NCBI GenBank assembly: GCA_944321345.1
Contig: CALUKY010000008.1
Coordinates: 29,889 to 93,888 of the forward strand
Length of the DNA stretch: 64,000 nucleotides
Direction: 5' to 3'
From: an uncultured Paraprevotella sp.
Lineage (GTDB): Bacteria; Bacteroidota; Bacteroidia; Bacteroidales; Bacteroidaceae
Positions 1-64,000 of the stretch are shown in pieces. Below the pieces are notes generated by a model. The model was not told the origin of the DNA. It did no database searches and worked only from the letters and a program-made list of their open reading frames with translations. Made by a program: the position numbers and the translations under genes. Within the stretch, counting starts at the first letter, position 1. Each line of letters opens with the position of its first letter.

Positions 1-260
1 AAAGACACCGCGAAATGCCGGAAGGCTCTTATACGACCAGCCTGTTTAAGGACGGTCTGAACCGTATGGCACAGAAGGTGGGCGAAGAAGCTCTGGAGGC
101 TGTTATTGAAGCCGTAAACGGAAGCAACGACCGACTCATCTACGAAGGATCGGACATGATTTACCATCTTATCGTTTTACTGACTGCCAAAGGACTGCGC
201 ATCGAAGATATGGCTCAGGAATTGATGGTGCGTCATAATCCGGGATGGAAAAAACATTAA
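1..260 (+). CDS. hisIE: HisIE C-terminal part (phosphoribosyl-ATP pyrophosphatase), 5' truncated by window
   Basis: The frame is open from the window edge (first full codon at base 3) and ends at TAA 258-260. The visible roughly 86 residues are the HisE domain, which hydrolyses phosphoribosyl-ATP to phosphoribosyl-AMP early in histidine synthesis. The segment with KVGEEALEAVIEA and the later EGSDMIYHLIVLL helix match the all-alpha MazG-like fold. The reading continues upstream of the first Met (residues RHRE before MPEGSY), so this is the tail of a longer protein, most likely the bifunctional HisI-HisE fusion usual in Bacteroides; the HisI half lies outside the window. The ftsE gene follows 22 bases later on the same strand. 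Confidence 0.9.
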   Translation, partial: RHREMPEGSYTTSLFKDGLNRMAQKVGEEALEAVIEAVNGSNDRLIYEGSDMIYHLIVLLTAKGLRIEDMAQELMVRHNPGWKKH

Positions 261-282
261 TCGGACTTTTAGCATCATTTTT

Positions 283-972
283 ATGTTAGTGGATTTTGAT
301 CAGGTGCAGATCTATCAGGAAGATCATTTGATCTTGAAAGATGTGAAACTGCAAATCAATGAAGGAGAGTTTGTCTACATCATCGGCAAAGTGGGCACCG
401 GAAAGACTTCCTTACTGAAAACGCTTTACGGCGAACTCGACGTAAACAAAGGAAAGGCTATGGTGCTGGATACAGACATGTGCCGAGTAAAAAGAAAGCA
501 ACTCCCCACCTTACGACGCCAGTTGGGCATCGTGTTTCAGGACTTTCAGCTGCTGCTCGATCGAAATGTAGAAGAAAACCTGAATTTTGTGCTGCGCGCC
601 ACCGGATGGAAAAAGAAAAAGGAACGGAAAGAACGCATTGACCGGGTACTGCAACTGGTGGAGATGGAAGAGTACAAAAAATGTATGCCTTATGAGCTCT
701 CCGGAGGAGAACAGCAAAGAATATGTATTGCCCGCGCACTGCTCAACAGACCCAAACTCATCATCGCCGATGAAGCGACCGGAAATCTGGACGCCGAAAC
801 CGGACGAAAGACAGCCGCACTTCTTTATGAAATCTGCAAGAACGGTACTGCCGTAATCATGAGTACGCATAACGAACAGCTGATTCAGGAGTTTCCGGGT
901 GCCGTGTACCGTTGCAAAGACGCACAGTTGGAAGAGTGTACGGAAAGCTTCCGCAAACAGGCATCTCTTTAA
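283..972 (+). CDS. ftsE: FtsE-type cell-division ABC ATPase
   Basis: A 229-residue single-domain ABC ATPase. Walker A is at residues 35-42 (GKVGTGKT), the signature LSGGEQQR at about 139-146 and Walker B IIADEATGNLD at about 160-170. FtsE partners with the membrane protein FtsX to control cell-wall hydrolysis at the septum. The length and the FVYIIG / GIVFQDFQLL segments fit FtsE better than LolD-type exporters, although the two families are close. No ftsX lies next to it, so the membrane partner must be elsewhere. It sits between hisIE and lysC, probably on a common transcript. Family assignment is strong; the division role is inferred from homology. Confidence 0.85.
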   Translation: MLVDFDQVQIYQEDHLILKDVKLQINEGEFVYIIGKVGTGKTSLLKTLYGELDVNKGKAMVLDTDMCRVKRKQLPTLRRQLGIVFQDFQLLLDRNVEENLNFVLRATGWKKKKERKERIDRVLQLVEMEEYKKCMPYELSGGEQQRICIARALLNRPKLIIADEATGNLDAETGRKTAALLYEICKNGTAVIMSTHNEQLIQEFPGAVYRCKDAQLEECTESFRKQASL

Positions 973-1013
973 ACAAAGATTTTAATAATAACCATTTTAC
1001 GATAAGGAATAAT

Positions 1014-2336
1014 ATGAAAGTTTTAAAATTTGGTGGAACATCTGTTGGCTCTGCTCAGAGAATGAAAGATGTATCTAAACTGATTACAAGTGACGGAGAA
1101 GCTAAAATCGTAGTATTATCTGCCATGTCGGGAACTACCAACACTCTGGTAGAAATCTCAGACTATCTGTACAAGAAAAATCCGGAAGGCGCAAACAATA
1201 TCATCAACCGCCTGGAACAGAAATATATCGACCATGTGGATGAATTGTATGCCACAGAAGAATACAAGCAGAAGACTCTGGAGTTTCTGAAAGAAGAGTT
1301 CAACTACATCAGAACCTTCACTAAGGTGATGTTCACTTCTTTTGAGGAAAAGATCATTCTGGCTCAGGGTGAAATCATCAGCACCAACATGGTAACCAAC
1401 TACCTGAAAGAGTGTGGCGTGAAGACAATTCTGTTGCCGGCACTGGAGTTCATGCGTACTGACAAGAACGCAGAACCGGACATGAACTTCATCAAGGAGA
1501 AGACCAATGAGATCATGGAGAAGAACCCGGGTTACGAAATCTATATCACTCAGGGATTCATCTGCAAGAACGCTTACGGAGAGGTGGACAACCTGTTGCG
1601 CGGCGGTTCTGACTACACTGCCTGCCTGATCGGTGCTGTGCTGAACTCAGAAGAGATCCAGATCTGGACCGACATCGACGGTATGCACAACAACGACCCG
1701 AGAATCGTTGACCACACCGAGCCAGTACGTCAGCTGCACTTCGAAGAGGCTGCCGAGTTGGCTTATTTCGGTGCCAAGATCCTGCACCCGACCTGTATCC
1801 AGCCTGCCAAGTTTGCCGGTGTTCCGGTACGTCTGTTGAACACCATGGATCCGACAGCTCCGGGTACCATCATCAACAACAAGATCGAGAAAGGTGTTAT
1901 CAAGGCCGTAGCAGCCAAAGACAATATCGTATCCATCCAGATCCAGTCAAGCCGCATGCTGCTGGCTTACGGTTTCCTGAGAAAGGTATTCGAGATCTTC
2001 GAAAGCTACAAGACCAGTATCGACATGGTATGTACTTCTGAGGTTGGTGTATCAATCACTATTGACAACACCTCTTATCTGAAGGACATCATCGCCGACC
2101 TGATGAAATACGGAACCGTAACCGTAGACGAGAACATGTGTATCATCTGTGTAGTCGGTGATCTCTCTTGGAGCAATGTAGGTTTCGAAACATTGGCTAC
2201 AGAAGCCCTGAAGGATATTCCGGTACGTATGATTTCTTATGGAGGAAGCAACCACAACATTTCATTCCTGGTTAAGGGAGAAGACAAGAAGCGCACCTTG
2301 CAGGCTTTGAGTGACACATTATTCTATAAGAAATAA
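1014..2336 (+). CDS. lysC: Aspartate kinase (monofunctional)
   Basis: Phosphorylates aspartate, the first step to diaminopimelate, lysine, threonine and methionine. The ATG at 1014 is chosen because the protein then begins MKVLKFGGTSVGS, the canonical aspartokinase start; an in-frame ATG at 912 lies inside ftsE and is rejected. The 440 residues include the kinase domain with KFGGTS at 5-10, the substrate segment LLRGGSDYTA, the IWTDIDGM motif, and a C-terminal ACT-domain region (about 300-440) expected to bind an inhibitory amino acid. There is no homoserine dehydrogenase fusion. lysA follows 17 bases downstream, so the two lysine-pathway enzymes are probably co-transcribed. Confidence 0.95.
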   Translation: MKVLKFGGTSVGSAQRMKDVSKLITSDGEAKIVVLSAMSGTTNTLVEISDYLYKKNPEGANNIINRLEQKYIDHVDELYATEEYKQKTLEFLKEEFNYIRTFTKVMFTSFEEKIILAQGEIISTNMVTNYLKECGVKTILLPALEFMRTDKNAEPDMNFIKEKTNEIMEKNPGYEIYITQGFICKNAYGEVDNLLRGGSDYTACLIGAVLNSEEIQIWTDIDGMHNNDPRIVDHTEPVRQLHFEEAAELAYFGAKILHPTCIQPAKFAGVPVRLLNTMDPTAPGTIINNKIEKGVIKAVAAKDNIVSIQIQSSRMLLAYGFLRKVFEIFESYKTSIDMVCTSEVGVSITIDNTSYLKDIIADLMKYGTVTVDENMCIICVVGDLSWSNVGFETLATEALKDIPVRMISYGGSNHNISFLVKGEDKKRTLQALSDTLFYKK

Positions 2337-2353
2337 GACAACATCATTTCATT

Positions 2354-3511
2354 ATGCACAAAATATCCGCAGACAAATTTAAAGACATACGCACTCCGTT
2401 CTACTATTATGACACCGAGATCCTGCAACAGACTCTGGATGCCATCAAGAAAGAAATCGGAGACAAACCAAACTATCATTTGCACTATGCCGTAAAGGCC
2501 AATGCAAACCCTAAGGTTCTGAAACAGATCAGCCAGGCAGGATTTGGCGCCGACTGTGTAAGTGGCGGTGAGATCCGTGCCAGTCTGGCAGCAGGATTTC
2601 CGGCAAAGGAAATCGTGTACGCCGGAGTAGGAAAAAGCGATTGGGAAATCAATCTGGGACTGGACGCTGACATTGCTTACTTCAACGTGGAAAGCATTGC
2701 CGAACTGGAAGTCATCAATGATCTGGCAGCCCAAAAACAGAAAGTAGCTCGCGTGTCTTTCCGTATCAACCCGAATGTAGGAGCCCATACGCATGCCAAC
2801 ATCACCACCGGATTGGCTGAAAACAAATTCGGTATCGCCATGGAGGACATGGAGAAAGTGATCGGCATCGCTGCTAAGATGGAGCACGTACAATTCATCG
2901 GACTGCACTTCCATATCGGCTCACAAATTCTGGAAATGGAAGACTTCGAAGCATTGTGCGTCCGCATCAATGAATTGCAGGATCGTCTGGAGCAGGAAGG
3001 TATCCGTGTGGAGAATATCAACGTGGGCGGTGGACTTGGTATTGACTACCAGGCACCGGACGCTCATCCGATTCCGGACTTCAAGGCATACTTCGAAACT
3101 TACGAAAAGAATCTGAAGTTGCGCGGAGGACAACATCTGCATTTTGAGTTGGGACGCGCTGTAGTAGGACAATGCGGAAGCCTCATCACCCGGGTGCTCT
3201 ACGTAAAGCAAGCTACTGTAAAGCAATTTGCCATTGTAGATGCCGGTATGACCGACCTGCTCCGCCCTGCCCTTTATCAGGCTTATCATCAGATAGACAA
3301 CCTGACCAGCGAGGAACCGGAAGAGGTTTATGACGTTGTAGGTCCGATTTGCGAATCAAGCGATGTCTTTGCCAAAGAGTATAAATTAAACAAATGTCAT
3401 CGGGGTGATCTGATTGCGTTGCGTTCTGCCGGAGCTTATGGAGAAATCATGGCTTCGCAATACAACTGCCGAGAGTTACCTCTAGGATATACCACAGAAG
3501 ATCTTTTATAA
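2354..3511 (+). CDS. lysA: Diaminopimelate decarboxylase
   Basis: Converts meso-diaminopimelate to lysine using pyridoxal phosphate. The 385-residue protein has the alanine-racemase-like barrel with the cofactor lysine at position 48 (YAVKANAN), the phosphate-binding GGGLGIDY segment, the HIGSQ motif, and a C-terminal beta domain with the CESSDVF catalytic cysteine motif. Length is slightly short for the family (about 385-420) but complete. It follows lysC closely; the next gene's ATG begins right after its TAA, so termination and restart are adjacent. Confidence 0.95.
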   Translation: MHKISADKFKDIRTPFYYYDTEILQQTLDAIKKEIGDKPNYHLHYAVKANANPKVLKQISQAGFGADCVSGGEIRASLAAGFPAKEIVYAGVGKSDWEINLGLDADIAYFNVESIAELEVINDLAAQKQKVARVSFRINPNVGAHTHANITTGLAENKFGIAMEDMEKVIGIAAKMEHVQFIGLHFHIGSQILEMEDFEALCVRINELQDRLEQEGIRVENINVGGGLGIDYQAPDAHPIPDFKAYFETYEKNLKLRGGQHLHFELGRAVVGQCGSLITRVLYVKQATVKQFAIVDAGMTDLLRPALYQAYHQIDNLTSEEPEEVYDVVGPICESSDVFAKEYKLNKCHRGDLIALRSAGAYGEIMASQYNCRELPLGYTTEDLL

Positions 3512-4687
3512 ATGTTTTTTCTGACAAATCCAATGGAAATCACTGCCTACACAAGTTTTCTGCTTGTGTGGGCAGTTAATTTGTTCAGAGTATGCCGTCC
3601 AAATGCCCTGAACAAAAAAATGAGAAGGGAAAAAGATATAACAGGTACAACCAGTCGTCAAACAGAGAAACCTGGGGTTTCTGTAGTTATTCTGACTCAG
3701 AACCAGGAAAAGGAATTGATGACTCTGCTCTCTCATGTTCTGAAACAGACATATGACCCGTTTGAGATCATTGTCGTAGACATGAATTCGACAGACAATA
3801 CCCGCATCCAACTGGAAAATATGGAAAAGCGGTATGACAATCTTCAATATACCTTTGTTCCGAAAGATACACGTCAGGTAAGCCTACACACACTGGCACT
3901 GATTTTAGGAGTCAAAGCCGCACGCTATTCCTGGATCACCCTACTCACTCCGGACTTTCTGCCTCGGTCGGCAAACTGGCTGGAGCGTATGTCTGTCTCA
4001 ATGACAAAAGACAAAGATTTCGTATTGGGAGCACGCTCGGTACATCCGGAAAGCAGTTCCCTACGTTCTTTCTATTACCTGGCAGAACAAAGCCGTTCTC
4101 TTTCCTGGTCTTTACGTCATCACACCTGTCATTGTAATGATATAAATCTGGCCTTTCGAAAAGAAATGCTGTTGTCCAGCAAAAACCTGGGTGAATACGG
4201 GATTCTGCTTTCGGGCATCGAAAATGTATTTGTAAACCGTTTCAGCATCCCGGAACGGACAGCTGTGTGCATAGCACCGGAAACCTTATTAGAGGAAATA
4301 CACAAAAAGGGAAACAAAGACTGGAAAAAAGAAATGCTTTACCGAAAAGAGGCGAAATGTTTCTATAAATACAAGGCATACTACAGCTTTTGCAGCGGTT
4401 TCCGCATGGGAACAATGTGGATGTTGTTTGTTTTAGGAATCATCTCCCTGGCGCTAAGTATTTGGGCACAACACTGGATATATACAGCCATAATCGTTTT
4501 TCTGCTGGGCCTTTGGAGCGGATTACGTTGCCGAAGACTCAAAAGCATGGCAAACCTGTTCTCCTTGAAAACAGCCGGCGTATATCTCCCATTCTATGAA
4601 CTGCGCTTATCGTGCATCTATCTGGGCAACAGCATCCGATATGCCTTTCAGGACAAAAAAATATTTTACCGGAAACTGACCCACTAG
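3512..4687 (+). CDS. Membrane-associated family 2 glycosyltransferase
   Basis: A 391-residue GT-A protein. Residues about 10-28 form a membrane segment, the catalytic domain begins near residue 55 (VSVVILTQNQE), an acidic nucleotide-binding stretch is seen at VVDMNSTDNT (about 88-97), and two further membrane segments lie near 296-345. This is the topology of processive or envelope glycosyltransferases that work on the cytoplasmic face. Acceptor and sugar cannot be deduced. The ATG at 3512 abuts the lysA stop, although Met8 (3533) is an alternative. The stop codon overlaps the end of the opposing PHP gene by four bases, so the two converge without a separate terminator. Confidence 0.8.
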   Translation: MFFLTNPMEITAYTSFLLVWAVNLFRVCRPNALNKKMRREKDITGTTSRQTEKPGVSVVILTQNQEKELMTLLSHVLKQTYDPFEIIVVDMNSTDNTRIQLENMEKRYDNLQYTFVPKDTRQVSLHTLALILGVKAARYSWITLLTPDFLPRSANWLERMSVSMTKDKDFVLGARSVHPESSSLRSFYYLAEQSRSLSWSLRHHTCHCNDINLAFRKEMLLSSKNLGEYGILLSGIENVFVNRFSIPERTAVCIAPETLLEEIHKKGNKDWKKEMLYRKEAKCFYKYKAYYSFCSGFRMGTMWMLFVLGIISLALSIWAQHWIYTAIIVFLLGLWSGLRCRRLKSMANLFSLKTAGVYLPFYELRLSCIYLGNSIRYAFQDKKIFYRKLTH

Positions 4688-5403
4688 GCCAGTTGCAATC
4701 CGGTAAAATGATTAAAGCGCTGCATGTCTGTATTCACAATCAGTTCTTCGGGAAACGAAGTTTCCTGAAGTAACTCGTAAACGTAGGCATAATCAGCGAT
4801 AGAAAAGGATATATGGGCATCACTACCCAGAATCACCGGAGTATTATATTTGCGGCACAGCTGCAACAGTTCCAGATTCAGTTCACGGGCAACGGCATTT
4901 TTACGCAAAGGATTCAACGAACTGTTGTTGACCTCAAGCAATGTCCCCGTATCACGGGAAACCCGCACCAACGCTTCCAAATCCAATGTAGCCGCTCCGT
5001 CGGCCGGGTGACTGATAATATTGACCCGGGAATTATGCATGGCCGCCAATACAGCATCTGTATTTTTCAATTTGGTTGATGCCGGGAAGCATACCTTATG
5101 CACTCCGGCCACAACATGATCAAAGCGTTTGTAATATTCTTCGCCCAAATCCAGATTTCCCTGCAGGTCACAGATATTCAATTCGGCACCATGCAGGATA
5201 CGCACCCCGGAAATAAATTTGGGAATGCAATGCAGGTTTCTGAAATAAATAGGATCGGGTGCTCCGGGAATCAAAGGACCGTGTTCTGTAATCCCCAAAA
5301 AACTCAGCTCTTTTTCGGCAGCCGCAGCAGCCATTTCCTGAATGGTACTGTATGCATGGCCCGAAGCAACGGTATGAGTATGTAAATCCAATACGATCTT
5401 CAT
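4684..5403 (-). CDS. PHP-family phosphoesterase (YcdX-like)
   Basis: A 239-residue PHP-domain metal-dependent phosphatase. Metal ligands are visible as LHTHT at residues 7-11, TEHG, the HGAE region, the ISHPAD segment and the late GSDAH motif. It resembles the small stand-alone YcdX-type trinuclear-zinc phosphatases rather than histidinol phosphatase (no other his genes adjoin on this strand) or polymerase PHP domains. The substrate is unknown. A TATCTTTG -7 element lies just upstream on its strand (5427-5434), giving a short leader. It converges with the glycosyltransferase gene. Confidence 0.8.
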   Translation of the reverse strand: MKIVLDLHTHTVASGHAYSTIQEMAAAAAEKELSFLGITEHGPLIPGAPDPIYFRNLHCIPKFISGVRILHGAELNICDLQGNLDLGEEYYKRFDHVVAGVHKVCFPASTKLKNTDAVLAAMHNSRVNIISHPADGAATLDLEALVRVSRDTGTLLEVNNSSLNPLRKNAVARELNLELLQLCRKYNTPVILGSDAHISFSIADYAYVYELLQETSFPEELIVNTDMQRFNHFTGLQLA

Positions 5404-5426
5404 AATTTCTTTATTCTTGGCTGATG

Positions 5427-5434
5427 CAAAGATA
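5427..5434 (-). promoter_or_regulatory. Probable -7 element for the PHP gene
   Basis: Reads TATCTTTG on the minus strand, the best form of the Bacteroides TAnnTTTG -7 box, about 23 bases upstream of the ATG. No clear TTTG -33 box is found at 19-21 bases, so the call rests on the -7 element and position. Confidence 0.45.
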
Positions 5435-5469
5435 CCAAAAAATCATCGGCTATAAAATGAAAACAAAAA

Positions 5470-6816
5470 ATGAATCACACTTCTGTTTTAAGTTACAAGA
5501 ATCATATCCGTTCCCTTATCGCTTTGGGATTTCCGATTATCGTCGGACAAATCGGTACCATAGTACAGGGACTGGCGGACACGATCATGACCGGACAATA
5601 CAGTTCGCAGGCACTGGCCGCTGCCGGGTTTGTCAACAACGTCATGACGTTGGTCCTCATCTTTGCCATGGGATATTCTTACGGACTCACCCCGGTTGTT
5701 GGAGCCTATCATGCAAGGCAGGAGCATCAGCATATCGGACAATCACTGCGTTGCAGCCTGCAAACAAACGGCATTCTGGCCACTATCATCTTTTTGCTGA
5801 TGGGAAGCCTGTATTTCTTCCTCGACCGGTTGGGACAACCGGAAGAACTGCTTCCCATTATCCGTCCTTACTACCTGGTCATTCTGCTGTCGCTACCCTT
5901 TCAGATTCTGTTCAATGCCTACAAACAGTTCTTTGACGGAATCGGAAAAACGCAGATAGCCATGTGGATCATGATCGGTGCCAATATTTTCAATATCATC
6001 GGAAACTGGTTTCTGATTTATGGTTGGGGCCCTTTCCCCGAACTGGGACTGCTCGGTGCCGGAATCTCCACTTGCCTGTCACGCATTGGCATGTTGCTCT
6101 GTATGACCTTTATTTTCTACCGTTCAACATCCTTCCGAATCTATCAGGAAGGGTTCCGCCTTCGTGAAGGCAATCGCGAACTGCGTAAAAGACTGAACCG
6201 ATTGGGACTTCCTATCGGGTTACAGATGGGCATGGAATGCGCTTCATTCGCTCTATGTGCCGTCATGCAGGGTTGGATAGGCACCTCTGCACTGGCAGCC
6301 CATCAGATCATGACCAATGTAGCCTCGGTATGCTATATGATCTATTACGGCATCGGTGCATCTGTAGCCATACGCATCAGCCACTTTACCGGATTGAAAG
6401 ATACAGGAAACGTGCGCCGCTGTGCTTTTGCCGGTTACCGCATGATTCTGTTCTGCGGTATCGTTCTGTCGGGCCTGATGGTACTCTGTCGCAACCATAT
6501 CAGTTCATTCTTCACGGACGATCCGGCAGTCAGTGCCATTGTCATCAGTCTGATGGTTCCTTTTGTACTCTATCAATTGGGAGACGGATTACAAACAAAC
6601 TTTGCCAATGCTCTGAGAGGTATTGCCGACGTAAAACCCATGATGCGTTATGCATTTATCAGCTACATTATCATATCTCTGCCGTTAAGCTATTTTCTGG
6701 GAATTCTGTTCGGATGGGGACCGGTAGGTATTTGGATGGCCTTCCCTATAGCGCTGACTGTTGCCGGTATGCTTTTCTATTGGAGATTCAATAAAAAGAT
6801 CTCCAGGGGTATATAA
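5470..6816 (+). CDS. MATE-family multidrug/metabolite exporter
   Basis: A 448-residue, very hydrophobic protein with about twelve membrane segments. The opening GFPIIVGQIGTIVQGLADTI segment and the later repeat-like second half (LGLPIGLQMGMECASFALCAVM) are typical of the MATE fold, which exports organic cations in exchange for sodium or protons. Substrate is unknown. It is divergent from the PHP gene. Its 3' end runs directly into a symmetric hairpin that may also end a small RNA on the opposite strand. A second, different MATE gene lies at 27.9 kb. Confidence 0.85.
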   Translation: MNHTSVLSYKNHIRSLIALGFPIIVGQIGTIVQGLADTIMTGQYSSQALAAAGFVNNVMTLVLIFAMGYSYGLTPVVGAYHARQEHQHIGQSLRCSLQTNGILATIIFLLMGSLYFFLDRLGQPEELLPIIRPYYLVILLSLPFQILFNAYKQFFDGIGKTQIAMWIMIGANIFNIIGNWFLIYGWGPFPELGLLGAGISTCLSRIGMLLCMTFIFYRSTSFRIYQEGFRLREGNRELRKRLNRLGLPIGLQMGMECASFALCAVMQGWIGTSALAAHQIMTNVASVCYMIYYGIGASVAIRISHFTGLKDTGNVRRCAFAGYRMILFCGIVLSGLMVLCRNHISSFFTDDPAVSAIVISLMVPFVLYQLGDGLQTNFANALRGIADVKPMMRYAFISYIIISLPLSYFLGILFGWGPVGIWMAFPIALTVAGMLFYWRFNKKISRGI

Positions 6817-6913
6817 AAAAAGAATCCTACTTGCAATCACTGCAGGTAGGATTTTTTTAGATCTTCGCTAAGATCTCACCTTTGTTAACCTTAAATCTAA
6901 TACTATGAAAAAC
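6815..6913 (-). ncRNA. Candidate intergenic small RNA (about 100 nt)
   Basis: The minus strand between the MATE and MBL genes carries a full small transcription unit: a strong promoter (6920-6949), about 100 nt without a plausible reading frame, and an intrinsic terminator ending in C plus seven T. The expected RNA folds into a 7-bp hairpin (AGATCTT-AGCG-AAGATCT, around 6858-6875) and the terminator hairpin (6823-6853). The start is inferred as about seven bases after the -7 box. The unpaired segment after the start (ATAGTATTAGATTTAAGG) looks like a seed region. From memory, similar short elements recur in Bacteroides intergenic DNA, but I could not check this. Confidence 0.5.
6822..6858. terminator. 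Symmetric terminator shared by MATE gene and small RNA
   Basis: Stem AATCCTAC / GTAGGATT with additional inner pairing TGCA/TGCA, T-run ATTTTTTT on the + strand and CTTTTTTT on the minus strand. It can therefore stop transcription from both sides. Confidence 0.8.
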
Positions 6914-6919
6914 ACATTG

Positions 6920-6949
6920 CAAATATAATATTTTATTTTATCAATGCAA
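6920..6949 (-). promoter_or_regulatory. Promoter for the candidate small RNA
   Basis: On the minus strand, TTG (6947-6949), a 19-base spacer and TATATTTG (6920-6927) match the Bacteroides -33/-7 consensus. No coding start follows before the terminator at 6853-6815, which is why a non-coding RNA is proposed. Confidence 0.6.
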
Positions 6950-6998
6950 TATAAATGCAAGAAAAAATCAATTCGGTAACAATATTTAACTTACGATC

Positions 6999-7760
6999 TT
7001 ATAAAACATCGATTTCCAGGCCATCATAAGCCGCATGAACTCCGTCTGGAAGGAGTTTCTCCAAATCGGCATGCACCCCGGCCTGATGACTCATATGAAT
7101 CAAATACGTGCGATGTGCCTTGACCTTGCCTGCAAAATCACAAGCCTCGGTTATCGTCTGGTGAGAATAATGCTCTTTATACCGGAGTCCGTTAACCACC
7201 AACAAATCCAAATCCTGTAAAAACTCCAACTCAGACTCAGGAATGGTTTTCATATCCGTAATATAAGCCATATTGTTTACCCTGTATCCTAATATCGGAA
7301 GGGCTGCATGCATGACCCGGACAGGAGTAACCTGAAAACCTGCCGCACAAAAAGTTTCATGCAAACGTACCGGATGCAATTCTATATTTGGAACTCCGGG
7401 ATATTTGTTTTCCAGAAAACAATAAGGCAGTCGGGTGCGTATCCGCTCGGCTACATATTCTTCCATATATAAAGGTATAGACCCTAACGCGCAGAAAGGA
7501 CGTAAATCATCTATTCCTCCTACATGATCATAATGTTCATGCGAAACAAGAACACCATCAATTTTTCCAAATGGAATGCGCAACATCTGCTGTCGGAAAT
7601 CAGGACCGCAATCCAACAGCAACCGATTTCCGTTTTCTTCCAAAAGAACAGAAGTTCTTAAGCGTTTGTCACGAAAATCCGGACTTGTACAAACGGTACA
7701 GTTACATCCCACTTGAGGCACCCCTGTACTCGTACCCGTGCCCAAAAAGGTTATTTTCAT
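6999..7760 (-). CDS. PhnP-like metallo-beta-lactamase-fold phosphodiesterase
   Basis: A 253-residue MBL-fold hydrolase. The metal site motif HEHYDH is at residues 74-79, with later ligands in ITDMK and the C-terminal LIHMSH region. An N-terminal Cys trio C19-x-C21-x2-C24 matches the extra structural zinc site of PhnP cyclic phosphodiesterases. No phosphonate genes are nearby, so the natural substrate is probably another cyclic phosphodiester or nucleic acid product; annotation as PhnP-like is by architecture. It follows murB by four bases and probably shares its transcript. Confidence 0.8.
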   Translation of the reverse strand: MKITFLGTGTSTGVPQVGCNCTVCTSPDFRDKRLRTSVLLEENGNRLLLDCGPDFRQQMLRIPFGKIDGVLVSHEHYDHVGGIDDLRPFCALGSIPLYMEEYVAERIRTRLPYCFLENKYPGVPNIELHPVRLHETFCAAGFQVTPVRVMHAALPILGYRVNNMAYITDMKTIPESELEFLQDLDLLVVNGLRYKEHYSHQTITEACDFAGKVKAHRTYLIHMSHQAGVHADLEKLLPDGVHAAYDGLEIDVL

Positions 7761-7764
7761 ATGA

Positions 7765-8799
7765 TTATGAAGCTATAAAATTCACTTCCGGATGCAAGTC
7801 AATATCAAATTTTTCCTTAACGCTCTGACATACGGCAGTCGCCAGATCTGCTACATCCTGCCCCGTGGCTCCACCATGATTGACCAAAACCAAGGGTTGC
7901 TTGCCATACACCCCCACCGGTCCCTGCGTCTTTCCTTTCCAGCCACACTGCTCAATAAGCCATGCAGCCGGAATCTTAACATGATCCGTATCCACCTCAT
8001 AAAAAGGTACATGAGTATAGGCTTGCTGGATACGTTCCAGAACCTGTCTTTCCACAACAGGATTCATAAAGAAGCTTCCGGCATTACCCAATACATTCGG
8101 ATCCGGCAGTTTTTCGTCGCGCAAATGAATTACCTCCTTACGGATATCCTTTGGCGTGAGCTGACGCCGTTCATATTTCACATCTATTACCGTTTTCAGG
8201 GCTTTATACGACAAGTTCGGTACAAATTTCTTGGAAAGCTTATAATGCACATAGGTTACGGCATAGCGACCCTTAAATTCATTTTTGAAAATACTGTCAC
8301 GATAGCCATACTGACAATCTTTTTTGGAAATAAGCCGTTTTTTTCCGGTATGCAGATCAACAACCTCTACACGCAGAATAGTATCCGAGGCTTCTACCCC
8401 ATATGCTCCGATATTTTGAACGGCACTGGCTCCAACCTCTCCGGGAATCCCGGAAAGGTTCTCAATACCGCAAAAACCGTTCAAGGTACAATAAGCCACA
8501 AAATCATCCCATTTCAATCCGCTTCCTACGCGCAATACAATCACATTCTTCCGTTCAGATATGCGTTGGATATTCTTAATCTGAGAATGCAACACGATTC
8601 CCTTAAAATTATCCAAAAACAAAAGATTACTTCCTTCGCCGATATGTAGAACAGGTTTTTGTGCGTCAGGAGTATGCCGCAATGTAACAATATAATCACA
8701 CAGCTCTTCTACACTGCTGTATTCAAAAAAGGTGTCTGCGGCTACATTAATGCCAAATGTATTATGCTTTAATAATGAGTAATTGTATTTTGTATTCAT
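7765..8799 (-). CDS. murB: UDP-N-acetylmuramate dehydrogenase MurB
   Basis: Reduces UDP-GlcNAc-enolpyruvate to UDP-MurNAc, an essential cytoplasmic step in peptidoglycan synthesis. The 344-residue flavoprotein has the FAD-binding IGEGSN segment, the GIPGEVGASAVQNIGAYG signature, the YGYRDS tyrosine/arginine motif of type I MurB, the catalytic serine in NAGSFF and the C-terminal glutamate in PEVNF. Length agrees with the Escherichia-type enzyme. It lies between a lipoprotein gene (six-base gap) and the MBL hydrolase, suggesting a three-gene operon. Confidence 0.95.
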   Translation of the reverse strand: MNTKYNYSLLKHNTFGINVAADTFFEYSSVEELCDYIVTLRHTPDAQKPVLHIGEGSNLLFLDNFKGIVLHSQIKNIQRISERKNVIVLRVGSGLKWDDFVAYCTLNGFCGIENLSGIPGEVGASAVQNIGAYGVEASDTILRVEVVDLHTGKKRLISKKDCQYGYRDSIFKNEFKGRYAVTYVHYKLSKKFVPNLSYKALKTVIDVKYERRQLTPKDIRKEVIHLRDEKLPDPNVLGNAGSFFMNPVVERQVLERIQQAYTHVPFYEVDTDHVKIPAAWLIEQCGWKGKTQGPVGVYGKQPLVLVNHGGATGQDVADLATAVCQSVKEKFDIDLHPEVNFIAS

Positions 8800-8805
8800 T
8801 CAATA

Positions 8806-9684
8806 TTAATTTTCGTAAGAAACAAATTTCCAGCGTCCGTTTTTTTTCACAAAGGTCAGTATATCAAGCATACCGTTAGAAATCCCCCGCTTCACCAACA
8901 CGATCTCGTTAGGGTTCTTATAAGTCTGTCCGTATCGTACGTTGGTCAATTCGCCTTCCGGAAGCGCGGGTTTGAAAGCAAACCATTGATCTACCGATAA
9001 AGTTCCTTCTATGGCAGCAAAATCATTTTCCGGATCTGCCGTAACAAAACGTAGAGGATCCTCTATGGCATTTCTCTGCTGTAAGGAATCACTGGCAAAT
9101 GCACCATAAAATTTCAGGAAACCGGCAAGTGGCGATTGATCCAATGAAGTTTCCCTTTCTTGACAGAGCATCCACAAGCCTTTGACTTTTTCAAAGTGAA
9201 ACACCTTGATAGAGTTCTTATTCAAATTGATTTTTTCAATATCCACCACCTTCGTATCCGTACTGTTCTCCAGTTCCATCTGGTCTTCATTATTGAAAAA
9301 GACCGTATAATACTCCGGAGAAATAAAGATCGGTTCATGTTTCCATGAATTCTTTTCAATAGCAGAAACGGTCTGCCCTCCGGCAGTTTCTCTAACATAT
9401 TTCAGTGGGAAGAGCACCCGCTGCTTCTGCAAATGGTGATCTTGAACGAAACTGAAGATAAAATCACCAAAAAATTCGTCTACATTCTTATAAGTCAGTC
9501 CGTCATTATCCGGAATTTCGCTTTCAGCAGACAGTTCCGAGTCAGAATCGGCCGAATAAGTGCTGTCTGCCATTTCGTTCTGATTTTTGACATCCTGAGA
9601 GCCAGATTTTCCGGTATCACAAGCAGCCAGAAATAAAACCAAGAAGAATAAATTTCCTATTTTTTTCATCATTCTACTATTCAA
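8806..9684 (-). CDS. DUF4348-like lipoprotein
   Basis: A 292-residue protein with a lipoprotein signal ending in the lipobox LAAC (Cys22), followed by an acidic serine-rich linker (about 30-60) and a globular domain from about 65 onward. It resembles the Bacteroidetes DUF4348 family, whose function is unknown; this family name is from memory. Met5 or Met6 could also be the start. It is first in a likely operon with murB, so an envelope role is plausible, but no catalytic motif is seen. Confidence 0.65.
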   Translation of the reverse strand: MNSRMMKKIGNLFFLVLFLAACDTGKSGSQDVKNQNEMADSTYSADSDSELSAESEIPDNDGLTYKNVDEFFGDFIFSFVQDHHLQKQRVLFPLKYVRETAGGQTVSAIEKNSWKHEPIFISPEYYTVFFNNEDQMELENSTDTKVVDIEKINLNKNSIKVFHFEKVKGLWMLCQERETSLDQSPLAGFLKFYGAFASDSLQQRNAIEDPLRFVTADPENDFAAIEGTLSVDQWFAFKPALPEGELTNVRYGQTYKNPNEIVLVKRGISNGMLDILTFVKKNGRWKFVSYEN

Positions 9685-9764
9685 GATTCAAAACCTTTTC
9701 TAAAAAAACGCACAAATTTACGCTTTTATTTTTAAAAGGAGTGAAAGTTTTGAGTATAAATGAT

Positions 9765-9772
9765 TACCTTTG
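9765..9772 (+). promoter_or_regulatory. Probable -7 element for pheS
   Basis: TACCTTTG fits TAnnTTTG and lies about 37 bases before the pheS ATG. A TTTG (9749-9752) is present but the spacer is only 12 bases, so the -33 box is uncertain. Confidence 0.4.
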
Positions 9773-9808
9773 TCATATTTTAAAACGAAAACTATTTTCT
9801 GAACATTT

Positions 9809-10828
9809 ATGATAGCTAAAATTCAACAACTTCTTGAAGAAGTAGCAGCTCTACAAGCAAACAGTATTGAAGAGGTAGAAGCTCTGAGAATCAAATACCT
9901 GAGCAAGAAAGGTGTGATCAATGCGTTAATGGCAGACTTCAGAAATGTACCTGCTGAAGAGAAAAAGGAAGTAGGTATGAAACTGAACGAACTTAAAAAC
10001 AAAGCGCAGGAGCAGATCAATGCGTTGAAAGAAGCTGTAGCCATACAAGACAACAGTCACGATGATCTGGATCTTACCCGTACCGCTTATCCGATTCAGC
10101 TGGGAACCCGCCATCCGCTGACCATCGTAAAGAATGAAATCGTTGATATTTTTTCACGTCTGGGATTCACCATGGCCGAAGGTCCTGAAGTAGAAGACGA
10201 CTGGCACGTATATTCATCCATGAACTTTGCCGACGATCATCCGGCACGCGATATGCAGGATACCTTCTTCGTTGAGGCTCATCCCGATATCATCCTGCGC
10301 TCACACACTTCATCCGTACAGGCTCGTGTTATGGAGACCCAGCAGCCTCCTATCCGCGTAATCTGCCCGGGACGTGTATACCGTAACGAGGCTATCTCAG
10401 CCCGTGCTCACTGCTTCTTCCACCAGGTAGAAGGTCTGTACATTGACAAGAACGTATCTTTCACCGACCTGAAACAGGTACTTCTGCTCTTTGCGCAGGA
10501 AATGTTCGGCAACGACACCAAGATCCGTCTGCGTCCGTCATATTTCCCATTTACCGAGCCTTCTGCCGAAATGGATATCAGCTGTAACATCTGTGGCGGC
10601 AAAGGATGTTCTTTCTGCAAACACACCGGATGGGTTGAGATTTTGGGTTGCGGTATGGTGGATCCTGCCGTACTGGAAGCCAACGGCATAGACAGCAGCG
10701 TTTACACAGGATATGCTTTCGGTATGGGTATCGAACGAATCACCAACCTGAAATATCAGGTAAAAGACTTACGTATGTTCTCTGAAAATGATACCAGATT
10801 CCTTGAAGAATTTGAATCAGCCAACTGA
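9809..10828 (+). CDS. pheS: Phenylalanyl-tRNA synthetase alpha subunit
   Basis: Charges tRNA-Phe together with the beta subunit. The 339-residue protein has an N-terminal coiled-coil tRNA-binding arm (about 1-90) and a class II catalytic core: motif 2 around RNEAISARAHCFFHQVEG and motif 3 FGMGIERI near the C-terminus. A CNICGGKGCSFC stretch, present in many bacterial PheS proteins, is retained. pheT is not adjacent, which is common in Bacteroidetes. The downstream MFS reading frame begins inside its last codons. Confidence 0.95.
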   Translation: MIAKIQQLLEEVAALQANSIEEVEALRIKYLSKKGVINALMADFRNVPAEEKKEVGMKLNELKNKAQEQINALKEAVAIQDNSHDDLDLTRTAYPIQLGTRHPLTIVKNEIVDIFSRLGFTMAEGPEVEDDWHVYSSMNFADDHPARDMQDTFFVEAHPDIILRSHTSSVQARVMETQQPPIRVICPGRVYRNEAISARAHCFFHQVEGLYIDKNVSFTDLKQVLLLFAQEMFGNDTKIRLRPSYFPFTEPSAEMDISCNICGGKGCSFCKHTGWVEILGCGMVDPAVLEANGIDSSVYTGYAFGMGIERITNLKYQVKDLRMFSENDTRFLEEFESAN

Positions 10829-12041
10829 TCCGACTCTTTTACAAAACACTCAAAAACTGTTTACGAGCAGTTATATTTGTATATTAGCAGCCAACTTCCT
10901 ATTGTATTTCGGGTTTTGGCTGCTAATACCCGTTTTACCCTTTTATCTGAAAGAGAGTTTCCAGTGCCCGGAAAGCACCATTGGCGTGGTGCTCTGCGCC
11001 TACACCATATCTTCACTGTGCACCCGTCCGTTCATGGGCTACCTCTACGACGGTTTCCCGCGCAAACCGCTCTATCTGTTCGCTTACCTTATTTTCATGC
11101 TTATCTTTGCCGGTTACGTCGGCACGGAGAGTCTGCTGCTCTTCATTGTGCTACGCGTGTTGCATGGCATCGCTTTCGGTACGGTAACTGTAGGTGGAAA
11201 CACTCTGGTGATCGACATCACTCCTTCTCAGCGACGAGGTACAGCTTTGGGGTTCTACGGACTGACAAACAACATTGCCATGAGCATCGGTCCGATGACC
11301 GGACTGTTGCTGCACGACCATCATGTGTCGTTCGAAGCCATTTTCTGTTGTGGACTGGGCAGCTGTATCATCGGACTGCTGGCAGCCTCGGCTGTCAAGG
11401 CACCGATAAAACAAACCATAAAGCGCCCGCCCATATCTCTGGACCGCTTTTTCCTTATTAAAGGTATTCCGGCCAGTATCGCCCTGTTTCTGCTCTCCAT
11501 CCCCTATGGAGCCACCACCAACTATGTGGCCATGTATGCCGACCAGATCGGACTGACGGCCCCCACCGGCTTTTTCTTCACGCTGATGGCTGCCGGTATG
11601 GGAGTGAGTCGCCTGTTTGCCGGCCGATACGTAGATCGCGGATACGTTACCGAAACCATCTCCTACGGATTCTATCTGGTCACAGCCGCCTTTCTGTTGC
11701 TCTCGGCCTGCGGATGGATTCAAAGCATGAATCCTGCAGTTTGCCTTGTGGTGTTCTACACGATTCCTTTTATGTTAGGCATTGGCTTCGGCACTATGTT
11801 CCCGGCCTATAATACGCTTTATGTGAATCTGGCTCCCAACAATCAGCGGGGCACTGCCACCAGCAGTTACCTTACGGCCTGGGATGTAGGTGTGGGATTA
11901 GGTATTCTGACCGGAGGTCTGATCGCCGAATGGCTCTCCTTCTCTAGGGTCTACCTTTTCGGAACAGGTCTGTGTCTGATCTCCATGGTTTATTTCAACC
12001 GAGTGGTCACGCCCCATTTCCACAGAAACAAACTCAGATAA
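10788..12041 (+). CDS. MFS exporter
   Basis: A 417-residue, 12-segment major facilitator protein. The first membrane helix starts near residue 30, and the loop 2-3 motif GYLYDGFPRKP (family motif A) is clear. It resembles drug/metabolite exporters; the substrate is unknown. The ATG at 10788 lies 41 bases inside pheS; a TTG at 10812 or 10803 would give a protein lacking 5-8 residues, and the first membrane helix is unaffected. Either way initiation overlaps pheS, pointing to coupled translation. The kinase gene follows 27 bases later. Confidence 0.75.
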   Translation: MIPDSLKNLNQPTDPTLLQNTQKLFTSSYICILAANFLLYFGFWLLIPVLPFYLKESFQCPESTIGVVLCAYTISSLCTRPFMGYLYDGFPRKPLYLFAYLIFMLIFAGYVGTESLLLFIVLRVLHGIAFGTVTVGGNTLVIDITPSQRRGTALGFYGLTNNIAMSIGPMTGLLLHDHHVSFEAIFCCGLGSCIIGLLAASAVKAPIKQTIKRPPISLDRFFLIKGIPASIALFLLSIPYGATTNYVAMYADQIGLTAPTGFFFTLMAAGMGVSRLFAGRYVDRGYVTETISYGFYLVTAAFLLLSACGWIQSMNPAVCLVVFYTIPFMLGIGFGTMFPAYNTLYVNLAPNNQRGTATSSYLTAWDVGVGLGILTGGLIAEWLSFSRVYLFGTGLCLISMVYFNRVVTPHFHRNKLR

Positions 12042-12068
12042 TCTAACAGTTCAGCAAAAAAAGCGTCT

Positions 12069-13385
12069 ATGGATATAAACTCCAAGTCATCTTCCGATTT
12101 TATCTATCAGGTACCGGACAAACAGTCCGAAGAAATTTTCACAGCGTTTCAGGAACTTCCAAGCCATGGTTTCAACATACTGATTAAAGCCAAACGCTTT
12201 GGCAAATGGTTCCTGCTGAAAGGACTGAAAGAAGAATACCGGCAAGACCCGGTATTCCAGAAAGTGCTGCACAAGGAGTTTGAGATTATGGCCAGCCTGT
12301 CGCACCCGTCAATTGTGTCGGTCTTCTCCAAGGAAGAAGTAGCTCCCTATGGAATGTGTATTGTCATGGAATATATTGACGGCATCACACTGACCGAGTT
12401 TATGCTGCAACAACACACTGAAGAGCAACGCCTGCGCATATTTTACAGTATTCTGGATGCCACACGCTATATCCACACCCGGCAAGTAGTGCACCGCGAT
12501 CTGAAACCGTCAAACATTCTGGTCACCCACAATAACCGGAATGTAAAGATCATCGATTTCGGTCTTTCCGACACAGACTATTATACCATACTGAAAGAAC
12601 CCGCAGGCACCCGCAAATACATGTCCCCGGAGCAGCAACTCGGCAATACGCCCGATGTACGCAACGACATCTACAGTCTGGGCGTCATTCTAATGAACTT
12701 GAACTTGGGCAAAAGTTATCAGGGAATCATCAAACGGTGCGTTGCCCCAATAGAACAGCGTTTTTCGGATATAGACCAGCTGGAGAAAGCCTTACAGGAT
12801 GTTTCCAACCGCAAAAAACGCCGTTGGCTGTTTAGTCTGACCGCCGTAACCATCATTCTGGCTTCACTCATCATTTGGCAGAGCGTGCAGTTGCAACAGC
12901 TTTCAGACGAACGTTCCCTATCAGCCGACAGTATCAGCGCCATGAAACAGATGATCATACTGACCAACAGAAATTATAATGAAAAACTGAAAAATCAGGA
13001 AAAGGTCATTACAGAAATCAGCGACAGTCTGGAACGTGTCAATCTCCTTAATCAGAAACTAAGTCATCTGGAGAAACATGACATGAAAGTAAAACAAAGT
13101 ATTGAGGAGAGCAAAAAAGAAATGGACCGATACATACTGAATACCGGAGTTCCACAATACTTGGATACTCTGTCTTCTTTATTGTATTATAGAAAAGAAA
13201 GATATATCGATCCACTTACGGAGTTATGGGAATATATAAAAACATACTGTCGGAAAGAGCTTCCCGAACTCACAGAAAACGAACGTAGTCAAATTGAATA
13301 TTTGCTTAACAACTATGTATATGAAAAGTATACAAAAAAATGGGCAGACAAAATAACCAAACTTTCAAACCAACAAACTCCATGA
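12069..13385 (+). CDS. Transmembrane serine/threonine protein kinase
   Basis: A 438-residue Hanks-type kinase. Visible elements: the presumed ATP lysine K51 (FLLKGLK), an alpha-C glutamate near 70-72, the catalytic loop HRDLKPSN at 142-149 with D144, DFG at 163-165, and the SPE form of the APE motif at about 186-188. The glycine-rich loop is poorly conserved. A single membrane helix spans about 253-273, followed by a long coiled coil (about 275-350) and a helical end, so the C-terminal 165 residues should be periplasmic and lack PASTA repeats. The stop overlaps the next ATG (ATGA), which indicates translational coupling to the following gene. Substrates are unknown. Confidence 0.85.
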   Translation: MDINSKSSSDFIYQVPDKQSEEIFTAFQELPSHGFNILIKAKRFGKWFLLKGLKEEYRQDPVFQKVLHKEFEIMASLSHPSIVSVFSKEEVAPYGMCIVMEYIDGITLTEFMLQQHTEEQRLRIFYSILDATRYIHTRQVVHRDLKPSNILVTHNNRNVKIIDFGLSDTDYYTILKEPAGTRKYMSPEQQLGNTPDVRNDIYSLGVILMNLNLGKSYQGIIKRCVAPIEQRFSDIDQLEKALQDVSNRKKRRWLFSLTAVTIILASLIIWQSVQLQQLSDERSLSADSISAMKQMIILTNRNYNEKLKNQEKVITEISDSLERVNLLNQKLSHLEKHDMKVKQSIEESKKEMDRYILNTGVPQYLDTLSSLLYYRKERYIDPLTELWEYIKTYCRKELPELTENERSQIEYLLNNYVYEKYTKKWADKITKLSNQQTP

Positions 13386-13960
13386 ATATCCCTACAGACA
13401 ACGACAAACAGATTATAGAAATATTGAAAGAACAAATAGAGCGGATGATCGGCCAACCGGTCAAAACGCCCAAAGACTTCACGCTTCTGACAGAAAAGAT
13501 CTTCGGACGCATTCACGTGCAGATCAGCCCCACCACTCTGAAACGCCTTTGGGGGTATCTGAACGAACCGGTAGCCCCACGCCCGTCCACACTGAACTAT
13601 CTGGCTCAATTTCTAGGCTACTCCAATCTGGCTTCATTCTGCGAAAGCATGCAGTGCCCGCTCGATCCGCAAAGCCATCTGGTGATCAGCCGTATGATCG
13701 CCTCCGAACAGATTCCCTTGCGCGCCCATATCCGTCTGACCTGGGCTCCTGAACGTGTCTGCGAAATCGTTCACGAAGGCAACGGAAAATTTTCTGTGCT
13801 CCATTCACAGAAAACCAAACTGCGAGCCGGAGATACGTTCGAATGCAAACTGTTTATCGAAAAGGAGCCGCTGTATCTTTACAATCTGACACATCAGGGA
13901 CAGGAAATCCCGGCATATGTGGCCGGAAAAAAGGACGGAATCTACTTTGAATATATCTAA
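13382..13960 (+). CDS. Uncharacterised kinase-coupled protein with Bacteroidetes TLKRLWGY domain
   Basis: The ATG at 13382 overlaps the kinase TGA as ATGA and is preferred over an upstream in-frame ATG at 13340; it gives 192 residues. The N-terminal half (about 10-90) contains TTLKRLWGY at 51-59 followed by PRPSTLNYLAQFLGY, a recurrent Bacteroidetes pattern that looks like a small helix-turn-helix-type domain with a repressor-like second helix pair. The C-terminal 90 residues are beta-rich with no recognised motif. There is no signal peptide or membrane helix. The strict coupling suggests it is a partner, substrate or cytoplasmic output of the kinase. Function is not known. Confidence 0.7.
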   Translation: MNIPTDNDKQIIEILKEQIERMIGQPVKTPKDFTLLTEKIFGRIHVQISPTTLKRLWGYLNEPVAPRPSTLNYLAQFLGYSNLASFCESMQCPLDPQSHLVISRMIASEQIPLRAHIRLTWAPERVCEIVHEGNGKFSVLHSQKTKLRAGDTFECKLFIEKEPLYLYNLTHQGQEIPAYVAGKKDGIYFEYI

Positions 13961-14076
13961 CCGGTTACAAACCGTCTACAACTCTATGAACAATTTATTT
14001 TGTAATCGTAACAAAGGTGTATATAATTGACATAAGTCAATAAATACGCCTTTTTATGCTGAAAAACATATTTTCG

Positions 14077-14109
14077 TTTGGAAATGGTGCTTTTGGGGTT
14101 GTATCTTTG
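14077..14109 (+). promoter_or_regulatory. Promoter of the 47-aa membrane peptide gene
   Basis: TTTG (14077-14080), a 21-base spacer and TATCTTTG (14102-14109) form a textbook Bacteroides promoter. Predicted start near 14116 leaves an 80-90-base leader before the ATG at 14200. Confidence 0.75.
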
Positions 14110-14199
14110 CAGTGCAAAACAAAGGATAACACAAATAAAAGGACTGCCGATAGAGATCGAAGTCAACGAAAGATTGTTTAATACAAAAAATTGAGAATT

Positions 14200-14343
14200 A
14201 TGGCATTTTTTATGTTTGTAATTATCGCTGTCGGTGCTAGTGCAGCAGTAGTAGAGTTTAACAAGAGTAATGGTAAGTTCTTCAAGAAAGGAACAACAAT
14301 GTTTTTCCGTGATGAGGACTTGAAAAACAGTGCAGCCTGCTAA
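14200..14343 (+). CDS. Small membrane protein, 47 aa
   Basis: A short frame, ATG to TAA, encoding 47 residues beginning MAFFMFVIIAVGASAAVV. Residues 2-19 are a single hydrophobic helix; the remainder is charged (FNKSNGKFFKKG, FRDEDLKNS) and ends in a cysteine. It is flanked by its own promoter (14077-14109) and a terminator (14396-14422), and no other gene occupies the 579-base gap, so it looks like a real monocistronic gene. Function unknown. The charged tail is expected to be cytoplasmic or periplasmic depending on insertion; lysines just after the helix suggest the tail faces the cytoplasm. Confidence 0.65.
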   Translation: MAFFMFVIIAVGASAAVVEFNKSNGKFFKKGTTMFFRDEDLKNSAAC

Positions 14344-14395
14344 AAAACGGGGCTTTGCACTTTAAAATTGAGATTTATTAATTTGTAGATATGAG

Positions 14396-14422
14396 CGGAA
14401 CCTTTTCAGGCTCCGTTTTTTT
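14396..14422 (+). terminator. Terminator of the small membrane protein gene
   Basis: CGGAACC / GGCTCCG with one mismatch, loop TTTTCA, then seven T. Confidence 0.7.
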
Positions 14423-14484
14423 GTACCCTTTTCTTTCTTATTTCCTCTCTCTGAAAACTTTTCGGAAAATAAAGACACCCTATC

Positions 14485-14514
14485 TTGTTTTATTGCAATT
14501 TATCTCTATCTTTG
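14485..14514 (+). promoter_or_regulatory. Promoter of the guanine deaminase gene
   Basis: TTG (14485-14487), 19-base spacer, TATCTTTG (14507-14514); the ATG is 26 bases beyond the -7 box. Confidence 0.7.
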
Positions 14515-14539
14515 CCTGAAACAGAAAAAAAGAAGACTT

Positions 14540-15007
14540 ATGGAAAAAGAAGATTTCATGAAGCTAGCCATCTCCCTGTCTATTGAAAATGTAAAAAATG
14601 GAGGGGGACCTTTTGGGGCTGTCATTGTAAAAGACAATCAGGTCATTGCCACAGGGGTAAACCGGGTAACCAGCAGTCATGACCCCACAGCTCATGCCGA
14701 GGTGAGCGCCATACGAAGTGCCTGCTCCCAGTTGCATACTTTTGATCTGAGCGGATGCGATATCTACACGTCATGCGAGCCCTGCCCCATGTGTCTGGGA
14801 GCCATCTATTGGGCGCATATCGATCATATTTATTATGGAAACAACAAGAACGATGCTGCCGCCATCGGTTTTGACGATTCTTTTATCTATGAGGAAATGG
14901 CACTGGACCGTCAGGACCGGAAAAAGAAAATGACCGAACTGTTACATGATGAAGCACTCCAGGCTTTTGAAGCGTGGAAAGAAAAAAGTGACAAAGTGGA
15001 ATACTAG
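14540..15007 (+). CDS. guaD: Guanine deaminase (CDA-superfamily nucleoside/base deaminase)
   Basis: A 155-residue zinc deaminase with HAE at residues 52-54 (zinc His and catalytic Glu) and PCPMC at 81-85 (zinc Cys82 and Cys85). The C-terminal GFDDSFIYEE segment and the FEAWK / EY ending match the domain-swapped bacterial guanine deaminases such as that of Bacillus subtilis, and distinguish it from tRNA-adenosine deaminase TadA. It would convert guanine to xanthine in purine salvage or catabolism. It stands alone behind its own promoter. Confidence 0.8.
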   Translation: MEKEDFMKLAISLSIENVKNGGGPFGAVIVKDNQVIATGVNRVTSSHDPTAHAEVSAIRSACSQLHTFDLSGCDIYTSCEPCPMCLGAIYWAHIDHIYYGNNKNDAAAIGFDDSFIYEEMALDRQDRKKKMTELLHDEALQAFEAWKEKSDKVEY

Positions 15008-15064
15008 CCAGACAATACTTAAAAATCAGGATTATTCTCCTGTTAAAATCATGGAAAAAAGGTA

Positions 15065-15095
15065 TTGACCGACTCATGAATATCATGTTATTTTG
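15065..15095 (+). promoter_or_regulatory. Probable promoter of the DUF2023 gene
   Basis: TTG (15065-15067), 20-base spacer and TTATTTTG (15088-15095), one mismatch to TAnnTTTG; the ATG is 33 bases on. Confidence 0.5.
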
Positions 15096-15127
15096 CAGAC
15101 GCCAAACCAATAACAGATATTGACGAA

Positions 15128-15511
15128 ATGAGTACCATTGATTTTCCAGATTTGAATATCCCAGAAATAAAAGTTCTGTTCAACCACATTTATGAGTTGA
15201 AGAAAGGAGTGCGTCGCATGGCGCTTTACACCATGAACAAGAAAAACCAGGCGTATGCTGTGGCACGCGTGGAAAGCCAGGGATTGTCTTATGCCATTCA
15301 GGAGATTGACGGATGCCGCATCAATCTGTTTATCGGATGCGAGGAATGCATTGCTGCCATCCGTATGTTTGTTGACCGTCCTCTGAATCAACTTACTCCC
15401 GAAGAGGACTTCATTCTGGGAGCCTTATTAGGCTATGATGTCTGCATGCAGTGCAAGCGTTTCTGTTCCCGCAAATCGGAGCAGATCAGAAACAGTCAGG
15501 ATATAGCCTGA
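15128..15511 (+). CDS. DUF2023 family protein
   Basis: A 127-residue cytoplasmic protein without signal or membrane segments. The central ELKKGVRRMALYT segment and the ending PLNQLTPEEDFILGALLGYDVCMQCKRFC match, from memory, the DUF2023 family found in Bacteroidales and epsilonproteobacteria, sometimes beside flavodoxin genes. Five of its cysteines sit in GCEECIA and CMQCKRFC, suggesting metal binding or redox chemistry. Function unknown. A strong shared terminator follows. Confidence 0.65.
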   Translation: MSTIDFPDLNIPEIKVLFNHIYELKKGVRRMALYTMNKKNQAYAVARVESQGLSYAIQEIDGCRINLFIGCEECIAAIRMFVDRPLNQLTPEEDFILGALLGYDVCMQCKRFCSRKSEQIRNSQDIA

Positions 15512-15607
15512 AAGCATTTTGCAAAGTAACTCCATGAAATAGCACCAGACGCAAACGCAGAAAAGCTACCGGGCAAATGTTGCTTTGCCTGATGCAAAAT
15601 ACAAATA

Positions 15608-15652
15608 AAAAAATCATCACGAGGAAAAATCTTCGTGATGATTTTTTATTTT
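15608..15652. terminator. Bidirectional terminator between DUF2023 and gdx
   Basis: Perfect 12-bp stem AAATCATCACGA / TCGTGATGATTT (15611-15644) with T-runs on both strands. Confidence 0.85.
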
Positions 15653-15665
15653 TTGATCGGAACCA

Positions 15666-15989
15666 TTATCCCACCATCTTCAGACCAACAATTGAGAAAA
15701 TCAGCGTAACAATAAAAAACAGGCGCCTGAAAGTAGCCGGTTCGTGAAAGAAGATGATGCCCAGAAGCACCGTCCCCACCGCACCGATGCCGGTCCACAC
15801 GGGATAGGCTGTACCGATGGGGAGGGTCTGCACCGCCTTGGCCAACAGCAGCATGCTCAAAGTCAGGCTGACCAGGAAACCTGCTCCCCATAAATAGAAC
15901 TCCATGCCGGAAACACCTTTCATCTTGCCCAGACAAAAGGCAAAGCATGATTCAAAGCATCCTGCGATAATCAAGATAATCCAACTCAT
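15666..15989 (-). CDS. gdx: Guanidinium exporter of the SMR family (Gdx/SugE)
   Basis: A 107-residue, four-helix small multidrug resistance protein. The proton/substrate glutamate is E13 in the opening MSWIILIIAGCFE, and the GTAYPVWTGIGAVGT segment is the signature of the SugE/Gdx subtype, which exports guanidinium in exchange for protons, rather than of EmrE-type drug pumps. The protein probably works as an antiparallel dimer. It is third in a minus-strand set behind the M64 peptidase and ybjQ, with a 16-base gap, so there is no room for the guanidine riboswitch that precedes many gdx genes. Confidence 0.85.
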   Translation of the reverse strand: MSWIILIIAGCFESCFAFCLGKMKGVSGMEFYLWGAGFLVSLTLSMLLLAKAVQTLPIGTAYPVWTGIGAVGTVLLGIIFFHEPATFRRLFFIVTLIFSIVGLKMVG

Positions 15990-16005
15990 ATAGCCGTCTG
16001 TTTTT

Positions 16006-16326
16006 TTATTCTACCCACACAGCCGTACCGCTGCAAGTCACCATCAGCATACTGGAATTGGAACCTACGGTTTCATAATCCAGATCTATGCCCACAATGG
16101 CATTGGCACCCAGTCGCTCGGCTTCCTGCTGCATCTCGCTCAGTGCCGTGGCTTTGGCTTCGCGCAGCACTTCTTCGTACGAACCGGAACGGCCTCCGAA
16201 AATATCGCGCACCGAAGCAAACAGGTCACGCATGAAATTGGCACCGATAATGGTTTCGCCGCTCACAATACCATAATAGCGGACAATTCTTTTTCCTTCG
16301 ATCGAAGGAGTTGTCGTTACAATCAT
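16006..16326 (-). CDS. YbjQ/UPF0145 family protein
   Basis: A 106-residue member of the YbjQ family, proposed to bind metal ions; it forms a pentameric fold in known structures. The [13 protein letters not shown] and [13 protein letters not shown] segments are characteristic. No signal peptide. It lies between the M64 peptidase (18 bases upstream) and gdx (16 bases downstream), so all three are probably on one transcript from the promoter at 17656-17686. Function is not established. Confidence 0.85.
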
Positions 16327-16344
16327 ATCTTTCTGTTTTTTAGG

Positions 16345-17634
16345 TTATTCAGTATAGAAACGGATCAGACGGTCCAGAATGCGTACACAAACGGGACAGA
16401 ACACCGGAGCGTCGTTCGTCTTCATGCGGCAGTCCTGAAAAGCGCGGTACACGCCCTTTGACTGATAGCCGGCACCTTCGTACACTCCGATTTTGGTGTA
16501 GAGGTCTTTTCCCGTAGCCGGTGTCGGTATGGGGGTGCCTTCGGGCAGCATGTCCTTCCACTTGCTGTCAAAATCCGTCAGCGTGGTGATGTTCTGTTCG
16601 TAAGGCTCCACACCGGCCGGATACATCGGTTCAAACTCATCGTCATAGTAATACTCATCGGCCAGCCCCGCAAAACTGTGTCCGAATTCATGCACCACCA
16701 CCGAGCGATAGCTCTCATGGCGCGATGAAGTCAGCGTGTAGGCATTATAGATGCCGCCCCCGCCATAATTCTCCGTATTGGCCAGAATCACAATATGCTC
16801 ATAGGGCACTCCGGCCAACAGATTGTGTAGCTGCTTCAAGTGCAGCGTGGTGAGGTAACGGTCGGAATAGAAGGTGTCGAAATGCGAATCGACTGCCGTT
16901 TTTTTCCAGATGCCTTTTCCGGGAATGCTTACCCCCGAATCGTCCGACTCCGAAGCCACGGCCACAAAGTTGAAATGCTTCTGCTGCGATTGGAAAGGTT
17001 CGTGGTCGAGCAGCGCTTCCACAGCCACCTCGCAGTCTTTGTAGAACTGGGGCATCTGCTCGGCCGTATAGCCTTCGGCCACAAAAGCCACGTCGATGCA
17101 CTGCTCCGGACTGCCGTTCTGACGGATATAGCGGTGCGGAGTGACAGGCAGCGAATCGAGCCGGCGGATCAGAATATCCTTCGGATCAACAGGATGCGTG
17201 AGCGAGGAGGAGATTTTTCCCCGATTGTCGAACAAGGACACAGTGATGTTCACTTTGTTTTTGGGATAAGGCACTAAGAAACAGTTCTCAAAGGATTTGG
17301 CCACCCGGGTAGCCTCCTCGGTGCCCTGCCACTCCTGAAACAGAGTAGCGAAGGAATTGCGGTAAATCGTATCGCCCGTGGCGGCATCGCACATCGTGAT
17401 CTGTCCGTAGCCGCGCAGGTTCAGGTCCTTCAGATGATGACGGCGCCCGGCCCATCCCGGAAACGAACAAAGTTGGTCTACAAACAGTTGCTGTTGCTTG
17501 TCTGTACCGGAGAAGGTATAGTCCAGACGCAAAGTACGGTTCTCAAAATAGGTGTCAAAATTCTGGCACCACGCTCCCGAAATGCCCAGACAGGACAGCA
17601 GAAGAGCGGCCAGCATGCTTTTCTTTCTTTTCAT
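16345..17634 (-). CDS. Secreted M64-family zinc metallopeptidase
   Basis: The ATG at 17634 gives a 429-residue protein starting with a clear signal peptide (MKRKKSMLAALLLSCLGISGAW, cleavage around residue 23-24); an upstream in-frame ATG adds an unlikely 31 residues. HEFGH at 315-319 with the downstream glutamate E327 in LADEYYYDDE is the M64 zinc site (the family of Clostridium ramosum IgA peptidase). An N-terminal beta domain occupies about 30-160. It should act in the periplasm or outside the cell; its protein target is unknown. It heads the M64-ybjQ-gdx operon. Confidence 0.85.
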   Translation of the reverse strand: MKRKKSMLAALLLSCLGISGAWCQNFDTYFENRTLRLDYTFSGTDKQQQLFVDQLCSFPGWAGRRHHLKDLNLRGYGQITMCDAATGDTIYRNSFATLFQEWQGTEEATRVAKSFENCFLVPYPKNKVNITVSLFDNRGKISSSLTHPVDPKDILIRRLDSLPVTPHRYIRQNGSPEQCIDVAFVAEGYTAEQMPQFYKDCEVAVEALLDHEPFQSQQKHFNFVAVASESDDSGVSIPGKGIWKKTAVDSHFDTFYSDRYLTTLHLKQLHNLLAGVPYEHIVILANTENYGGGGIYNAYTLTSSRHESYRSVVVHEFGHSFAGLADEYYYDDEFEPMYPAGVEPYEQNITTLTDFDSKWKDMLPEGTPIPTPATGKDLYTKIGVYEGAGYQSKGVYRAFQDCRMKTNDAPVFCPVCVRILDRLIRFYTE

Positions 17635-17655
17635 AACAGTATATTGGTTTTGTCG

Positions 17656-17686
17656 CAAAAATAAAGAGTTTTCGGGACTTCGCCAA
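17656..17686 (-). promoter_or_regulatory. Promoter of the M64-ybjQ-gdx operon
   Basis: On the minus strand TTG (17684-17686), 20-base spacer and TATTTTTG (17656-17663), 21 bases before the ATG. Confidence 0.65.
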
Positions 17687-17825
17687 GCTTTGTTTTTAAA
17701 TGTAGTTGCGGAAGAAGTGAGAAACAAGAGGAAGTTTTCTTGCCGGATTCCGAAAAAATTGCGAATATTGCATCATGTTTTTCGGGAGGCAGCCTCATGT
17801 CTTCCTCCAAAAATCCAATCATTCT

Positions 17826-18485
17826 ATGACTAAAAAAGAACTGTATCAACATATTATCGACTATTTTGAGGAGGCCATGCCTGTGGCCGAAACCGAACTG
17901 CATTATTCCAATCCCTTCGAACTGTTAGTGGCGGTCATCCTGTCGGCGCAATGTACCGACAAAAGGGTGAACCAGATCACTCCGCCTCTGTTCGAGGCTT
18001 TTCCCGACGCGGCGACTCTGGCCGCCCAAAGCCCCGACACGGTGTTTGAATATATCCGCAGTGTGAGCTATCCCAACAACAAGGCGAAGCATCTGGTGGG
18101 CATGGCGCGCATGCTGCTGGAAGACTATCAGGGCGAGGTTCCGTCGGACCTGGACCAATTAGTGCGCCTGCCGGGAGTAGGACGCAAAACGGCCAATGTG
18201 ATTCAGGCCGTGATCTTCCAGAAGGCAGCCATGGCGGTAGACACGCATGTGTTCCGCGTGAGCCACCGCATCGGTCTGGTGACCGACCGCTGCACCACCC
18301 CGCTGAGCGTGGAAAAACAGCTGGTGCGCTATTTCCCCGAAGAGCTGATTCCCAAGGCGCACCACTGGCTCATCCTGCACGGACGCTACACCTGCACGGC
18401 GCGAAATCCCAAATGCGATGCCTGCGGACTGAAAGCCTATTGTCGCGAATACCGCAAGAAGTATAAATTGTCGGAAAAGAAGTAA
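17826..18485 (+). CDS. nth: Endonuclease III
   Basis: Bifunctional DNA glycosylase/AP lyase that removes oxidised pyrimidines. Starting at ATG 17826 (219 residues), the helix-hairpin-helix LPGVGRKTAN carries the Schiff-base lysine K121, the catalytic aspartate is D139 in AVDTHVFR, and the 4Fe-4S ligands are C190, C197, C200 and C206 in the usual spacing. An upstream in-frame ATG at 17775 adds residues lacking family similarity. The Crp-type regulator follows 17 bases downstream and may be co-transcribed. Confidence 0.95.
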   Translation: MTKKELYQHIIDYFEEAMPVAETELHYSNPFELLVAVILSAQCTDKRVNQITPPLFEAFPDAATLAAQSPDTVFEYIRSVSYPNNKAKHLVGMARMLLEDYQGEVPSDLDQLVRLPGVGRKTANVIQAVIFQKAAMAVDTHVFRVSHRIGLVTDRCTTPLSVEKQLVRYFPEELIPKAHHWLILHGRYTCTARNPKCDACGLKAYCREYRKKYKLSEKK

Positions 18486-18502
18486 CCGGAAAGCCTCAGC
18501 TC

Positions 18503-19069
18503 ATGGCTCCATACAATCGTTATATGTCGGAAATAGACACCGACTTCTTTCGGACTATCTGTCTGCAGCATGGCGAAGTGCGTTCGTACCGGAAAGGGGA
18601 ATATCTGCTTCATAAGGAGGTGTTTCCCTACGTCGGTCTGGTAGAAAGCGGGGTGTTCAAATATGCCTGCCCGGGCACGGAAGGCAAGACGCACACCATC
18701 GGCTTCGCCTTCGAAGGTGAATTTGTGGGCGATTATCCCAACTGCCTGTATCATCGGAAGCCGGAAGTGCAGATTCAGGCCCTTACCCCCTGCCGGGTGA
18801 TTCTGTGTCCGGCAGAAAAATTAATGCGTCACTTCGAACAGAGTCTGGAGAATCAGACACACGCCCGCATTGCGGCAGAGCAACTGTTCATGCAGATTTA
18901 TTCCCGCTATATGGACCTGTACCGTTTCACTCCCGAAGAGCGTTACCAACAGCTCTTACGGCAGCATCGGGAAATGGTCCAGCGGATACCGCTCAAGGAA
19001 ATCGCCTCGTTCCTGCGCATCACTCCCATACACATGAGCCGTATCCGAAAGAAACTTTTGCAGGAATAA
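18503..19069 (+). CDS. Crp/Fnr-family transcriptional regulator
   Basis: A 188-residue regulator: cyclic-nucleotide-binding-like beta barrel at about 10-120, dimer helix near 120-145, and a short C-terminal helix-turn-helix (IPLKEIASFLRITPIHMSRIRKKLL). It lacks Fnr-type iron-sulfur cysteines. This compact type is common in Bacteroidetes, with ligands and targets mostly unknown. Met8 (18524) is an alternative start. It sits after nth and before a MutS-like gene that has its own promoter. Confidence 0.8.
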   Translation: MAPYNRYMSEIDTDFFRTICLQHGEVRSYRKGEYLLHKEVFPYVGLVESGVFKYACPGTEGKTHTIGFAFEGEFVGDYPNCLYHRKPEVQIQALTPCRVILCPAEKLMRHFEQSLENQTHARIAAEQLFMQIYSRYMDLYRFTPEERYQQLLRQHREMVQRIPLKEIASFLRITPIHMSRIRKKLLQE

Positions 19070-19072
19070 GCG

Positions 19073-19093
19073 CTAAACATTTGTTTAGTTTTT
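19073..19093 (+). terminator. Probable terminator after the Crp-family gene
   Basis: CTAAAC-ATTT-GTTTAG followed by TTTTT; short but well placed four bases after the stop codon. Confidence 0.6.
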
Positions 19094-19125
19094 AATAAGG
19101 TAAAAAGGATTTTCTCTCCATAAGT

Positions 19126-19156
19126 TTTGTCTCCCCAAGGAAACTGACTACTTTTG
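19126..19156 (+). promoter_or_regulatory. Promoter of the MutS-like gene
   Basis: TTTG (19126-19129), 19-base spacer, TACTTTTG (19149-19156). The ATG at 19179 is 23 bases after the -7 box. Confidence 0.75.
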
Positions 19157-19178
19157 AAAATAAAAACACTTGTTTCTT

Positions 19179-20981
19179 ATGGAGAAAAGATACACGGAAA
19201 CCATCGGTCGCTTACAGACCGAACGAAGAAAAAGAAAAAAGAAAAGCCAGTTTCTGCTCTCGCTGAAGCTGGTTTCATTCCTGGCTATGGCTGCATTTAT
19301 CTATGGCGCCTGCACCATGCCTTATGTTTTACTCTTCAGTGCCTTGGCTTTGATCAGTGCTGCGGTCTATGTATTCGCACTGATCCTTGACGGGCGTTGC
19401 GTCCGGGAAATGGAACAGATGGACGCTCTGATCAAGGTGTGTCAGAATGAATTGAGTTATCTAAAGGGGGATTTCCGGGCATTCGACGACGGAGCGCGTT
19501 ATGCCTCACCGGAACATGAATTTACATACGACTTGGATATTTTCGGCCGGGACTCACTGTTCCAGCGCATCAACCGTACCCGTACCGAGGAAGGCAGCGA
19601 CCGGCTGGCCCGCAAATTGTCGGTTCTGGAAACGGATATCGAAACCATCAGAGCCAACCAGAAGGCTGTAAACGATCTGAGCGGACGATTTGAGTGGCGT
19701 CTGCGCTTCATGGCCGGAGAAAAGATAGAAAGCAAGTTTGCGCAACTGTGTCGGGAAATGTCGTCAAAATCCCAAGGCAATGCGCCGGTTTCTCCTGCCG
19801 GAAAAGTACTGAAAATGATTCCTTACGCTTCTTCCGCACTGACCTTACTGGCCCTGCTCGGTTATATCTGCGCCTGGTGTCCGGGAGTGTGGTTTTCTCT
19901 GCTCTTCTTCGTTCAGTTGGCTGTCTGCATCATCCGGGGCAAGAAGATGCAACATACGGTTCTCGCCACTGACAAGCTGCACCATGAATTTAAAGGCTAT
20001 CTGGACCTTTTGCGCGAAATCCAACAGGAACCGTTTCAGGCCGAAGCTCTGAAACTTCTTCAAAAGCAACTGTTTGAAGGACCGGAAAACAGTATCCGCG
20101 CCTTCAAACAACTGACACGTCTGCAGAATCTGTTCGACCAGCGAAGCAACGCACTGATGTACGTCATCCTGAACGGACTTTTTCTTTATGACCTTCTCCT
20201 CCAACGGAAATTTGACGAATGGATGACGCGATACCTGCCACACGTGGAAACGTGGGTGGATCAGGTTTCGGAATTTGACGCTCTGGTCAGTCTGGGAAAC
20301 TATGCCGCCAACAACCCGAACAACACCATTCCACAAATCCTTACGGAAGCGACCGATCCGGTGATTCGGGCCTGCGACACCTATCACCCTTTCCTGGCCC
20401 ACAAGCAACCGGTGGCCAACAGCTTTACCTTAGGAAAAAAGAGAATCGCCATCGTTACGGGAGCGAACATGGCCGGCAAGAGCACCTTCCTGCGCACCAT
20501 AGGCATGAACTACATTCTGGCCACCACCGGAGCACCGGTCTGCGCCCGTGAGTTCGGTTTCTCCATCGTATCGCTTTTCTCCAGTATGCGCACCGCCGAC
20601 AATCTCTCGCGCGACATCTCCTATTTCCACGCCGAACTGCTCCGCCTGAAACAGCTCATTCAGCATGTCCGTAGACATGAATATACGCTCATCATCCTTG
20701 ATGAAATTCTGAAAGGTACCAACTCTAAGGACAAGCTACAGGGTTCTATCCTCTTCCTGAACGAAATATCCCGCTACAACATGTCGGCTCTGATCGCCAC
20801 ACACGACCTGGAACTGGCACGACTGGAAGAAAAAGATGCCTTGCTCTATCAGAACTATTGCTTTGAAATCGAACTGTCGCACGATATCCGTTACAGTTAC
20901 CGCATCCAAAAAGGAGTGGCTCAAAACCTCAACGCTTCATTTTTGCTTCAGGACATTCTGAAAGCATGCCGGAAAGACTAA
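19179..20981 (+). CDS. Membrane-anchored MutS-family ATPase
   Basis: The ATG at 19179 (600 residues) is preferred to the TTG nine bases earlier. The C-terminal MutS ATPase domain has Walker A GANMAGKST at 428-436 and Walker B with LIILDEILKGTN near 510, plus the TAD-NLSRDISYFHAE segment. Two hydrophobic hairpins (about 27-71 and 213-252) predict four membrane helices, unlike MutS or MutS2; the mismatch-binding domain I and the Smr nuclease domain are absent. It belongs to the MutS-related proteins seen in Bacteroidetes whose role is unclear. It could act on DNA at the membrane or have lost mismatch repair altogether. Confidence 0.8.
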   Translation: MEKRYTETIGRLQTERRKRKKKSQFLLSLKLVSFLAMAAFIYGACTMPYVLLFSALALISAAVYVFALILDGRCVREMEQMDALIKVCQNELSYLKGDFRAFDDGARYASPEHEFTYDLDIFGRDSLFQRINRTRTEEGSDRLARKLSVLETDIETIRANQKAVNDLSGRFEWRLRFMAGEKIESKFAQLCREMSSKSQGNAPVSPAGKVLKMIPYASSALTLLALLGYICAWCPGVWFSLLFFVQLAVCIIRGKKMQHTVLATDKLHHEFKGYLDLLREIQQEPFQAEALKLLQKQLFEGPENSIRAFKQLTRLQNLFDQRSNALMYVILNGLFLYDLLLQRKFDEWMTRYLPHVETWVDQVSEFDALVSLGNYAANNPNNTIPQILTEATDPVIRACDTYHPFLAHKQPVANSFTLGKKRIAIVTGANMAGKSTFLRTIGMNYILATTGAPVCAREFGFSIVSLFSSMRTADNLSRDISYFHAELLRLKQLIQHVRRHEYTLIILDEILKGTNSKDKLQGSILFLNEISRYNMSALIATHDLELARLEEKDALLYQNYCFEIELSHDIRYSYRIQKGVAQNLNASFLLQDILKACRKD

Positions 20982-21175
20982 CTCTCAGAAATACAAGCTT
21001 ATCAGAGACTTGACCGACATCAATACAGAACGATTCCACAAAAAGCCCGTCTGCCGGTAAAAATTTTACTAGATTTTATCTTCCAAAAAAACAGACCTAT
21101 TATTTTTTTTATTAAATTTGCAAGGACTTGAAAAAAGAACAAGAAAAACCATTTTAATAACTAAATAAAAGAATT
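20982..21175 (+). promoter_or_regulatory. pgk leader region with -7 element TAAATTTG
   Basis: This 194-base gap holds a TAAATTTG -7 box at 21114-21121, about 55 bases before the pgk ATG, but no convincing -33 TTTG. The A-rich stretch just before the ATG is usual for highly translated Bacteroides genes. No other feature is seen. Confidence 0.4.
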
Positions 21176-22426
21176 ATGACTATCGACAGTTACAAATTTG
21201 CCGGCAAAAAGGCAATTGTTCGTGTGGACTTCAATGTTCCATTGGATGAGAATGGTAAAATCACAGATGACACCCGTATCCGCGGTGCCCTCCCTACTCT
21301 GACTAAGATCCTGAAGGACGGTGGTGCTCTGATCATCATGTCACACATGGGTAAGCCAAAAGGTAAGGTAAATGCTAAATATTCTTTGAGCCAGATCGTA
21401 GACGCTGTTTCTGAGAAATTGGGTGTACCTGTACAGTTCGCACCGGACTGCGCTAAGGCTGCTGAAGCTGCTGCAGCTTTGAAGCCGGGTGAAGTTCTGC
21501 TGTTGGAGAACCTGCGTTTCTATCCTGAAGAAGAAGGAAAGCCAGTAGGTATCGACAAGGAAGATCCTGCTTACGAGGATGCTAAGAAGGCTATGAAGGC
21601 TGCTCAGAAAGAATTTGCCAAGACTTTGGCTTCTTACGCAGACTGCTATGTAATGGACGCATTCGGTACAGCTCACCGCAAGCACGCTTCTACAGCTGTT
21701 ATCGCTGACTACTTCGATGCAGACAGCAAGATGTTGGGTTATCTGATGGAGAAGGAAGTTCAGGCTGTTGACAATGTATTGAAAGATATCAAGCGCCCAT
21801 TTACCGCTATCATGGGTGGTTCTAAGGTTTCTACCAAGATCGGTATCATCGAGAACTTGATGGACAAGGTAGACAATCTGATTCTGTGTGGTGGTATGGC
21901 CTTCACATTCGCTAAAGCTCAGGGCGGTCACATCGGTAACTCTTTGGTAGAGGACGACAAGTTGCAGCTGGCTTTGGATATCATCGCCAAAGCTAAGGCT
22001 AGGGGTGTAAATCTGGTATTGGGTTGCGATTGTATCGCTGCTGACAAATTTGCCAACGATGCCAATACTCAGGTTTGCGCAGACAGCAATATTCCTGACG
22101 GATGGATGGGTCTGGATGCAGGTCCTAAGACTCAGGAAGAGTTCAAGGCTGCCATCAAGGGTGCCAAGACTATCCTGTGGAACGGTCCTGCCGGTGTATT
22201 CGAAATGGATAACTTCGCAGCTGGTTCAAAAGCTATCGCTGATGCTATCGCAGAAGCAACCAAAGAAGGTGCTTTCTCTCTGATCGGTGGTGGTGACTCT
22301 GTTGCATGTATCAACAAGTTCGGTATGGCAGACCAGGTTTCTTACATCTCTACCGGTGGTGGTGCTCTGTTGGAAGCTATCGAAGGTAAGATCCTTCCGG
22401 GTATCGCAGCCATCAAAGGCGAATAA
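21176..22426 (+). CDS. pgk: Phosphoglycerate kinase
   Basis: Transfers phosphate from 1,3-bisphosphoglycerate to ADP in glycolysis. The 416 residues contain the N-terminal substrate motif RVDFNVPLD (about 18-26), the SHMGKPKG segment, the [15 protein letters not shown] region, and the C-terminal nucleotide site with WNGPAGVFE and the GGGDS loop. Codon use is biased to a few preferred codons (GCT, GGT, AAG), as expected for a highly expressed gene and distinct from neighbours. A terminator-like hairpin follows immediately. Confidence 0.97.
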
Positions 22427-22452
22427 TCATTTTATTTGATAATCCATATAGG

Positions 22453-22490
22453 AAAGGGTAACTTGTTTTATCGGGTTACCCTTTCTTTTA
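22453..22490 (+). terminator. Hairpin after pgk
   Basis: Perfect stem AAAGGGTAAC / GTTACCCTTT with a 12-base loop and a TCTTTTAATT tail. It lies only about 12 bases upstream of the next ATG, so it may end most pgk transcription while letting a fraction read into the lipoprotein gene. Confidence 0.7.
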
Positions 22491-22501
22491 ATTCTACATT
22501 C

Positions 22502-23458
22502 ATGAAAAAGGTCTTTCTATTCCTGATTGTTGCTGTTAGTCTGGCAGCATGCCAACAATCCCATGAAAAACAGTCTGAAAAAAAGGCATTGACCAAAGAT
22601 TCTGTTGCACTCACTGTAGCTTTAATGCCAACTGCAGACTGTCTTCCATTTTATTATGCCAAGGAACAGGGCATCTATGACAGCCTGAATGCCAACATCA
22701 AGATTCTGAGTTTTATGGCACAGATGGATTGCGATACCGCATTCTGTCGGAAACATGTTGATGTGACATATACAGACCTGATCCGGGCTGCACTCCTGCA
22801 AAGCAAAGACACAGCCTTGAATGTAATCATGCAGACTGACGGTAATCATGAGCTGATAACCGCATTCAGCAAACGAATCAAGTCTCCCAAACAACTAAAG
22901 GAAAAAATGGTAGGCATGGCACGCCACTCCATTACGGACTACCTTTGTAGTGAAATTGTGAAAAAAGGCAACGTTAGTCCGGACGAATTATACAAGCCAC
23001 AAATCAACGATATAGCCTTGCGTGCGGCCATGGTACAAAATGCCACCATCGACGCTGCATTTCTACCTGAACCATATGCCACGCAGGCACGCCTTCTGAA
23101 GAACAGAAGCATCTACTCCACCCGAAAAGAAAATATACATCTGATGGCCATGATGGCAAACTGGAAAGCACAGAAAGATCCGCAAAAAGCGGAATTGCTG
23201 CAGAAATTGGTCCAAGGATATAATCTGGCTGTAAAAGAACTGAAAGATAAAGAAAAACAACATATGGCACACAACGTGTTCAAATCCTTCGGATTGAAAC
23301 AGAACGTGCTGGATTCATTACGGCTTCCACAATATAAAGAAGCTTCAGTACCAGATCCCAAACAAGTAGAGAAAGCCATAGAATGGCTCAAAACCCAGGA
23401 ACTTATCCCCAATAACTATAACGGAGATACTTTGGTAACTTCATCGCTCACAAAATAA
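22502..23458 (+). CDS. NMT1/SsuA-like solute-binding lipoprotein
   Basis: The ATG at 22502 gives 318 residues beginning with a lipoprotein signal whose lipobox SLAAC puts the lipid at Cys17. The mature part resembles type II periplasmic binding proteins of the NMT1/THI5/SsuA group (LPFYYAKEQGIYDSL near the start, then the two-lobed pattern). No ABC permease or ATPase is adjacent; instead a TPR protein gene follows after five bases. It therefore may not serve a normal importer, or its transporter is encoded elsewhere. The ligand is unknown. Confidence 0.7.
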   Translation: MKKVFLFLIVAVSLAACQQSHEKQSEKKALTKDSVALTVALMPTADCLPFYYAKEQGIYDSLNANIKILSFMAQMDCDTAFCRKHVDVTYTDLIRAALLQSKDTALNVIMQTDGNHELITAFSKRIKSPKQLKEKMVGMARHSITDYLCSEIVKKGNVSPDELYKPQINDIALRAAMVQNATIDAAFLPEPYATQARLLKNRSIYSTRKENIHLMAMMANWKAQKDPQKAELLQKLVQGYNLAVKELKDKEKQHMAHNVFKSFGLKQNVLDSLRLPQYKEASVPDPKQVEKAIEWLKTQELIPNNYNGDTLVTSSLTK

Positions 23459-23463
23459 GCATC

Positions 23464-25647
23464 ATGAATACGGAAAACTATAAAGATTTATATGATCGTG
23501 CCGTAAAGGCATTAGGCTCTTTTCAGCTCTTCAATGCATTGAATGCCATTAAAAAGGCTTCGCTGGATCTGAAACAAAGTGATCTGCTCACAGAAGAAGA
23601 AAGCATCAGAAACGATTATGAACGGATGCTCCAGTTTATGGCACAGGGAGGAAATGATCCACAGAAGGAAAGTATGCACCAGACTTTTCTTCTGAGAGGT
23701 TGTAATCTGCTTTATCGCATGCATCATCAATATCTGAAGCTTTTCGGCAGCAATCACATCGGTGAAATCATGCGGACCGACAAGACTCTTACCTCTGATG
23801 ATCCGAATGTATATATTCACGAAATGCAAAAACTCTTGTCATTACTGGAAGATTATACCCGTGAACAGAATGGCAACCCAGAAAGTACAGCCCTTCTCTA
23901 TCAGGATCTTTATCGGGAACTAAACCGTTTTTTCAACTATCTGCTCACAGCCGATCTGTTTACTGAAAGCAAAAAGCAAGCAGTCATTTCCTGTATGGAC
24001 CAATTACCGGAGACATATGCCTGCATGCTGATCGAAGCTCTTTATCTGAACTGTACAGAAGCTGCTGATCTGAATAAAATCAAGATACTTTTCCATTTTA
24101 TCAGAAGTTCATCCCCATGCCTGCACATTCAGGCTCTGACCGGATTCCTGATTGTATACCATCAGCATCATAGTCTGATCGAATTGGATGAGGCATTTCA
24201 TAAGGAAGTTCTTATGCTGAAAGAAGAACCGGACATGGAAAAAGACATTATAGGCATACAGAAACAACTGTTCCTGAGCAAGGAAACCGAAAAAGCATCC
24301 CAAATCCTCAATCAGGATATTCTACCCAATATGATGCGCTCCGGACTGGGTAATCTGAACCAGTTGGATCCGAACATGAGCATCGACAGTCTGTTGCAAG
24401 GAAACATGGGAGGTATGGGCTCCGCACTGGAAAACAATATGGAGCACCTCACCAGAATGACACAAACAGGATATGACATCAACTACAATCTGTTCAGTTC
24501 CATGTGCCGTAATCTGTTCTTCTCCAAATTCAATAACTGGTTCTGTTGCTTTGACCTGCATCATCCGGATCTGAACGATCTGAGAAAAAACAATCAGGGC
24601 GAAAAAATGCTGGAAACATTAGGACGTTCCAAAAGACTCTGTGAACTGGACAAATATGCGATGGGATATATTCTGAACCACATGCCGGAAAGCATGCGTG
24701 GGGCCATGCTTGAAGGAAGCATGCAAGCCGAAATGGAGGATCAGAGCCTACCGGATCGGGAAAAAGAAAAACAAATAACTATCCGAAGCCATATTCAGGA
24801 TCTTTATCGTTTCTATACCAAAAGCCTGCAAAAGAAGAATCTGAAAAATCCGTTTGCTCCGGTACCCTTCTTCGCAGACTGTAGTGCCATCATGCAAATC
24901 GTACAGAAAGGCGATTTCCTGAATGAGATGGCTCATTTTTTCATGGAAACGGAATTATACCAACAAGCCCAGGAAGCTTTGCTGGCCTTACTGGAAATCC
25001 GCTCGGCTGACGCATGGGTGCTACACGCCCTGGCAATGACCTACAAACAACAAGACGCCCTCCCTCGGGCACTACAATTCGAACAACAGGCCGAACTGCT
25101 TGATCCGGATAACCTGAATATACTTTTAAGCATCCAGCAACTTTGTCTGCATCTGGAGAAACATGCCATGCGTGTCGGCTACCTGAAACGAATCGAAGAA
25201 AAACAACCTTTGGACGAAGATCTGGAAATCGGTATGGTTTATAGCCTGATAGAAAGCGAACAGTATGAAGAGGCTCTGAAACGATGTTACAAGATGAAAT
25301 ATCTGGATCAGAACTCTTCTTTCGCCGACCGGAGTATTGCCTGGTGTTCTCTGCTTACCGAGAAACCGGAAACGGCACAGAAATATTATGAAAAAATTCT
25401 CTCGGGTACAGAAATCATTTGGGGGGATTATCTGAATGCAGGAAACACCGCCTGGATCAACCACGACATTCAGAAAGCCATCGGTTACTACAAAGTCTTC
25501 ATCCGTGAGTTCAATAAAAGTGAAGATGCTCGGATCGGATCCTGGATTGATGCTTTCGAAGAGAGCGAGGAGATTCTGGAAAGTTACCACATAAGCCACC
25601 GGGATATCTGTCTGATAAAAGAAATTATCAGACCGGAACAAGAATAA
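23464..25647 (+). CDS. Large tetratricopeptide-repeat protein
   Basis: A 727-residue, helix-rich protein without a signal peptide or membrane segment. The C-terminal third (about 485-640) has recognisable TPR units, e.g. the LYQQAQEALLALLEI and ALPRALQFEQQAELLDPD helices. A central Gly/Met/Asn-rich stretch (about 285-330, with GNMGGMGSALENN) separates it from an N-terminal helical region. No enzymatic motif is found. The five-base spacing to the solute-binding lipoprotein implies a common operon, although the TPR protein should be cytoplasmic. Function is not known. Confidence 0.7.
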   Translation: MNTENYKDLYDRAVKALGSFQLFNALNAIKKASLDLKQSDLLTEEESIRNDYERMLQFMAQGGNDPQKESMHQTFLLRGCNLLYRMHHQYLKLFGSNHIGEIMRTDKTLTSDDPNVYIHEMQKLLSLLEDYTREQNGNPESTALLYQDLYRELNRFFNYLLTADLFTESKKQAVISCMDQLPETYACMLIEALYLNCTEAADLNKIKILFHFIRSSSPCLHIQALTGFLIVYHQHHSLIELDEAFHKEVLMLKEEPDMEKDIIGIQKQLFLSKETEKASQILNQDILPNMMRSGLGNLNQLDPNMSIDSLLQGNMGGMGSALENNMEHLTRMTQTGYDINYNLFSSMCRNLFFSKFNNWFCCFDLHHPDLNDLRKNNQGEKMLETLGRSKRLCELDKYAMGYILNHMPESMRGAMLEGSMQAEMEDQSLPDREKEKQITIRSHIQDLYRFYTKSLQKKNLKNPFAPVPFFADCSAIMQIVQKGDFLNEMAHFFMETELYQQAQEALLALLEIRSADAWVLHALAMTYKQQDALPRALQFEQQAELLDPDNLNILLSIQQLCLHLEKHAMRVGYLKRIEEKQPLDEDLEIGMVYSLIESEQYEEALKRCYKMKYLDQNSSFADRSIAWCSLLTEKPETAQKYYEKILSGTEIIWGDYLNAGNTAWINHDIQKAIGYYKVFIREFNKSEDARIGSWIDAFEESEEILESYHISHRDICLIKEIIRPEQE

Positions 25648-25676
25648 AAAAGAAAGGCAGAAATACCTTTTAGCAC

Positions 25677-25740
25677 AAACAAGAAGAGCTTCTTTACACG
25701 CAAGACAGATGATCTTGCCGTAAAGAAGCTCTTCTTGTTT
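25677..25740. terminator. Long symmetric bidirectional terminator
   Basis: A perfect 21-bp inverted repeat (25677-25697 with 25720-25740) encloses a second 6-bp stem GCAAGA/TCTTGC around a 7-base loop. It sits between two convergent genes, 29 bases after one stop and 19 before the other. Confidence 0.85.
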
Positions 25741-25759
25741 CGCATATACCGCTATCCGG

Positions 25760-27037
25760 TTAAATCAGCGGAACCAGAATCTGGAAGAACCAACCTTTGA
25801 AACGTTGCCAGACATTTCGCCGCTGCTTCCAGTTTTCAGGAGTCAAGCGGGTAGACTGTTCCTTATCCTTCTCAAAAATGTTCTGAAGCTGACGGGTGGT
25901 ACAGGTATCCATAATAAAGGCATTGACCTCATAATCGAAAGTGAGACTTCGGCTATTCAGATTGGCCGATCCTACCGTACAGAAAGAATCATCCACCATC
26001 ATCACTTTAGTGTGATGAAATCCGGTCTCATAATAATAGATCTCCGCCCCGCGTTTCATCAGCTTATGTACATTATAAGCCACCACATCGGGCACAATCC
26101 TGACATCTGATTTGGTAGAAACCATAATCTCTACACGCACCCCACGTTCCAGGGCTCGGTACAGGGCCTTGCGCACGCTGCGCACCAAAGTGAGATACGG
26201 ATTCACTATCTGCACCCGATAACGGGCATTGTCTATGGCATATTGATAAGAACGGCGCATGATTTCAGGACGAATGCGCGGAACACGATCAACCACCCCC
26301 ACCATCTTTTCACCGGCCCGGACACAAGTATCGGGCTTCAGCCCGGAATATCCCAACGTATCCTGTTGCATATCCTGCAAAAACAATGAATCCTCGGGCA
26401 CGGGATCTCCGGTTGTCTTTTGCCACATGGTACTGAAAATCTCCTCGTAATCCTCTACAGCAGAGCCTTCAATACGTACATGCATATCACGCCATTCTCC
26501 GAATTCCGGTTTACCGTATATATAATAATCAGCCACATTCATCCCTCCCGTATATACCATCTTTCCATCAATAATCACAATTTTTCTATGATCACGATGC
26601 AAGGCATGATTGATCCAGGGAAAGACGATCGGATCAAAAGCATAAATTTCTATACCGGCCGAACGGATTTTGTTCAAGTCATGCTTCTTGAGCGGACGAC
26701 TGTTGCTGCTGTTTCCAAAACTGTCGAACAGAGCACGCACCTGCACTCCCTCTCGGGCTTTCTGGGCCAACAAGGTAAAAAGTACATTTCCTATGGAATC
26801 GTTTCTGAAATTAAAATATTCAAGATGCACATAATAGCGTGCCTGGCTGATGGCGGAAAGCATGTCGTCGAACTTTTCCTTTCCGCTTTGAAGCAGAACC
26901 ACACGGTTGTCATGCGTAAAATCCACTCCCATCTCTTCCAAAGATTCTACGGTGAGCGAATCACTACGTTCCTGAGAGAAGGCCGAAACCAGCCCCACAA
27001 ACCAGACGCATAAAATGATAATCCACCTACTCTTCAT
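25760..27037 (-). CDS. Secreted phospholipase-D-family protein (cardiolipin-synthase-like)
   Basis: A 425-residue protein with two HKD catalytic motifs: HRDHRKIVIIDGKMVYTGG and HHTKVMMVDDSFCTVGSANLN. These define the PLD superfamily; the arrangement matches bacterial cardiolipin synthases, which condense phosphatidylglycerol. Instead of two N-terminal membrane helices it starts with a signal-peptide-like sequence ending near SAFSQ, suggesting the catalytic part is periplasmic. It may be a ClsA/B-like synthase or a secreted phospholipase/nuclease. A short reading frame precedes and overlaps its start. Confidence 0.8.
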   Translation of the reverse strand: MKSRWIIILCVWFVGLVSAFSQERSDSLTVESLEEMGVDFTHDNRVVLLQSGKEKFDDMLSAISQARYYVHLEYFNFRNDSIGNVLFTLLAQKAREGVQVRALFDSFGNSSNSRPLKKHDLNKIRSAGIEIYAFDPIVFPWINHALHRDHRKIVIIDGKMVYTGGMNVADYYIYGKPEFGEWRDMHVRIEGSAVEDYEEIFSTMWQKTTGDPVPEDSLFLQDMQQDTLGYSGLKPDTCVRAGEKMVGVVDRVPRIRPEIMRRSYQYAIDNARYRVQIVNPYLTLVRSVRKALYRALERGVRVEIMVSTKSDVRIVPDVVAYNVHKLMKRGAEIYYYETGFHHTKVMMVDDSFCTVGSANLNSRSLTFDYEVNAFIMDTCTTRQLQNIFEKDKEQSTRLTPENWKQRRNVWQRFKGWFFQILVPLI

Positions 27038-27200
27038 AGAACACGGGCATAAAATGATTCATACAGCCCGACTTATCCCTCCCCGATCGATTTAAAACAT
27101 CGGTTTCACAGGCAGAAAGCACTTGGATTTCCGTAGCTATGGTCTGCCATATCATCCCGAGCTGAACCTTATATGGGCTGTTTGATAAAATGGATCTCAT
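27027..27200 (-). CDS. Possible 57-aa leader peptide overlapping the PLD gene start
   Basis: An unbroken 57-codon frame starts at ATG 27200 (MRSILSNSPYKVQLGMIW) and ends at TAG 27029-27027, eleven bases inside the PLD gene. It begins about 24 bases after a TATCTTTG -7 element (27224-27231). It has no signal peptide or known motif. It may be a translated upstream frame that couples to the PLD gene, or a chance frame; conservation was not testable. Confidence 0.3.
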   Translation of the reverse strand: MRSILSNSPYKVQLGMIWQTIATEIQVLSACETDVLNRSGRDKSGCMNHFMPVFYEE

Positions 27201-27372
27201 AAAAAATAAATTGATTTAGAGAACAAAGATATTATTTTTTCATGGATTGCCCCCTTAAGAGCATACCAAAAATATTAAATCACCCAATTTAAAGAAGGAA
27301 AGACGCTAAATTTTAGCTTATTCGGCACAAATTTCTTATCTTTGCAAATCATTCAAATAAACCTAAACAATC
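27038..27372. promoter_or_regulatory. Divergent regulatory gap between PLD and MaoC genes
   Basis: This 335-base gap holds two outward -7 elements: TATCTTTG on the minus strand (27224-27231) for the PLD side and TATCTTTG on the plus strand (27337-27344) for the MaoC gene, the latter with a weak TTTT -33 at 27311-27314. A CCGAT...ATCGG dyad lies near 27083-27105. The minus-strand side contains the possible 57-aa frame described separately. No RNA gene was recognised. Confidence 0.45.
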
Positions 27373-27840
27373 ATGAACAAACTTGTTATCAATTCTTACG
27401 AAGAGTTTGAAAAATACGTAGGTCAGGAGTTGGGCACTTCCGAGTATCTGAAAGTTGATCAGGACCGCATTAACCTATTTGCCGATGCGACATTGGATCA
27501 TCAGTGGATTCACGTGGACACAGAGCGTGCCAAGACAGAAAGTCCTTTCAAGAGCACCATTGCCCACGGTTATCTCACTTTGTCTCTGCTTCCTTACATG
27601 TGGAACGAGATCATCGAAGTAAACAACCTGAAAATGATGATCAACTACGGTATTGACAAGATGAAATTCGGCCAGGCTGTTTTGAGCGGTGACAGCATCC
27701 GTCTGAAAACCAAGCTGCAGTCACTGGCTAATCTGCGTGGAGCCGCAAAAGCAGAAATCAAGTTTACCATTGAAATAAAAGACAGCAACAAAAAAGCCCT
27801 GGAGGGTGTTGCCATTTTCATCTATTATTTCAACAATTAA
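27373..27840 (+). CDS. MaoC-like (R)-enoyl-CoA hydratase
   Basis: A 155-residue single hot-dog-domain protein. The active-site pair is visible as D42 and H47 in LDHQWIHVD, followed by the IAHGYLTLSLLP helix, the hallmark of (R)-specific enoyl-CoA hydratases. It would hydrate a trans-2-enoyl-CoA or related thioester in fatty-acid metabolism. No beta-oxidation or polyhydroxyalkanoate genes adjoin, so the substrate is open. It is monocistronic, with a strong terminator after it. Confidence 0.85.
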   Translation: MNKLVINSYEEFEKYVGQELGTSEYLKVDQDRINLFADATLDHQWIHVDTERAKTESPFKSTIAHGYLTLSLLPYMWNEIIEVNNLKMMINYGIDKMKFGQAVLSGDSIRLKTKLQSLANLRGAAKAEIKFTIEIKDSNKKALEGVAIFIYYFNN

Positions 27841-27869
27841 GGATTTTACTTGATTCCCCCCTTATAAGG

Positions 27870-27912
27870 ATCTTGCTATTAAAGTATTTCATGCTTGGTA
27901 GCAAGATTTTTT
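27870..27912 (+). terminator. Terminator of the MaoC gene
   Basis: Stem ATCTTGCTA / TAGCAAGAT with a 20-base loop and T-run TTTTTTG. Confidence 0.75.
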
Positions 27913-27952
27913 GTTCGCTACAAACAACAAACCATTTCCAAAACTTAGTCTT

Positions 27953-29284
27953 ATGGCAAGAGCCTTTAACAATAAGGAAATCTTACAGGTGGCCTACCCC
28001 ATTCTGATCAGCCTTATCATGGAACATATGATCAGTATGACCGACACCGCCTTTTTGGGACGTGTGGGCGAGGTGGAACTCGGAGCATCGGCCATTGGTG
28101 GCATTTTTTATCTGGCCATCTTCATGATCGGGTTCGGCTTCAGTATCGGCTCACAAATCCTGATCGCACGCCGCAACGGTGAACAGCATTATCAGGAAAT
28201 CGGAGAGATTTTCTATCAGGGACTGTATTTTATGATCTTTTTAGCAGCAGTTACCTTCACAGCCACCAAATTACTGGCTCCATACATTCTTCCAAACATT
28301 GTGTCGTCGCCCCATGTCAGCCAGGCAGCCTTGAGCTATCTGCACTTTCGCGTCATCGGCTTTTTCTTTTCTTTCATAGCCATGATGTTCCGTGCCTTCT
28401 TTGTCGGCACGACACAGACCAAGACGCTCACCCTGAACTCCATGGTCATGGTAGGATCGAATATCGTGTTCAACTATATCCTGATCTTCGGAAAATTCGG
28501 TTTTCCGCAAATGGGTATTGCCGGAGCAGCCTTAGGATCTTCCTTGGCCGAGATGATTTCGGCCATATTCTTCATCATCTACACGATGAAAAAAATAGAT
28601 CTGGAGAAATACGGCCTGAACCGCATTTGCCGCTTCAACCGCCGGCGTCTGGGCAAGATACTGAACATTTCATTCTGGACCATGATCCAGAATTTCATTT
28701 CACTGTCCACCTGGTTTCTGTTCTTCCTCTTCGTGGAGCATTTAGGAGAACGGTCATTAGCCATCACCAACATAATCCGTAACATATCGGGTATTCTGTT
28801 TTTGGTCATATCGGCCTTCTCGGCAACGTGCAGTTCACTGGTCAGCAATCTGATAGGGCGCGGTGACACCGCACTCGTACGCACCACAATCTGGCAGCAT
28901 GTACGCCTGACCTATTACATCATTCTGCCACTGGCCTGCCTCTTCGCTTGTTTTCCGCATCTGATTTTGCGCATCTATACGGATATGCCGGATCTGATTG
29001 AGGCGGCGACCCCATCCTTATGGGTATTCTGCACCACACCTTTCATCACCGCATTGGGCAACATATTTTTCCAGTCTGTTTCCGGAACAGGAAACACACG
29101 GACCGCCTTCATACTGGAGCTGATCACTCTGTGCATTTATGTGCTTTACATCTATGTCATCATCATGCACCTGCGCATGGATGTGGCTTTCTGCTGGACA
29201 TCCGAACACGTTTACGGTCTGGTGATCTTCCTGTTCTGCTTCCATTACATCCGAAAAGACAAGTGGGTGGGCAAGCAGATCTGA
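27953..29284 (+). CDS. MATE-family exporter (second copy type)
   Basis: The ATG at 27953 gives 443 residues starting MARAFNNKEILQVAYPILISL; an upstream TTG overlaps the terminator tail. Twelve membrane segments and the early IMEHMISMTDTAFLGRVG segment fit MATE antiporters. It differs clearly from the 5.5-kb MATE protein, so the two are not a recent duplication. It converges with the cation/proton antiporter with a two-base gap and no separate terminator. Substrate unknown. Confidence 0.85.
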   Translation: MARAFNNKEILQVAYPILISLIMEHMISMTDTAFLGRVGEVELGASAIGGIFYLAIFMIGFGFSIGSQILIARRNGEQHYQEIGEIFYQGLYFMIFLAAVTFTATKLLAPYILPNIVSSPHVSQAALSYLHFRVIGFFFSFIAMMFRAFFVGTTQTKTLTLNSMVMVGSNIVFNYILIFGKFGFPQMGIAGAALGSSLAEMISAIFFIIYTMKKIDLEKYGLNRICRFNRRRLGKILNISFWTMIQNFISLSTWFLFFLFVEHLGERSLAITNIIRNISGILFLVISAFSATCSSLVSNLIGRGDTALVRTTIWQHVRLTYYIILPLACLFACFPHLILRIYTDMPDLIEAATPSLWVFCTTPFITALGNIFFQSVSGTGNTRTAFILELITLCIYVLYIYVIIMHLRMDVAFCWTSEHVYGLVIFLFCFHYIRKDKWVGKQI

Positions 29285-29286
29285 TA

Positions 29287-31359
29287 TCAGATAAGGAAAG
29301 GACGTTTTTCCGTTTCCTCATCTTGCTGCGGATAAATCAGAATGAAATTATTGTTTTGCAGATAACGGTTCAGATAACCCGGAATTTTCGGCATGATAGG
29401 ATGATAAGACAATCCGTCGCGCCGGCTCAACAGAATCCAGAGGCAATCGTTTGCCTTGACTTCACGAAAAGCGATCAGAAAATCATTCCAGTCGTCAAAA
29501 TCACGGAAATCCATCTTGGAAGCATCTTCTCCAAAGAATTTCCGGATCAGGGTAAACGTTTCTTCGGCAGCATAAATCACCACGGCCGCCCCGGTATTGG
29601 CTGTGATGGTCTTTATCTTCTGCAGTACATGTGAGAATCCGGTTTCTTTCTCTGCATTGGTGGGCATCAGGAAAATATTCCGCCTTACCGTAGCCAGCGG
29701 CTGTATGGCCTTGTAGATAAAGGCGTTTACACCGCTCCGTCCGATCACCCCGTCGTTGATCTTTCCCAAGAAGTCGGCCGGTACGGAATGTTTCTGATGA
29801 AGCCCGAGCACAATATCGGTGATGTCATTCTCACGCACCACACTGGTGATAGCGTTGGAAACACTCAGATCGTAACGGATCAGATCGTGCACATGCACAT
29901 CGGCTGCGGCGGCCGTATGCACCGCCTGATCCAGCAAGGCCTTCGAAGCTTTAAGTTCCCGCTCATCGGACTCGTTGGCATTGATTACACGCAAGGCATA
30001 AATGCCGTCGCGGTTCTGCGGATGCTTCACCGCCAGACTCAGATTGATCAATTCCTCTACCGTATGGCGGTTGCTCACCGGAATCAGGATATGCTCCCGA
30101 TAAACGTCTTTCTTATCCTTGGTACTGATATGTTTCATTTCTTCCAATGCGATATTGCGCGCTCCCTTTTGGGCAATGACCGTAGCGATGATGCAGGTAA
30201 CGAGAATCATCAGAATGGTACCGTTGAGCACACTGTCGTTGAGCAAACGGATGGGATTTCCCTGAGCATCTTCTCCAAGAATAATATTATATCCCACCAA
30301 CACCGCCGCCAGTGTGGCGGCAGCCTGAGCATTGCTCAAGCCGAAAATCACTCTCCGTTGATCAACTGTAAAATGGAATGTGCGCTGTGTGAGCCATGCG
30401 GCCGCCAGTTTGGTACCCGTAGCCACCAGAATCATGACAACACCCACCATCAGTGTGTCCCAACTTTCAAAAAAGGCACGGTAATCGATGAGCATTCCCA
30501 CACTCAGCAGAAAGAAAGGGATAAAGAGAGCGTTTCCCACAAACTCCACACGGTTCATGAGCGGAGAACTCCTCGGAATAAGGCGGTTGAGCGATAGCCC
30601 CACCAGGAAGGCTCCGATAATGCCTTCTATTCCTGCCAGCTGAGCCAGAAAGGCCCCGAGGAACAACAGCGATAGTACATAGATGTATTGCGAAATGGAA
30701 TCACTCACATGCTTGAAGAAATGACGCGTGAGCAAAGGGAAAAGAAACAGGATAATGGCCGTAAAAAGCACAATAGAAATGCCCAGACGCACCCAGAAGG
30801 CAGAATTTACCTCGCCGGTGGTCATTCCCACAACAATGGTCAGCACGAGCAGGGCCAGCACATCGGTCACCATTGTACCGCCCACGGTTATACCAACCGC
30901 CGGATTCTTGACAATTCCGTATTTGCTGATTATGGGATAGGCAATCAGCGTGTGCGAGGCGAACATACTGGCCAGCAGCACGGAAGTGAGCCATGAAAAT
31001 CCCAACACCCACCGGCCGACAACCGTTCCCACCAGCATCGGAATCAGGAAAGTATACATTCCAAAAGTCAGACTCTTCAGACTGTTTCTTTTGAAATCGT
31101 TCATGTCAATTTCCATACCGGCCAGAAACATGATATACAGAAGACCGGCCGTTCCGGACATGATAATGCTGCTGTCGCGCAATACCAGATTGAATCCATG
31201 CGGACCGATAATGGCTCCCGCTATAATCAGGCCCAACAAATGGGGAATCTTCAGTTTGTTCAGCAGCAAAGGTGCCCCTAAAATAATCAGAAGGATAATG
31301 AGGAACTTCAGAATAGGATCCTCTAGAGGCAAGGTAAGGTTTAAAGCATAGTATAACAT
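29287..31359 (-). CDS. CPA2-type cation/proton antiporter with C-terminal USP-like domain
   Basis: A 690-residue protein. The N-terminal half (about 1-400) carries 12-13 membrane segments of the Na+/H+ exchanger (CPA2) fold, including GLIIAGAIIGPHGF and the FLAGMEIDM segment. The C-terminal part (about 425-690) is cytoplasmic and resembles tandem universal-stress-protein-like domains (HILIPVSNRHTVEELINL), probably regulatory. There is no TrkA-N domain, so it is not a typical KefB/C. Likely exchanges Na+ or K+ for H+ across the inner membrane. Confidence 0.85.
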   Translation of the reverse strand: MLYYALNLTLPLEDPILKFLIILLIILGAPLLLNKLKIPHLLGLIIAGAIIGPHGFNLVLRDSSIIMSGTAGLLYIMFLAGMEIDMNDFKRNSLKSLTFGMYTFLIPMLVGTVVGRWVLGFSWLTSVLLASMFASHTLIAYPIISKYGIVKNPAVGITVGGTMVTDVLALLVLTIVVGMTTGEVNSAFWVRLGISIVLFTAIILFLFPLLTRHFFKHVSDSISQYIYVLSLLFLGAFLAQLAGIEGIIGAFLVGLSLNRLIPRSSPLMNRVEFVGNALFIPFFLLSVGMLIDYRAFFESWDTLMVGVVMILVATGTKLAAAWLTQRTFHFTVDQRRVIFGLSNAQAAATLAAVLVGYNIILGEDAQGNPIRLLNDSVLNGTILMILVTCIIATVIAQKGARNIALEEMKHISTKDKKDVYREHILIPVSNRHTVEELINLSLAVKHPQNRDGIYALRVINANESDERELKASKALLDQAVHTAAAADVHVHDLIRYDLSVSNAITSVVRENDITDIVLGLHQKHSVPADFLGKINDGVIGRSGVNAFIYKAIQPLATVRRNIFLMPTNAEKETGFSHVLQKIKTITANTGAAVVIYAAEETFTLIRKFFGEDASKMDFRDFDDWNDFLIAFREVKANDCLWILLSRRDGLSYHPIMPKIPGYLNRYLQNNNFILIYPQQDEETEKRPFLI

Positions 31360-31442
31360 AGGCCACCTTTTTTGAGGGTTTATAGTGCGAAGTTATACTT
31401 TTTCTTTACATAAGCAAGCAAAACGCCGTTTTTTCTACCGGT

Positions 31443-31985
31443 TCAGTCCTGACATAAAGTATAAAGAACCACACTCTTATACTCTCCGGCCTCCTGAATC
31501 CAATCCTTCAGAAGGGCCGTCCGTTCAAAACCGATCCGTTCAAACAATCCGGCCGCCGCATGATTTGCCGCAGACACATAGGCATATACCTGATGCAGTT
31601 TGAGAAAGGCAAAGGCATAACGTAAAAGCAGCGACAAGGCCTCACGCCCCAGTCCGCTCCGCTGGAAAGGTTTGCTGATTACCAGTCCGACCTCGGCACG
31701 CTGATGACGTATGCTGTAATCAAACAGATCGGCACATCCCACCGCTTCGCCAGTTTCCTTCAACTCAACAATCAGACGTAACTGACGGTCGACATAAATG
31801 TCATTCTGGCTCTCGCTGATGAACCGTCGCAGAGCATAGCGCGAATAAGGTACATTGGAAATACCATGCACCCATAAAGCGGTGTCGTTCTCTATATGAT
31901 ATAAAAAATCCAGATCTTCGGGTTCCATGGCCCGAAGTACCACTCGCTTACCTTCAAAAAACAGTTGGTCGTCAATCTTTTCCAT
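31443..31985 (-). CDS. GNAT acetyltransferase (RimJ/RimL type)
   Basis: The ATG at 31985 (180 residues, MEKIDDQLFFEGKRVVLR) is chosen because preceding in-frame residues merely translate the glycosyltransferase in another frame. GNAT fold elements are visible: LRAMEPEDLDFLYHIEND, then the acetyl-CoA-binding KPFQRSGLGREAL (Q/RxxGxG/A) and AANHAAAGLFERIGFE. It resembles the Acetyltransf_3 group that acetylates protein N-termini, polyamines or antibiotics. It overlaps the upstream glycosyltransferase by 14 bases, implying coupled translation. Confidence 0.8.
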   Translation of the reverse strand: MEKIDDQLFFEGKRVVLRAMEPEDLDFLYHIENDTALWVHGISNVPYSRYALRRFISESQNDIYVDRQLRLIVELKETGEAVGCADLFDYSIRHQRAEVGLVISKPFQRSGLGREALSLLLRYAFAFLKLHQVYAYVSAANHAAAGLFERIGFERTALLKDWIQEAGEYKSVVLYTLCQD

Positions 31986-33165
31986 ACCATATTTTCTTAT
32001 GGGTAACCAGATGCCTCCACTGACGGGAATAAGTACCCAAATATAAAGGTTTCCGCCCAAATCCTTCCTGCAGAAGGGATAAAATGCGCCGATAGGAATA
32101 GGCATCCACATCATAAACCACCCAATCATAATCCGTAAAACACAGACCTTCCGTAAGGTGCCCCTGTGGCATTGTCTTTTCATCAGCCTCAACAAAGGCA
32201 GCGGTCATTCCGTTAGCATGAAGTATCTGTTCCATTTCACACAAAGCCTCCTTGGCCCCCAGACAGAGAATTCTCTTCCCGAGCATATCTTCCTCGCGTT
32301 TCTTCCCGCAACGAAGCTGCACCTTGTTTTTCAACAAATCTATCCCTCCCCGAAGCACTACAGCGATATGGATCAATGATGACAACAACAGATGTTTCTT
32401 ACGGAAATGCTTGTTGAAAAAGATCAGCATGGCATTATAAAAAGTGTGCACATAGCGATAAGAACTCTTTTGCGTACTTTCTCCTTTATAATGTATGATA
32501 CGTACCGGCAAATAATAATTCTTATATCCACCCAACAGAATGCGGTACGACAAGTCAATGTCCTCACCATACATAAAGAAAGTTTCATCCAGCAATCCGA
32601 CACGGTCCAATGCGGAACGGCGGATCATATTGAAAGCTCCGGAAATAATTTCAATCTCATTAACTTGAGTCTCGTCCAGATAACGCATATAATATTTACC
32701 AAAGGTACGCGATTTCGGAAACAGGCTTCCCAGACCACTCATCTTGCAAAAGGAAGTGAACGGAGTAGGCACTCCTCGCCTTGATTCCCAGGCAAAACCG
32801 CCATTATCCTTAAGCATAGCCACTCCCAATGCTCCGGCCTGAGGATTTTCATCCAGAAAACGCACACCGGCTTCAAGCACATCCTCTCCCACAATCGTAT
32901 CAGGATTCAGCAACAGCACATATTCTCCCTCTGATAAGCGGATAGCCTGATTGTTGGCTCGCGAAAAACCTACATTCTCTTCATTATAAAGATAATGCAC
33001 TTTTGGGAAACGCTGCAGAATATACTCTTTCGATCCGTCTGTTGAGGCATTATCCACCACCCAGACCTCAGCTTCCAGATTCCGAACAGCACGATAAACC
33101 GAAAAGATGGTCTGCTCTAAATAATACTTTACGTTATAGTTTACAATAATAACCGACAATTTCAT
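31972..33165 (-). CDS. Family 2 glycosyltransferase with extra C-terminal domain
   Basis: A 397-residue protein. The first 250 residues are a rhamnosyltransferase-like GT2 (NYN at 9-11, nucleotide-sugar DNASTDGS at 38-45, LLLNPDT near 85, the GAFNMIRRSAL region). Residues about 290-397 form an additional domain beginning KRILCLGAKEA, which resembles a small nucleotide-binding or receiver-like fold and is unusual for this family. It probably adds sugars to a surface glycan or glycoprotein, but no polysaccharide cluster surrounds it. A small membrane protein gene precedes it by 28 bases. Confidence 0.8.
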   Translation of the reverse strand: MKLSVIIVNYNVKYYLEQTIFSVYRAVRNLEAEVWVVDNASTDGSKEYILQRFPKVHYLYNEENVGFSRANNQAIRLSEGEYVLLLNPDTIVGEDVLEAGVRFLDENPQAGALGVAMLKDNGGFAWESRRGVPTPFTSFCKMSGLGSLFPKSRTFGKYYMRYLDETQVNEIEIISGAFNMIRRSALDRVGLLDETFFMYGEDIDLSYRILLGGYKNYYLPVRIIHYKGESTQKSSYRYVHTFYNAMLIFFNKHFRKKHLLLSSLIHIAVVLRGGIDLLKNKVQLRCGKKREEDMLGKRILCLGAKEALCEMEQILHANGMTAAFVEADEKTMPQGHLTEGLCFTDYDWVVYDVDAYSYRRILSLLQEGFGRKPLYLGTYSRQWRHLVTHKKIWYGKD

Positions 33166-33193
33166 AGTTTCCTGTTATCCTCCTATAACATTC

Positions 33194-33631
33194 TTATTCA
33201 GCAGGCTCCATTTCCGCATCCTTTTTTGTCTGTGTAGGCCAGCAAAAACAGTAAGCAAAAAGCAATATCAAGACGCATAGCGCATTAGTCTTTTCCAGAG
33301 TACAATAATATAGCAACAAATTGAAAAACAGAACAATTCCCAACAGACTGCAACGCAAGCTACTCCATTTTAAATAAGCCTCTTCGGCTCCATCCTTTCC
33401 TCTGACAATCTGTTTGCGTACGTAACGCCAGTTGAGCAGTTTCAACGCAACAGGTATGACACAAAGAGTCAATAATATTGATCCTGTTTGAAGAGAAAAG
33501 AGAATATCATTCATCTCCATGCCAGCCCAAATACCAGGCATATATAATTCAAACTCAAAAAGGGCCAGTGTGACTAAAGCCAAAAACAGCCACACAAAGA
33601 AAGTCAAACGTAAAGTAAAAATAATCTTCAT
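33194..33631 (-). CDS. Small four-helix membrane protein, unknown function
   Basis: A 145-residue protein with four predicted membrane helices (about 7-25, 45-65, 93-110 and 115-131) and a charged loop KQIVRGKDGAEEAYLKW between the second and third. No family was recognised. It is nine bases downstream of recR and 28 upstream of the glycosyltransferase, so it is probably in the same transcript. Confidence 0.6.
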   Translation of the reverse strand: MKIIFTLRLTFFVWLFLALVTLALFEFELYMPGIWAGMEMNDILFSLQTGSILLTLCVIPVALKLLNWRYVRKQIVRGKDGAEEAYLKWSSLRCSLLGIVLFFNLLLYYCTLEKTNALCVLILLFAYCFCWPTQTKKDAEMEPAE

Positions 33632-33639
33632 ATCATTTT

Positions 33640-34257
33640 CTAGATTTGTCCTGTAAAAACGATTCTATTCAGAATAGAACGCCCTAAAGTAATTTCATCG
33701 GTATACTGTAATTCATCGTTTTGCGCCACTCCGCGCGCAATAATACTCAGTTTCACTCCGGTATCCGCCAGTTTACGGAAGATATAAAAATTGGTAGTAT
33801 CTCCTTCCATGGTCGGGCTCAATGCCAGAATCACTTCCTTGACTTCCGATTGTACCACACGGTCTACCAAGGAAGCAATCTGCAAATCAGAAGGTCCGAC
33901 TCCATCCATCGGAGAAATAACACCTCCCAACACATGATATACCCCATGAAACTGATGGGTATTTTCTATGGCCATCACATCCTGTATGTTTTCTACAACA
34001 CAAATTGTCTGATGATCTCGATTGGCTTCACTGCAAATATTACAGATGTCCGTATCCGACAAGTTATGGCATATCTTGCAATATTTAATCTCATGTTTAA
34101 GTTTGATGATGGAATTTCCGAAACTTTCTACTGAAGAAACATTCTGACGCAAAAGATGCAAAACCAGACGCATGGCTGTTTTCGGACCTATTCCGGGAAG
34201 TTTGGAGAATTCCGAAACAGCTTTCTCCAATAAAACTGAAGAATATTGTTGAGACAT
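33640..34257 (-). CDS. recR: Recombination mediator RecR
   Basis: Works with RecF/RecO to load RecA at gaps. The 205 residues show the helix-hairpin-helix LPGIGPKTA (20-28), a zinc finger with C60, C63, C72 and C75, and a Toprim domain beginning [14 protein letters not shown]. Length is standard for the family. A TATCTTTG element on its strand (34291-34298) lies 34 bases upstream of the start codon. It heads a minus-strand run: recR, membrane protein, glycosyltransferase, GNAT. Confidence 0.95.
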
Positions 34258-34290
34258 GTTTTTTATTCGTTAGAAATGTATAATTAGGGG

Positions 34291-34328
34291 CAAAGATACC
34301 AAAACCTGATCAAATTATTATATCTTTG
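34291..34328. promoter_or_regulatory. Divergent -7 elements for recR and engB
   Basis: TATCTTTG on the minus strand at 34291-34298 (toward recR) and on the plus strand at 34321-34328 (toward engB, 20 bases before its ATG). Neither has a clear -33 box, and the two would overlap, so transcription in the two directions may compete. Confidence 0.5.
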
Positions 34329-34348
34329 CTTCAAAAATTAGTTTTATT

Positions 34349-34957
34349 ATGGAAATCAAGAGTGCAGAGTTTATCATCAGCAACGCCGTAGTCAGCAAAT
34401 GCCCGAACACGACGCAACCGGAATACGCTTTTATCGGACGCTCGAATGTAGGTAAATCCAGCCTGATCAATATGCTTACCGGACGCAACAAGCTGGCCAA
34501 GACGTCAGCAACCCCCGGAAAGACCATGCTGATCAATCATTTCCTGATCAATAACGAATGGTATCTGGTCGATCTTCCGGGATACGGCTATGCCAAAAGA
34601 AGCAAGAAAGACAAGGACAAACTGGAAATCATGATTTCCAGCTATATTCTGAAAAGAGAACAAATGATCAATCTGTTCCTGCTCATTGACTGCCGTCACG
34701 AACCTCAAAAGATCGACTTGGAGTTTATGGAATGGCTTGGCGAAAACGGTGTTCCGTTCAGCATTGTCTTTACCAAAGCAGACAAACTGGGAAGCGGAAA
34801 GCTGAAACAGAACATCAGCAGTTATTTGAAAGAATTGAAAAAACAGTGGGAAGAGCTTCCACCTTATTTCATCACCTCTTCTGAAAACAAGACCGGAAGA
34901 CAGGAGCTACTGGATTACATCGAACAAATCAACAAAGAGGTCAGTACCGAGGTATAA
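34349..34957 (+). CDS. engB: Ribosome-assembly GTPase EngB/YsxC
   Basis: A 202-residue Era-like GTPase needed for assembly of the large ribosomal subunit. G1 is [10 protein letters not shown]3 DLPGYG, G4 TKADK, and the G5-like SSE motif occurs in TSSENKTG. The intact length and motif order are typical. Its last codons form the 5' arm of a terminator. Confidence 0.95.
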
Positions 34958-34978
34958 CCCTCCGGTATTGACCTCTTT
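34934..34978. terminator. Terminator overlapping the engB 3' end
   Basis: AAAGAGGTCAGTACCG (34934-34949) pairs with CGGTATTGACCTCTTT (34963-34978) with a single G:T pair. The 5' arm lies within engB codons. It separates engB from the convergent DUF3078 gene. Confidence 0.7.
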
Positions 34979-34991
34979 CCTTAATTATATA

Positions 34992-36341
34992 TTATATATT
35001 ATACGTCACTCCCAAACTCAGATACTGCTTAAACATAAAGTAGCCGTCATTCTTAGGACTCTTGTAATTTGGAGAACTGTCATCAAAACGCGGATACAAA
35101 AACAAAGTGGCCTTAATATACTTATTTACGATAAATGTAAAAGTATTCTCCCACTCAATATAATTCAAGGTCAGATCGCTGAACCAATAAATACGTCCTC
35201 CCCAATGGATATTGTCAATTATCTGCCAGCTATAATTCGCATTGATAAACGGACCAAATTTGTTATAGGTAGAATGATGTTCTTTGATACCATGTTGTGT
35301 GGCCAGCTCTTTACGCGCCACGCTTTTAAAATTATAGGCGACAGGAGACATATTGACCGAACCGGAGAGCTTCTTCCAACTAAATTTGTATTCCATACCG
35401 AGTGAAATCACACTGGAAAACGGAGTCATGAAATCAGAACGTACCTCCTTACTGTTGTCATAGTAGCTACGTAACATCTGCGTGGTTCCTTCCACAAAGA
35501 AAGTATAGTTCCAATGCTCGGTAGCCTTATAGCCTACCTTGGAATTCAAACGGATCAGGTCTTCTGAGGTTTTGAACTGATGTTCGGTATCCTTAGGATA
35601 GGGACGAAATCCCAAACGCATCTCCAGATTGTTTTCCCAATTAAACTTGCTCTTGTTGTTATAGGATACTCCCATCTTCAATACAGCCAACATATTATAA
35701 AAATTATCCGTTCGATCCTTATACCAGTTCTTGGAATTATAGTACTGATAAAATGATAAAGAAGAATTGCTGTAATATTTCCAGAAGTTCGGTTTCTTTG
35801 GAATCACCACCATACTGTCACCGATATCAGGTACAAAATCAGGCAAACTAGTCTGATCTATCAGCGACGCTTCATGATCCAATTGGGCAACGACATCTTC
35901 CTGAATTGTTCCCATCTGCCCAATCTGATCTTCCGTATTCGAAATTAAAGACGGATGATTCAGATAAGTTTCGCAAAGCAGATTATTGATTTTTCCATCC
36001 AATACCAAAATAGAATCTTCCTGAAAAGAAGCCGTATCCGGCTCACAAAAGCCCAAGGAATCGGGCAAAACATACTGGATCTCAAAAAAACGGGCAATAG
36101 CAGAACGATACAGCAAAGCCGGAGAGACCGCCTTATAATAATAAGGAGAATAAACCACGGAAGATCCCGTATCTGCAGCACCGTTTCTATATTTTGAACA
36201 GAGTGTATTCAATTGATGCAAATAACGCTCCATAATGATATTCTGCCGCACAGTGTCCGCCTGCAACCGCAACGACTCCGAAGCCAAGAGTTTACAGACA
36301 CAAAAAAGAGAAAGAAATACGATATAAAACTTAATTCTCAT
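34992..36341 (-). CDS. DUF3078-like outer-membrane protein
   Basis: A 449-residue secreted protein. A signal peptide occupies about 1-20, then a helical region, and residues about 185-449 form an aromatic-rich beta-strand series ending in a strand with C-terminal I (LSLGVTYNI), typical of an outer-membrane barrel. The FWKYYSNSSLSFYQYYNSKNWYKD region resembles the Bacteroidetes DUF3078 family (from memory). Function unknown. It converges with engB and diverges from pyrG. Confidence 0.65.
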   Translation of the reverse strand: MRIKFYIVFLSLFCVCKLLASESLRLQADTVRQNIIMERYLHQLNTLCSKYRNGAADTGSSVVYSPYYYKAVSPALLYRSAIARFFEIQYVLPDSLGFCEPDTASFQEDSILVLDGKINNLLCETYLNHPSLISNTEDQIGQMGTIQEDVVAQLDHEASLIDQTSLPDFVPDIGDSMVVIPKKPNFWKYYSNSSLSFYQYYNSKNWYKDRTDNFYNMLAVLKMGVSYNNKSKFNWENNLEMRLGFRPYPKDTEHQFKTSEDLIRLNSKVGYKATEHWNYTFFVEGTTQMLRSYYDNSKEVRSDFMTPFSSVISLGMEYKFSWKKLSGSVNMSPVAYNFKSVARKELATQHGIKEHHSTYNKFGPFINANYSWQIIDNIHWGGRIYWFSDLTLNYIEWENTFTFIVNKYIKATLFLYPRFDDSSPNYKSPKNDGYFMFKQYLSLGVTYNI

Positions 36342-36363
36342 ATTAAAAACGACTTAACAAACG

Positions 36364-36392
36364 CAAAGATATAGGTTTTTTGAACGAACAAA
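36364..36392 (-). promoter_or_regulatory. Probable promoter of the DUF3078 gene
   Basis: On the minus strand TTTG (36389-36392), 17-base spacer and TATCTTTG (36364-36371). The -7 box is ideal and the spacer slightly short. Confidence 0.5.
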
Positions 36393-36415
36393 GCCATATT
36401 CTCAAGTTTTTTTTA

Positions 36416-36423
36416 TAATTTTG
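36416..36423 (+). promoter_or_regulatory. Probable -7 element for pyrG-yidC
   Basis: TAATTTTG fits TAnnTTTG, 45 bases before the pyrG start; -33 box not clear. Confidence 0.4.
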
Positions 36424-36468
36424 CAACTTTGAGATTATGATTGAAGTCTAAACTAAAATTATATTATC

Positions 36469-38079
36469 GTGGCAGAAACTAAGTACATCTTCGTAACTGG
36501 CGGAGTTGCCTCTTCTTTGGGAAAAGGCATTATTTCTTCATCTATTGGTAAACTTTTACAAGCTAGAGCGTATAACATTACCATCCAAAAGTTTGACCCG
36601 TATATCAACATCGATCCGGGAACACTGAATCCATACGAGCATGGCGAATGCTATGTTACGGTAGACGGACAGGAAACCGACCTCGACCTGGGACATTACG
36701 AGCGTTTTACCGGTATCCAGACTACTCGTGCCAACAACATCACCACAGGCCGTATCTATCAAAGTGTTATCGAGAAGGAACGCCGCGGAGATTATTTGGG
36801 CAAGACTATCCAGGTGGTTCCTCATATCACAGACGAAATCAAGCGTAACATCAAGCTGATGGGCCAGAAGTACAAATTCGACTTCGTGATTACTGAAATC
36901 GGAGGTACTGTAGGAGATATCGAGTCTCTCCCATTCCTGGAGGCTATTCGTCAGCTGCGCTGGGAATTGGGCAAGAATGCCATCAACCTGCACCTGACTT
37001 ATGTTCCTTACCTGACTGCTGCCGGTGAGTTGAAGACCAAACCGACCCAGACTTCTGTAAAGCAGTTGCAGAGCTTGGGTATCCAGCCGGACATTCTGGT
37101 ATTGCGTACCGAACACGATCTGAACGTAGGCTTGCGCAAGAAAGTGGCTCACTTCTGTAATGTAGACGAAGACGCGGTAATCCAGAGCTTGGATATGCCT
37201 TCTATCTACGAAGTTCCGCTCAGCATGCAGGCTCAGAAACTGGACGAGATCATTTTGCGCAAGATGGATATGCCAATCGGAGAAACTCCGGGATTGGGTC
37301 CATGGCGTTCTTTCCTGGAGCGTCGCAACAAGGCTACAGAAATTGTCAACATCGCTCTGGTAGGTAAATACGACCTGCAGGACGCTTACAAGAGTATCCT
37401 CGAATCTTTGGCTCATGCCGGAACTTATAATGACTATAAGGTAAAGACTCATTATGTAAATAGTGAGAAGCTGACTAAGGAGAATGTAGCCGAAGCTCTT
37501 GAGGGTATGTCTGGTGTGGTTATCTGTCCGGGATTCGGTCAGAGAGGTATCGAAGGCAAGATCATCGCCGCAGAATACACCCGCACACACAATATCCCAA
37601 CCTTCGGTATCTGTCTGGGTATGCAGATGATGGTGATCGAATTCGCCCGCAACGTATTGGGTTATGCCGATGCCAACAGCCGCGAGATGGACGAGAAGAC
37701 TCTGCACAATGTCATCGACATAATGGAGGAGCAGAAGAATATCACACAGATGGGTGGAACCATGCGTCTGGGTGCTTACGAATGCGAGTTGCGTGAAGGA
37801 AGCCGTACTCTGGAGGCTTACGGTCAGAAGACCATTTCTGAGCGTCACCGTCATCGTTATGAGTTCAACAACCAGTTTACCACTGAGTTCGAGAACGCCG
37901 GCATGCAGTGCGTAGGTACCAATCCGGACAGTAATCTGGTGGAAATCGTGGAAATCCCGAACCTGAACTGGTATATCGGTACACAGTTCCATCCGGAATA
38001 CAGCAGTACTGTGTTGAAACCACATCCACTGTTCCTGTCATTCGTTAAGGCAGCTATTGATTTTAAGAATAACCAATAA
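36469..38079 (+). CDS. pyrG: CTP synthase
   Basis: Makes CTP from UTP, ATP and glutamine. The start is GTG at 36469, giving AETKYIFVTGGVASSLGKG, the standard N-terminus. The 536 residues have the synthetase domain (about 1-265) and a class I glutamine amidotransferase domain with nucleophile elbow GICLGMQ and late HPE triad residues. Codon bias is strong. yidC follows after 18 bases, probably on the same mRNA. Confidence 0.97.
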   Translation: MAETKYIFVTGGVASSLGKGIISSSIGKLLQARAYNITIQKFDPYINIDPGTLNPYEHGECYVTVDGQETDLDLGHYERFTGIQTTRANNITTGRIYQSVIEKERRGDYLGKTIQVVPHITDEIKRNIKLMGQKYKFDFVITEIGGTVGDIESLPFLEAIRQLRWELGKNAINLHLTYVPYLTAAGELKTKPTQTSVKQLQSLGIQPDILVLRTEHDLNVGLRKKVAHFCNVDEDAVIQSLDMPSIYEVPLSMQAQKLDEIILRKMDMPIGETPGLGPWRSFLERRNKATEIVNIALVGKYDLQDAYKSILESLAHAGTYNDYKVKTHYVNSEKLTKENVAEALEGMSGVVICPGFGQRGIEGKIIAAEYTRTHNIPTFGICLGMQMMVIEFARNVLGYADANSREMDEKTLHNVIDIMEEQKNITQMGGTMRLGAYECELREGSRTLEAYGQKTISERHRHRYEFNNQFTTEFENAGMQCVGTNPDSNLVEIVEIPNLNWYIGTQFHPEYSSTVLKPHPLFLSFVKAAIDFKNNQ

Positions 38080-38097
38080 GCAGATATAAAAATTAAA

Positions 38098-39978
38098 ATG
38101 GATAAAAATACAATTATCGGTTTCATCCTGATTGCAGGCGTACTGATCGGCTTCAGCTACTACAGCCGTCCCAGTCAAGAGGAGATTCAGCAAATGCAGC
38201 GACAGGATTCTCTTGAACTCGTTGCCAAGCAGCAGGCAGAAGCCGAAATGAAAGCCAAGGAAGCGGCAGCCATCGCCCAAAAGGCAGAGGCGGCCCAGGA
38301 TTCCACTTCTCTGTTCTTCAAGAACCGTCAGGGAACGGACCAGAACATTGTATTGCAGAACAATCTGGTAAAGATCACTTTGGGAACCCGCGGCGGTATG
38401 GTTAAGGAAGCCTTGCTCAAAGACTATAAAAACCAGCAGGGAGGTCCGGTATGTCTTTTGAATGAAAAGGACGCTTCGATGAACTTTGTTCTCGAAGGAA
38501 AGAACGAGAATCTGAATTCCCGCGATTTCTTCTTCACTCCGGTAGCCGCTACCGACAGCAGCGTGACCATGCGTCTGGAAAATCAGGACGGCGGAGTGCT
38601 GGATCTGGAATACAAACTGCATAGCGATTCGTATATGCTCGACCTGAAGATTGCTTCTTCCGGTCTGGGCAAATACTTCTCACCGTCTATGAAAACCATC
38701 AACCTGTCGTGGTATGACAAAGCCATGCAGCAGGAAAAGGGTTTTGACTTTGAGAACCAATACTCTACCCTGACCTACAAGATCAAGGATGAGGGCACAG
38801 ACTATCTGAACGCCAGCGAAGACAAGACCGAGGATGTGAAAGAGCGTCTAGACTGGATTGCCTTCAAGAACCAGTTCTTCAGCTGTGTATTCATCGCGCA
38901 TCAGGACTTTACCGACGCTACTCTCTCCAGCACACCGCAGCCTAAGAACAGCGGTTATCTGAAGGAGTACAATGCGGAGATGAAGACTTTCTTCGATCCG
39001 TCGGGCAGCAAGACAACCGATTTGCAGCTTTACTTCGGCCCGAACAACTACCACATTCTGAGCAACACCAACGATCTGAGTCTCAGCGACAAGGATCTGG
39101 AGATGCAGGATCTGGTTTACTTGGGATGGCCGCTCTTCAAGTGGATCAACCGTTTCTTCATCATCTATCTGTTCGACTGGCTCAACGGTTTGGGCTTGTC
39201 TATGGGTATCGTGTTGCTGTTGCTGACCATTATCATCAAAGTATTGGTTTACCCGACAACACGCAAGTCTTACATCGCTTCGGCAAAGATGCGCGTTCTG
39301 AAGCCGAAAATCGATGCACTGAACCAGAAATATCCGGACCCGAACGACGCACTGAAGAAACAGCAGGAGATGATGCAGCTCTACAGTCAATACGGTGCCA
39401 ACCCGATGGGCGGCTGTCTGCCGATGCTCATCCAGATGCCGTTCTGGATTGCGCTCTTCAACTTTGTGCCAAACGCCATTGAGTTGCGCGGCGAGAGCTT
39501 CCTGTGGGCCAACGACCTGTCGGCATATGACGATCTGATCCGTTGGGACACTCACATCTGGCTCATCGGTGACCACATCAGCATATTCTGCCTGCTGTTC
39601 TGTGCCACCAATATCATCAACACCTGGATCAGCACCAAGCAGCAACAGTCTGCCATGAGCGGTGAACAGGCCCAGCAGATGAAGATGATGCAGTACATGA
39701 TGTATTTCATGCCTGTGTTCTTCTTCTTCATGTTCAACAATTACTCTTCAGGACTGAACTATTACTACTTCCTGTCCAGCTTGACCAGTATTCTGATCAT
39801 GTGGTATCTCAAGAAGACTACCGACGAGAAGAAACTGCTCGAGAAGATGGAGGCCAAGTATGAAGCCAACAAGAAGAATCCGAAAAAGACTTCCGGCTTT
39901 GCAGCCCGTCTGGAGGAAATGCAGAAAAAGCAACAGGCTATTCTGGAAGAACAGAAAAGAAGACAGGGACAAAAATAA
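38098..39978 (+). CDS. yidC: Membrane protein insertase YidC
   Basis: Inserts and folds inner-membrane proteins. The 626 residues begin with one membrane helix (about 5-22), then a Gram-negative-type periplasmic beta domain (about 60-340) and the five-helix insertase core from about 350 on (WLNGLGLSMGIVLLLLTIIIKVLVYP, NPMGGCLPMLIQMPFWIALF). The C-terminus is lysine-rich, able to bind ribosomes. Family length for Bacteroidetes is 600-640. A GC-rich terminator follows. Confidence 0.95.
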   Translation: MDKNTIIGFILIAGVLIGFSYYSRPSQEEIQQMQRQDSLELVAKQQAEAEMKAKEAAAIAQKAEAAQDSTSLFFKNRQGTDQNIVLQNNLVKITLGTRGGMVKEALLKDYKNQQGGPVCLLNEKDASMNFVLEGKNENLNSRDFFFTPVAATDSSVTMRLENQDGGVLDLEYKLHSDSYMLDLKIASSGLGKYFSPSMKTINLSWYDKAMQQEKGFDFENQYSTLTYKIKDEGTDYLNASEDKTEDVKERLDWIAFKNQFFSCVFIAHQDFTDATLSSTPQPKNSGYLKEYNAEMKTFFDPSGSKTTDLQLYFGPNNYHILSNTNDLSLSDKDLEMQDLVYLGWPLFKWINRFFIIYLFDWLNGLGLSMGIVLLLLTIIIKVLVYPTTRKSYIASAKMRVLKPKIDALNQKYPDPNDALKKQQEMMQLYSQYGANPMGGCLPMLIQMPFWIALFNFVPNAIELRGESFLWANDLSAYDDLIRWDTHIWLIGDHISIFCLLFCATNIINTWISTKQQQSAMSGEQAQQMKMMQYMMYFMPVFFFFMFNNYSSGLNYYYFLSSLTSILIMWYLKKTTDEKKLLEKMEAKYEANKKNPKKTSGFAARLEEMQKKQQAILEEQKRRQGQK

Positions 39979-39994
39979 AAGTTTATCATTTTAT

Positions 39995-40026
39995 GCCGGA
40001 CGTGTCTTTTCGCGTCCGGCTTTTTT
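39995..40026 (+). terminator. Terminator after yidC
   Basis: GCCGGACG / CGTCCGGC stem with TTTTTT tail. Confidence 0.85.
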
Positions 40027-40037
40027 ATACTTATCCT

Positions 40038-42236
40038 ATGAACTTTCTACACATTATGACCACCACTTTGGCACTGACGGCCGCCGCGCCGCAGCAAAGC
40101 CCTGCCGAAACTCCGGTGATCGGCAAGAATGAAATCCAACTGAAAAACGACCGGATGACTCCCGAGGCGCTTTGGGCCATGGGACGCATCGGCGGCATGA
40201 CAACCTCACCGGACGGCAAGAAGATTGCCTACACCGTGACTTACTACAGTGTGCAACAGAACAAGAGCCGCACTCTGCTCTATCTGATGAATGCCGACGG
40301 ATCGGACAAACAGCTCTTTACTCAGGGAAATGCCAGCGAGATGGAACCGCAATTCCTGGCCGACGGCAAGCACTTGGCTTTCCTGAGTACAGCCAGCGGA
40401 AAACCGGAAGTATGGCAGGCCGCTCTCGACGGAAGCGACCGCAGGCAGCTGTCGTTCACCGAACAGGGCGTACAGGGTTTCAAATTCTCTCCCGACAACA
40501 AACAGGTAATCCTGATTCAGGAAGTAGAAACCACCGCTTCTATTGAAAAAACTTACGACGATCTGCCTTTGACCAGCGGTATGGTCATCACTGATCTGAA
40601 CTATAAGCACTGGGATCATTATGTGCGCACCATTCCACATATCTTCCTGGCCAACTTCGACGGAACACGCATCTCAGACCAGATTACTGACATTCTGAAC
40701 GGAGAGCCTTACGAATGCCCGATGCTTCCGTTCGGCGGCAGCGAGCAGTTCAACTGGAGTCCCGACAGCAAAACAATCGTCTATACCTGCCGCAAGAAAA
40801 CAGGGGTGGATTATGCCATCAGCACAGACAGCGACATCTTCGCCTATGAAGTGAGCACCGGCAAGACCACCAACCTGTGCAAGCCTTCCGGTTATCAGGC
40901 TCCGAAAACAGATCCGAGCCGTTCGCTGCAGCACCAGGCCGTAAATCAGAATGCCCAGGACTGCAACATGGGTTATGACACCAATCCGCAATACTCTCCC
41001 GACGGTACGAAAGTGGCTTGGCAGAGCATGGAGCGCGACGGTTATGAAAGCGACCGCACCCGTCTGTGTGTCCTCGACCTGAAGACCGGAAAGAAAACCT
41101 ATGTGACCGAATCATTCGAGTCGGGTGTTGACGGATTCAACTGGAGCAAGGACGGCAAACTGCTTTACTTTACCGGAGTATGGCACGCCCGCAGCATGGT
41201 GTATCAGACCGACTTGAAAGGCAATGTACGCGCGCTGACCGAAGGAGATTATGACTACAGCGGTGTGGCCGACAATGGCAACCAGCTGTTGGTGATGCGC
41301 CACAGCCTCAGCGCTCCGGACGACATTTACAGCATCTCCAAAGGCAAGAAAGCCAAGATTACCCAACTGACTCAGGAAAACGAGCATATCCTCAAGCAGC
41401 TCACTTTAGGTGAGGTAAAAGAACGCTGGGTACCGACTTCAGACGGCAAGCAGGAACTCTGTTGGGTGGTTTATCCGCCACACTTCGACGCCAGCAAGAA
41501 ATACCCGGTGCTGCTCTTCTGTCAGGGCGGTCCACAGTCGCCCGTAAGCCAGTTCTGGAGCTATCGCTGGAACTTGCAGCTCATGGCGGCCAACGACTAT
41601 ATCATCGTGGCTCCTAACCGTCGCGGTCTGCCGGGCTTCGGCATGGAATGGCTGGAAGCCATCAGCGGTGACTACAGCGGCCAGTGCATGCAAGACTATT
41701 TAGATGCCATCGACAACATCGCCCAAGAACCTTATGCCGACAAGGACCGTCTGGGTTGCGTAGGTGCCAGCTTCGGAGGCTACAGCGTATATTATCTGGC
41801 CGGACACCACGACAAGCGTTTCAAGTGCTTCATCGCACACGACGGAATCTTCAACACCCAGCAGCAGTATTACGAAACCGAAGAGATGTGGTTCCCGAAC
41901 TGGGACTTGGGTGCCGGTCCATGGCGTAAAGGCATCACCAATCAGACCAACTCTCCGGAGACTGTAAATGACGGACAGAAAGTGAATCCGTACACCACCA
42001 GTCCGCATCTGTATGTTGACAAGTGGGACACTCCGATTCTGTGCATCCACGGTGAGAAGGACTACCGCATTCTGAGCTCCCAGGGCGAATCTGCCTTCAA
42101 GGCAGCCCGCATGCGTGGCATCCCGGCCGAGCTGCTTATTTTCCCGGATGAGAACCACTGGGTGCTGAAACCACAGAACGGAATCCTGTGGCAGCGCACC
42201 TTCTTCCGCTGGCTGGACCGCTGGTTAAAGAAATAA
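40038..42236 (+). CDS. Secreted S9-family dipeptidyl/oligopeptidase
   Basis: The ATG at 40038 gives 732 residues starting with a short hydrophobic signal-like segment (MNFLHIMTTTLALTAAAPQQ). Repeated beta-propeller blades with SPDGKKIAYT and SPDSKTIVYT motifs fill about 50-440. The C-terminal alpha/beta hydrolase has the nucleophile elbow GASFGGYS, an HGEKDYRI aspartate and ENHW histidine, the S9 catalytic triad. The enzyme should cleave peptides in the periplasm, and is closest in architecture to DPP5/DPP4 enzymes of Bacteroidales. The MFS gene follows after 28 bases, so peptide cleavage and transport are likely linked. Confidence 0.85.
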   Translation: MNFLHIMTTTLALTAAAPQQSPAETPVIGKNEIQLKNDRMTPEALWAMGRIGGMTTSPDGKKIAYTVTYYSVQQNKSRTLLYLMNADGSDKQLFTQGNASEMEPQFLADGKHLAFLSTASGKPEVWQAALDGSDRRQLSFTEQGVQGFKFSPDNKQVILIQEVETTASIEKTYDDLPLTSGMVITDLNYKHWDHYVRTIPHIFLANFDGTRISDQITDILNGEPYECPMLPFGGSEQFNWSPDSKTIVYTCRKKTGVDYAISTDSDIFAYEVSTGKTTNLCKPSGYQAPKTDPSRSLQHQAVNQNAQDCNMGYDTNPQYSPDGTKVAWQSMERDGYESDRTRLCVLDLKTGKKTYVTESFESGVDGFNWSKDGKLLYFTGVWHARSMVYQTDLKGNVRALTEGDYDYSGVADNGNQLLVMRHSLSAPDDIYSISKGKKAKITQLTQENEHILKQLTLGEVKERWVPTSDGKQELCWVVYPPHFDASKKYPVLLFCQGGPQSPVSQFWSYRWNLQLMAANDYIIVAPNRRGLPGFGMEWLEAISGDYSGQCMQDYLDAIDNIAQEPYADKDRLGCVGASFGGYSVYYLAGHHDKRFKCFIAHDGIFNTQQQYYETEEMWFPNWDLGAGPWRKGITNQTNSPETVNDGQKVNPYTTSPHLYVDKWDTPILCIHGEKDYRILSSQGESAFKAARMRGIPAELLIFPDENHWVLKPQNGILWQRTFFRWLDRWLKK

Positions 42237-42264
42237 ATATCAATCACTATCTTAATCAATAAAA

Positions 42265-43644
42265 ATGACAACAGTAACACAAAACATTCAGCAAAAACTC
42301 AGCGACAGCAAGGCTGCCCGCTGGACCGCCATGGCGATTGTTTCGTTCACCATGATGTGCGGTTATTTCATCACCGACGTAATGGCCCCTCTGGAGGCAA
42401 TGCTTACTACAGCCGTTGAAGACGGCGGACTGAGCTGGACCAGTGCCGAATACGGTTTCTTCTCCGGAGCTTACGGTTATATCAATGTATTTCTGCTGAT
42501 GCTCTTCTTCGGAGGTATCATTCTGGATAAGATGGGCGTGCGCTTCACCGGTGTGATGAGTTGTATTTTCATGTTCGTAGGTGCCGCCATCAAATGGTAT
42601 GCCATCTCTCATACCTTTGGAGACGCAACAGTATTCGGTTTTCCGGCTCAGGTGGCTCTGGCCGCTTTTGGTTTCGCCGTATTCGGTATGGGTGCCGAGA
42701 TTACCGGTATCACCGTGTCCAAGGTTATCGTAAAATGGTTTACCGGACATGAACTGGCGCTGGCCATGGGTCTTCAGGTTGCCATGGCCCGTATCGGAAC
42801 CGCTGCGGCTCTGGCCTGCAGTCTTCCTATAGCCAACGCCATGGGCGACATCTCTGCTCCTATCCTTTTCGGTGCCATCTGCCTGTGCATCGGTCTGATT
42901 GCCTATATAGTTTACTGCGTGATGGACCGCAAGCTCGACCAGTCAGTACAGACAACCGAAAACGCGGAAAAAGAAGAAGGCTTCCAGATGAGCGACCTGA
43001 AGCAGATCTTCACCAACAAAGGTTTCTGGCTCATCACTATCCTTTGCCTGATGTTCTACGCCGGAGTCTTCCCGTTCCTGAAGTTTGCCACAAAACTGAT
43101 GATCTACAAATACCAAGTAGAGCCTCAGCTGGCCGGTATGATTCCTGCAATGTTGCCGTTCGGAACCATCCTGCTTACCCCGCTGTTCGGTTCTATCTAC
43201 GACCGTATCGGTAAGGGCGCCACACTGATGATTATCGGTTCACTGATGCTCACCGTTGTGCATGTACTTTTCGCCCTGCCGATCCTGAACGTATGGTGGT
43301 TTGCCATCATCGTGATGATTCTGCTGGGTATTGCCTTCTCATTGGTGCCGTCGGCCATGTGGCCTTCCGTTCCGAAGATCATTCCGATGAAACAGTTAGG
43401 TTCTGCCTATGCCATCATTTTCTACATTCAGAACATCGGTCTGTCCATGGTTCCGGTACTGATCGGTTGGGTTATCGAGAAGTATGCCACCATCCAGACA
43501 GCCGAGGGCGTTACTTATGACTACACCCTGCCGATGGTTATCTTTGCCGTATTCGGCTTCATCGCCATCCTGATTGCGCTGATGCTGAAGAAAGAAGACG
43601 GCATCAAGAACTACGGACTTGAAAAGAGCAATATTCAAAAATAA
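42265..43644 (+). CDS. MFSD1-like MFS transporter, probable dipeptide carrier
   Basis: A 459-residue 12-segment MFS protein. Several stretches recall, residue pattern for pattern, human MFSD1, a lysosomal dipeptide uniporter: the GMGAEI...VKWFTGHELALAMGLQ segment, VAMARIGT, the LLGIAFSLVPSAMWP helix and KQLGSAYAIIFYIQNIGLS. The comparison is from memory. Adjacent location behind a secreted dipeptidyl peptidase fits import of dipeptides. A role for other small metabolites is not excluded. A terminator lies about 140 bases downstream. Confidence 0.75.
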   Translation: MTTVTQNIQQKLSDSKAARWTAMAIVSFTMMCGYFITDVMAPLEAMLTTAVEDGGLSWTSAEYGFFSGAYGYINVFLLMLFFGGIILDKMGVRFTGVMSCIFMFVGAAIKWYAISHTFGDATVFGFPAQVALAAFGFAVFGMGAEITGITVSKVIVKWFTGHELALAMGLQVAMARIGTAAALACSLPIANAMGDISAPILFGAICLCIGLIAYIVYCVMDRKLDQSVQTTENAEKEEGFQMSDLKQIFTNKGFWLITILCLMFYAGVFPFLKFATKLMIYKYQVEPQLAGMIPAMLPFGTILLTPLFGSIYDRIGKGATLMIIGSLMLTVVHVLFALPILNVWWFAIIVMILLGIAFSLVPSAMWPSVPKIIPMKQLGSAYAIIFYIQNIGLSMVPVLIGWVIEKYATIQTAEGVTYDYTLPMVIFAVFGFIAILIALMLKKEDGIKNYGLEKSNIQK

Positions 43645-43781
43645 TCCTCTGAATCTGTTTTAGGGATGTGTCAAAAACAAAATGACCATTCCCAATTTAC
43701 TGATTGCAACCATAACATTTAAAAGGAGCGTATCACGCTTTGTCTTAAGTTGTGATAATGCATCTCCGTTCATTCCAACAG

Positions 43782-43829
43782 AAAAAAGGTGCAGAAAGGG
43801 AAAGTTCTCCTTTTCTGCACCTTTTTCAT
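43782..43829. terminator. Bidirectional terminator between MFSD1-like and secreted protein genes
   Basis: AAAAAGGTGCAGAAA pairs with TTTCTGCACCTTTTT; T-runs occur on both strands. The preceding 140 bases (43645-43781) hold nothing recognised. Confidence 0.8.
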
Positions 43830-43852
43830 TTTGTATCTAATGCTTCATCTGA

Positions 43853-44902
43853 CTACCAGCCCATCGGTTCATACTGATACAGACTGAGCGGTGAACTATC
43901 TGTATCTGCCGGTGAACTGCGGATATAGTCCACAAAAATCCATTTGCTGCTTTGAGGATTATATGCAGCTTTCAGATAGCGCCCCGGAAAGATTTTCCCA
44001 TCCAGAGTGTAGAGATAATCGAAACTCCAGGCCGGAATATCATCAAGCACCTGCTGCAACACTCCCAACAGTTTCTGCTGAGGACCGGAAAGTTTTTCAG
44101 GCTTCAGGGCGCGCACCTTGAGCTTACCGTCCTTCTGAATCTGCAACAACAAAGAGAAACCGACCAATCTTTTTTCTCCAGCCACAGATTCACCCGATTT
44201 CCGTTCGCGCCACAATCGGTTCACGTCGTGAGTAAAGAAGACACATTCGTATTCCGCCATCTCCAACCAATGCGGATTTCCCACAACGCCAACCCGCAAT
44301 GCGCTTGCCTCCTCGCGGTAGGCTCCGCACGCATAGATAGCTTCCCGGTCTTTTTCAGAAATTCCATTCTTGACGACTTCCCGGTACAGACGGGGAGAAA
44401 CGATCTGATTCATATAAGGAGTGGGACGATACAGGGTATAGCAGGTTCCGGAAACCCAGAAGCAGAAAACTCCCGGCTGCTTCGCATCGGCAGGCGTACC
44501 GGTTTTCTCCTGCAAGGCACGAAACAGATTCTGAGCCTTTTCAGTATCCTGATTCAGAGATTCGAGTTCATAAATCATCATCCGGAATGGCGGGCGACCG
44601 TCCTTCGAATCACAACCATATATCACACTGGCACGGATAGAATCAGCAGACTGGACCTGTTTGTCCGGACAATTTTCCAGTACACGGACATTGGTCAGCG
44701 CATAATATTTGCTGACCCGGTCGTTCGGAATCCAGGCCTTGGTGCGTTTCTGACCGAATACCTTGTGAAATCCGTCTACCATTTCCTGTTCGGACACAAA
44801 AGGAAGATTGGCTTCATGGGCTTTAACCGGCTCATAGTTTTGGGCTTCCAATACGGAAAACAGTGCCACAAAAGCACTGACAAATAAAAAGAATCGTTTC
44901 AT
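43853..44902 (-). CDS. Secreted protein of unknown function
   Basis: A 349-residue protein with a signal peptide (MKRFFLFVSAFVALFSVLEAQ, cleavage about residue 20-21). The remainder is a mixed alpha/beta sequence rich in aromatic residues, with five or so cysteines spread through the middle and no recognised catalytic motif. No lipobox is present, so it should be soluble in the periplasm or exported further. It lies downstream of a DUF4488-like gene and a scrap of a second copy of that family. Confidence 0.55.
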   Translation of the reverse strand: MKRFFLFVSAFVALFSVLEAQNYEPVKAHEANLPFVSEQEMVDGFHKVFGQKRTKAWIPNDRVSKYYALTNVRVLENCPDKQVQSADSIRASVIYGCDSKDGRPPFRMMIYELESLNQDTEKAQNLFRALQEKTGTPADAKQPGVFCFWVSGTCYTLYRPTPYMNQIVSPRLYREVVKNGISEKDREAIYACGAYREEASALRVGVVGNPHWLEMAEYECVFFTHDVNRLWRERKSGESVAGEKRLVGFSLLLQIQKDGKLKVRALKPEKLSGPQQKLLGVLQQVLDDIPAWSFDYLYTLDGKIFPGRYLKAAYNPQSSKWIFVDYIRSSPADTDSSPLSLYQYEPMGW

Positions 44903-44935
44903 AAGCGTTGGTTTTAAAAGGTTGCTTCTATGGAT

Positions 44936-45031
44936 TTACGGATGCCGAACGTGCGGAAGGGTTACCCGCTTCCACAATTCGCCTCCCCATTTCTCGCTGT
45001 AGGAATTGTAATATTCCAACAAGCATGATCG
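44936..45031 (-). pseudogene. Scrap of a second DUF4488-like gene (C-terminus only)
   Basis: Read on the minus strand this stretch encodes LLEYYNSYSEKWGGELWKRVT and then a short tail to TAA at 44938-44936. It parallels the C-terminus of the intact neighbour (LEYYNSDIKQWIPEIWVRVT) at both protein and DNA level; both contain AATTGTAATATTCC-type sequence. No start or N-terminal part precedes it, only the neighbour's stop codon. It is therefore the 3' remnant of a tandem paralogue left by deletion or recombination. The six-residue stretch after WKRVT is unique. Confidence 0.65.
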
Positions 45032-45039
45032 GATCTTTT

Positions 45040-45501
45040 CTACTGTTTTCTACCTTTCAATGCAAACGGAGTAACCCGTACCCAAATCTCCGGAATCCAT
45101 TGCTTGATATCAGAATTATAATATTCCAGACGCATGATATTGTCATCTTGAATGGAATATCGGATTTCAGAAGTAGAATGTCCACTATTCATTGATTCTG
45201 AAAAAGCATGAAACTCCAGTTTCTCAGTAATCTCCCCAGGTGTGCGTCCTTCATAGGTACCGTAAGCTGTAATGCCACAAACTCCTTGTCCTTGATTGAT
45301 CATCAACAGAAAGGTTCTGTCTACATTGTAAATCTTAAACGTTTTGGAAGGCACCATAACCGTCTTTGTGGAATCTTTTTGTTTAGGAACCAACTGATTC
45401 CAGATACCGACCAAACCTTTGGAGTTGTACAATGCTTCCTGCGCACAGACTTGTCCGACAAAACAAAGCAGACAGACTAAAGAAAACAACTTTTTTTTCA
45501 T
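45040..45501 (-). CDS. Secreted DUF4488-like protein
   Basis: A 153-residue protein with a signal peptide (MKKKLFSLVCLLCFVGQVCAQ). The mature part is lipocalin-like in pattern: GLVGIWNQLVPKQ near the start, the TFKIYNVDRTFLL strand pair and the final LEYYNSDIKQWIPEIWVRV. This resembles the small Bacteroides DUF4488 family (name from memory), function unknown. A strong hairpin precedes it at 45551-45586. Its 3' neighbour contains the remains of a paralogue. Confidence 0.6.
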   Translation of the reverse strand: MKKKLFSLVCLLCFVGQVCAQEALYNSKGLVGIWNQLVPKQKDSTKTVMVPSKTFKIYNVDRTFLLMINQGQGVCGITAYGTYEGRTPGEITEKLEFHAFSESMNSGHSTSEIRYSIQDDNIMRLEYYNSDIKQWIPEIWVRVTPFALKGRKQ

Positions 45502-45550
45502 GGTTGATAGATTTTAAACAGAGTTGAAAAATATTCAAAGATCTCATTTG

Positions 45551-45586
45551 ATAAACTGCCGAAACCACTTGGGTTTGGCAGTTTAT
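45551..45586. terminator. Strong hairpin between MFS and DUF4488-like genes
   Basis: ATAAACTGCC-G-AAACC pairs with GGTTT-GGCAGTTTAT (15 pairs, one bulge, 5-base loop). On the minus strand it lies about 90 bases after the MFS stop and 50 before the next ATG. The T-run is weak, so it may be either a terminator of the MFS gene or a leader structure; a TATTTTTG box at 45600-45607 on the minus strand precedes it. Confidence 0.5.
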
Positions 45587-45672
45587 TAACGGACTATTGC
45601 AAAAATAAAAAACTATTTTATTATCAAAGAAAATTTCTCACACTTTTTTCGCAAAAGTATACTTAAGTATAT

Positions 45673-46827
45673 CTATGAGCTCACTTCATACCGTCCCTGA
45701 TAACATTTATAGAAGATGACAGTCAGAATAAAGCCGACCAACGCAAAGGGAACTCCCATCAATGCCGCATACTGCACTCCACCTGCTACAGCAAGCCCAC
45801 CAGCATATGCCCCTATCGCATTACCCAGATTGAACGCCATCTGTATGCTGGCTCCTCCCAACATCTCGCCGCCCGGAGCCACACGGATGATCAACAGCTG
45901 CTCCGGACTGGACACAGCAAAAAGTCCGGCCGTGCAGAGAAACATCAGCGCCGCCGAAATCCAAGGGTTGGGAGACAGGAAAAAGATACCGATCAAAACC
46001 AGACAGATGCCACCCTGCGACACCATTAAAACGCGACCGGGCGTATAACGGTCGGACATACGGCCACTGACCAGATTGCCCACAACCATACCAAATCCGG
46101 CCAGAACCATCAGTGCGGTGATACTGTTTTCCGAAAAACCAGAAACCTGAGTCAGCAGAGGACTGATATAACTGTACCAGCAGAACACACCGCCATTACC
46201 CAAAGCCGTAGCCCCCAAAATCAGCCAGGGAGCCGGGCGACGGAGGAAGCGGAACTGCCCCTTGAAACCATTGTCCTGCAAGCCTTCAACCGCCGGAACC
46301 CATCGCCAGATGTAATAAAACACGATGATTCCCCAAATGCCTACAAACAGGAACGTGGTGCGCCAGGATACAAGATGACTCAACGAAGTGCCCAAAGGAA
46401 CACCAAACAGGTTGGCCACAGTCATTCCCGCAATCATGATGGAAACGGCTTCCGAACTCTTACCTTTGTCCGCCAGTTTGGAGGCCACTATGGAAGCCAC
46501 TCCGAAATAAGCGCCATGAGGCAGACCGGAAACGAAACGCCCGATCATCATCACCCAATAATTGGGAGCAAAAGAGGTACACAGATTTCCCACAACAATC
46601 AGCGAAACAAGGGCCATAAGCAAATGCTTCAGCGATTTCTTCCGGGCGAGAATCAGGACCGGAGCACCGAAACAGACACCTAGCGCATAGGCCGATATCA
46701 GATGGCCGGCCTCTGAGATACTGATTCCGAATTCGGAAGCTACATAAGGCAATATACCCATCATGGTAAACTCAGCCATTCCGAGAGCCAGAGTACCGAA
46801 TGCCAATGCAATAAGACTTTTCTTCAT
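45673..46827 (-). CDS. AraJ-like MFS exporter
   Basis: The ATG at 46827 gives 384 residues beginning MKKSLIALAFGTLALGMAEF, the start typical of this DHA1 subgroup of sugar and drug efflux proteins; upstream in-frame residues are not family-like. Twelve membrane segments are expected, with the GRFVSGLPHGAYFGV and GRMSDRYTPGRVL segments visible. Resembles AraJ-type arabinose/drug efflux pumps. Substrate unknown; monocistronic. Confidence 0.8.
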   Translation of the reverse strand: MKKSLIALAFGTLALGMAEFTMMGILPYVASEFGISISEAGHLISAYALGVCFGAPVLILARKKSLKHLLMALVSLIVVGNLCTSFAPNYWVMMIGRFVSGLPHGAYFGVASIVASKLADKGKSSEAVSIMIAGMTVANLFGVPLGTSLSHLVSWRTTFLFVGIWGIIVFYYIWRWVPAVEGLQDNGFKGQFRFLRRPAPWLILGATALGNGGVFCWYSYISPLLTQVSGFSENSITALMVLAGFGMVVGNLVSGRMSDRYTPGRVLMVSQGGICLVLIGIFFLSPNPWISAALMFLCTAGLFAVSSPEQLLIIRVAPGGEMLGGASIQMAFNLGNAIGAYAGGLAVAGGVQYAALMGVPFALVGFILTVIFYKCYQGRYEVSS

Positions 46828-46881
46828 AATTCTATACCTGAAAACAATACCTTTTGAAAAACACTTTTTTAAAAAACGATG

Positions 46882-46889
46882 CAAAATTA
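46882..46889 (-). promoter_or_regulatory. Probable -7 element of the AraJ-like gene
   Basis: TAATTTTG on the minus strand, 54 bases before the ATG. The -33 box is not convincing. Confidence 0.35.
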
Positions 46890-47004
46890 CAAAGAAAAAA
46901 CGCAAAAGGTACACCTGTAAATACGATTTCTCGGAAAAAGAATCTTTCCCTCCTGCCTCATTTTTACGATAAGGTCTGCGCAAAATCGTCAGCATCAAAA
47001 CAAA

Positions 47005-47046
47005 AAAATCGTCCTGATGATTTTTGAAAAACATCAGAACGATTTT
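47005..47046. terminator. Terminator downstream of the HD-domain gene
   Basis: AAAATCGTCCTGATG pairs with CATCAGAACGATTTT with one mismatch around a 12-base A/T loop, T-rich on the minus strand side. Confidence 0.7.
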
Positions 47047-47068
47047 ATCAGCGCATAATTCGTTTGAA

Positions 47069-47716
47069 TCACAAGATGTTACCGGCCGGACATGCAGACT
47101 CGGTTTCCTCCGTAAAAATCCTCTCAAAAATCTCATGCAGCCGCTCTTCATCTTTCAGAATCCCACGGATGTCCTGCAATCTCGCCGCATTGTCCGACTG
47201 CGGAATCCAAAGTTTCAGATAGCCGCCTTCGCCGTATTTCGTGATCAGATGATCCCGAAAACGGAGAAAATGCTCTTCCAGACTCATTTCGGGATAATGC
47301 GAAAGTCCGTACTGCACCGTACGCCGGAAAGTAGTTTCGGCATCGATAACCCGATCGGCCTCAGAAACAATCTTGCCGTAAATACTGCGTGGCTCGTGCC
47401 TGTTCGAAGCCCGATGATCCTCCACGGCCTCTTTCATCAGTCGGATTTCCTCCTCGGAAAACCAGTAGCGCAGCTTCCGGTCGGCCTGCAGCAAACAGCC
47501 CGAAACCAGATGATGACGCTCCCGCCCTTCCACCAGTCCCACATCGTGATAGGCGGCAATGACATAAACCATGTCGGGATTCACCTCATAATACTGTGCC
47601 AGACGAAGACTCTCCTGAATCACCCGTTCCACATGATCGTTCTGATGTGCCTTGTCGAAAGAGGTGTATCGGGGCAAGATTTCCGATTCGATATAATCAA
47701 CACATTCCTGATTCAT
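47069..47716 (-). CDS. HD-domain phosphohydrolase
   Basis: A 215-residue cytoplasmic HD-fold protein. Metal ligands are H28 (NDHVERV), H57-D58 (AAYHDVG), the EDHR motif and the later SEADRV aspartate. HD proteins hydrolyse nucleotides or nucleotide second messengers; the particular substrate is unknown. It is 12 bases downstream of the secreted phosphoesterase gene and shares its strand and probably its mRNA. Confidence 0.8.
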   Translation of the reverse strand: MNQECVDYIESEILPRYTSFDKAHQNDHVERVIQESLRLAQYYEVNPDMVYVIAAYHDVGLVEGRERHHLVSGCLLQADRKLRYWFSEEEIRLMKEAVEDHRASNRHEPRSIYGKIVSEADRVIDAETTFRRTVQYGLSHYPEMSLEEHFLRFRDHLITKYGEGGYLKLWIPQSDNAARLQDIRGILKDEERLHEIFERIFTEETESACPAGNIL

Positions 47717-47728
47717 ATTCTTTTCTCT

Positions 47729-48709
47729 TTATTTCTTCAAAAATGAATTAGGACAAGTCAGTTCATTGATTTTCTCGCCGGTTTGCAAACGGATCCAGGT
47801 CTTGAATGAGGCATCGTTTTCAGACAACTCAATGACTCTTGCTCCACAAGACAGATTGTTGTACACGGTGTTTCCACCGGAATAACGCCCGTAGGCCAAC
47901 AACACTTTGTTCCAATAAACGGCATAATCGTTGTCGTGATCGTGCCCCACAAAGACACCGCGCGCATCACCCCGTTCTTTCATCATGGCAAACAAACCGG
48001 AATTCAAAGCGGGTGCACAGACTTTTTCGGTCCGGCTTCCAACCAAAGGAACAAACTCGGTAGATGCGGCAACGGCATATTCCGGCAACGGTATATGGAA
48101 AAAGAAATAGGAAGGAACCGCAGCTCCGCCGTTTTGTTCCTGATACTGGCGGCTCATGCGGGCATACCAGGCAATCTGATCCTGCTTGATATAGTCATAT
48201 CCCTTTATGTCCTTTATCTGAGAATAAGAATGAGAGTCTATGCAATAAATCACCGCTGCCGGTGTCTTGCCGTCCTGACGATAGACCGGAAGAGTATAGT
48301 TGCTCGTTCCGGAAAGTCCTTTTTCGGTTGTCGTAAGATTCATCGGATAGCCCCGGGCTATTTCCAGCAGCTCCTGACGGGACATCCCCTGCTCATCGTC
48401 ATGATTACCGAAAGTAATGGCAAAAGGTGTCTTATAGGCAGACAACTTGTCCAGCACCGTGCGGAAACTTTTATCGGCCGGTTTGCCGTAGATGACATCC
48501 CCCGTCAGAATCACCAGATCCGGTTTTTCGGTCTGCATCACCTGATCGATGCAGTCCAGGGCTACGGCCGCCCGCTTATCCTGATAGATATAATGCAAAT
48601 CCGTAAACTGCACGATTTTAAAGTTTCTCTGACTGTTGAATGTCAACGGTTGTGCCCCAAGAACAGAAACACAGATACAGGCCACAACCCAAAATAAAAA
48701 TCTTTTCAT
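47729..48709 (-). CDS. Secreted calcineurin-like metallophosphoesterase
   Basis: A 326-residue protein with a signal peptide (MKRFLFWVVACICVSVLGAQ). The dimetal site motifs are in order: TDLHY (D37, H39), TGDVIYG, GNHDDEQG, FHIPLPEY and GHDHDND. This fits periplasmic phosphatases of the PhoD/PurpleAP-like or ICC-type class; a GH35/GH95 context is on the other side, so it is not obviously tied to carbohydrate use. The -7-like TATATTTG on the minus strand (48762-48769) lies 53 bases upstream. Confidence 0.8.
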   Translation of the reverse strand: MKRFLFWVVACICVSVLGAQPLTFNSQRNFKIVQFTDLHYIYQDKRAAVALDCIDQVMQTEKPDLVILTGDVIYGKPADKSFRTVLDKLSAYKTPFAITFGNHDDEQGMSRQELLEIARGYPMNLTTTEKGLSGTSNYTLPVYRQDGKTPAAVIYCIDSHSYSQIKDIKGYDYIKQDQIAWYARMSRQYQEQNGGAAVPSYFFFHIPLPEYAVAASTEFVPLVGSRTEKVCAPALNSGLFAMMKERGDARGVFVGHDHDNDYAVYWNKVLLAYGRYSGGNTVYNNLSCGARVIELSENDASFKTWIRLQTGEKINELTCPNSFLKK

Positions 48710-48761
48710 TGTATTTTCTTTTATGGTTACATCTTCAGTTCATCAGTTAGAACCTGTCCTA

Positions 48762-48769
48762 CAAATATA
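48762..48769 (-). promoter_or_regulatory. Possible -7 element of the phosphoesterase gene
   Basis: TATATTTG fits TAnnTTTG on the minus strand, 53 bases before the start codon. No good -33 box. Confidence 0.35.
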
Positions 48770-48903
48770 GAAAGCTTTTCAAGAAAAAAACGATAATTCG
48801 CGAACATAGCATTTCGGATGATAACTATTTTTAGTAAATAAGCACACTGCAACTTAAGATTTTCTAATAAAAATCCCAAATTCTTTATTTTCTATAACAA
48901 ACC

Positions 48904-48946
48904 TTTGTGCTCATTGATAAAGCTATTAAATTTGTTTGTAACAAAT
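48904..48946 (+). promoter_or_regulatory. Promoter with overlapping palindrome upstream of the GH35 relic and GH95 gene
   Basis: TTTG (48904-48907), 19-base spacer and TAAATTTG (48927-48934) form a strong promoter. A perfect palindrome ATTTGTT-TGT-AACAAAT (48930-48946) covers the end of the -7 box and the expected start site, the place where a repressor would bind. The start near 48941 leaves a leader of about 225 bases before the GH95 ATG. Confidence 0.6.
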
Positions 48947-49000
48947 CTAATACAAATATACCCTTAAACGAACATCACATGAATCTGGAAAATATCTAAA

Positions 49001-49156
49001 ACGACCTTTGTCTCCACGACCTTTGAATTGGGAAATCGTACATTTCTTCTGAACGGCAAACCATTTATTATCCGGGCCGCAGAAGTTTTCGACTTACCCG
49101 ACCCTTATCAAAGATTAGCGGATCCACCTGAGAATACAACCCTTTCAAATGAATAA
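49001..49156 (+). pseudogene. N-terminal relic of a GH35 beta-galactosidase
   Basis: This frame carries TTFELGNRTFLLNGKPFI and then IRAAE, which matches the first strands and the AAE segment at the N-terminus of Bacteroides family 35 beta-galactosidases (pattern F-G-x3-FLLNGxPFxxxAAE). After that similarity fades (VFDLPDPYQRLADPP), and the frame stops at TAA 49154-49156, after about 51 codons instead of about 780. A short ATG-started frame at 48979 is out of phase. The relic lies in the leader of the GH95 gene and presumably is what remains after a deletion. Confidence 0.65.
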
Positions 49157-49168
49157 AAAATAACCGTC

Positions 49169-51631
49169 ATGAGAAATAAGAAATTTTTCCTCTGGTCACT
49201 GTCTGTTCTGATGCAGGCATCAGGATATGCCCAGCACGCCCCCATGAACGTCTTTTTCGATATTCCCATAGCTTCCGGCAAACAGCCGGCTTGGGGCGAC
49301 AATCCCGGAGCAGCCACTGGCAGCGGACACGGCAACCTGGACCCGGAATGGGAACAGAAGACGCTGCCCATCGGCAACGGAAGCATCGGAGCCAATATCT
49401 TCGGTTCCGTAGCTACCGAGCTCATCACTTTTAACGAAAAGAGCCTCTGGCGCGGTGGTCCGAACACCGCCAAGGGCGCTGATTATTACTGGAACGTAAA
49501 CAAGAAATCGGCGCACGTGCTGAAGGAGATCCGTCAGGCTTTTCTGGATAAGGACCAGGACAAGGTAACCCGGCTCACTCAGGACAACTTCAACAGCGAA
49601 GTTCCTTATGAGGCGGATGCCGAGGATCCTTTCCGTTTCGGCAGTTTCACATCGGCAGGAACCTTCGACATCGAAACCGGCATCGAGGAACAAAATATCG
49701 AAGGATATTCCCGTTCGCTTTCTTTGGATTCGGCCCTTGTCAATGTATGCTTCGCCCAAAACGGCGTGCAGTACAAACGGCAGTATTTCACCTCTTTCCC
49801 CGATCAGGTGATGGTCATCCGTTATTCCGCCTCCGAAAAAGGGAAACAGAATCTGGTGTTCAAATACACTCCGAACCCGCTTTCCAAAGGGGAATACAAG
49901 AGAAGCAAGTCCGGCAGTTTCTGCTACTCGGCCCATCTGAACAATAACGACATGCATTATGTGGTCCGTGCACAGGCCATTGCCCAAGGCGGAAAGAGCT
50001 GGACGGACCAGGAAGGACGCATTCATGTGGAACAGGCGGATGAAGTCATCTTCCTGATCTCGGCCGATACGGACTACAAGATGAATTTCAATCCGGATTT
50101 CAAGAATCCGAAAACATACGTGGGCATAAAACCGCTGGAAACCACCCGTAACTGGATGGACAAGGCATCGGAAAAGAGTTTCGATGATTTGCTGCAACGC
50201 CACTATCAGGACTATGCCGGACTGTTCCAGCGCACGGTGTTCGAAGTTAATCCTTCCTTCAACACCGAAGTACGCAAACTGTCCACACCGGAACGGATTG
50301 CCCGCTACCGTACCGGCGCTCCCGACTATGAACTGGAGAGCCTGTACTACCAGTTCGGCAGATATCTGCTCATCTCCAGCTCCCGTCCGGGCGACCTGCC
50401 GGCCAATCTGCAAGGCATCTGGCACAACAATATCGACGGCCCATGGCGTGTGGATTACCACAACAACATCAATGTGCAGATGAACTACTGGCCGGCCTGC
50501 CCGACCAATCTGGCTGAATGCGAATGGCCGCTGATTGACTTTATCCGCACTTTGGTCAAACCGGGAGAGCACACCGCACAGGCTTATTTCGGAGCCCGTG
50601 GATGGACGGCTTCCATCTCATCCAACATCTTCGGTTTCACCACCCCGTTGCGCGACAAGGATATGTCGTGGAACTTCTCGCCGGTAGCCGGTCCGTGGCT
50701 GGCCACTCATGTGTGGGATTACTACGACTATACACGCGACCTGGACTTCCTGAAGAACATCGGTTATGACCTGATCAAGGGAGGAGCCGAATTTGCCACG
50801 GATTATCTGTGGAAAAAACCGGACGGTACTTATACCGCTGCCCCATCCACCTCGCCGGAACACGGACCGATTGACGAAGGAGCGACCTTCTCGCATGCGG
50901 TTATCCGGGAGATTCTGACGGATGCTATCGAAGCCAGCAAGGTGCTTCAGACGGATGAAGAGGAACGGAAGGAATGGGAAACGGTTCTGCAAAAACTCAA
51001 ACCGTACCAGATCGGAAGATACGGACAGCTGATGGAATGGTCACAGGACATTGACGACCCGCGCGACGAGCACCGCCACGTGAACCATCTGTTCGGATTG
51101 CATCCGGGACATACCATCTCGCCCGTGACAACACCGGAACTGGCACGTGCTTCACGTGTCGTACTGGAACATCGTGGCGACGGTGCTACCGGCTGGAGTA
51201 TGGGCTGGAAACTGAACCAATGGGCCCGTCTGCACGACGGAAACCGTTCCTACAAGCTCTATGGCAATCTGCTGAAAAACGGTACGAACGCCAACCTGTG
51301 GGACAGTCACCCTCCATTCCAGATTGACGGCAACTTTGGTGGAACAGCCGGTGTTACGGAAATGCTGCTGCAAAGTCACATGGGCTTTATCCATCTGCTC
51401 CCTGCCCTGCCGGACGTGTGGCACGAAGGCAAGCTCACCGGAGTCTGTGCCCGCGGTAATTTCGTGGTCGACCTGTATTGGAAGGATAACAATCTGACCC
51501 GTGCCGTGATTCATTCCCGTTCGGGCGGTCCTTGCTCCGTGCATTACAAAGGGCAGCGGCTTACTTTCGATACCCAACGCGACCAGCAATACACATTGAG
51601 TTATCAGAACGGGAAATTAGCCGTAGAATAG
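49169..51631 (+). CDS. Glycoside hydrolase family 95 (alpha-L-fucosidase or alpha-L-galactosidase)
   Basis: An 820-residue secreted enzyme with a signal peptide (about 1-21). Family 95 features: N-terminal WEQKTLPIGNGSIGANIFG, FNEKSLWRGGP, the catalytic-barrel YHNNINVQMNYWP segment with paired asparagines, SPEHGP (general-acid glutamate region) and WDSHPPFQIDGNFGG with the aspartate. It should invert glycosidic bonds of fucosylated host or plant glycans. There is no SusC/SusD pair in the window. Monocistronic, with its own terminator; the leader contains a GH35 relic. Confidence 0.9.
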   Translation: MRNKKFFLWSLSVLMQASGYAQHAPMNVFFDIPIASGKQPAWGDNPGAATGSGHGNLDPEWEQKTLPIGNGSIGANIFGSVATELITFNEKSLWRGGPNTAKGADYYWNVNKKSAHVLKEIRQAFLDKDQDKVTRLTQDNFNSEVPYEADAEDPFRFGSFTSAGTFDIETGIEEQNIEGYSRSLSLDSALVNVCFAQNGVQYKRQYFTSFPDQVMVIRYSASEKGKQNLVFKYTPNPLSKGEYKRSKSGSFCYSAHLNNNDMHYVVRAQAIAQGGKSWTDQEGRIHVEQADEVIFLISADTDYKMNFNPDFKNPKTYVGIKPLETTRNWMDKASEKSFDDLLQRHYQDYAGLFQRTVFEVNPSFNTEVRKLSTPERIARYRTGAPDYELESLYYQFGRYLLISSSRPGDLPANLQGIWHNNIDGPWRVDYHNNINVQMNYWPACPTNLAECEWPLIDFIRTLVKPGEHTAQAYFGARGWTASISSNIFGFTTPLRDKDMSWNFSPVAGPWLATHVWDYYDYTRDLDFLKNIGYDLIKGGAEFATDYLWKKPDGTYTAAPSTSPEHGPIDEGATFSHAVIREILTDAIEASKVLQTDEEERKEWETVLQKLKPYQIGRYGQLMEWSQDIDDPRDEHRHVNHLFGLHPGHTISPVTTPELARASRVVLEHRGDGATGWSMGWKLNQWARLHDGNRSYKLYGNLLKNGTNANLWDSHPPFQIDGNFGGTAGVTEMLLQSHMGFIHLLPALPDVWHEGKLTGVCARGNFVVDLYWKDNNLTRAVIHSRSGGPCSVHYKGQRLTFDTQRDQQYTLSYQNGKLAVE

Positions 51632-51657
51632 GCTTCAAAAATCATCCCGATAAAATT

Positions 51658-51712
51658 AAAAAATCCTTTCGAAGAGTGATATTACGAATACCATTCATCG
51701 AAAGGATTTTTT
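51658..51712. terminator. Terminator after the GH95 gene
   Basis: AAAAATCCTTTCGA pairs with TCGAAAGGATTTTT around a 25-base loop, T-run on the plus strand. Confidence 0.75.
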
Positions 51713-51759
51713 ATGATTGTCTTTTTATATGAAATCTATAATCATGATCCGCGCAAGGT

Positions 51760-52770
51760 TCACTTACCACGGATGATGGCATCAATGCTTTGCAGTTCTT
51801 CTTCATCAAAAGTGGTCTGCTGCAAGGCCTTCAGGTTATCGGCCAACTGTTCCACCGAACTGGCACCCACAATCACCGAAGTGACTTTTTCGTCGCGAAG
51901 CAACCAGGCCAATGCCATCTCAGCCAGTGTCTGTCCGCGACGGGCCGCCAGATCATTCAGATGCAACACTTTGGTGAGCAATTCCTCCGTAAGCGTTTCC
52001 TTTTTCAGGAAACCGCCACGCGCCACACGCGAATCCTTGGGAATACCCGCCAGATAACGGTCGGTCAGTACCCCCTGCGCCAAAGGCGAGAAAGCGATGA
52101 AACCGGTCCCATGATCCACAGCATCCTGAATGATCGATTCCTCTTCGGGAGCACGGTTCAGCAGATTGTAACGTCCCTGATACAGCAAACAGGGCACCTT
52201 CTCGGCTTTCAGATAGCGGTAAGCCTCCAATGCCTTCTCGCGAGGATATTTGGAAATGCCCACATACAGCGCTTTGCCCTGATGTACCATATCGGCCAGT
52301 GCCTGCATGGTTTCCTCCAGCGGTGTTTCCGGGTCATAGCGATGGGAATAGAACACATCCACATAGTCCAGCTTCATCCTCTTCAGACTCTGGTTCAGAC
52401 TGGCAAATAGATGTTTGCGCGATCCCCACGTGCCGTAAGGTCCCGGCCACATATCGTGTCCGGCCTTGGTGGAGATAAACAACTCATCACGATAAGGACG
52501 CAAGGAGCTTTGCATCACCAGTCCGAAGGTCTCTTCAGCCGATCCGAACGAAGGACCGTAATTATTGGCCAGATCAATATGGGTGATTCCCTGATCAAAG
52601 GCAAAATGCAACTTGCGGCGACTGTTGGCCAGCGTGTCTACATCGCCGAAATTATGCCACAGGCCCAAGGAGATTTCGGGCAACAGCACTCCGCTCCATC
52701 CGCAACGACGGTAATTCATGCCACTCTCATAACGGCTTTCCGAGGCCGCATAAACCGGTTCTGTCATCAT
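51760..52770 (-). CDS. Aldo/keto reductase (YghZ/GapR-like)
   Basis: A 336-residue NADPH-dependent TIM-barrel reductase. The catalytic tetrad is visible: aspartate in HIDLANNYGPSFG, its tyrosine, the lysine in STKAGHDMWPGPYG and histidine in YSHRYDP. The GPxxGSAEExxG and WPGPYG patterns are specific for the YghZ class, which reduces L-glyceraldehyde 3-phosphate and detoxifies methylglyoxal. It lies 25 bases downstream of ybaK in a minus-strand series from uvrA. Confidence 0.85.
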   Translation of the reverse strand: MMTEPVYAASESRYESGMNYRRCGWSGVLLPEISLGLWHNFGDVDTLANSRRKLHFAFDQGITHIDLANNYGPSFGSAEETFGLVMQSSLRPYRDELFISTKAGHDMWPGPYGTWGSRKHLFASLNQSLKRMKLDYVDVFYSHRYDPETPLEETMQALADMVHQGKALYVGISKYPREKALEAYRYLKAEKVPCLLYQGRYNLLNRAPEEESIIQDAVDHGTGFIAFSPLAQGVLTDRYLAGIPKDSRVARGGFLKKETLTEELLTKVLHLNDLAARRGQTLAEMALAWLLRDEKVTSVIVGASSVEQLADNLKALQQTTFDEEELQSIDAIIRGK

Positions 52771-52795
52771 ATTCTGTTTCTATATTATTATCCTT

Positions 52796-53281
52796 TTAAT
52801 CGGTCAGTTCCGCATACTCGGCACGTGCCTCACGCAGCAGGTCGGCCGGATTGAGCTTAATCTGCAAACCGCGCTGGCCTGCGCTGATGTAAATATAAGG
52901 ATACTGCTCGGCCGTGTGATGTATGTAAGTAGGAAAATGTTTCTTCATTCCGATGGGCGAACAGCCGCCACGGATATATCCCGTTACGGGCAACAGTTCT
53001 TTCATCGGGAGCAGTTCGCATTTTTTGTTTCCGCTCACCTTGGCGGCACGCTTCAGGTCAATCTCATGATCGCCGGGCAGTACGCACACAAAATAGCCGC
53101 TTTTCTCTCCGTGGAGCACAATGGTCTTGAACACCTGTTCCACATTCTCGCCCAGACTGGCCGCTACATGCACGGCACTCAAGTCCGACTCGTCCACCTC
53201 GTAAGGAATCAGTTCATAACTCACTTTGGCCTTGTCCAGCAGACGGGCCACATTGGTCTTGTTAATCTTTTCTTTTGCCAT
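52796..53281 (-). CDS. ybaK: Cys-tRNA(Pro) deacylase YbaK
   Basis: Hydrolyses mischarged Cys-tRNA(Pro). The 161 residues have the YbaK/EbsC fold with the active-site lysine in TIVLHGEKSGYFVC-like context (VFKTIVLHG), GGCSPIGMKK and the ISAGQRGLQIKL segment. It begins 20 bases inside uvrA, implying translation coupling. Length is typical (about 160). Confidence 0.9.
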   Translation of the reverse strand: MAKEKINKTNVARLLDKAKVSYELIPYEVDESDLSAVHVAASLGENVEQVFKTIVLHGEKSGYFVCVLPGDHEIDLKRAAKVSGNKKCELLPMKELLPVTGYIRGGCSPIGMKKHFPTYIHHTAEQYPYIYISAGQRGLQIKLNPADLLREARAEYAELTD

Positions 53282-56111
53282 AAAGCACTTCCTTTAAAAA
53301 TTTCGGTGTGTATCCCACGGTACGTTCGGCCACTTCCTCAGGCGTTCCGCACGAAAGCAGTTCGCCTCCGCCACGACCTCCGTCGGGCCCCATATCAATA
53401 ATATAGTCGGCACTCTTGATCACATCCAGATTGTGTTCGATGACTATCACCGTATTACCTTTTTCCACCAGACGGTCCAGCACACCGAGCAGCACACGGA
53501 TGTCTTCAAAATGCAGACCGGTGGTCGGCTCGTCCAATATGTACAGCGTCTTACCGGTATCTTTCTTCGACAGCTCGGTAGCCAGCTTCACACGCTGGCT
53601 CTCACCGCCCGACAAGGTGGTTGACGACTGCCCCAGACGGATATAGCCCAATCCCACATCCTGCAACACCTTGATCTTGTTCAGAATCGCCGGCTGGTTC
53701 TCAAAAAACTCCACGGCCTGATTGATGGTCATGTCCAGCACATCGGCAATGGACTTGCCTTTGAAGCGCACTTCCAGTGTTTCACGGTTATAGCGTTTTC
53801 CGCGACAAACCTCGCAAGGCACATATACATCGGGCAGGAAATTCATCTCGATGGTCTTGTAACCGTTACCGCCACAGGCCTCGCAGCGTCCGCCTTTCAC
53901 GTTGAAAGAGAAGCGTCCGGGCTTGTAACCACGGATCTTCGCCTCGGGAAGACTGACAAACAGGGCACGGATGTCATTGAACACTCCGGTATACGTGGCC
54001 GGATTGGAACGCGGGGTGCGTCCCAGAGGCGACTGGTCTACATTGACCACCTTATCAATATATTCAATGCCGTGAATGGCGGCATAAGGTTCCGGCTCGC
54101 GCAACGCACGATAGAAATGATGCGACAGGATGGGTTGCAGCGTATCGTTGATCAGTGTGGATTTACCGCTTCCGGATACTCCCGTCACACAGATAAAGGT
54201 ACCTAACGGAAAATCCACATTCACATTTTTCAGATTGTTTCCCCGGGCACCTTCCAGACGGAGCACGTTTCCGTTTCCCTTGCGGCGCTCGGCCGGTATC
54301 TCGATCTGCCGCTTGCCGTTCAGATATTGCGACGTCATGGTGTCGGTCTGGAGCATGGCCTGGGGCGTACCCTGAAAGACCACATTACCTCCGTTGCGTC
54401 CGGCCTTCGGTCCCATATCCACGATATAGTCGGCCTGCTCCATCATCTCCTCATCATGCTCTACCACAATCACGGTATTGCCCGTGTCACGTAGCTCCTT
54501 GAGCGAATGGATCAGCTTGCGGTTGTCCCGCTGATGCAGACCGATACTGGGTTCGTCCAGAATATAAAGCACATTGACCAGCTGCGAACCGATCTGGGTA
54601 GCCAGACGGATGCGCTGGCTCTCCCCACCCGACAGAGATACCGAAGTACGGTTCAATGCCAGATAGTCCAGTCCCACATCAAGCAGGAATTTCAGTCGGG
54701 TGCGGATTTCCTTCAGGATTTCCGGAGCAATGCGCCGCTGACGGTCGGTAAGCCGTTCTTCCAGTCCCTGCATCCATTCATAAAGTTCCGAGATGTCCAT
54801 TTCCGACAGGTCGGCGATATTCTTTCCGTCGATAAAGAAATGCAGGGCCTCGCGGTTCAACCGCTTGCCGTGGCATTCCGGACAGCAGGTCACCTTGGAG
54901 AACTGCTCCTTCCAATTCTGGGCCGCCGATGAGTCATCCGCCTCATAGAGCGTTTCCATATATTTGATCACGCCATCATAACGCACAAAGTAATCCGAAG
55001 AAGTCTGGATGAGCGAAGCCTTGATCTTCAGTTTCTCCATCGAGCCGTAAAGCAGTTCGTTCATCGCCTCTTCCGGAAGTTCTGCCAAAGGAGTCTTCAG
55101 GGTAGCGTCATAACGCTCCAGCAGAGCCTCAATCTGCCAGAAGATCATGGTGTTCTTGTATTTGCCCAAAGGCAGAATTCCCCCTTCGTGTACCGAAAGG
55201 GATTTGTCGGGACAGATCTTGTCCTCGTCGATCAGATTCACATAGCCCAATCCTTTACAACGCGGACAGGCACCCTGCGGGGAGTTGAACGAGAAGTTAT
55301 GCGGTGCCGGGTCACGATAGGCAATACCCGATACCGGACACATAAGGCGCTTGCTGTAGTGACGCACTTCTCCGCTGTCGGCATCCAGAATCATAATCAG
55401 ACCGTCGCCATGATGCATGGCCGAAGACAGACTGTCGCGCAAGCGCTTGTCGTCCGTCTGCTCCACCCGCAACTTGTCCACAACGATCTCGATATCGTGG
55501 TTCTTGTAACGGTCCAGTTTCAGTTCCTGGATCAGTTCGCGGATTTCTCCGTCCACACGGGCATAGAGAAATCCCTTGCGCCGGATCTGCTCGAAGAGTT
55601 CCTTGTAATGTCCCTTTCGGTTGCGTACCACCGGAGCCAACAGATAAATCCGCTTTCCGGCATACTGTTCCTGAATCAGTTGCTGAATCTGTTCTTCGGT
55701 ATATTTTACCATCCGCTCTCCGGAAAGGTAAGAGTAGGCCTCCCCCGCCCGGGCATAAAGCAGACGTAGAAAATCGTAAATCTCCGTAGTAGTACCCACC
55801 GTAGAACGGGGATTCTTGTTCGTGGTTTTCTGCTCGATGGAAATGACCGGACTCAAACCGGTAATCTTGTCCACATCCGGACGCTCCATGTTACCCAGAA
55901 AGTTACGGGCATAGGCAGAGAATGTCTCAATGTATCGGCGCTGTCCTTCGGCAAAAATAGTATCGAAAGCCAGGGACGACTTGCCGCTTCCGCTCATACC
56001 GGTAATCACCGTCAGACTGTTGCGGGGAATCTCCACATCAATATTTTTCAGATTGTGCACCCTTGCGCCAAACACCTGAATTTTTTCCTGTTCCTGCTGT
56101 TCCATATCCAT
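53262..56111 (-). CDS. uvrA: Excinuclease ABC subunit A
   Basis: Finds bulky DNA lesions and loads UvrB. The start ATG at 56111 (949 residues) is chosen because it follows the previous stop by four bases and is preceded by an AGGA; 56105 and 56144 are alternatives. Two ABC units are visible: Walker A motifs GMSGSGKS and GVSGSGKS, two signature LSGGESQR copies, and zinc-finger cysteines in CPECHGKR and CEACGGNGY / CEVCRGKRY. It is followed by ybaK and the aldo/keto reductase. uvrB is 5 kb away on the other strand, so the pair is not an operon here. Confidence 0.97.
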
Positions 56112-56115
56112 TTTC

Positions 56116-56835
56116 CTATTCTGATCCGGTTGTTGTACCTTCACCGGAATATCCGGTCAGCACATTGACATCTTTTCTGATATTGAATTTCCGGCCGTCG
56201 GCTCCTTCTGCCTGCACCACGACATAATAGACCCCATCGTGCGCCATACGCCCGTTGATCTTTCCGTCCCATCCTTCGGCAGGATTGGTCCAGGTGTAAA
56301 TTTTCTGTCCCCACCGGCTGAAAATTGTCGCCTTGAATTTTATGATGGAACGATAGCCGTCCTTGGCCTTATAGACATCATTGAATCCGTCACCATTGGG
56401 TGAGAAGGCGTTCGGAAACTCCAGTTTCGACTCGCTGACATTTACAACAAACGGTTCTCCGTCTCCATCAGGATAACGTATGGTATCCGTACCCTGAACA
56501 AAGGTGGCATAAAGCTGTACATAAAAAGTACCGCTTTGCGTAAAAGTATACTCTATTTCGGGGTCAAAACGGTCTATCACCGGGGAGTTTTCCTGCCCTT
56601 CCTTAAAGATACGCCACTCATAATGAACAGAATACCCTCCCTGATCCGTTACTTCAGCCGAAAAATACCCCGTTATCGGAGCCGACTGTTCTTCAGACGC
56701 GTCTTCAATTTCCTCTCCATCGGAATTGACATAACGTGCCATTGGAGTAACACTGGGATAAAGGGTCTGGGCTTTCAGGCTAAATGCCCCTGAAAGAAGT
56801 AAGAAGAAAACAATCCAATTTAAAAATCGATTCAT
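56116..56835 (-). CDS. Secreted protein with PKD-like fold and gliding-motility-type C-terminal domain
   Basis: A 239-residue protein with a signal peptide (cleavage about 23). Residues about 30-135 look like a PKD/immunoglobulin-type domain. The C-terminal 100 residues match the CHU_C/gliding-motility-associated domain: EFPNAFSPNGDGFND at 139-153, FSRWGQKIY and WDGKINGRMAHDGVYYVVV. That domain is a type B sorting signal of the type IX secretion system. No T9SS gene is present in the window, so whether it is secreted that way here is unclear. It precedes uvrA on the same strand. Confidence 0.85.
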   Translation of the reverse strand: MNRFLNWIVFFLLLSGAFSLKAQTLYPSVTPMARYVNSDGEEIEDASEEQSAPITGYFSAEVTDQGGYSVHYEWRIFKEGQENSPVIDRFDPEIEYTFTQSGTFYVQLYATFVQGTDTIRYPDGDGEPFVVNVSESKLEFPNAFSPNGDGFNDVYKAKDGYRSIIKFKATIFSRWGQKIYTWTNPAEGWDGKINGRMAHDGVYYVVVQAEGADGRKFNIRKDVNVLTGYSGEGTTTGSE

Positions 56836-56870
56836 AAGTCATTATATTTATGCAAAAATAGCACATCCCG

Positions 56871-56901
56871 TTGAATTAACCACTTTTTTTGTGTACTTTT
56901 G
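56871..56901 (+). promoter_or_regulatory. Promoter of the LysM/PorT-like operon
   Basis: TTG (56871-56873), 20-base spacer and TACTTTTG (56894-56901), 22 bases before the ATG. A minus-strand TATTTTTG (56853-56860) may serve the gliding-CTD gene. Confidence 0.7.
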
Positions 56902-56922
56902 TCCGCATAAAATTGTTTTATC

Positions 56923-58662
56923 ATGAAACTAATCAAATCATTTTTTGTACTCTTTGCCTCCTGGAGTATGCTGGCTGCAACTTCCTGGGCACAAACCCCG
57001 TTCTTCACCCACACGGTTGAAGCCGGAGAAACGGTATATTCCATATCCAAAATATATCAGGTCACCACAGAAGACATCTACAGACTGAACCCCGAGGTCA
57101 GAAACGGACTTCGCAGCGGAAGCACCATAAAAATTCCTCAGAACAAGGGCGATCAGAAATTCTCACGTTTTCACACCATCGCCAAAGGGGAGACCCTGTA
57201 CCAGCTCACCCAGCTGTATCAGGTTTCTGCCGAAGAAATCTGTCTGGCCAATCCCGGACTTACAGCTTCCAATTTCAAGGTCGGCGAGGTTATCGTCATT
57301 CCGCCATCCAAAGAGACTGCCGCTTCAAAAAGCAAGGTCAGTCCCAACGCTCAAAGCGTCCTGACAACAGAGTGTAAGGAAATGCATCGCGTAAAGCGTC
57401 GCGAAACCATTTTCAGCATCGCCCGTGAATACGGAATTTCCACCGAAGAACTCATACAGGCCAATCCGGAAATGAAAAATCCCGAATTCAAATTGAAAAA
57501 GGGAAGCATGGTTTGTATTCCTTATCCGCAGCAAGCACCCAAGACTCCTTCCAATCAGGAGCTGATTCCACAAAAGACAGGACCGGAAAAAATGCAGCAG
57601 ATCACGATGACCGTTCTGCTTCCTCTCACTCAGAATAACAGTGAAGGTGAAAAAATGATCGAATTCTATCAAGGCCTTCTTCTGGCTGTGGAAGATCTGA
57701 AAAACCAGGGCACCTCGGTAACGGTATACACCTATGACTGCGGAAAGACCGTTGGAGAAATGAACACCGTACTGACCAGACCGGGTGTTGCCGAATCAGA
57801 TCTCATTTTCGGTCCGTTGGCTGTAACACAGATCCCCACACTCAGCAACTTCTGCAAACAGAAAAAAATAAAAATGGTTGTTCCGTTCAGTTCACAGTGT
57901 GACGAGGTCTACAAGAACCCGTATCTGTATATCTCAAACGTTCCTAAGGAAATTCTGTTTGAAGAAACCTACAAGTTGTTGCAGACACAGTTCTCCGACC
58001 GCCATTTCATCATTTGGAACAGTGGTGAGCAGGAGAAGGACGACCAGGCTTTCATTGCCGGCCTGAAAAAGACCCTCAAGGCCCATTCCATCCCGTTCCA
58101 TGAGATTTCTGCAGGTGGCAGCGCATCCGGTCTGCAGAGCAAGATGTCTTCATCACGGAAAAACATCATCGTTTCCAACTCGGCCAGTCTGAAAGCCCTG
58201 AACCGCCTTACCGCAGAACTGACTGCATTCAAGCAGGCCTATCCCAACATGGCATTCAGCTTGCTCGGACATCCGGAATGGCAGATTTATACCGCCAGCC
58301 AGCTGAATAATTTCTTCCGTTTTGACACTTATATCTATTCTTCTTTCTATAAGAATATGAATAAGGCCGCATGTGGTCCGTTCGAAAACCGATTCAAGAA
58401 ATCATTTAAAAGTACCCTGCAGAACACGTTCCCAAGTTTTGGCATGTTGGGTTATGATCTGGGACGTTTCTTCCTATTGGGACTGTCGGGCAACGGCATT
58501 CAGTTCAACAACCGCATAAGCACTTTAAAGACAGCACCGCTGCAACACGATTTTTACTTTAAACGTGCCAGCAATTGGAGCGGATTTATCAACAACAAGG
58601 TAGAGCTGATCCATTACACGCCACAAAAAACCATTGACGTTATTGAATTTACCAAGAAATAA
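56923..58662 (+). CDS. Three-LysM protein with type I periplasmic-binding-like domain
   Basis: A 579-residue periplasmic protein. Signal peptide about 1-23; three peptidoglycan-binding LysM domains at about 28-72, 82-126 and 154-196; then a linker rich in K, P and Q; then a periplasmic-binding-protein type I-like fold (about 230-579, with ILTMTVLLPLTQNN-like opening and EFYQGLLLAVEDL). This recalls LpoA, which regulates peptidoglycan synthases. Ligand and target are unknown. The barrel gene begins at the base after its stop codon. Confidence 0.8.
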   Translation: MKLIKSFFVLFASWSMLAATSWAQTPFFTHTVEAGETVYSISKIYQVTTEDIYRLNPEVRNGLRSGSTIKIPQNKGDQKFSRFHTIAKGETLYQLTQLYQVSAEEICLANPGLTASNFKVGEVIVIPPSKETAASKSKVSPNAQSVLTTECKEMHRVKRRETIFSIAREYGISTEELIQANPEMKNPEFKLKKGSMVCIPYPQQAPKTPSNQELIPQKTGPEKMQQITMTVLLPLTQNNSEGEKMIEFYQGLLLAVEDLKNQGTSVTVYTYDCGKTVGEMNTVLTRPGVAESDLIFGPLAVTQIPTLSNFCKQKKIKMVVPFSSQCDEVYKNPYLYISNVPKEILFEETYKLLQTQFSDRHFIIWNSGEQEKDDQAFIAGLKKTLKAHSIPFHEISAGGSASGLQSKMSSSRKNIIVSNSASLKALNRLTAELTAFKQAYPNMAFSLLGHPEWQIYTASQLNNFFRFDTYIYSSFYKNMNKAACGPFENRFKKSFKSTLQNTFPSFGMLGYDLGRFFLLGLSGNGIQFNNRISTLKTAPLQHDFYFKRASNWSGFINNKVELIHYTPQKTIDVIEFTKK

Positions 58663-59373
58663 ATGAAAAGACGCGCCGCATTTTTATTGACTTGCCTGCT
58701 CGGAAGCCCGGCTCTGCTCCGGGCTCAGGTAGGAGATTCCCGCAATGACCTGGCCATAGGATTCAATGCCGGAGCCACACTGAATCAGGTTACGTTCTCT
58801 CCGGCCATCAAACAGAGCTGGAAAACCGAATTCACAGGCGGTATTACCTTGCGCTACACCTGCGAAAAATATTTCAAGAGTCTGTGCGCCATCCAGATGG
58901 AAGTAAACTATGCCAATCTGGGTTGGGAGGAGCTGATCGAAACCAGCAGCGATACCTACAGCCGCGACATGCACTACATACAGGTTCCGGTATTGGCACG
59001 CATGGGTTGGGGATACGAAGAAAAAGGAGCCTTGTTCTATGTTGTGGCCGGTCCACAAATAGGGTTCTGTATCGGCGATCAGGAGCACAAAGGCGGAGCT
59101 TTCAGCGAGGAGACCCTGAACAAGCGTCCCAACAAGGTGACCCAGCAATACGGCAAAGCCATTGAGCGCCCCTTCGATTATGGTATTACGGGCGGAGTCG
59201 GTATGGAAATCAACACCCGGAAAGCCGGTCATTTTATGATTGAAGGACGATATTATTTTGCACTAAGCGACATCTACAACAACGGTAAGCGTGATCCCTT
59301 CTCCCGTTCGGCCAACGGAGCCATTTCGGCAAAAATCACCTATCTGTTCGATGTCATGAAGACAAAAAAATAG
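58663..59373 (+). CDS. Outer-membrane beta-barrel protein (PorT-family-like)
   Basis: A 236-residue protein with a signal peptide (MKRRAAFLLTCLLGSPALLRAQ) and alternating beta strands such as LAIGFNAGATLNQV, MHYIQVPVLARMGW, YGITGGVGMEI and YYFALSDIYNNG. This matches the PorT/OMP_b-brl_2 type of eight-stranded barrels. PorT itself is a T9SS part, but the family is broad and many members are unrelated to secretion. Its ATG follows directly after the LysM stop, so the two are translated together. The stop lies at the edge of a terminator. Confidence 0.75.
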   Translation: MKRRAAFLLTCLLGSPALLRAQVGDSRNDLAIGFNAGATLNQVTFSPAIKQSWKTEFTGGITLRYTCEKYFKSLCAIQMEVNYANLGWEELIETSSDTYSRDMHYIQVPVLARMGWGYEEKGALFYVVAGPQIGFCIGDQEHKGGAFSEETLNKRPNKVTQQYGKAIERPFDYGITGGVGMEINTRKAGHFMIEGRYYFALSDIYNNGKRDPFSRSANGAISAKITYLFDVMKTKK

Positions 59374-59402
59374 GATACACCTCCGGGTGCATCCTATTTT
59401 TT
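59366..59402. terminator. Bidirectional terminator between barrel and DUF4293 genes
   Basis: TAGGATACACC pairs with GGTGCATCCTA with one mismatch and loop TCCG, A/T-runs on both sides. The stem begins in the barrel gene's stop codon. Confidence 0.8.
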
Positions 59403-59423
59403 ATTTTATCAGCATATCTTCTT

Positions 59424-59876
59424 TTATCTCAGGCGATCCAGTGAACGGACAATCATCTCATCCTTCATCACAGCCCGGAAAGCCAGATAATCCAGAATCA
59501 AGGCAATAGCCGGCAGTCCGGCAGTCCATTCCAATGCAAAACCTCCCCATGCCTTGCCCAGAATATAGACAAATACGCCATAGGCGATGTAATAACCCAC
59601 CAGCAGCAAGGCATTGAAGATGATGATCCGTACCTGTAACATTCTTTTCTTGAACAGGAAAATACATCCGAAAGAGGATATGGCCACCAGCAGAAGCAAA
59701 GCAAACAATGCCCATGGCACGTAAACAGCCTCTCCGTTTGCAGGCATCAGATACAAGTTATAAAGTTCGGCTGTCAACACTCCGTCCTGCAGAAATCGTC
59801 CCATAGGCATACAAAGCGCAACTACGGCAAGAACCGTGATCAGGAGCAGGTAAACCGACTGTATTCTTTGAATCAT
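59424..59876 (-). CDS. DUF4293 membrane protein
   Basis: A 150-residue protein with four membrane helices, starting MIQRIQSVYLLLITVL as in the Bacteroidetes DUF4293 family. Function unknown. It lies eight bases downstream of rpoZ. Confidence 0.8.
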   Translation of the reverse strand: MIQRIQSVYLLLITVLAVVALCMPMGRFLQDGVLTAELYNLYLMPANGEAVYVPWALFALLLLVAISSFGCIFLFKKRMLQVRIIIFNALLLVGYYIAYGVFVYILGKAWGGFALEWTAGLPAIALILDYLAFRAVMKDEMIVRSLDRLR

Positions 59877-59884
59877 AGATCCGT

Positions 59885-60214
59885 TTATTCAATGGTTTCT
59901 TTTGCCGGATTCCGGAAATATACCTTACCTTCAATGAACTCCTGAGTAGCGATCAGCGACGGTTTCGGCAATTTCTCATAATAACGTGAGATTTCGATCT
60001 GCTCACGGTTCTCGAACACCTCATCCAAGCTGTCGCTTACCGAGGCGAACTCCTGTAATTTCTTAGACAACTCGTTTTTGATGTCTATAGAAATCTGATT
60101 GGCACGTTTGCCGATGATGGCAACACTTTCATAAATGTTTCCGGTCTCATCACACAAATCCATGATGTTGCGGGTCACGGTGTTGGTTGGTGCATTCGTT
60201 TTTTTGTAATCCAT
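59885..60214 (-). CDS. rpoZ: RNA polymerase omega subunit (Rpb6-like)
   Basis: A 109-residue protein with the Rpb6/omega pattern (NIMDLCDETGNIYESVAIIGKRANQI and a helical C-terminus). It would be the Bacteroidetes omega subunit. It lies between bamD (21 bases) and DUF4293 (8 bases) in the order usual for this phylum. Confidence 0.85.
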   Translation of the reverse strand: MDYKKTNAPTNTVTRNIMDLCDETGNIYESVAIIGKRANQISIDIKNELSKKLQEFASVSDSLDEVFENREQIEISRYYEKLPKPSLIATQEFIEGKVYFRNPAKETIE

Positions 60215-60235
60215 AATAATATTGTTAATTGCGGT

Positions 60236-61063
60236 TTATTCTTTGATTTGCTTTCGGGCATAAGTCAGCATAGAGCGGGCCTCGTCCAGATATTTTGATT
60301 CCGGGAAATCGTTTTCAAAAGTATAATATTCGTCAATCGTTGCCCGGTAGCGTTCTTCCTGTTTCTCCAGGACACTCTGTCTGGCCAGATGGTATTTGGC
60401 TCTTAGCAACATGATACTCAGTTCCTCCCGGCGTTCCGGACTGGCATACGGATATTCGTCCAGTGCATTCTGCGCTGTCACGATACAAGCTTCATAATTA
60501 CTGCCTCCATACATACAGTTACCCATATAGGTACCCAGATCATAATAAAGTTTGGCGGCCCGGAACTCCTTCTCCACCAGCTTGTCCTGCAGTTTCAGGA
60601 GCATGTCCTGAGTCTGCGGCTTCAACCGGGTATAAGGATACAGGTCCAGAAAGTCCTGAAACTCCTTGATTGCCTCCAGGGTATTCATCTGGTCCAGGCG
60701 TGCGTCGGGCACTCCTTCATACAGTGATCTTCCGGAATAATAGCGGGCTTCTTCTACAAATTGCCCTTTGGGATATGACTGATAGTATTTCTTGAAATAG
60801 GCGGCAGCAGACTCCACATTTCCCGAACAATATTCCGACATCGCCAGCATATAAAGCGATTCTTCTCCATAAACGGAACCTTTGAGAACGGCCATCAGTT
60901 CCGAGAGCAGCTGTGCGGCCTTGGAATACTGCCCTTCTACAAACAGAGCTTTCGCCACCTCATATTTATATTCGGTGTTCGTGGTTTTCAGAACCTGATT
61001 GTATTCGTTGCACGAAGCCAGGAACAGGCTTCCGCAAAGCAGTCCTAAGAATATCCTTTTCAT
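60236..61063 (-). CDS. bamD: BamD outer-membrane assembly lipoprotein
   Basis: The ATG at 61063 (275 residues) gives a lipoprotein signal with lipobox LASC (Cys18). Five TPR-like helix pairs (e.g. LFVEGQYSKAAQLLSEL, MLAMSEYCSGNVESAAAYFKKY) are the BamD fold; with BamA it inserts outer-membrane barrels. Upstream in-frame residues are unlike the family. A good promoter lies just upstream. Confidence 0.9.
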   Translation of the reverse strand: MKRIFLGLLCGSLFLASCNEYNQVLKTTNTEYKYEVAKALFVEGQYSKAAQLLSELMAVLKGSVYGEESLYMLAMSEYCSGNVESAAAYFKKYYQSYPKGQFVEEARYYSGRSLYEGVPDARLDQMNTLEAIKEFQDFLDLYPYTRLKPQTQDMLLKLQDKLVEKEFRAAKLYYDLGTYMGNCMYGGSNYEACIVTAQNALDEYPYASPERREELSIMLLRAKYHLARQSVLEKQEERYRATIDEYYTFENDFPESKYLDEARSMLTYARKQIKE

Positions 61064-61081
61064 ATAATACAATTTGAGTTG

Positions 61082-61112
61082 CAAAAGTATCACATTTCAG
61101 CCACTTATGCAA
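61082..61112 (-). promoter_or_regulatory. Promoter of bamD-rpoZ-DUF4293
   Basis: On the minus strand TTG (61110-61112), 20-base spacer and TACTTTTG (61082-61089), 19 bases before the bamD ATG. Confidence 0.7.
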
Positions 61113-61164
61113 TTAAATTATGCAAAATTATCAGACGACGGTGCTCTTTGCGCCCACCTTTCAC

Positions 61165-61172
61165 TATTTTTG
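61165..61172 (+). promoter_or_regulatory. Probable -7 element of uvrB
   Basis: TATTTTTG, 36 bases before the ATG; the TTTG at 61147-61150 is only 14 bases away, so the -33 match is poor. Confidence 0.4.
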
Positions 61173-61207
61173 CAAACGTTTATCATAATCACAATTATTT
61201 ATCAGAT

Positions 61208-63235
61208 ATGCCTAATTTTGATCTGACTGCCGATTATCGGCCTACAGGCGATCAGCCCGAAGCCATTGCCCAACTTACGGAAGGAGTGTTACAGGGCTTG
61301 CCGGCCCAGACCCTGTTGGGCGTTACCGGTTCCGGAAAGACCTTCACCATAGCCAACGTTATCCGGAACATCAACAAACCGACACTGATTCTGAGCCACA
61401 ACAAGACACTGGCCGCCCAGCTTTACGGAGAGTTCAAGAGTTTCTTCCCCAACAATGCGGTCGAATATTACGTTTCTTATTACGATTATTACCAGCCGGA
61501 AGCCTACATTCCGTCTACCGACACTTATATCGAAAAAGACCTGGCCATCAACGAGGAAATCGACAAACTTCGTCTGGCCGCCACCTCAGCCCTTCTCTCG
61601 GGGCGGAAGGATGTCATCGTGGTTTCTTCGGTCAGCTGTATTTACGGTATGGGCAACCCGGCAGCTTTTTACGACAATGTGATCGATGTCAAACGGGGAG
61701 CCATTATGGACCGCAATGTCTTGCTCCGCCGGCTGGTCGATTCCCTTTATCAGCGGAATGACCTCGAACTGAACCGGGGATGCTTCCGGGTCAAGGGCGA
61801 CACGGTAGACATCGCGCTCGCATACACCGATCACATATTGCGCCTCACCTTTTGGGACGATGAGATCGAAAGCATCGAAGAAGTAGATCCGGTCAGCCTG
61901 CTCCGGCTGGGCAGTTTCGACGAATACAAGATCTATCCGGCCAATCTGTTCATGACCACGAAAGAGAGTGTCCAGACAGCCATACATCAGATTGAGGATG
62001 ACCTTCATAAGCAGGTAAGCTATTTTGAGGAAATAGGAAAACCCTTTGAAGCCAAAAGAATCTATGAACGGGTCACCTACGATATGGAAATGATCCGGGA
62101 ACTGGGGCATTGCAGTGGCATTGAAAACTACTCCCGCTATTTTGACGGACGCGAACCGGGCACTCGCCCCTATTGCCTGCTGGATTTTTTCCCCGAGGAC
62201 TTTCTGATTGTCATTGACGAGAGTCATGTGTCAGTGCCTCAGATCAACGCCATGTATGGCGGCGACCATGCCCGGAAAAAGAATCTGGTGGAATACGGAT
62301 TCCGGTTGCCGGCGGCCATGGACAACCGTCCGCTCAAATTCGAAGAGTTCCAGCAACTGGCCAGACAGGTGATCTATGTTTCGGCCACACCTGCCGATTA
62401 TGAGCTGCAACAGAGCGAAGGCGTGGTCGTCGAGCAGGTTATCCGCCCTACGGGTCTGCTCGACCCCATTATCGAAGTCCGTCCGAGCCAGAACCAGGTC
62501 GACGATCTTATGGAAGAGATCCAGCAACGTATCGAAAAAGACGAGCGTGTTCTGGTAACAACTTTGACCAAGCGTATGGCCGAGGAGCTGACGGACTATT
62601 TTCTGAAGCACGACATCCGTACCAATTATATCCATAGCGATGTAGACACTCTGGAACGCGTACAGATCATGGACGACCTGCGTGCCGGAATGTTCGACGT
62701 GCTGGTCGGTGTCAATCTCTTGCGCGAAGGACTCGACCTTCCGGAAGTTTCCCTGGTTGCGATTCTCGATGCGGACAAAGAAGGCTTTTTGCGCTCGCAC
62801 CGTTCGCTCACACAGACGGTCGGACGTGCCGCCCGAAACGTAAATGGAAAAGCAATCATGTATGCCGACCGCATCACGGAAAGCATGCAAAAAACCATTG
62901 ACGAAACCAACCGCCGCCGGGAAAAACAGCTTCGCTACAACGAAGAGCATCACATTACCCCTCAGCAGATCCGGAAAGCCAGAAAGATGACCGACCTGAT
63001 CCAGGCCAACGCCGAAGCACAAGCCGAAAGCCGGGCCTATATTGTCGAGGAAAAACAGTTGAAGGTAGCCGATCCGATTCTCGAATACATGAACCGGGAA
63101 CAGCTCGAAAAAAGCATCTCCAAAACACGGAAACAGATGCAGGAGGCGGCCAAGAACCTTGATTTTGTGGCTGCCGCGCATTTTCGTGACGAAATGCTGC
63201 GCATGGAAGAGCTGCTGAAAGAAAAACAGCCCTAA
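61208..63235 (+). CDS. uvrB: Excinuclease ABC subunit B
   Basis: DNA-damage helicase-like protein that opens DNA for UvrC. The ATG at 61208 (675 residues) begins MPNFDLTADYRPTGDQPEAI, the usual UvrB start; an earlier ATG at 61079 lies in the bamD leader. Features: Walker A GVTGSGKT, beta-hairpin YYVSYYDYYQPEAYIP, DESHVSVP, VGRAARN helicase motif VI, and a C-terminal UVR motif for UvrC. It diverges from bamD. Confidence 0.97.
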   Translation: MPNFDLTADYRPTGDQPEAIAQLTEGVLQGLPAQTLLGVTGSGKTFTIANVIRNINKPTLILSHNKTLAAQLYGEFKSFFPNNAVEYYVSYYDYYQPEAYIPSTDTYIEKDLAINEEIDKLRLAATSALLSGRKDVIVVSSVSCIYGMGNPAAFYDNVIDVKRGAIMDRNVLLRRLVDSLYQRNDLELNRGCFRVKGDTVDIALAYTDHILRLTFWDDEIESIEEVDPVSLLRLGSFDEYKIYPANLFMTTKESVQTAIHQIEDDLHKQVSYFEEIGKPFEAKRIYERVTYDMEMIRELGHCSGIENYSRYFDGREPGTRPYCLLDFFPEDFLIVIDESHVSVPQINAMYGGDHARKKNLVEYGFRLPAAMDNRPLKFEEFQQLARQVIYVSATPADYELQQSEGVVVEQVIRPTGLLDPIIEVRPSQNQVDDLMEEIQQRIEKDERVLVTTLTKRMAEELTDYFLKHDIRTNYIHSDVDTLERVQIMDDLRAGMFDVLVGVNLLREGLDLPEVSLVAILDADKEGFLRSHRSLTQTVGRAARNVNGKAIMYADRITESMQKTIDETNRRREKQLRYNEEHHITPQQIRKARKMTDLIQANAEAQAESRAYIVEEKQLKVADPILEYMNREQLEKSISKTRKQMQEAAKNLDFVAAAHFRDEMLRMEELLKEKQP

Positions 63236-63281
63236 AAAAACAGATGGTTTTTGGAAAGTTCCAAAAACCATCTGTTTTTTT
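63234..63281. terminator. Bidirectional terminator between uvrB and DUF5020 genes
   Basis: Near-perfect palindrome: AAAACAGATGGTTTTTGGAA paired with TTCCAAAAACCATCTGTTTT, two-base loop and T-runs on both strands. Confidence 0.9.
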
Positions 63282-63299
63282 ATCATTCTATTCAAATTC

Positions 63300-64000
63300 T
63301 TAAAAGGTCCACTTGCAGGCCAAAGTCGGAATGGCATAGAAACGGTTGTTTGCCCCCTTCACCGGATACACAAAGTTATTGCTGATTTCCACCTCGGCGC
63401 CGACACTCAACTTAAAGTCATCACTCACCCGCTTCAATGGAGCCAGATTAAACCAGAACTGCGGCTCACTCAACACAATCAGATTACCGTCCACCAGATT
63501 GTCGTGCCACACATCCAGGAAACCGCTGAAAGTACAAAGTCCCTTTGCAAAGGTATTGCGCCACACACCGGTCACCTGCCAGGAATGTTTGTTCTGCACA
63601 TGCTTGGCCAGATACTTGTACATCACCTGCACAGAAAAGCCTTTCGTAAAGTCCTTGCTGTTCCAGTTATAGGCCGGACCGACCAGATAGGCGTCATTAA
63701 ACGCACCGAAACCGGTCAGACCGCCATTGTACTCCACATGAGCGGCAACAGGTGCTTTCCAGAATTGTAACTCGCGGGAAATTTCTCCGTATGCCCCCCG
63801 CATGGTCTGATCGCCGAAATCGGCATCAATAAAGAAGTAGGTACTACCCCACTTGTCGGCTGTAAAGTTCTCAACGGTTGCCGTCAGGTGCTGGCGGTTA
63901 TCCAAATCTCCGCCATACATCGCATGACCCAGGTCGTAATGTAACTGGACGTTGAGCTGTGCAGCACAACTGAGCGCACCGGCCACTAAGGCAGATGCCA
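63300..64000 (-). CDS. DUF5020-like outer-membrane protein, 5' end beyond window
   Basis: The frame remains open to the window edge; residues ASALVAGALSCAAQ before LNVQLHYD are the end of a signal peptide, so only the first residues are missing. The mature protein is about 220 residues of amphipathic strands with aromatic girdles (AHVEYNGGLTGFGAFNDAYLVGPAYNW, WQVTGVWRNTFAKG) and a C-terminal F, the outer-membrane barrel pattern of DUF5020 (family name from memory; related to nucleoside-specific Tsx-like channels). Function unknown. Confidence 0.7.
   Translation of the reverse strand, partial: ASALVAGALSCAAQLNVQLHYDLGHAMYGGDLDNRQHLTATVENFTADKWGSTYFFIDADFGDQTMRGAYGEISRELQFWKAPVAAHVEYNGGLTGFGAFNDAYLVGPAYNWNSKDFTKGFSVQVMYKYLAKHVQNKHSWQVTGVWRNTFAKGLCTFSGFLDVWHDNLVDGNLIVLSEPQFWFNLAPLKRVSDDFKLSVGAEVEISNNFVYPVKGANNRFYAIPTLACKWTF

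Follow-up and report, generated by a model that had tools for sequence, protein, structure and literature searches.

The window, the whole 64,000-nucleotide stretch of DNA analysed from an uncultured Paraprevotella sp., raises the question of whether an S9 peptidase gene and the MFS carrier gene that follows it on the same strand after 28 bases act together in the harvest of dipeptides. An earlier note proposed such a role from the likeness of the carrier to MFSD1, and both genes were found where it had placed them (Table 1). MFSD1 is described as a lysosomal dipeptide uniporter, not coupled to protons, that acts with GLMP, which it needs in animals (PMC11252000, PMC10990142), and the two deorphanisation papers differ on its selectivity, given as general in one (PMC11252000) and as directed to cationic dipeptides in the other (PMC10990142). 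Judged from sequence, the two genes in the window probably form a dipeptide-harvest unit, with a DPP5-type peptidase feeding an MFSD1-like importer.

Table 1. Features of the peptidase-carrier locus, in window coordinates.
Feature	Coordinates	Strand	Basis
Terminator-like hairpin and T run between yidC and the pair	39995..40020	+	-20.7 kcal/mol, z -5.8
DPP5-type S9 dipeptidyl peptidase (predicted)	40038..42236	+	NF053518, PF00326; hydrophobic N-terminus; open frame from 39993, preferred start 40038
Ser codon, motif GASFGG, residue 593 of 747-aa frame	41769..41771	+	Motif position
Asp codon, motif HGEKDYR, residue 690	42060..42062	+	Motif position
His codon, motif DENHW, residue 722	42156..42158	+	Motif position
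MFSD1-like MFS carrier, 459 aa, predicted dipeptide importer	42265..43644	+	Sequence, profile, pocket and fold comparisons
Asp38, MFSD1 D60 by alignment	42376..42378	+	D 42, E 4, Y 2 among 48 sequences
Glu145, MFSD1 E150 by alignment	42697..42699	+	48/48 sequences
Arg176, MFSD1 R181 by alignment	42790..42792	+	48/48 sequences
Trp366, MFSD1 W373 by alignment	43360..43362	+	48/48 sequences
Gln389-Asn390, MFSD1 Q396-N397 by alignment	43429..43434	+	48/48 each
Terminator-like hairpin 3' of the carrier gene	43783..43826	+	Consensus scan only: 10 sites vs 4.2 expected in shuffles

The peptidase scores 1052.6 bits against the DPP5 equivalog model NF053518, above the cut-off of 900, and matches PF00326 with an E-value of 1.9e-51; it is thus of the DPP5 type by this model, with dipeptidyl peptidase activity predicted. 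The Ser, Asp and His motifs are all present, and from established knowledge of S9 enzymes we take the three residues listed in Table 1 to be catalytic. The open frame could begin at an ATG at position 39993 (39993-42236), but this start was dropped in favour of the in-frame ATG at 40038, because the former abuts the terminator-like hairpin upstream of the pair. The N-terminus is hydrophobic, and relatives carry export-type N-termini, several of them lipobox-like as judged by eye.

Of the solved MFS proteins, MFSD1 is the one nearest to the carrier in sequence. A phmmer search of the PDB with the window carrier returned MFSD1 (8r8q) as the sole match at E ≤ 1 (E 4.7e-33), and a 48-sequence profile found it at 1.9e-66, with the next entry at 0.0036. 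The likeness is therefore far beyond chance, and none of comparable strength to another solved MFS protein appeared in these searches, in keeping with the kinship that the earlier note had claimed. Overall identity is 29% (107/364). The segments that the note had listed as shared (ARIG, LG-AY...IQN-GL and SL...WP) do appear in the alignment, although their wording was inexact, as MFSD1 reads IQNLGL and has SL and WP five residues apart. Structure comparison, which the note had suggested, agrees in part: Foldseek ranks MFSD1 first by E-value, but its TM-score with the window carrier (0.63) is exceeded by those of other MFS folds (FLVCR1, 0.75), and the fold was for this reason rejected as proof of kinship. 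MFSD1 stands on a long branch in a quick tree that contains no other MFS families.

Among other transporter families, the window carrier gave no match to POT (PF00854) at E ≤ 0.001 and none to OPT (PF03169). SfMCT, an L-lactate MFS carrier, resembles it through a weak, near-full-length match to the model NF049980 (50.1 bits), which differs in lying far below the cut-off of 320, and no L-lactate carrier structure was returned by the single-sequence or profile searches of the PDB at the thresholds used. Several bacterial forms of the carrier contain large insertions, placed by prediction in extracytoplasmic loops; in four scanned proteins, the insertions held no Pfam family above cut-off and one sub-threshold DUF4179 match.

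The published dipeptide pocket of MFSD1 is identical in the window carrier at 11 of 14 residues, which compared with the overall identity gives a hypergeometric P of 1.5e-4 with positions treated as independent. Across the window carrier and 47 relatives, 8 of the 14 positions are invariant, including the E150/R181 clamp, compared with 34 of 459 columns in the same sequences (P 9e-7, likewise treating positions as independent). MFSD1 residues D60, E150, R181, W373, Q396 and N397 are all identical in the window carrier, five of them invariant in the 48 sequences; of these, E150 is described as holding the peptide N-terminus and R181 the C-terminus (PMC11252000). In 28 carriers from a phylum-wide sample, two of which are also among the 48, the pocket is kept except at positions 37, 171, 386, 390 and 393. 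Identity at every pocket and gate position, which is not known as a requirement for membership, is not seen in the window carrier, and its specificity may differ from that of MFSD1 because three pocket positions (Y59, Y365 and Q393) and eight of the nine listed gate residues differ.

The carrier is common in the order, with a match in at least 122 of 149 genomes sampled. Carrier loci were fetched from 120 of the 121 other order genomes with a match and from the window's own; in the matches listed, DPP5 adjoins the carrier only in the window, with some carriers near contig ends and further copies possible beyond those matches. A second set, of named records, covers 76 of 80 loci (L244-L247 were left out, as the carrier gene was not called), and the neighbour counts in all sets derive from longest-open-frame gene calls rather than annotated genes. 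In 27 of these 76 loci, DPP5 precedes the carrier on its strand, in varied surroundings; in 49 it is not upstream, four of them having less than 2.5 kb of upstream sequence. The DPP5 pairing is branch-specific, and a module conserved across the order or phylum is rejected on these counts. Co-occurrence with S9 genes, as the earlier note expected, is thus found in the named records and in two S9-PepD-carrier gene rows (L074 and L183), while the pair itself does not recur beyond the window in the matches listed for the order genomes fetched. Because many of the pair loci are close kin, the 27 pairs do not amount to 27 independent events. In many records labelled Alistipes or Rikenellaceae, a protein of about 664 residues is encoded 5' of the carrier; it was considered as a peptidase and rejected, the three scanned being TPR proteins.

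The pair in the window lies behind pyrG-yidC, as it does in L217, L222, L223 and L286, and two unlinked genes might have come to stand side by side there by chance, as its occurrence in the window only, among the matches listed for the order, would allow. Such passive adjacency is very unlikely, since yidC-pyrG is found further upstream in only 4 of the 27 DPP5-carrier pairs, and in the 23 where yidC is not seen upstream (L274, L276 and L278 having under about 1.3 kb of sequence there), gene order and strand are still kept. Strong terminator-like hairpins also part yidC from the pair in the window and, at the matching position, in L217, L222 and L223; L286 has none. A scan for sigma-70-like sites, with a consensus that does not fit Bacteroidota, gave three against 3.4 expected and no promoter for the pair.

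Beyond the DPP5 pairing, unbiased clustering of 133 loci placed the dipeptidase PepD first among neighbour families, in 26 loci. It immediately adjoins the carrier in 19, always on the same strand, 13 times downstream and 6 times upstream. In the quick tree (thinned to 146 rows with priority for labelled ones, searched quickly and without a mixture model, and with L295 missed by the DPP5 label), 17 state changes account for 18 PepD-adjacent rows. The 76 named-record loci cover the window's branch, and there PepD was seen within six genes of the carrier in L287 alone, 5.9 kb away and on the other strand; the evidence from PepD is thus drawn from other branches. A POT gene lies directly 3' of the carrier in L073 and L287, and the window's genome also has two POT loci. 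Distant relatives of the carrier share gene runs with OPT, PepD and M29 peptidase genes. Apart from the window's genome, G180 and G196, 30 genomes of the phylum sample have a match, and 20 of these were fetched; in the 19 distant loci where the carrier gene was called, its strand also encodes M29 (17 loci), a PqqD-like protein (14), OPT (12) and PepD (10). One row was left out of each set, L194 from the 133 loci and L313 from the 20 distant loci; gene calling or the search had missed the carrier there, and tblastn finds it in both.

These neighbourhoods bear on what is moved and in which direction. Some E. coli MFS pumps export dipeptides or peptide-like compounds, and a uniporter could run either way; the window carrier, which matches the Bcr/CflA efflux model weakly and below threshold (30.1 bits, cut-off 200.9), might likewise export such compounds and relieve their cytosolic build-up. 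We regard export as very improbable, given the pairing with a peptidase predicted to be exported, the linkage to genes for peptidases and for OPT and POT carriers, and the movement of dipeptides towards the cytosol by the homologue MFSD1. As to substrate, M29 peptidases are aminopeptidases and would release single amino acids, whereas members of the PepD family split dipeptides, which DPP5 makes. TC group 2.A.1.53 also includes bacterial amino-acid carriers, and a carrier of that broad group might move single amino acids or small metabolites, its peptidase neighbours then serving general amino-acid nutrition. The M29 neighbours, the three differing pocket positions and most gate residues would suit this, but the PepD neighbours, DPP5 and the invariance of E150 and R181, which set dipeptide length in MFSD1, make it unlikely, even with MFSD1 itself listed under 2.A.1.53 (PMC9333335).

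The reading preferred here is dipeptide import, which homology to MFSD1, the conserved pocket and the PepD, OPT and M29 neighbourhoods render well supported by sequence; together with the recurrence of POT genes beside the carrier, this lends support to the harvest role first proposed. Points against it are the two POT loci of the genome, the 49 named-record loci where DPP5 is not upstream, the origin of the PepD evidence in other branches, and the differing pocket and gate residues. A carrier with a likely binding site matching that of MFSD1, encoded in a gut Bacteroidota genome beside an enzyme of a dipeptide-clipping kind, predicts an unrecognised bacterial dipeptide importer. In the periplasm, exported DPP5 would take dipeptides off the N-terminal ends of oligopeptides; if it resembles the P. 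gingivalis enzyme, these may end in Ala or a hydrophobic residue, with Lys-Ala the best. The carrier would bind the dipeptide between Glu145, at its N-terminus, and Arg176, at its C-terminus, and pass it into the cytosol, topologically the same direction as for MFSD1 in the lysosome, where PepD-type dipeptidases would then split it. Should the carrier work as a uniporter in the manner of MFSD1, the splitting of dipeptides in the cytosol would drive their uptake, and this would account for the frequent place of PepD beside the carrier family in other branches.

A broader proposal is speculative and rather doubtful: MFSD1 may represent, in animals, an ancient family of bacterial dipeptide carriers whose Bacteroidota form is a uniporter driven by production outside (DPP5 and other S9 enzymes) and hydrolysis inside (PepD). 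Lysosomal dipeptide export would thus re-use a nutrition module that serves bacteria between periplasm and cytosol. The variable helix 11-12 insertion of some bacterial forms, in the GLMP-docking loop of MFSD1, might then do part of the job of GLMP in cis.

Compared with known systems, the carrier shares 11 of 14 pocket residues and a predicted topological direction with MFSD1, its sole phmmer match in the PDB at E ≤ 1, and differs in its bacterial origin, most gate residues, gene linkage with peptidases and, in several forms, large insertions. It would share with POT/PTR2 carriers the MFS fold and dipeptides as substrate, and differs in the missing PF00854 match and in the absence from its first helix of the ExxERFxYY motif (PMC10990142). 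A review of P. gingivalis ascribes the uptake of dipeptides to POT and OPT (PMC8048996). Its periplasmic DPP5 feeding an inner-membrane carrier is the arrangement proposed for the window pair, there with an MFSD1-like carrier; the available text names SstT, POT and OPT and no carrier like MFSD1 (PMC8048996). A search of open-licence PMC literature on bacterial dipeptide roles and MFSD1 relatives yielded, in the matches listed, neither this carrier nor a paper on a bacterial MFSD1. The family is a further, widespread candidate dipeptide carrier besides POT and OPT, for which a specific substrate can be tested and candidate residues can be named. The carrier loci include records of two culturable species, Bacteroides fragilis and Phocaeicola plebeius, and, if the prediction is true, the carrier would offer a simple bacterial model for MFSD1.

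By sequence, the carrier encoded in the window is MFSD1-like, MFSD1 being the lysosomal dipeptide transporter of animals. In a phmmer search of 177,635 distinct PDB sequences, MFSD1 was the sole match at E ≤ 1 (4.7e-33), and a profile built from the window protein and 47 relatives that are 31-77% identical to it (48 sequences in all) returned at E ≤ 0.01 only MFSD1 (1.9e-66) and, as second and last match, a solute carrier organic anion transporter (0.0036). The POT model (PF00854) gave no match to the carrier, and a lactate-carrier model matched far under its cut-off. The AlphaFold model contains 12 long helices (pLDDT 80.3, pTM 0.81), and the best Foldseek E-value belongs to MFSD1 (1.7e-11, 24% identity). 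However, among the matches listed, other MFS folds reach higher TM-scores (up to 0.75, FLVCR1) than MFSD1 (0.63), thus the predicted fold by itself would indicate only an MFS protein, nothing narrower.

According to PMC11252000, the dipeptide site of MFSD1 comprises Y56, Y59, E150, Q176, R181, Y276, F280, Y365, W373, Q393, Q396, N397 and L400, with D60 near the dipeptide side chain and E150 and R181 clamping the dipeptide ends. Of the mutants described there in uptake assays (Y56A, D60A, E150A, Q176K, R181A and W373A), most lost transport, while Y56A retained about half (PMC11252000). In the phmmer alignment, the window protein is identical to MFSD1 at 11 of 14 pocket residues, compared with 107 of 364 overall (P 1.5e-4), the differences being Y59, Y365 and Q393, replaced by T, F and F. 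Eight of the 14 pocket positions are invariant in the 48 sequences, compared with 34 of 459 positions overall (P 9e-7); the D60 position holds D in 42, E in four and Y in two, and the Q176 position holds Q in 23 and E in 18. Among 28 phylum-sample hits, two of which (L010, L011) also belong to the 48-sequence set, the pattern is kept except at positions 37, 171, 386, 390 and 393, and the Y59 position is Tyr, as in MFSD1, in all 26 hits outside that set. Eight of the nine listed MFSD1 gate residues differ in the window protein.

Several relatives carry loop insertions. In seven of 15 aligned (L092, L094, L095, L099, L103, L106, L185), 105-217 extra residues lie in the helix 11-12 loop, which should correspond to the place where the accessory subunit GLMP contacts MFSD1 (Tyr416, three residues beyond the end of the phmmer alignment). 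Inserts are found in the helix 1-2 loop of L249 and L280 (Bacteroides/Phocaeicola type) and in the helix 7-8 loop of L084, L110 and L197. In four proteins scanned, no Pfam match above cut-off fell within the insertions.

In the window, pyrG, yidC, the S9 peptidase gene and the MFS gene follow in this order on one strand, the last two separated by 28 bases. At 1052.6 bits, the peptidase clears the 900-bit cut-off of the NCBI equivalog for dipeptidyl-peptidase Dpp5, and it contains the Ser, Asp and His motifs. Judged by eye, the paired DPP5 proteins of relatives have hydrophobic N-termini, several with lipobox-like cysteines. Porphyromonas gingivalis DPP5 is described in PMC8048996 as periplasmic, preferring Ala and hydrophobic residues at P1, with Lys-Ala-MCA as best substrate.

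Features of the locus, the window and the carrier protein
Feature	Position	Strand	Details
pyrG	36469-38079	+	
yidC	38098-39978	+	
S9 peptidase frame	39993-42236	+	
Strong hairpin with T run	39995-40020		between yidC and peptidase; -20.7 kcal/mol, z -5.8
MFS carrier gene	42265-43644	+	
Terminator-like hairpin	43783-43826		3' of carrier gene; terminator scan
DUF5030 protein gene	43853-44902	-	adjoins the pair
Another MFS gene	45673-47151	-	AraJ model, 538.6 bits (cut-off 499)
FopS sRNA family (Bacteroidetes)	6812-6915	-	Rfam, 58.8 bits (gathering score 56)
Helix 11-12 loop insertion site	residues 414-416		window protein

Because the ATG at 39993 abuts the upstream hairpin, the peptidase probably starts at the ATG at 40038. 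With terminator-like hairpins on both sides, the pair looks like a unit of its own; the scan found 10 sites in the window compared with 4.2 in shuffles, so a single site is weak evidence. No promoter for the pair was identified in the window. The closest named record, Candidatus Paraprevotella stercoravium (L217), shares 98% carrier protein identity and 94% DNA identity across 7.4 kb. A strong hairpin stands at the same position between yidC and dpp5 in L217, L222 and L223, three of the four yidC-bearing named-record loci, and its sequence in L222 and L223 is unlike that of the window; in L286 the two genes abut and no hairpin lies between them. A DUF5030 gene and another MFS gene lie downstream of the pair, and an FopS match elsewhere in the window.

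Of 80 named-record loci, 76 have a called carrier gene, and in 27 of these a DPP5 gene (>45% identity, within three genes) lies upstream on the same strand, with coding ends at most 73 bases apart in 22 of the 27. Of the 49 without it, four have an upstream stretch shorter than 2.5 kb. As many of these records are closely related, the 27 pairs are not independent events. The yidC-pyrG genes precede only four of the pairs (L217, L222, L223, L286); different genes lie upstream of the rest (L274, L276 and L278 have less than about 1.3 kb there), thus the pair has held together while its surroundings changed. In the order sample, the carrier family occurs in at least 122 of 149 genomes (E ≤ 1e-15) and the DPP5 model finds matches in 148, exceeding its cut-off in 110. 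Yet in the carrier loci fetched from 120 of the 121 other matching genomes of this sample, no DPP5 gene was found next to the carrier, which makes the pairing with DPP5 branch-specific. In many of the Alistipes- or Rikenellaceae-labelled loci L225-L243, a TPR-repeat protein of about 664 residues often precedes the carrier (L221, L226 and L235 scanned), and the GTPase gene ahead of it is presumably era, judging by its first residues.

Elsewhere the recurrent neighbour is PepD. In 133 loci (the window, loci of order genomes and two phylum-sample loci, L090 and L091), when the genes up to four positions from the carrier were clustered without bias, PepD came out first, at 26 loci. It is immediately adjacent in 19, always on the same strand (13 downstream, six upstream), against about 0.2 expected at two PepD per roughly 3000 genes, a rough figure that ignores kinship. 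TIGR01893 (cut-off 343.75) identifies it at 604.7 bits in L074 and 614.9 in L091. Since 18 PepD-adjacent rows need 17 state changes on a quick tree, on which gain and loss are indistinguishable, the adjacency is more than one inherited arrangement. An S9 peptidase, PepD and the carrier are consecutive in L074 and L183, the L074 peptidase scoring 106.2 bits, far under the DPP5 cut-off, and the gene immediately after the carrier in L073 and L287 encodes a POT protein. Also within four genes are a DUF4831 family (L077:10701-11909 and similar, one member scanned) at 12 of the 133 loci and, at nine, a YjeF-like family. Twenty distant loci come from genomes labelled as sharing only the phylum. The carrier was called in 19 of them, and the fetched stretches hold on its strand an M29 peptidase (17), a PqqD-like small protein (14), a protein of about 250 residues (13), an OPT oligopeptide transporter (12) and PepD (10); the 250-residue protein (L297:7445-8203) has no Pfam match. 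The window's branch is represented among the 76 named-record loci, and in that set L287 alone has PepD within six genes of the carrier, 5.9 kb off and on the other strand; none is near the window carrier. This missing linkage counts against reading the pair as a dipeptide-harvest module and slightly lowers the confidence in that reading.

The most likely reading, with fairly high confidence, is nevertheless that DPP5 would produce dipeptides in the periplasm, the MFSD1-like carrier would take them inward and PepD-type enzymes would cleave them inside. From the observed homology, pocket and context we infer the substrate, direction and energetics of the window carrier. MFSD1 is a uniporter (PMC11252000, PMC10990142); if the bacterial carrier were also one, dipeptide production outside and hydrolysis inside could drive it, which fits the recurrent PepD linkage outside the window's branch. 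Two PepD matches and two POT loci are present in the window's genome, so it probably has further dipeptide routes besides this carrier.

Searches of open-licence PMC literature brought up no paper on a bacterial relative of MFSD1. The available text of two MFSD1 deorphanisation papers and two SLC surveys does not mention one, another MFSD1 paper contains no word starting with bacteria or prokaryot, and the words dipeptide and oligopeptide are absent from the main text of a Bacteroides transporter survey (PMC6281302). The carrier would represent a bacterial branch of a family known in animals, apparently sited in peptide-harvest gene clusters.
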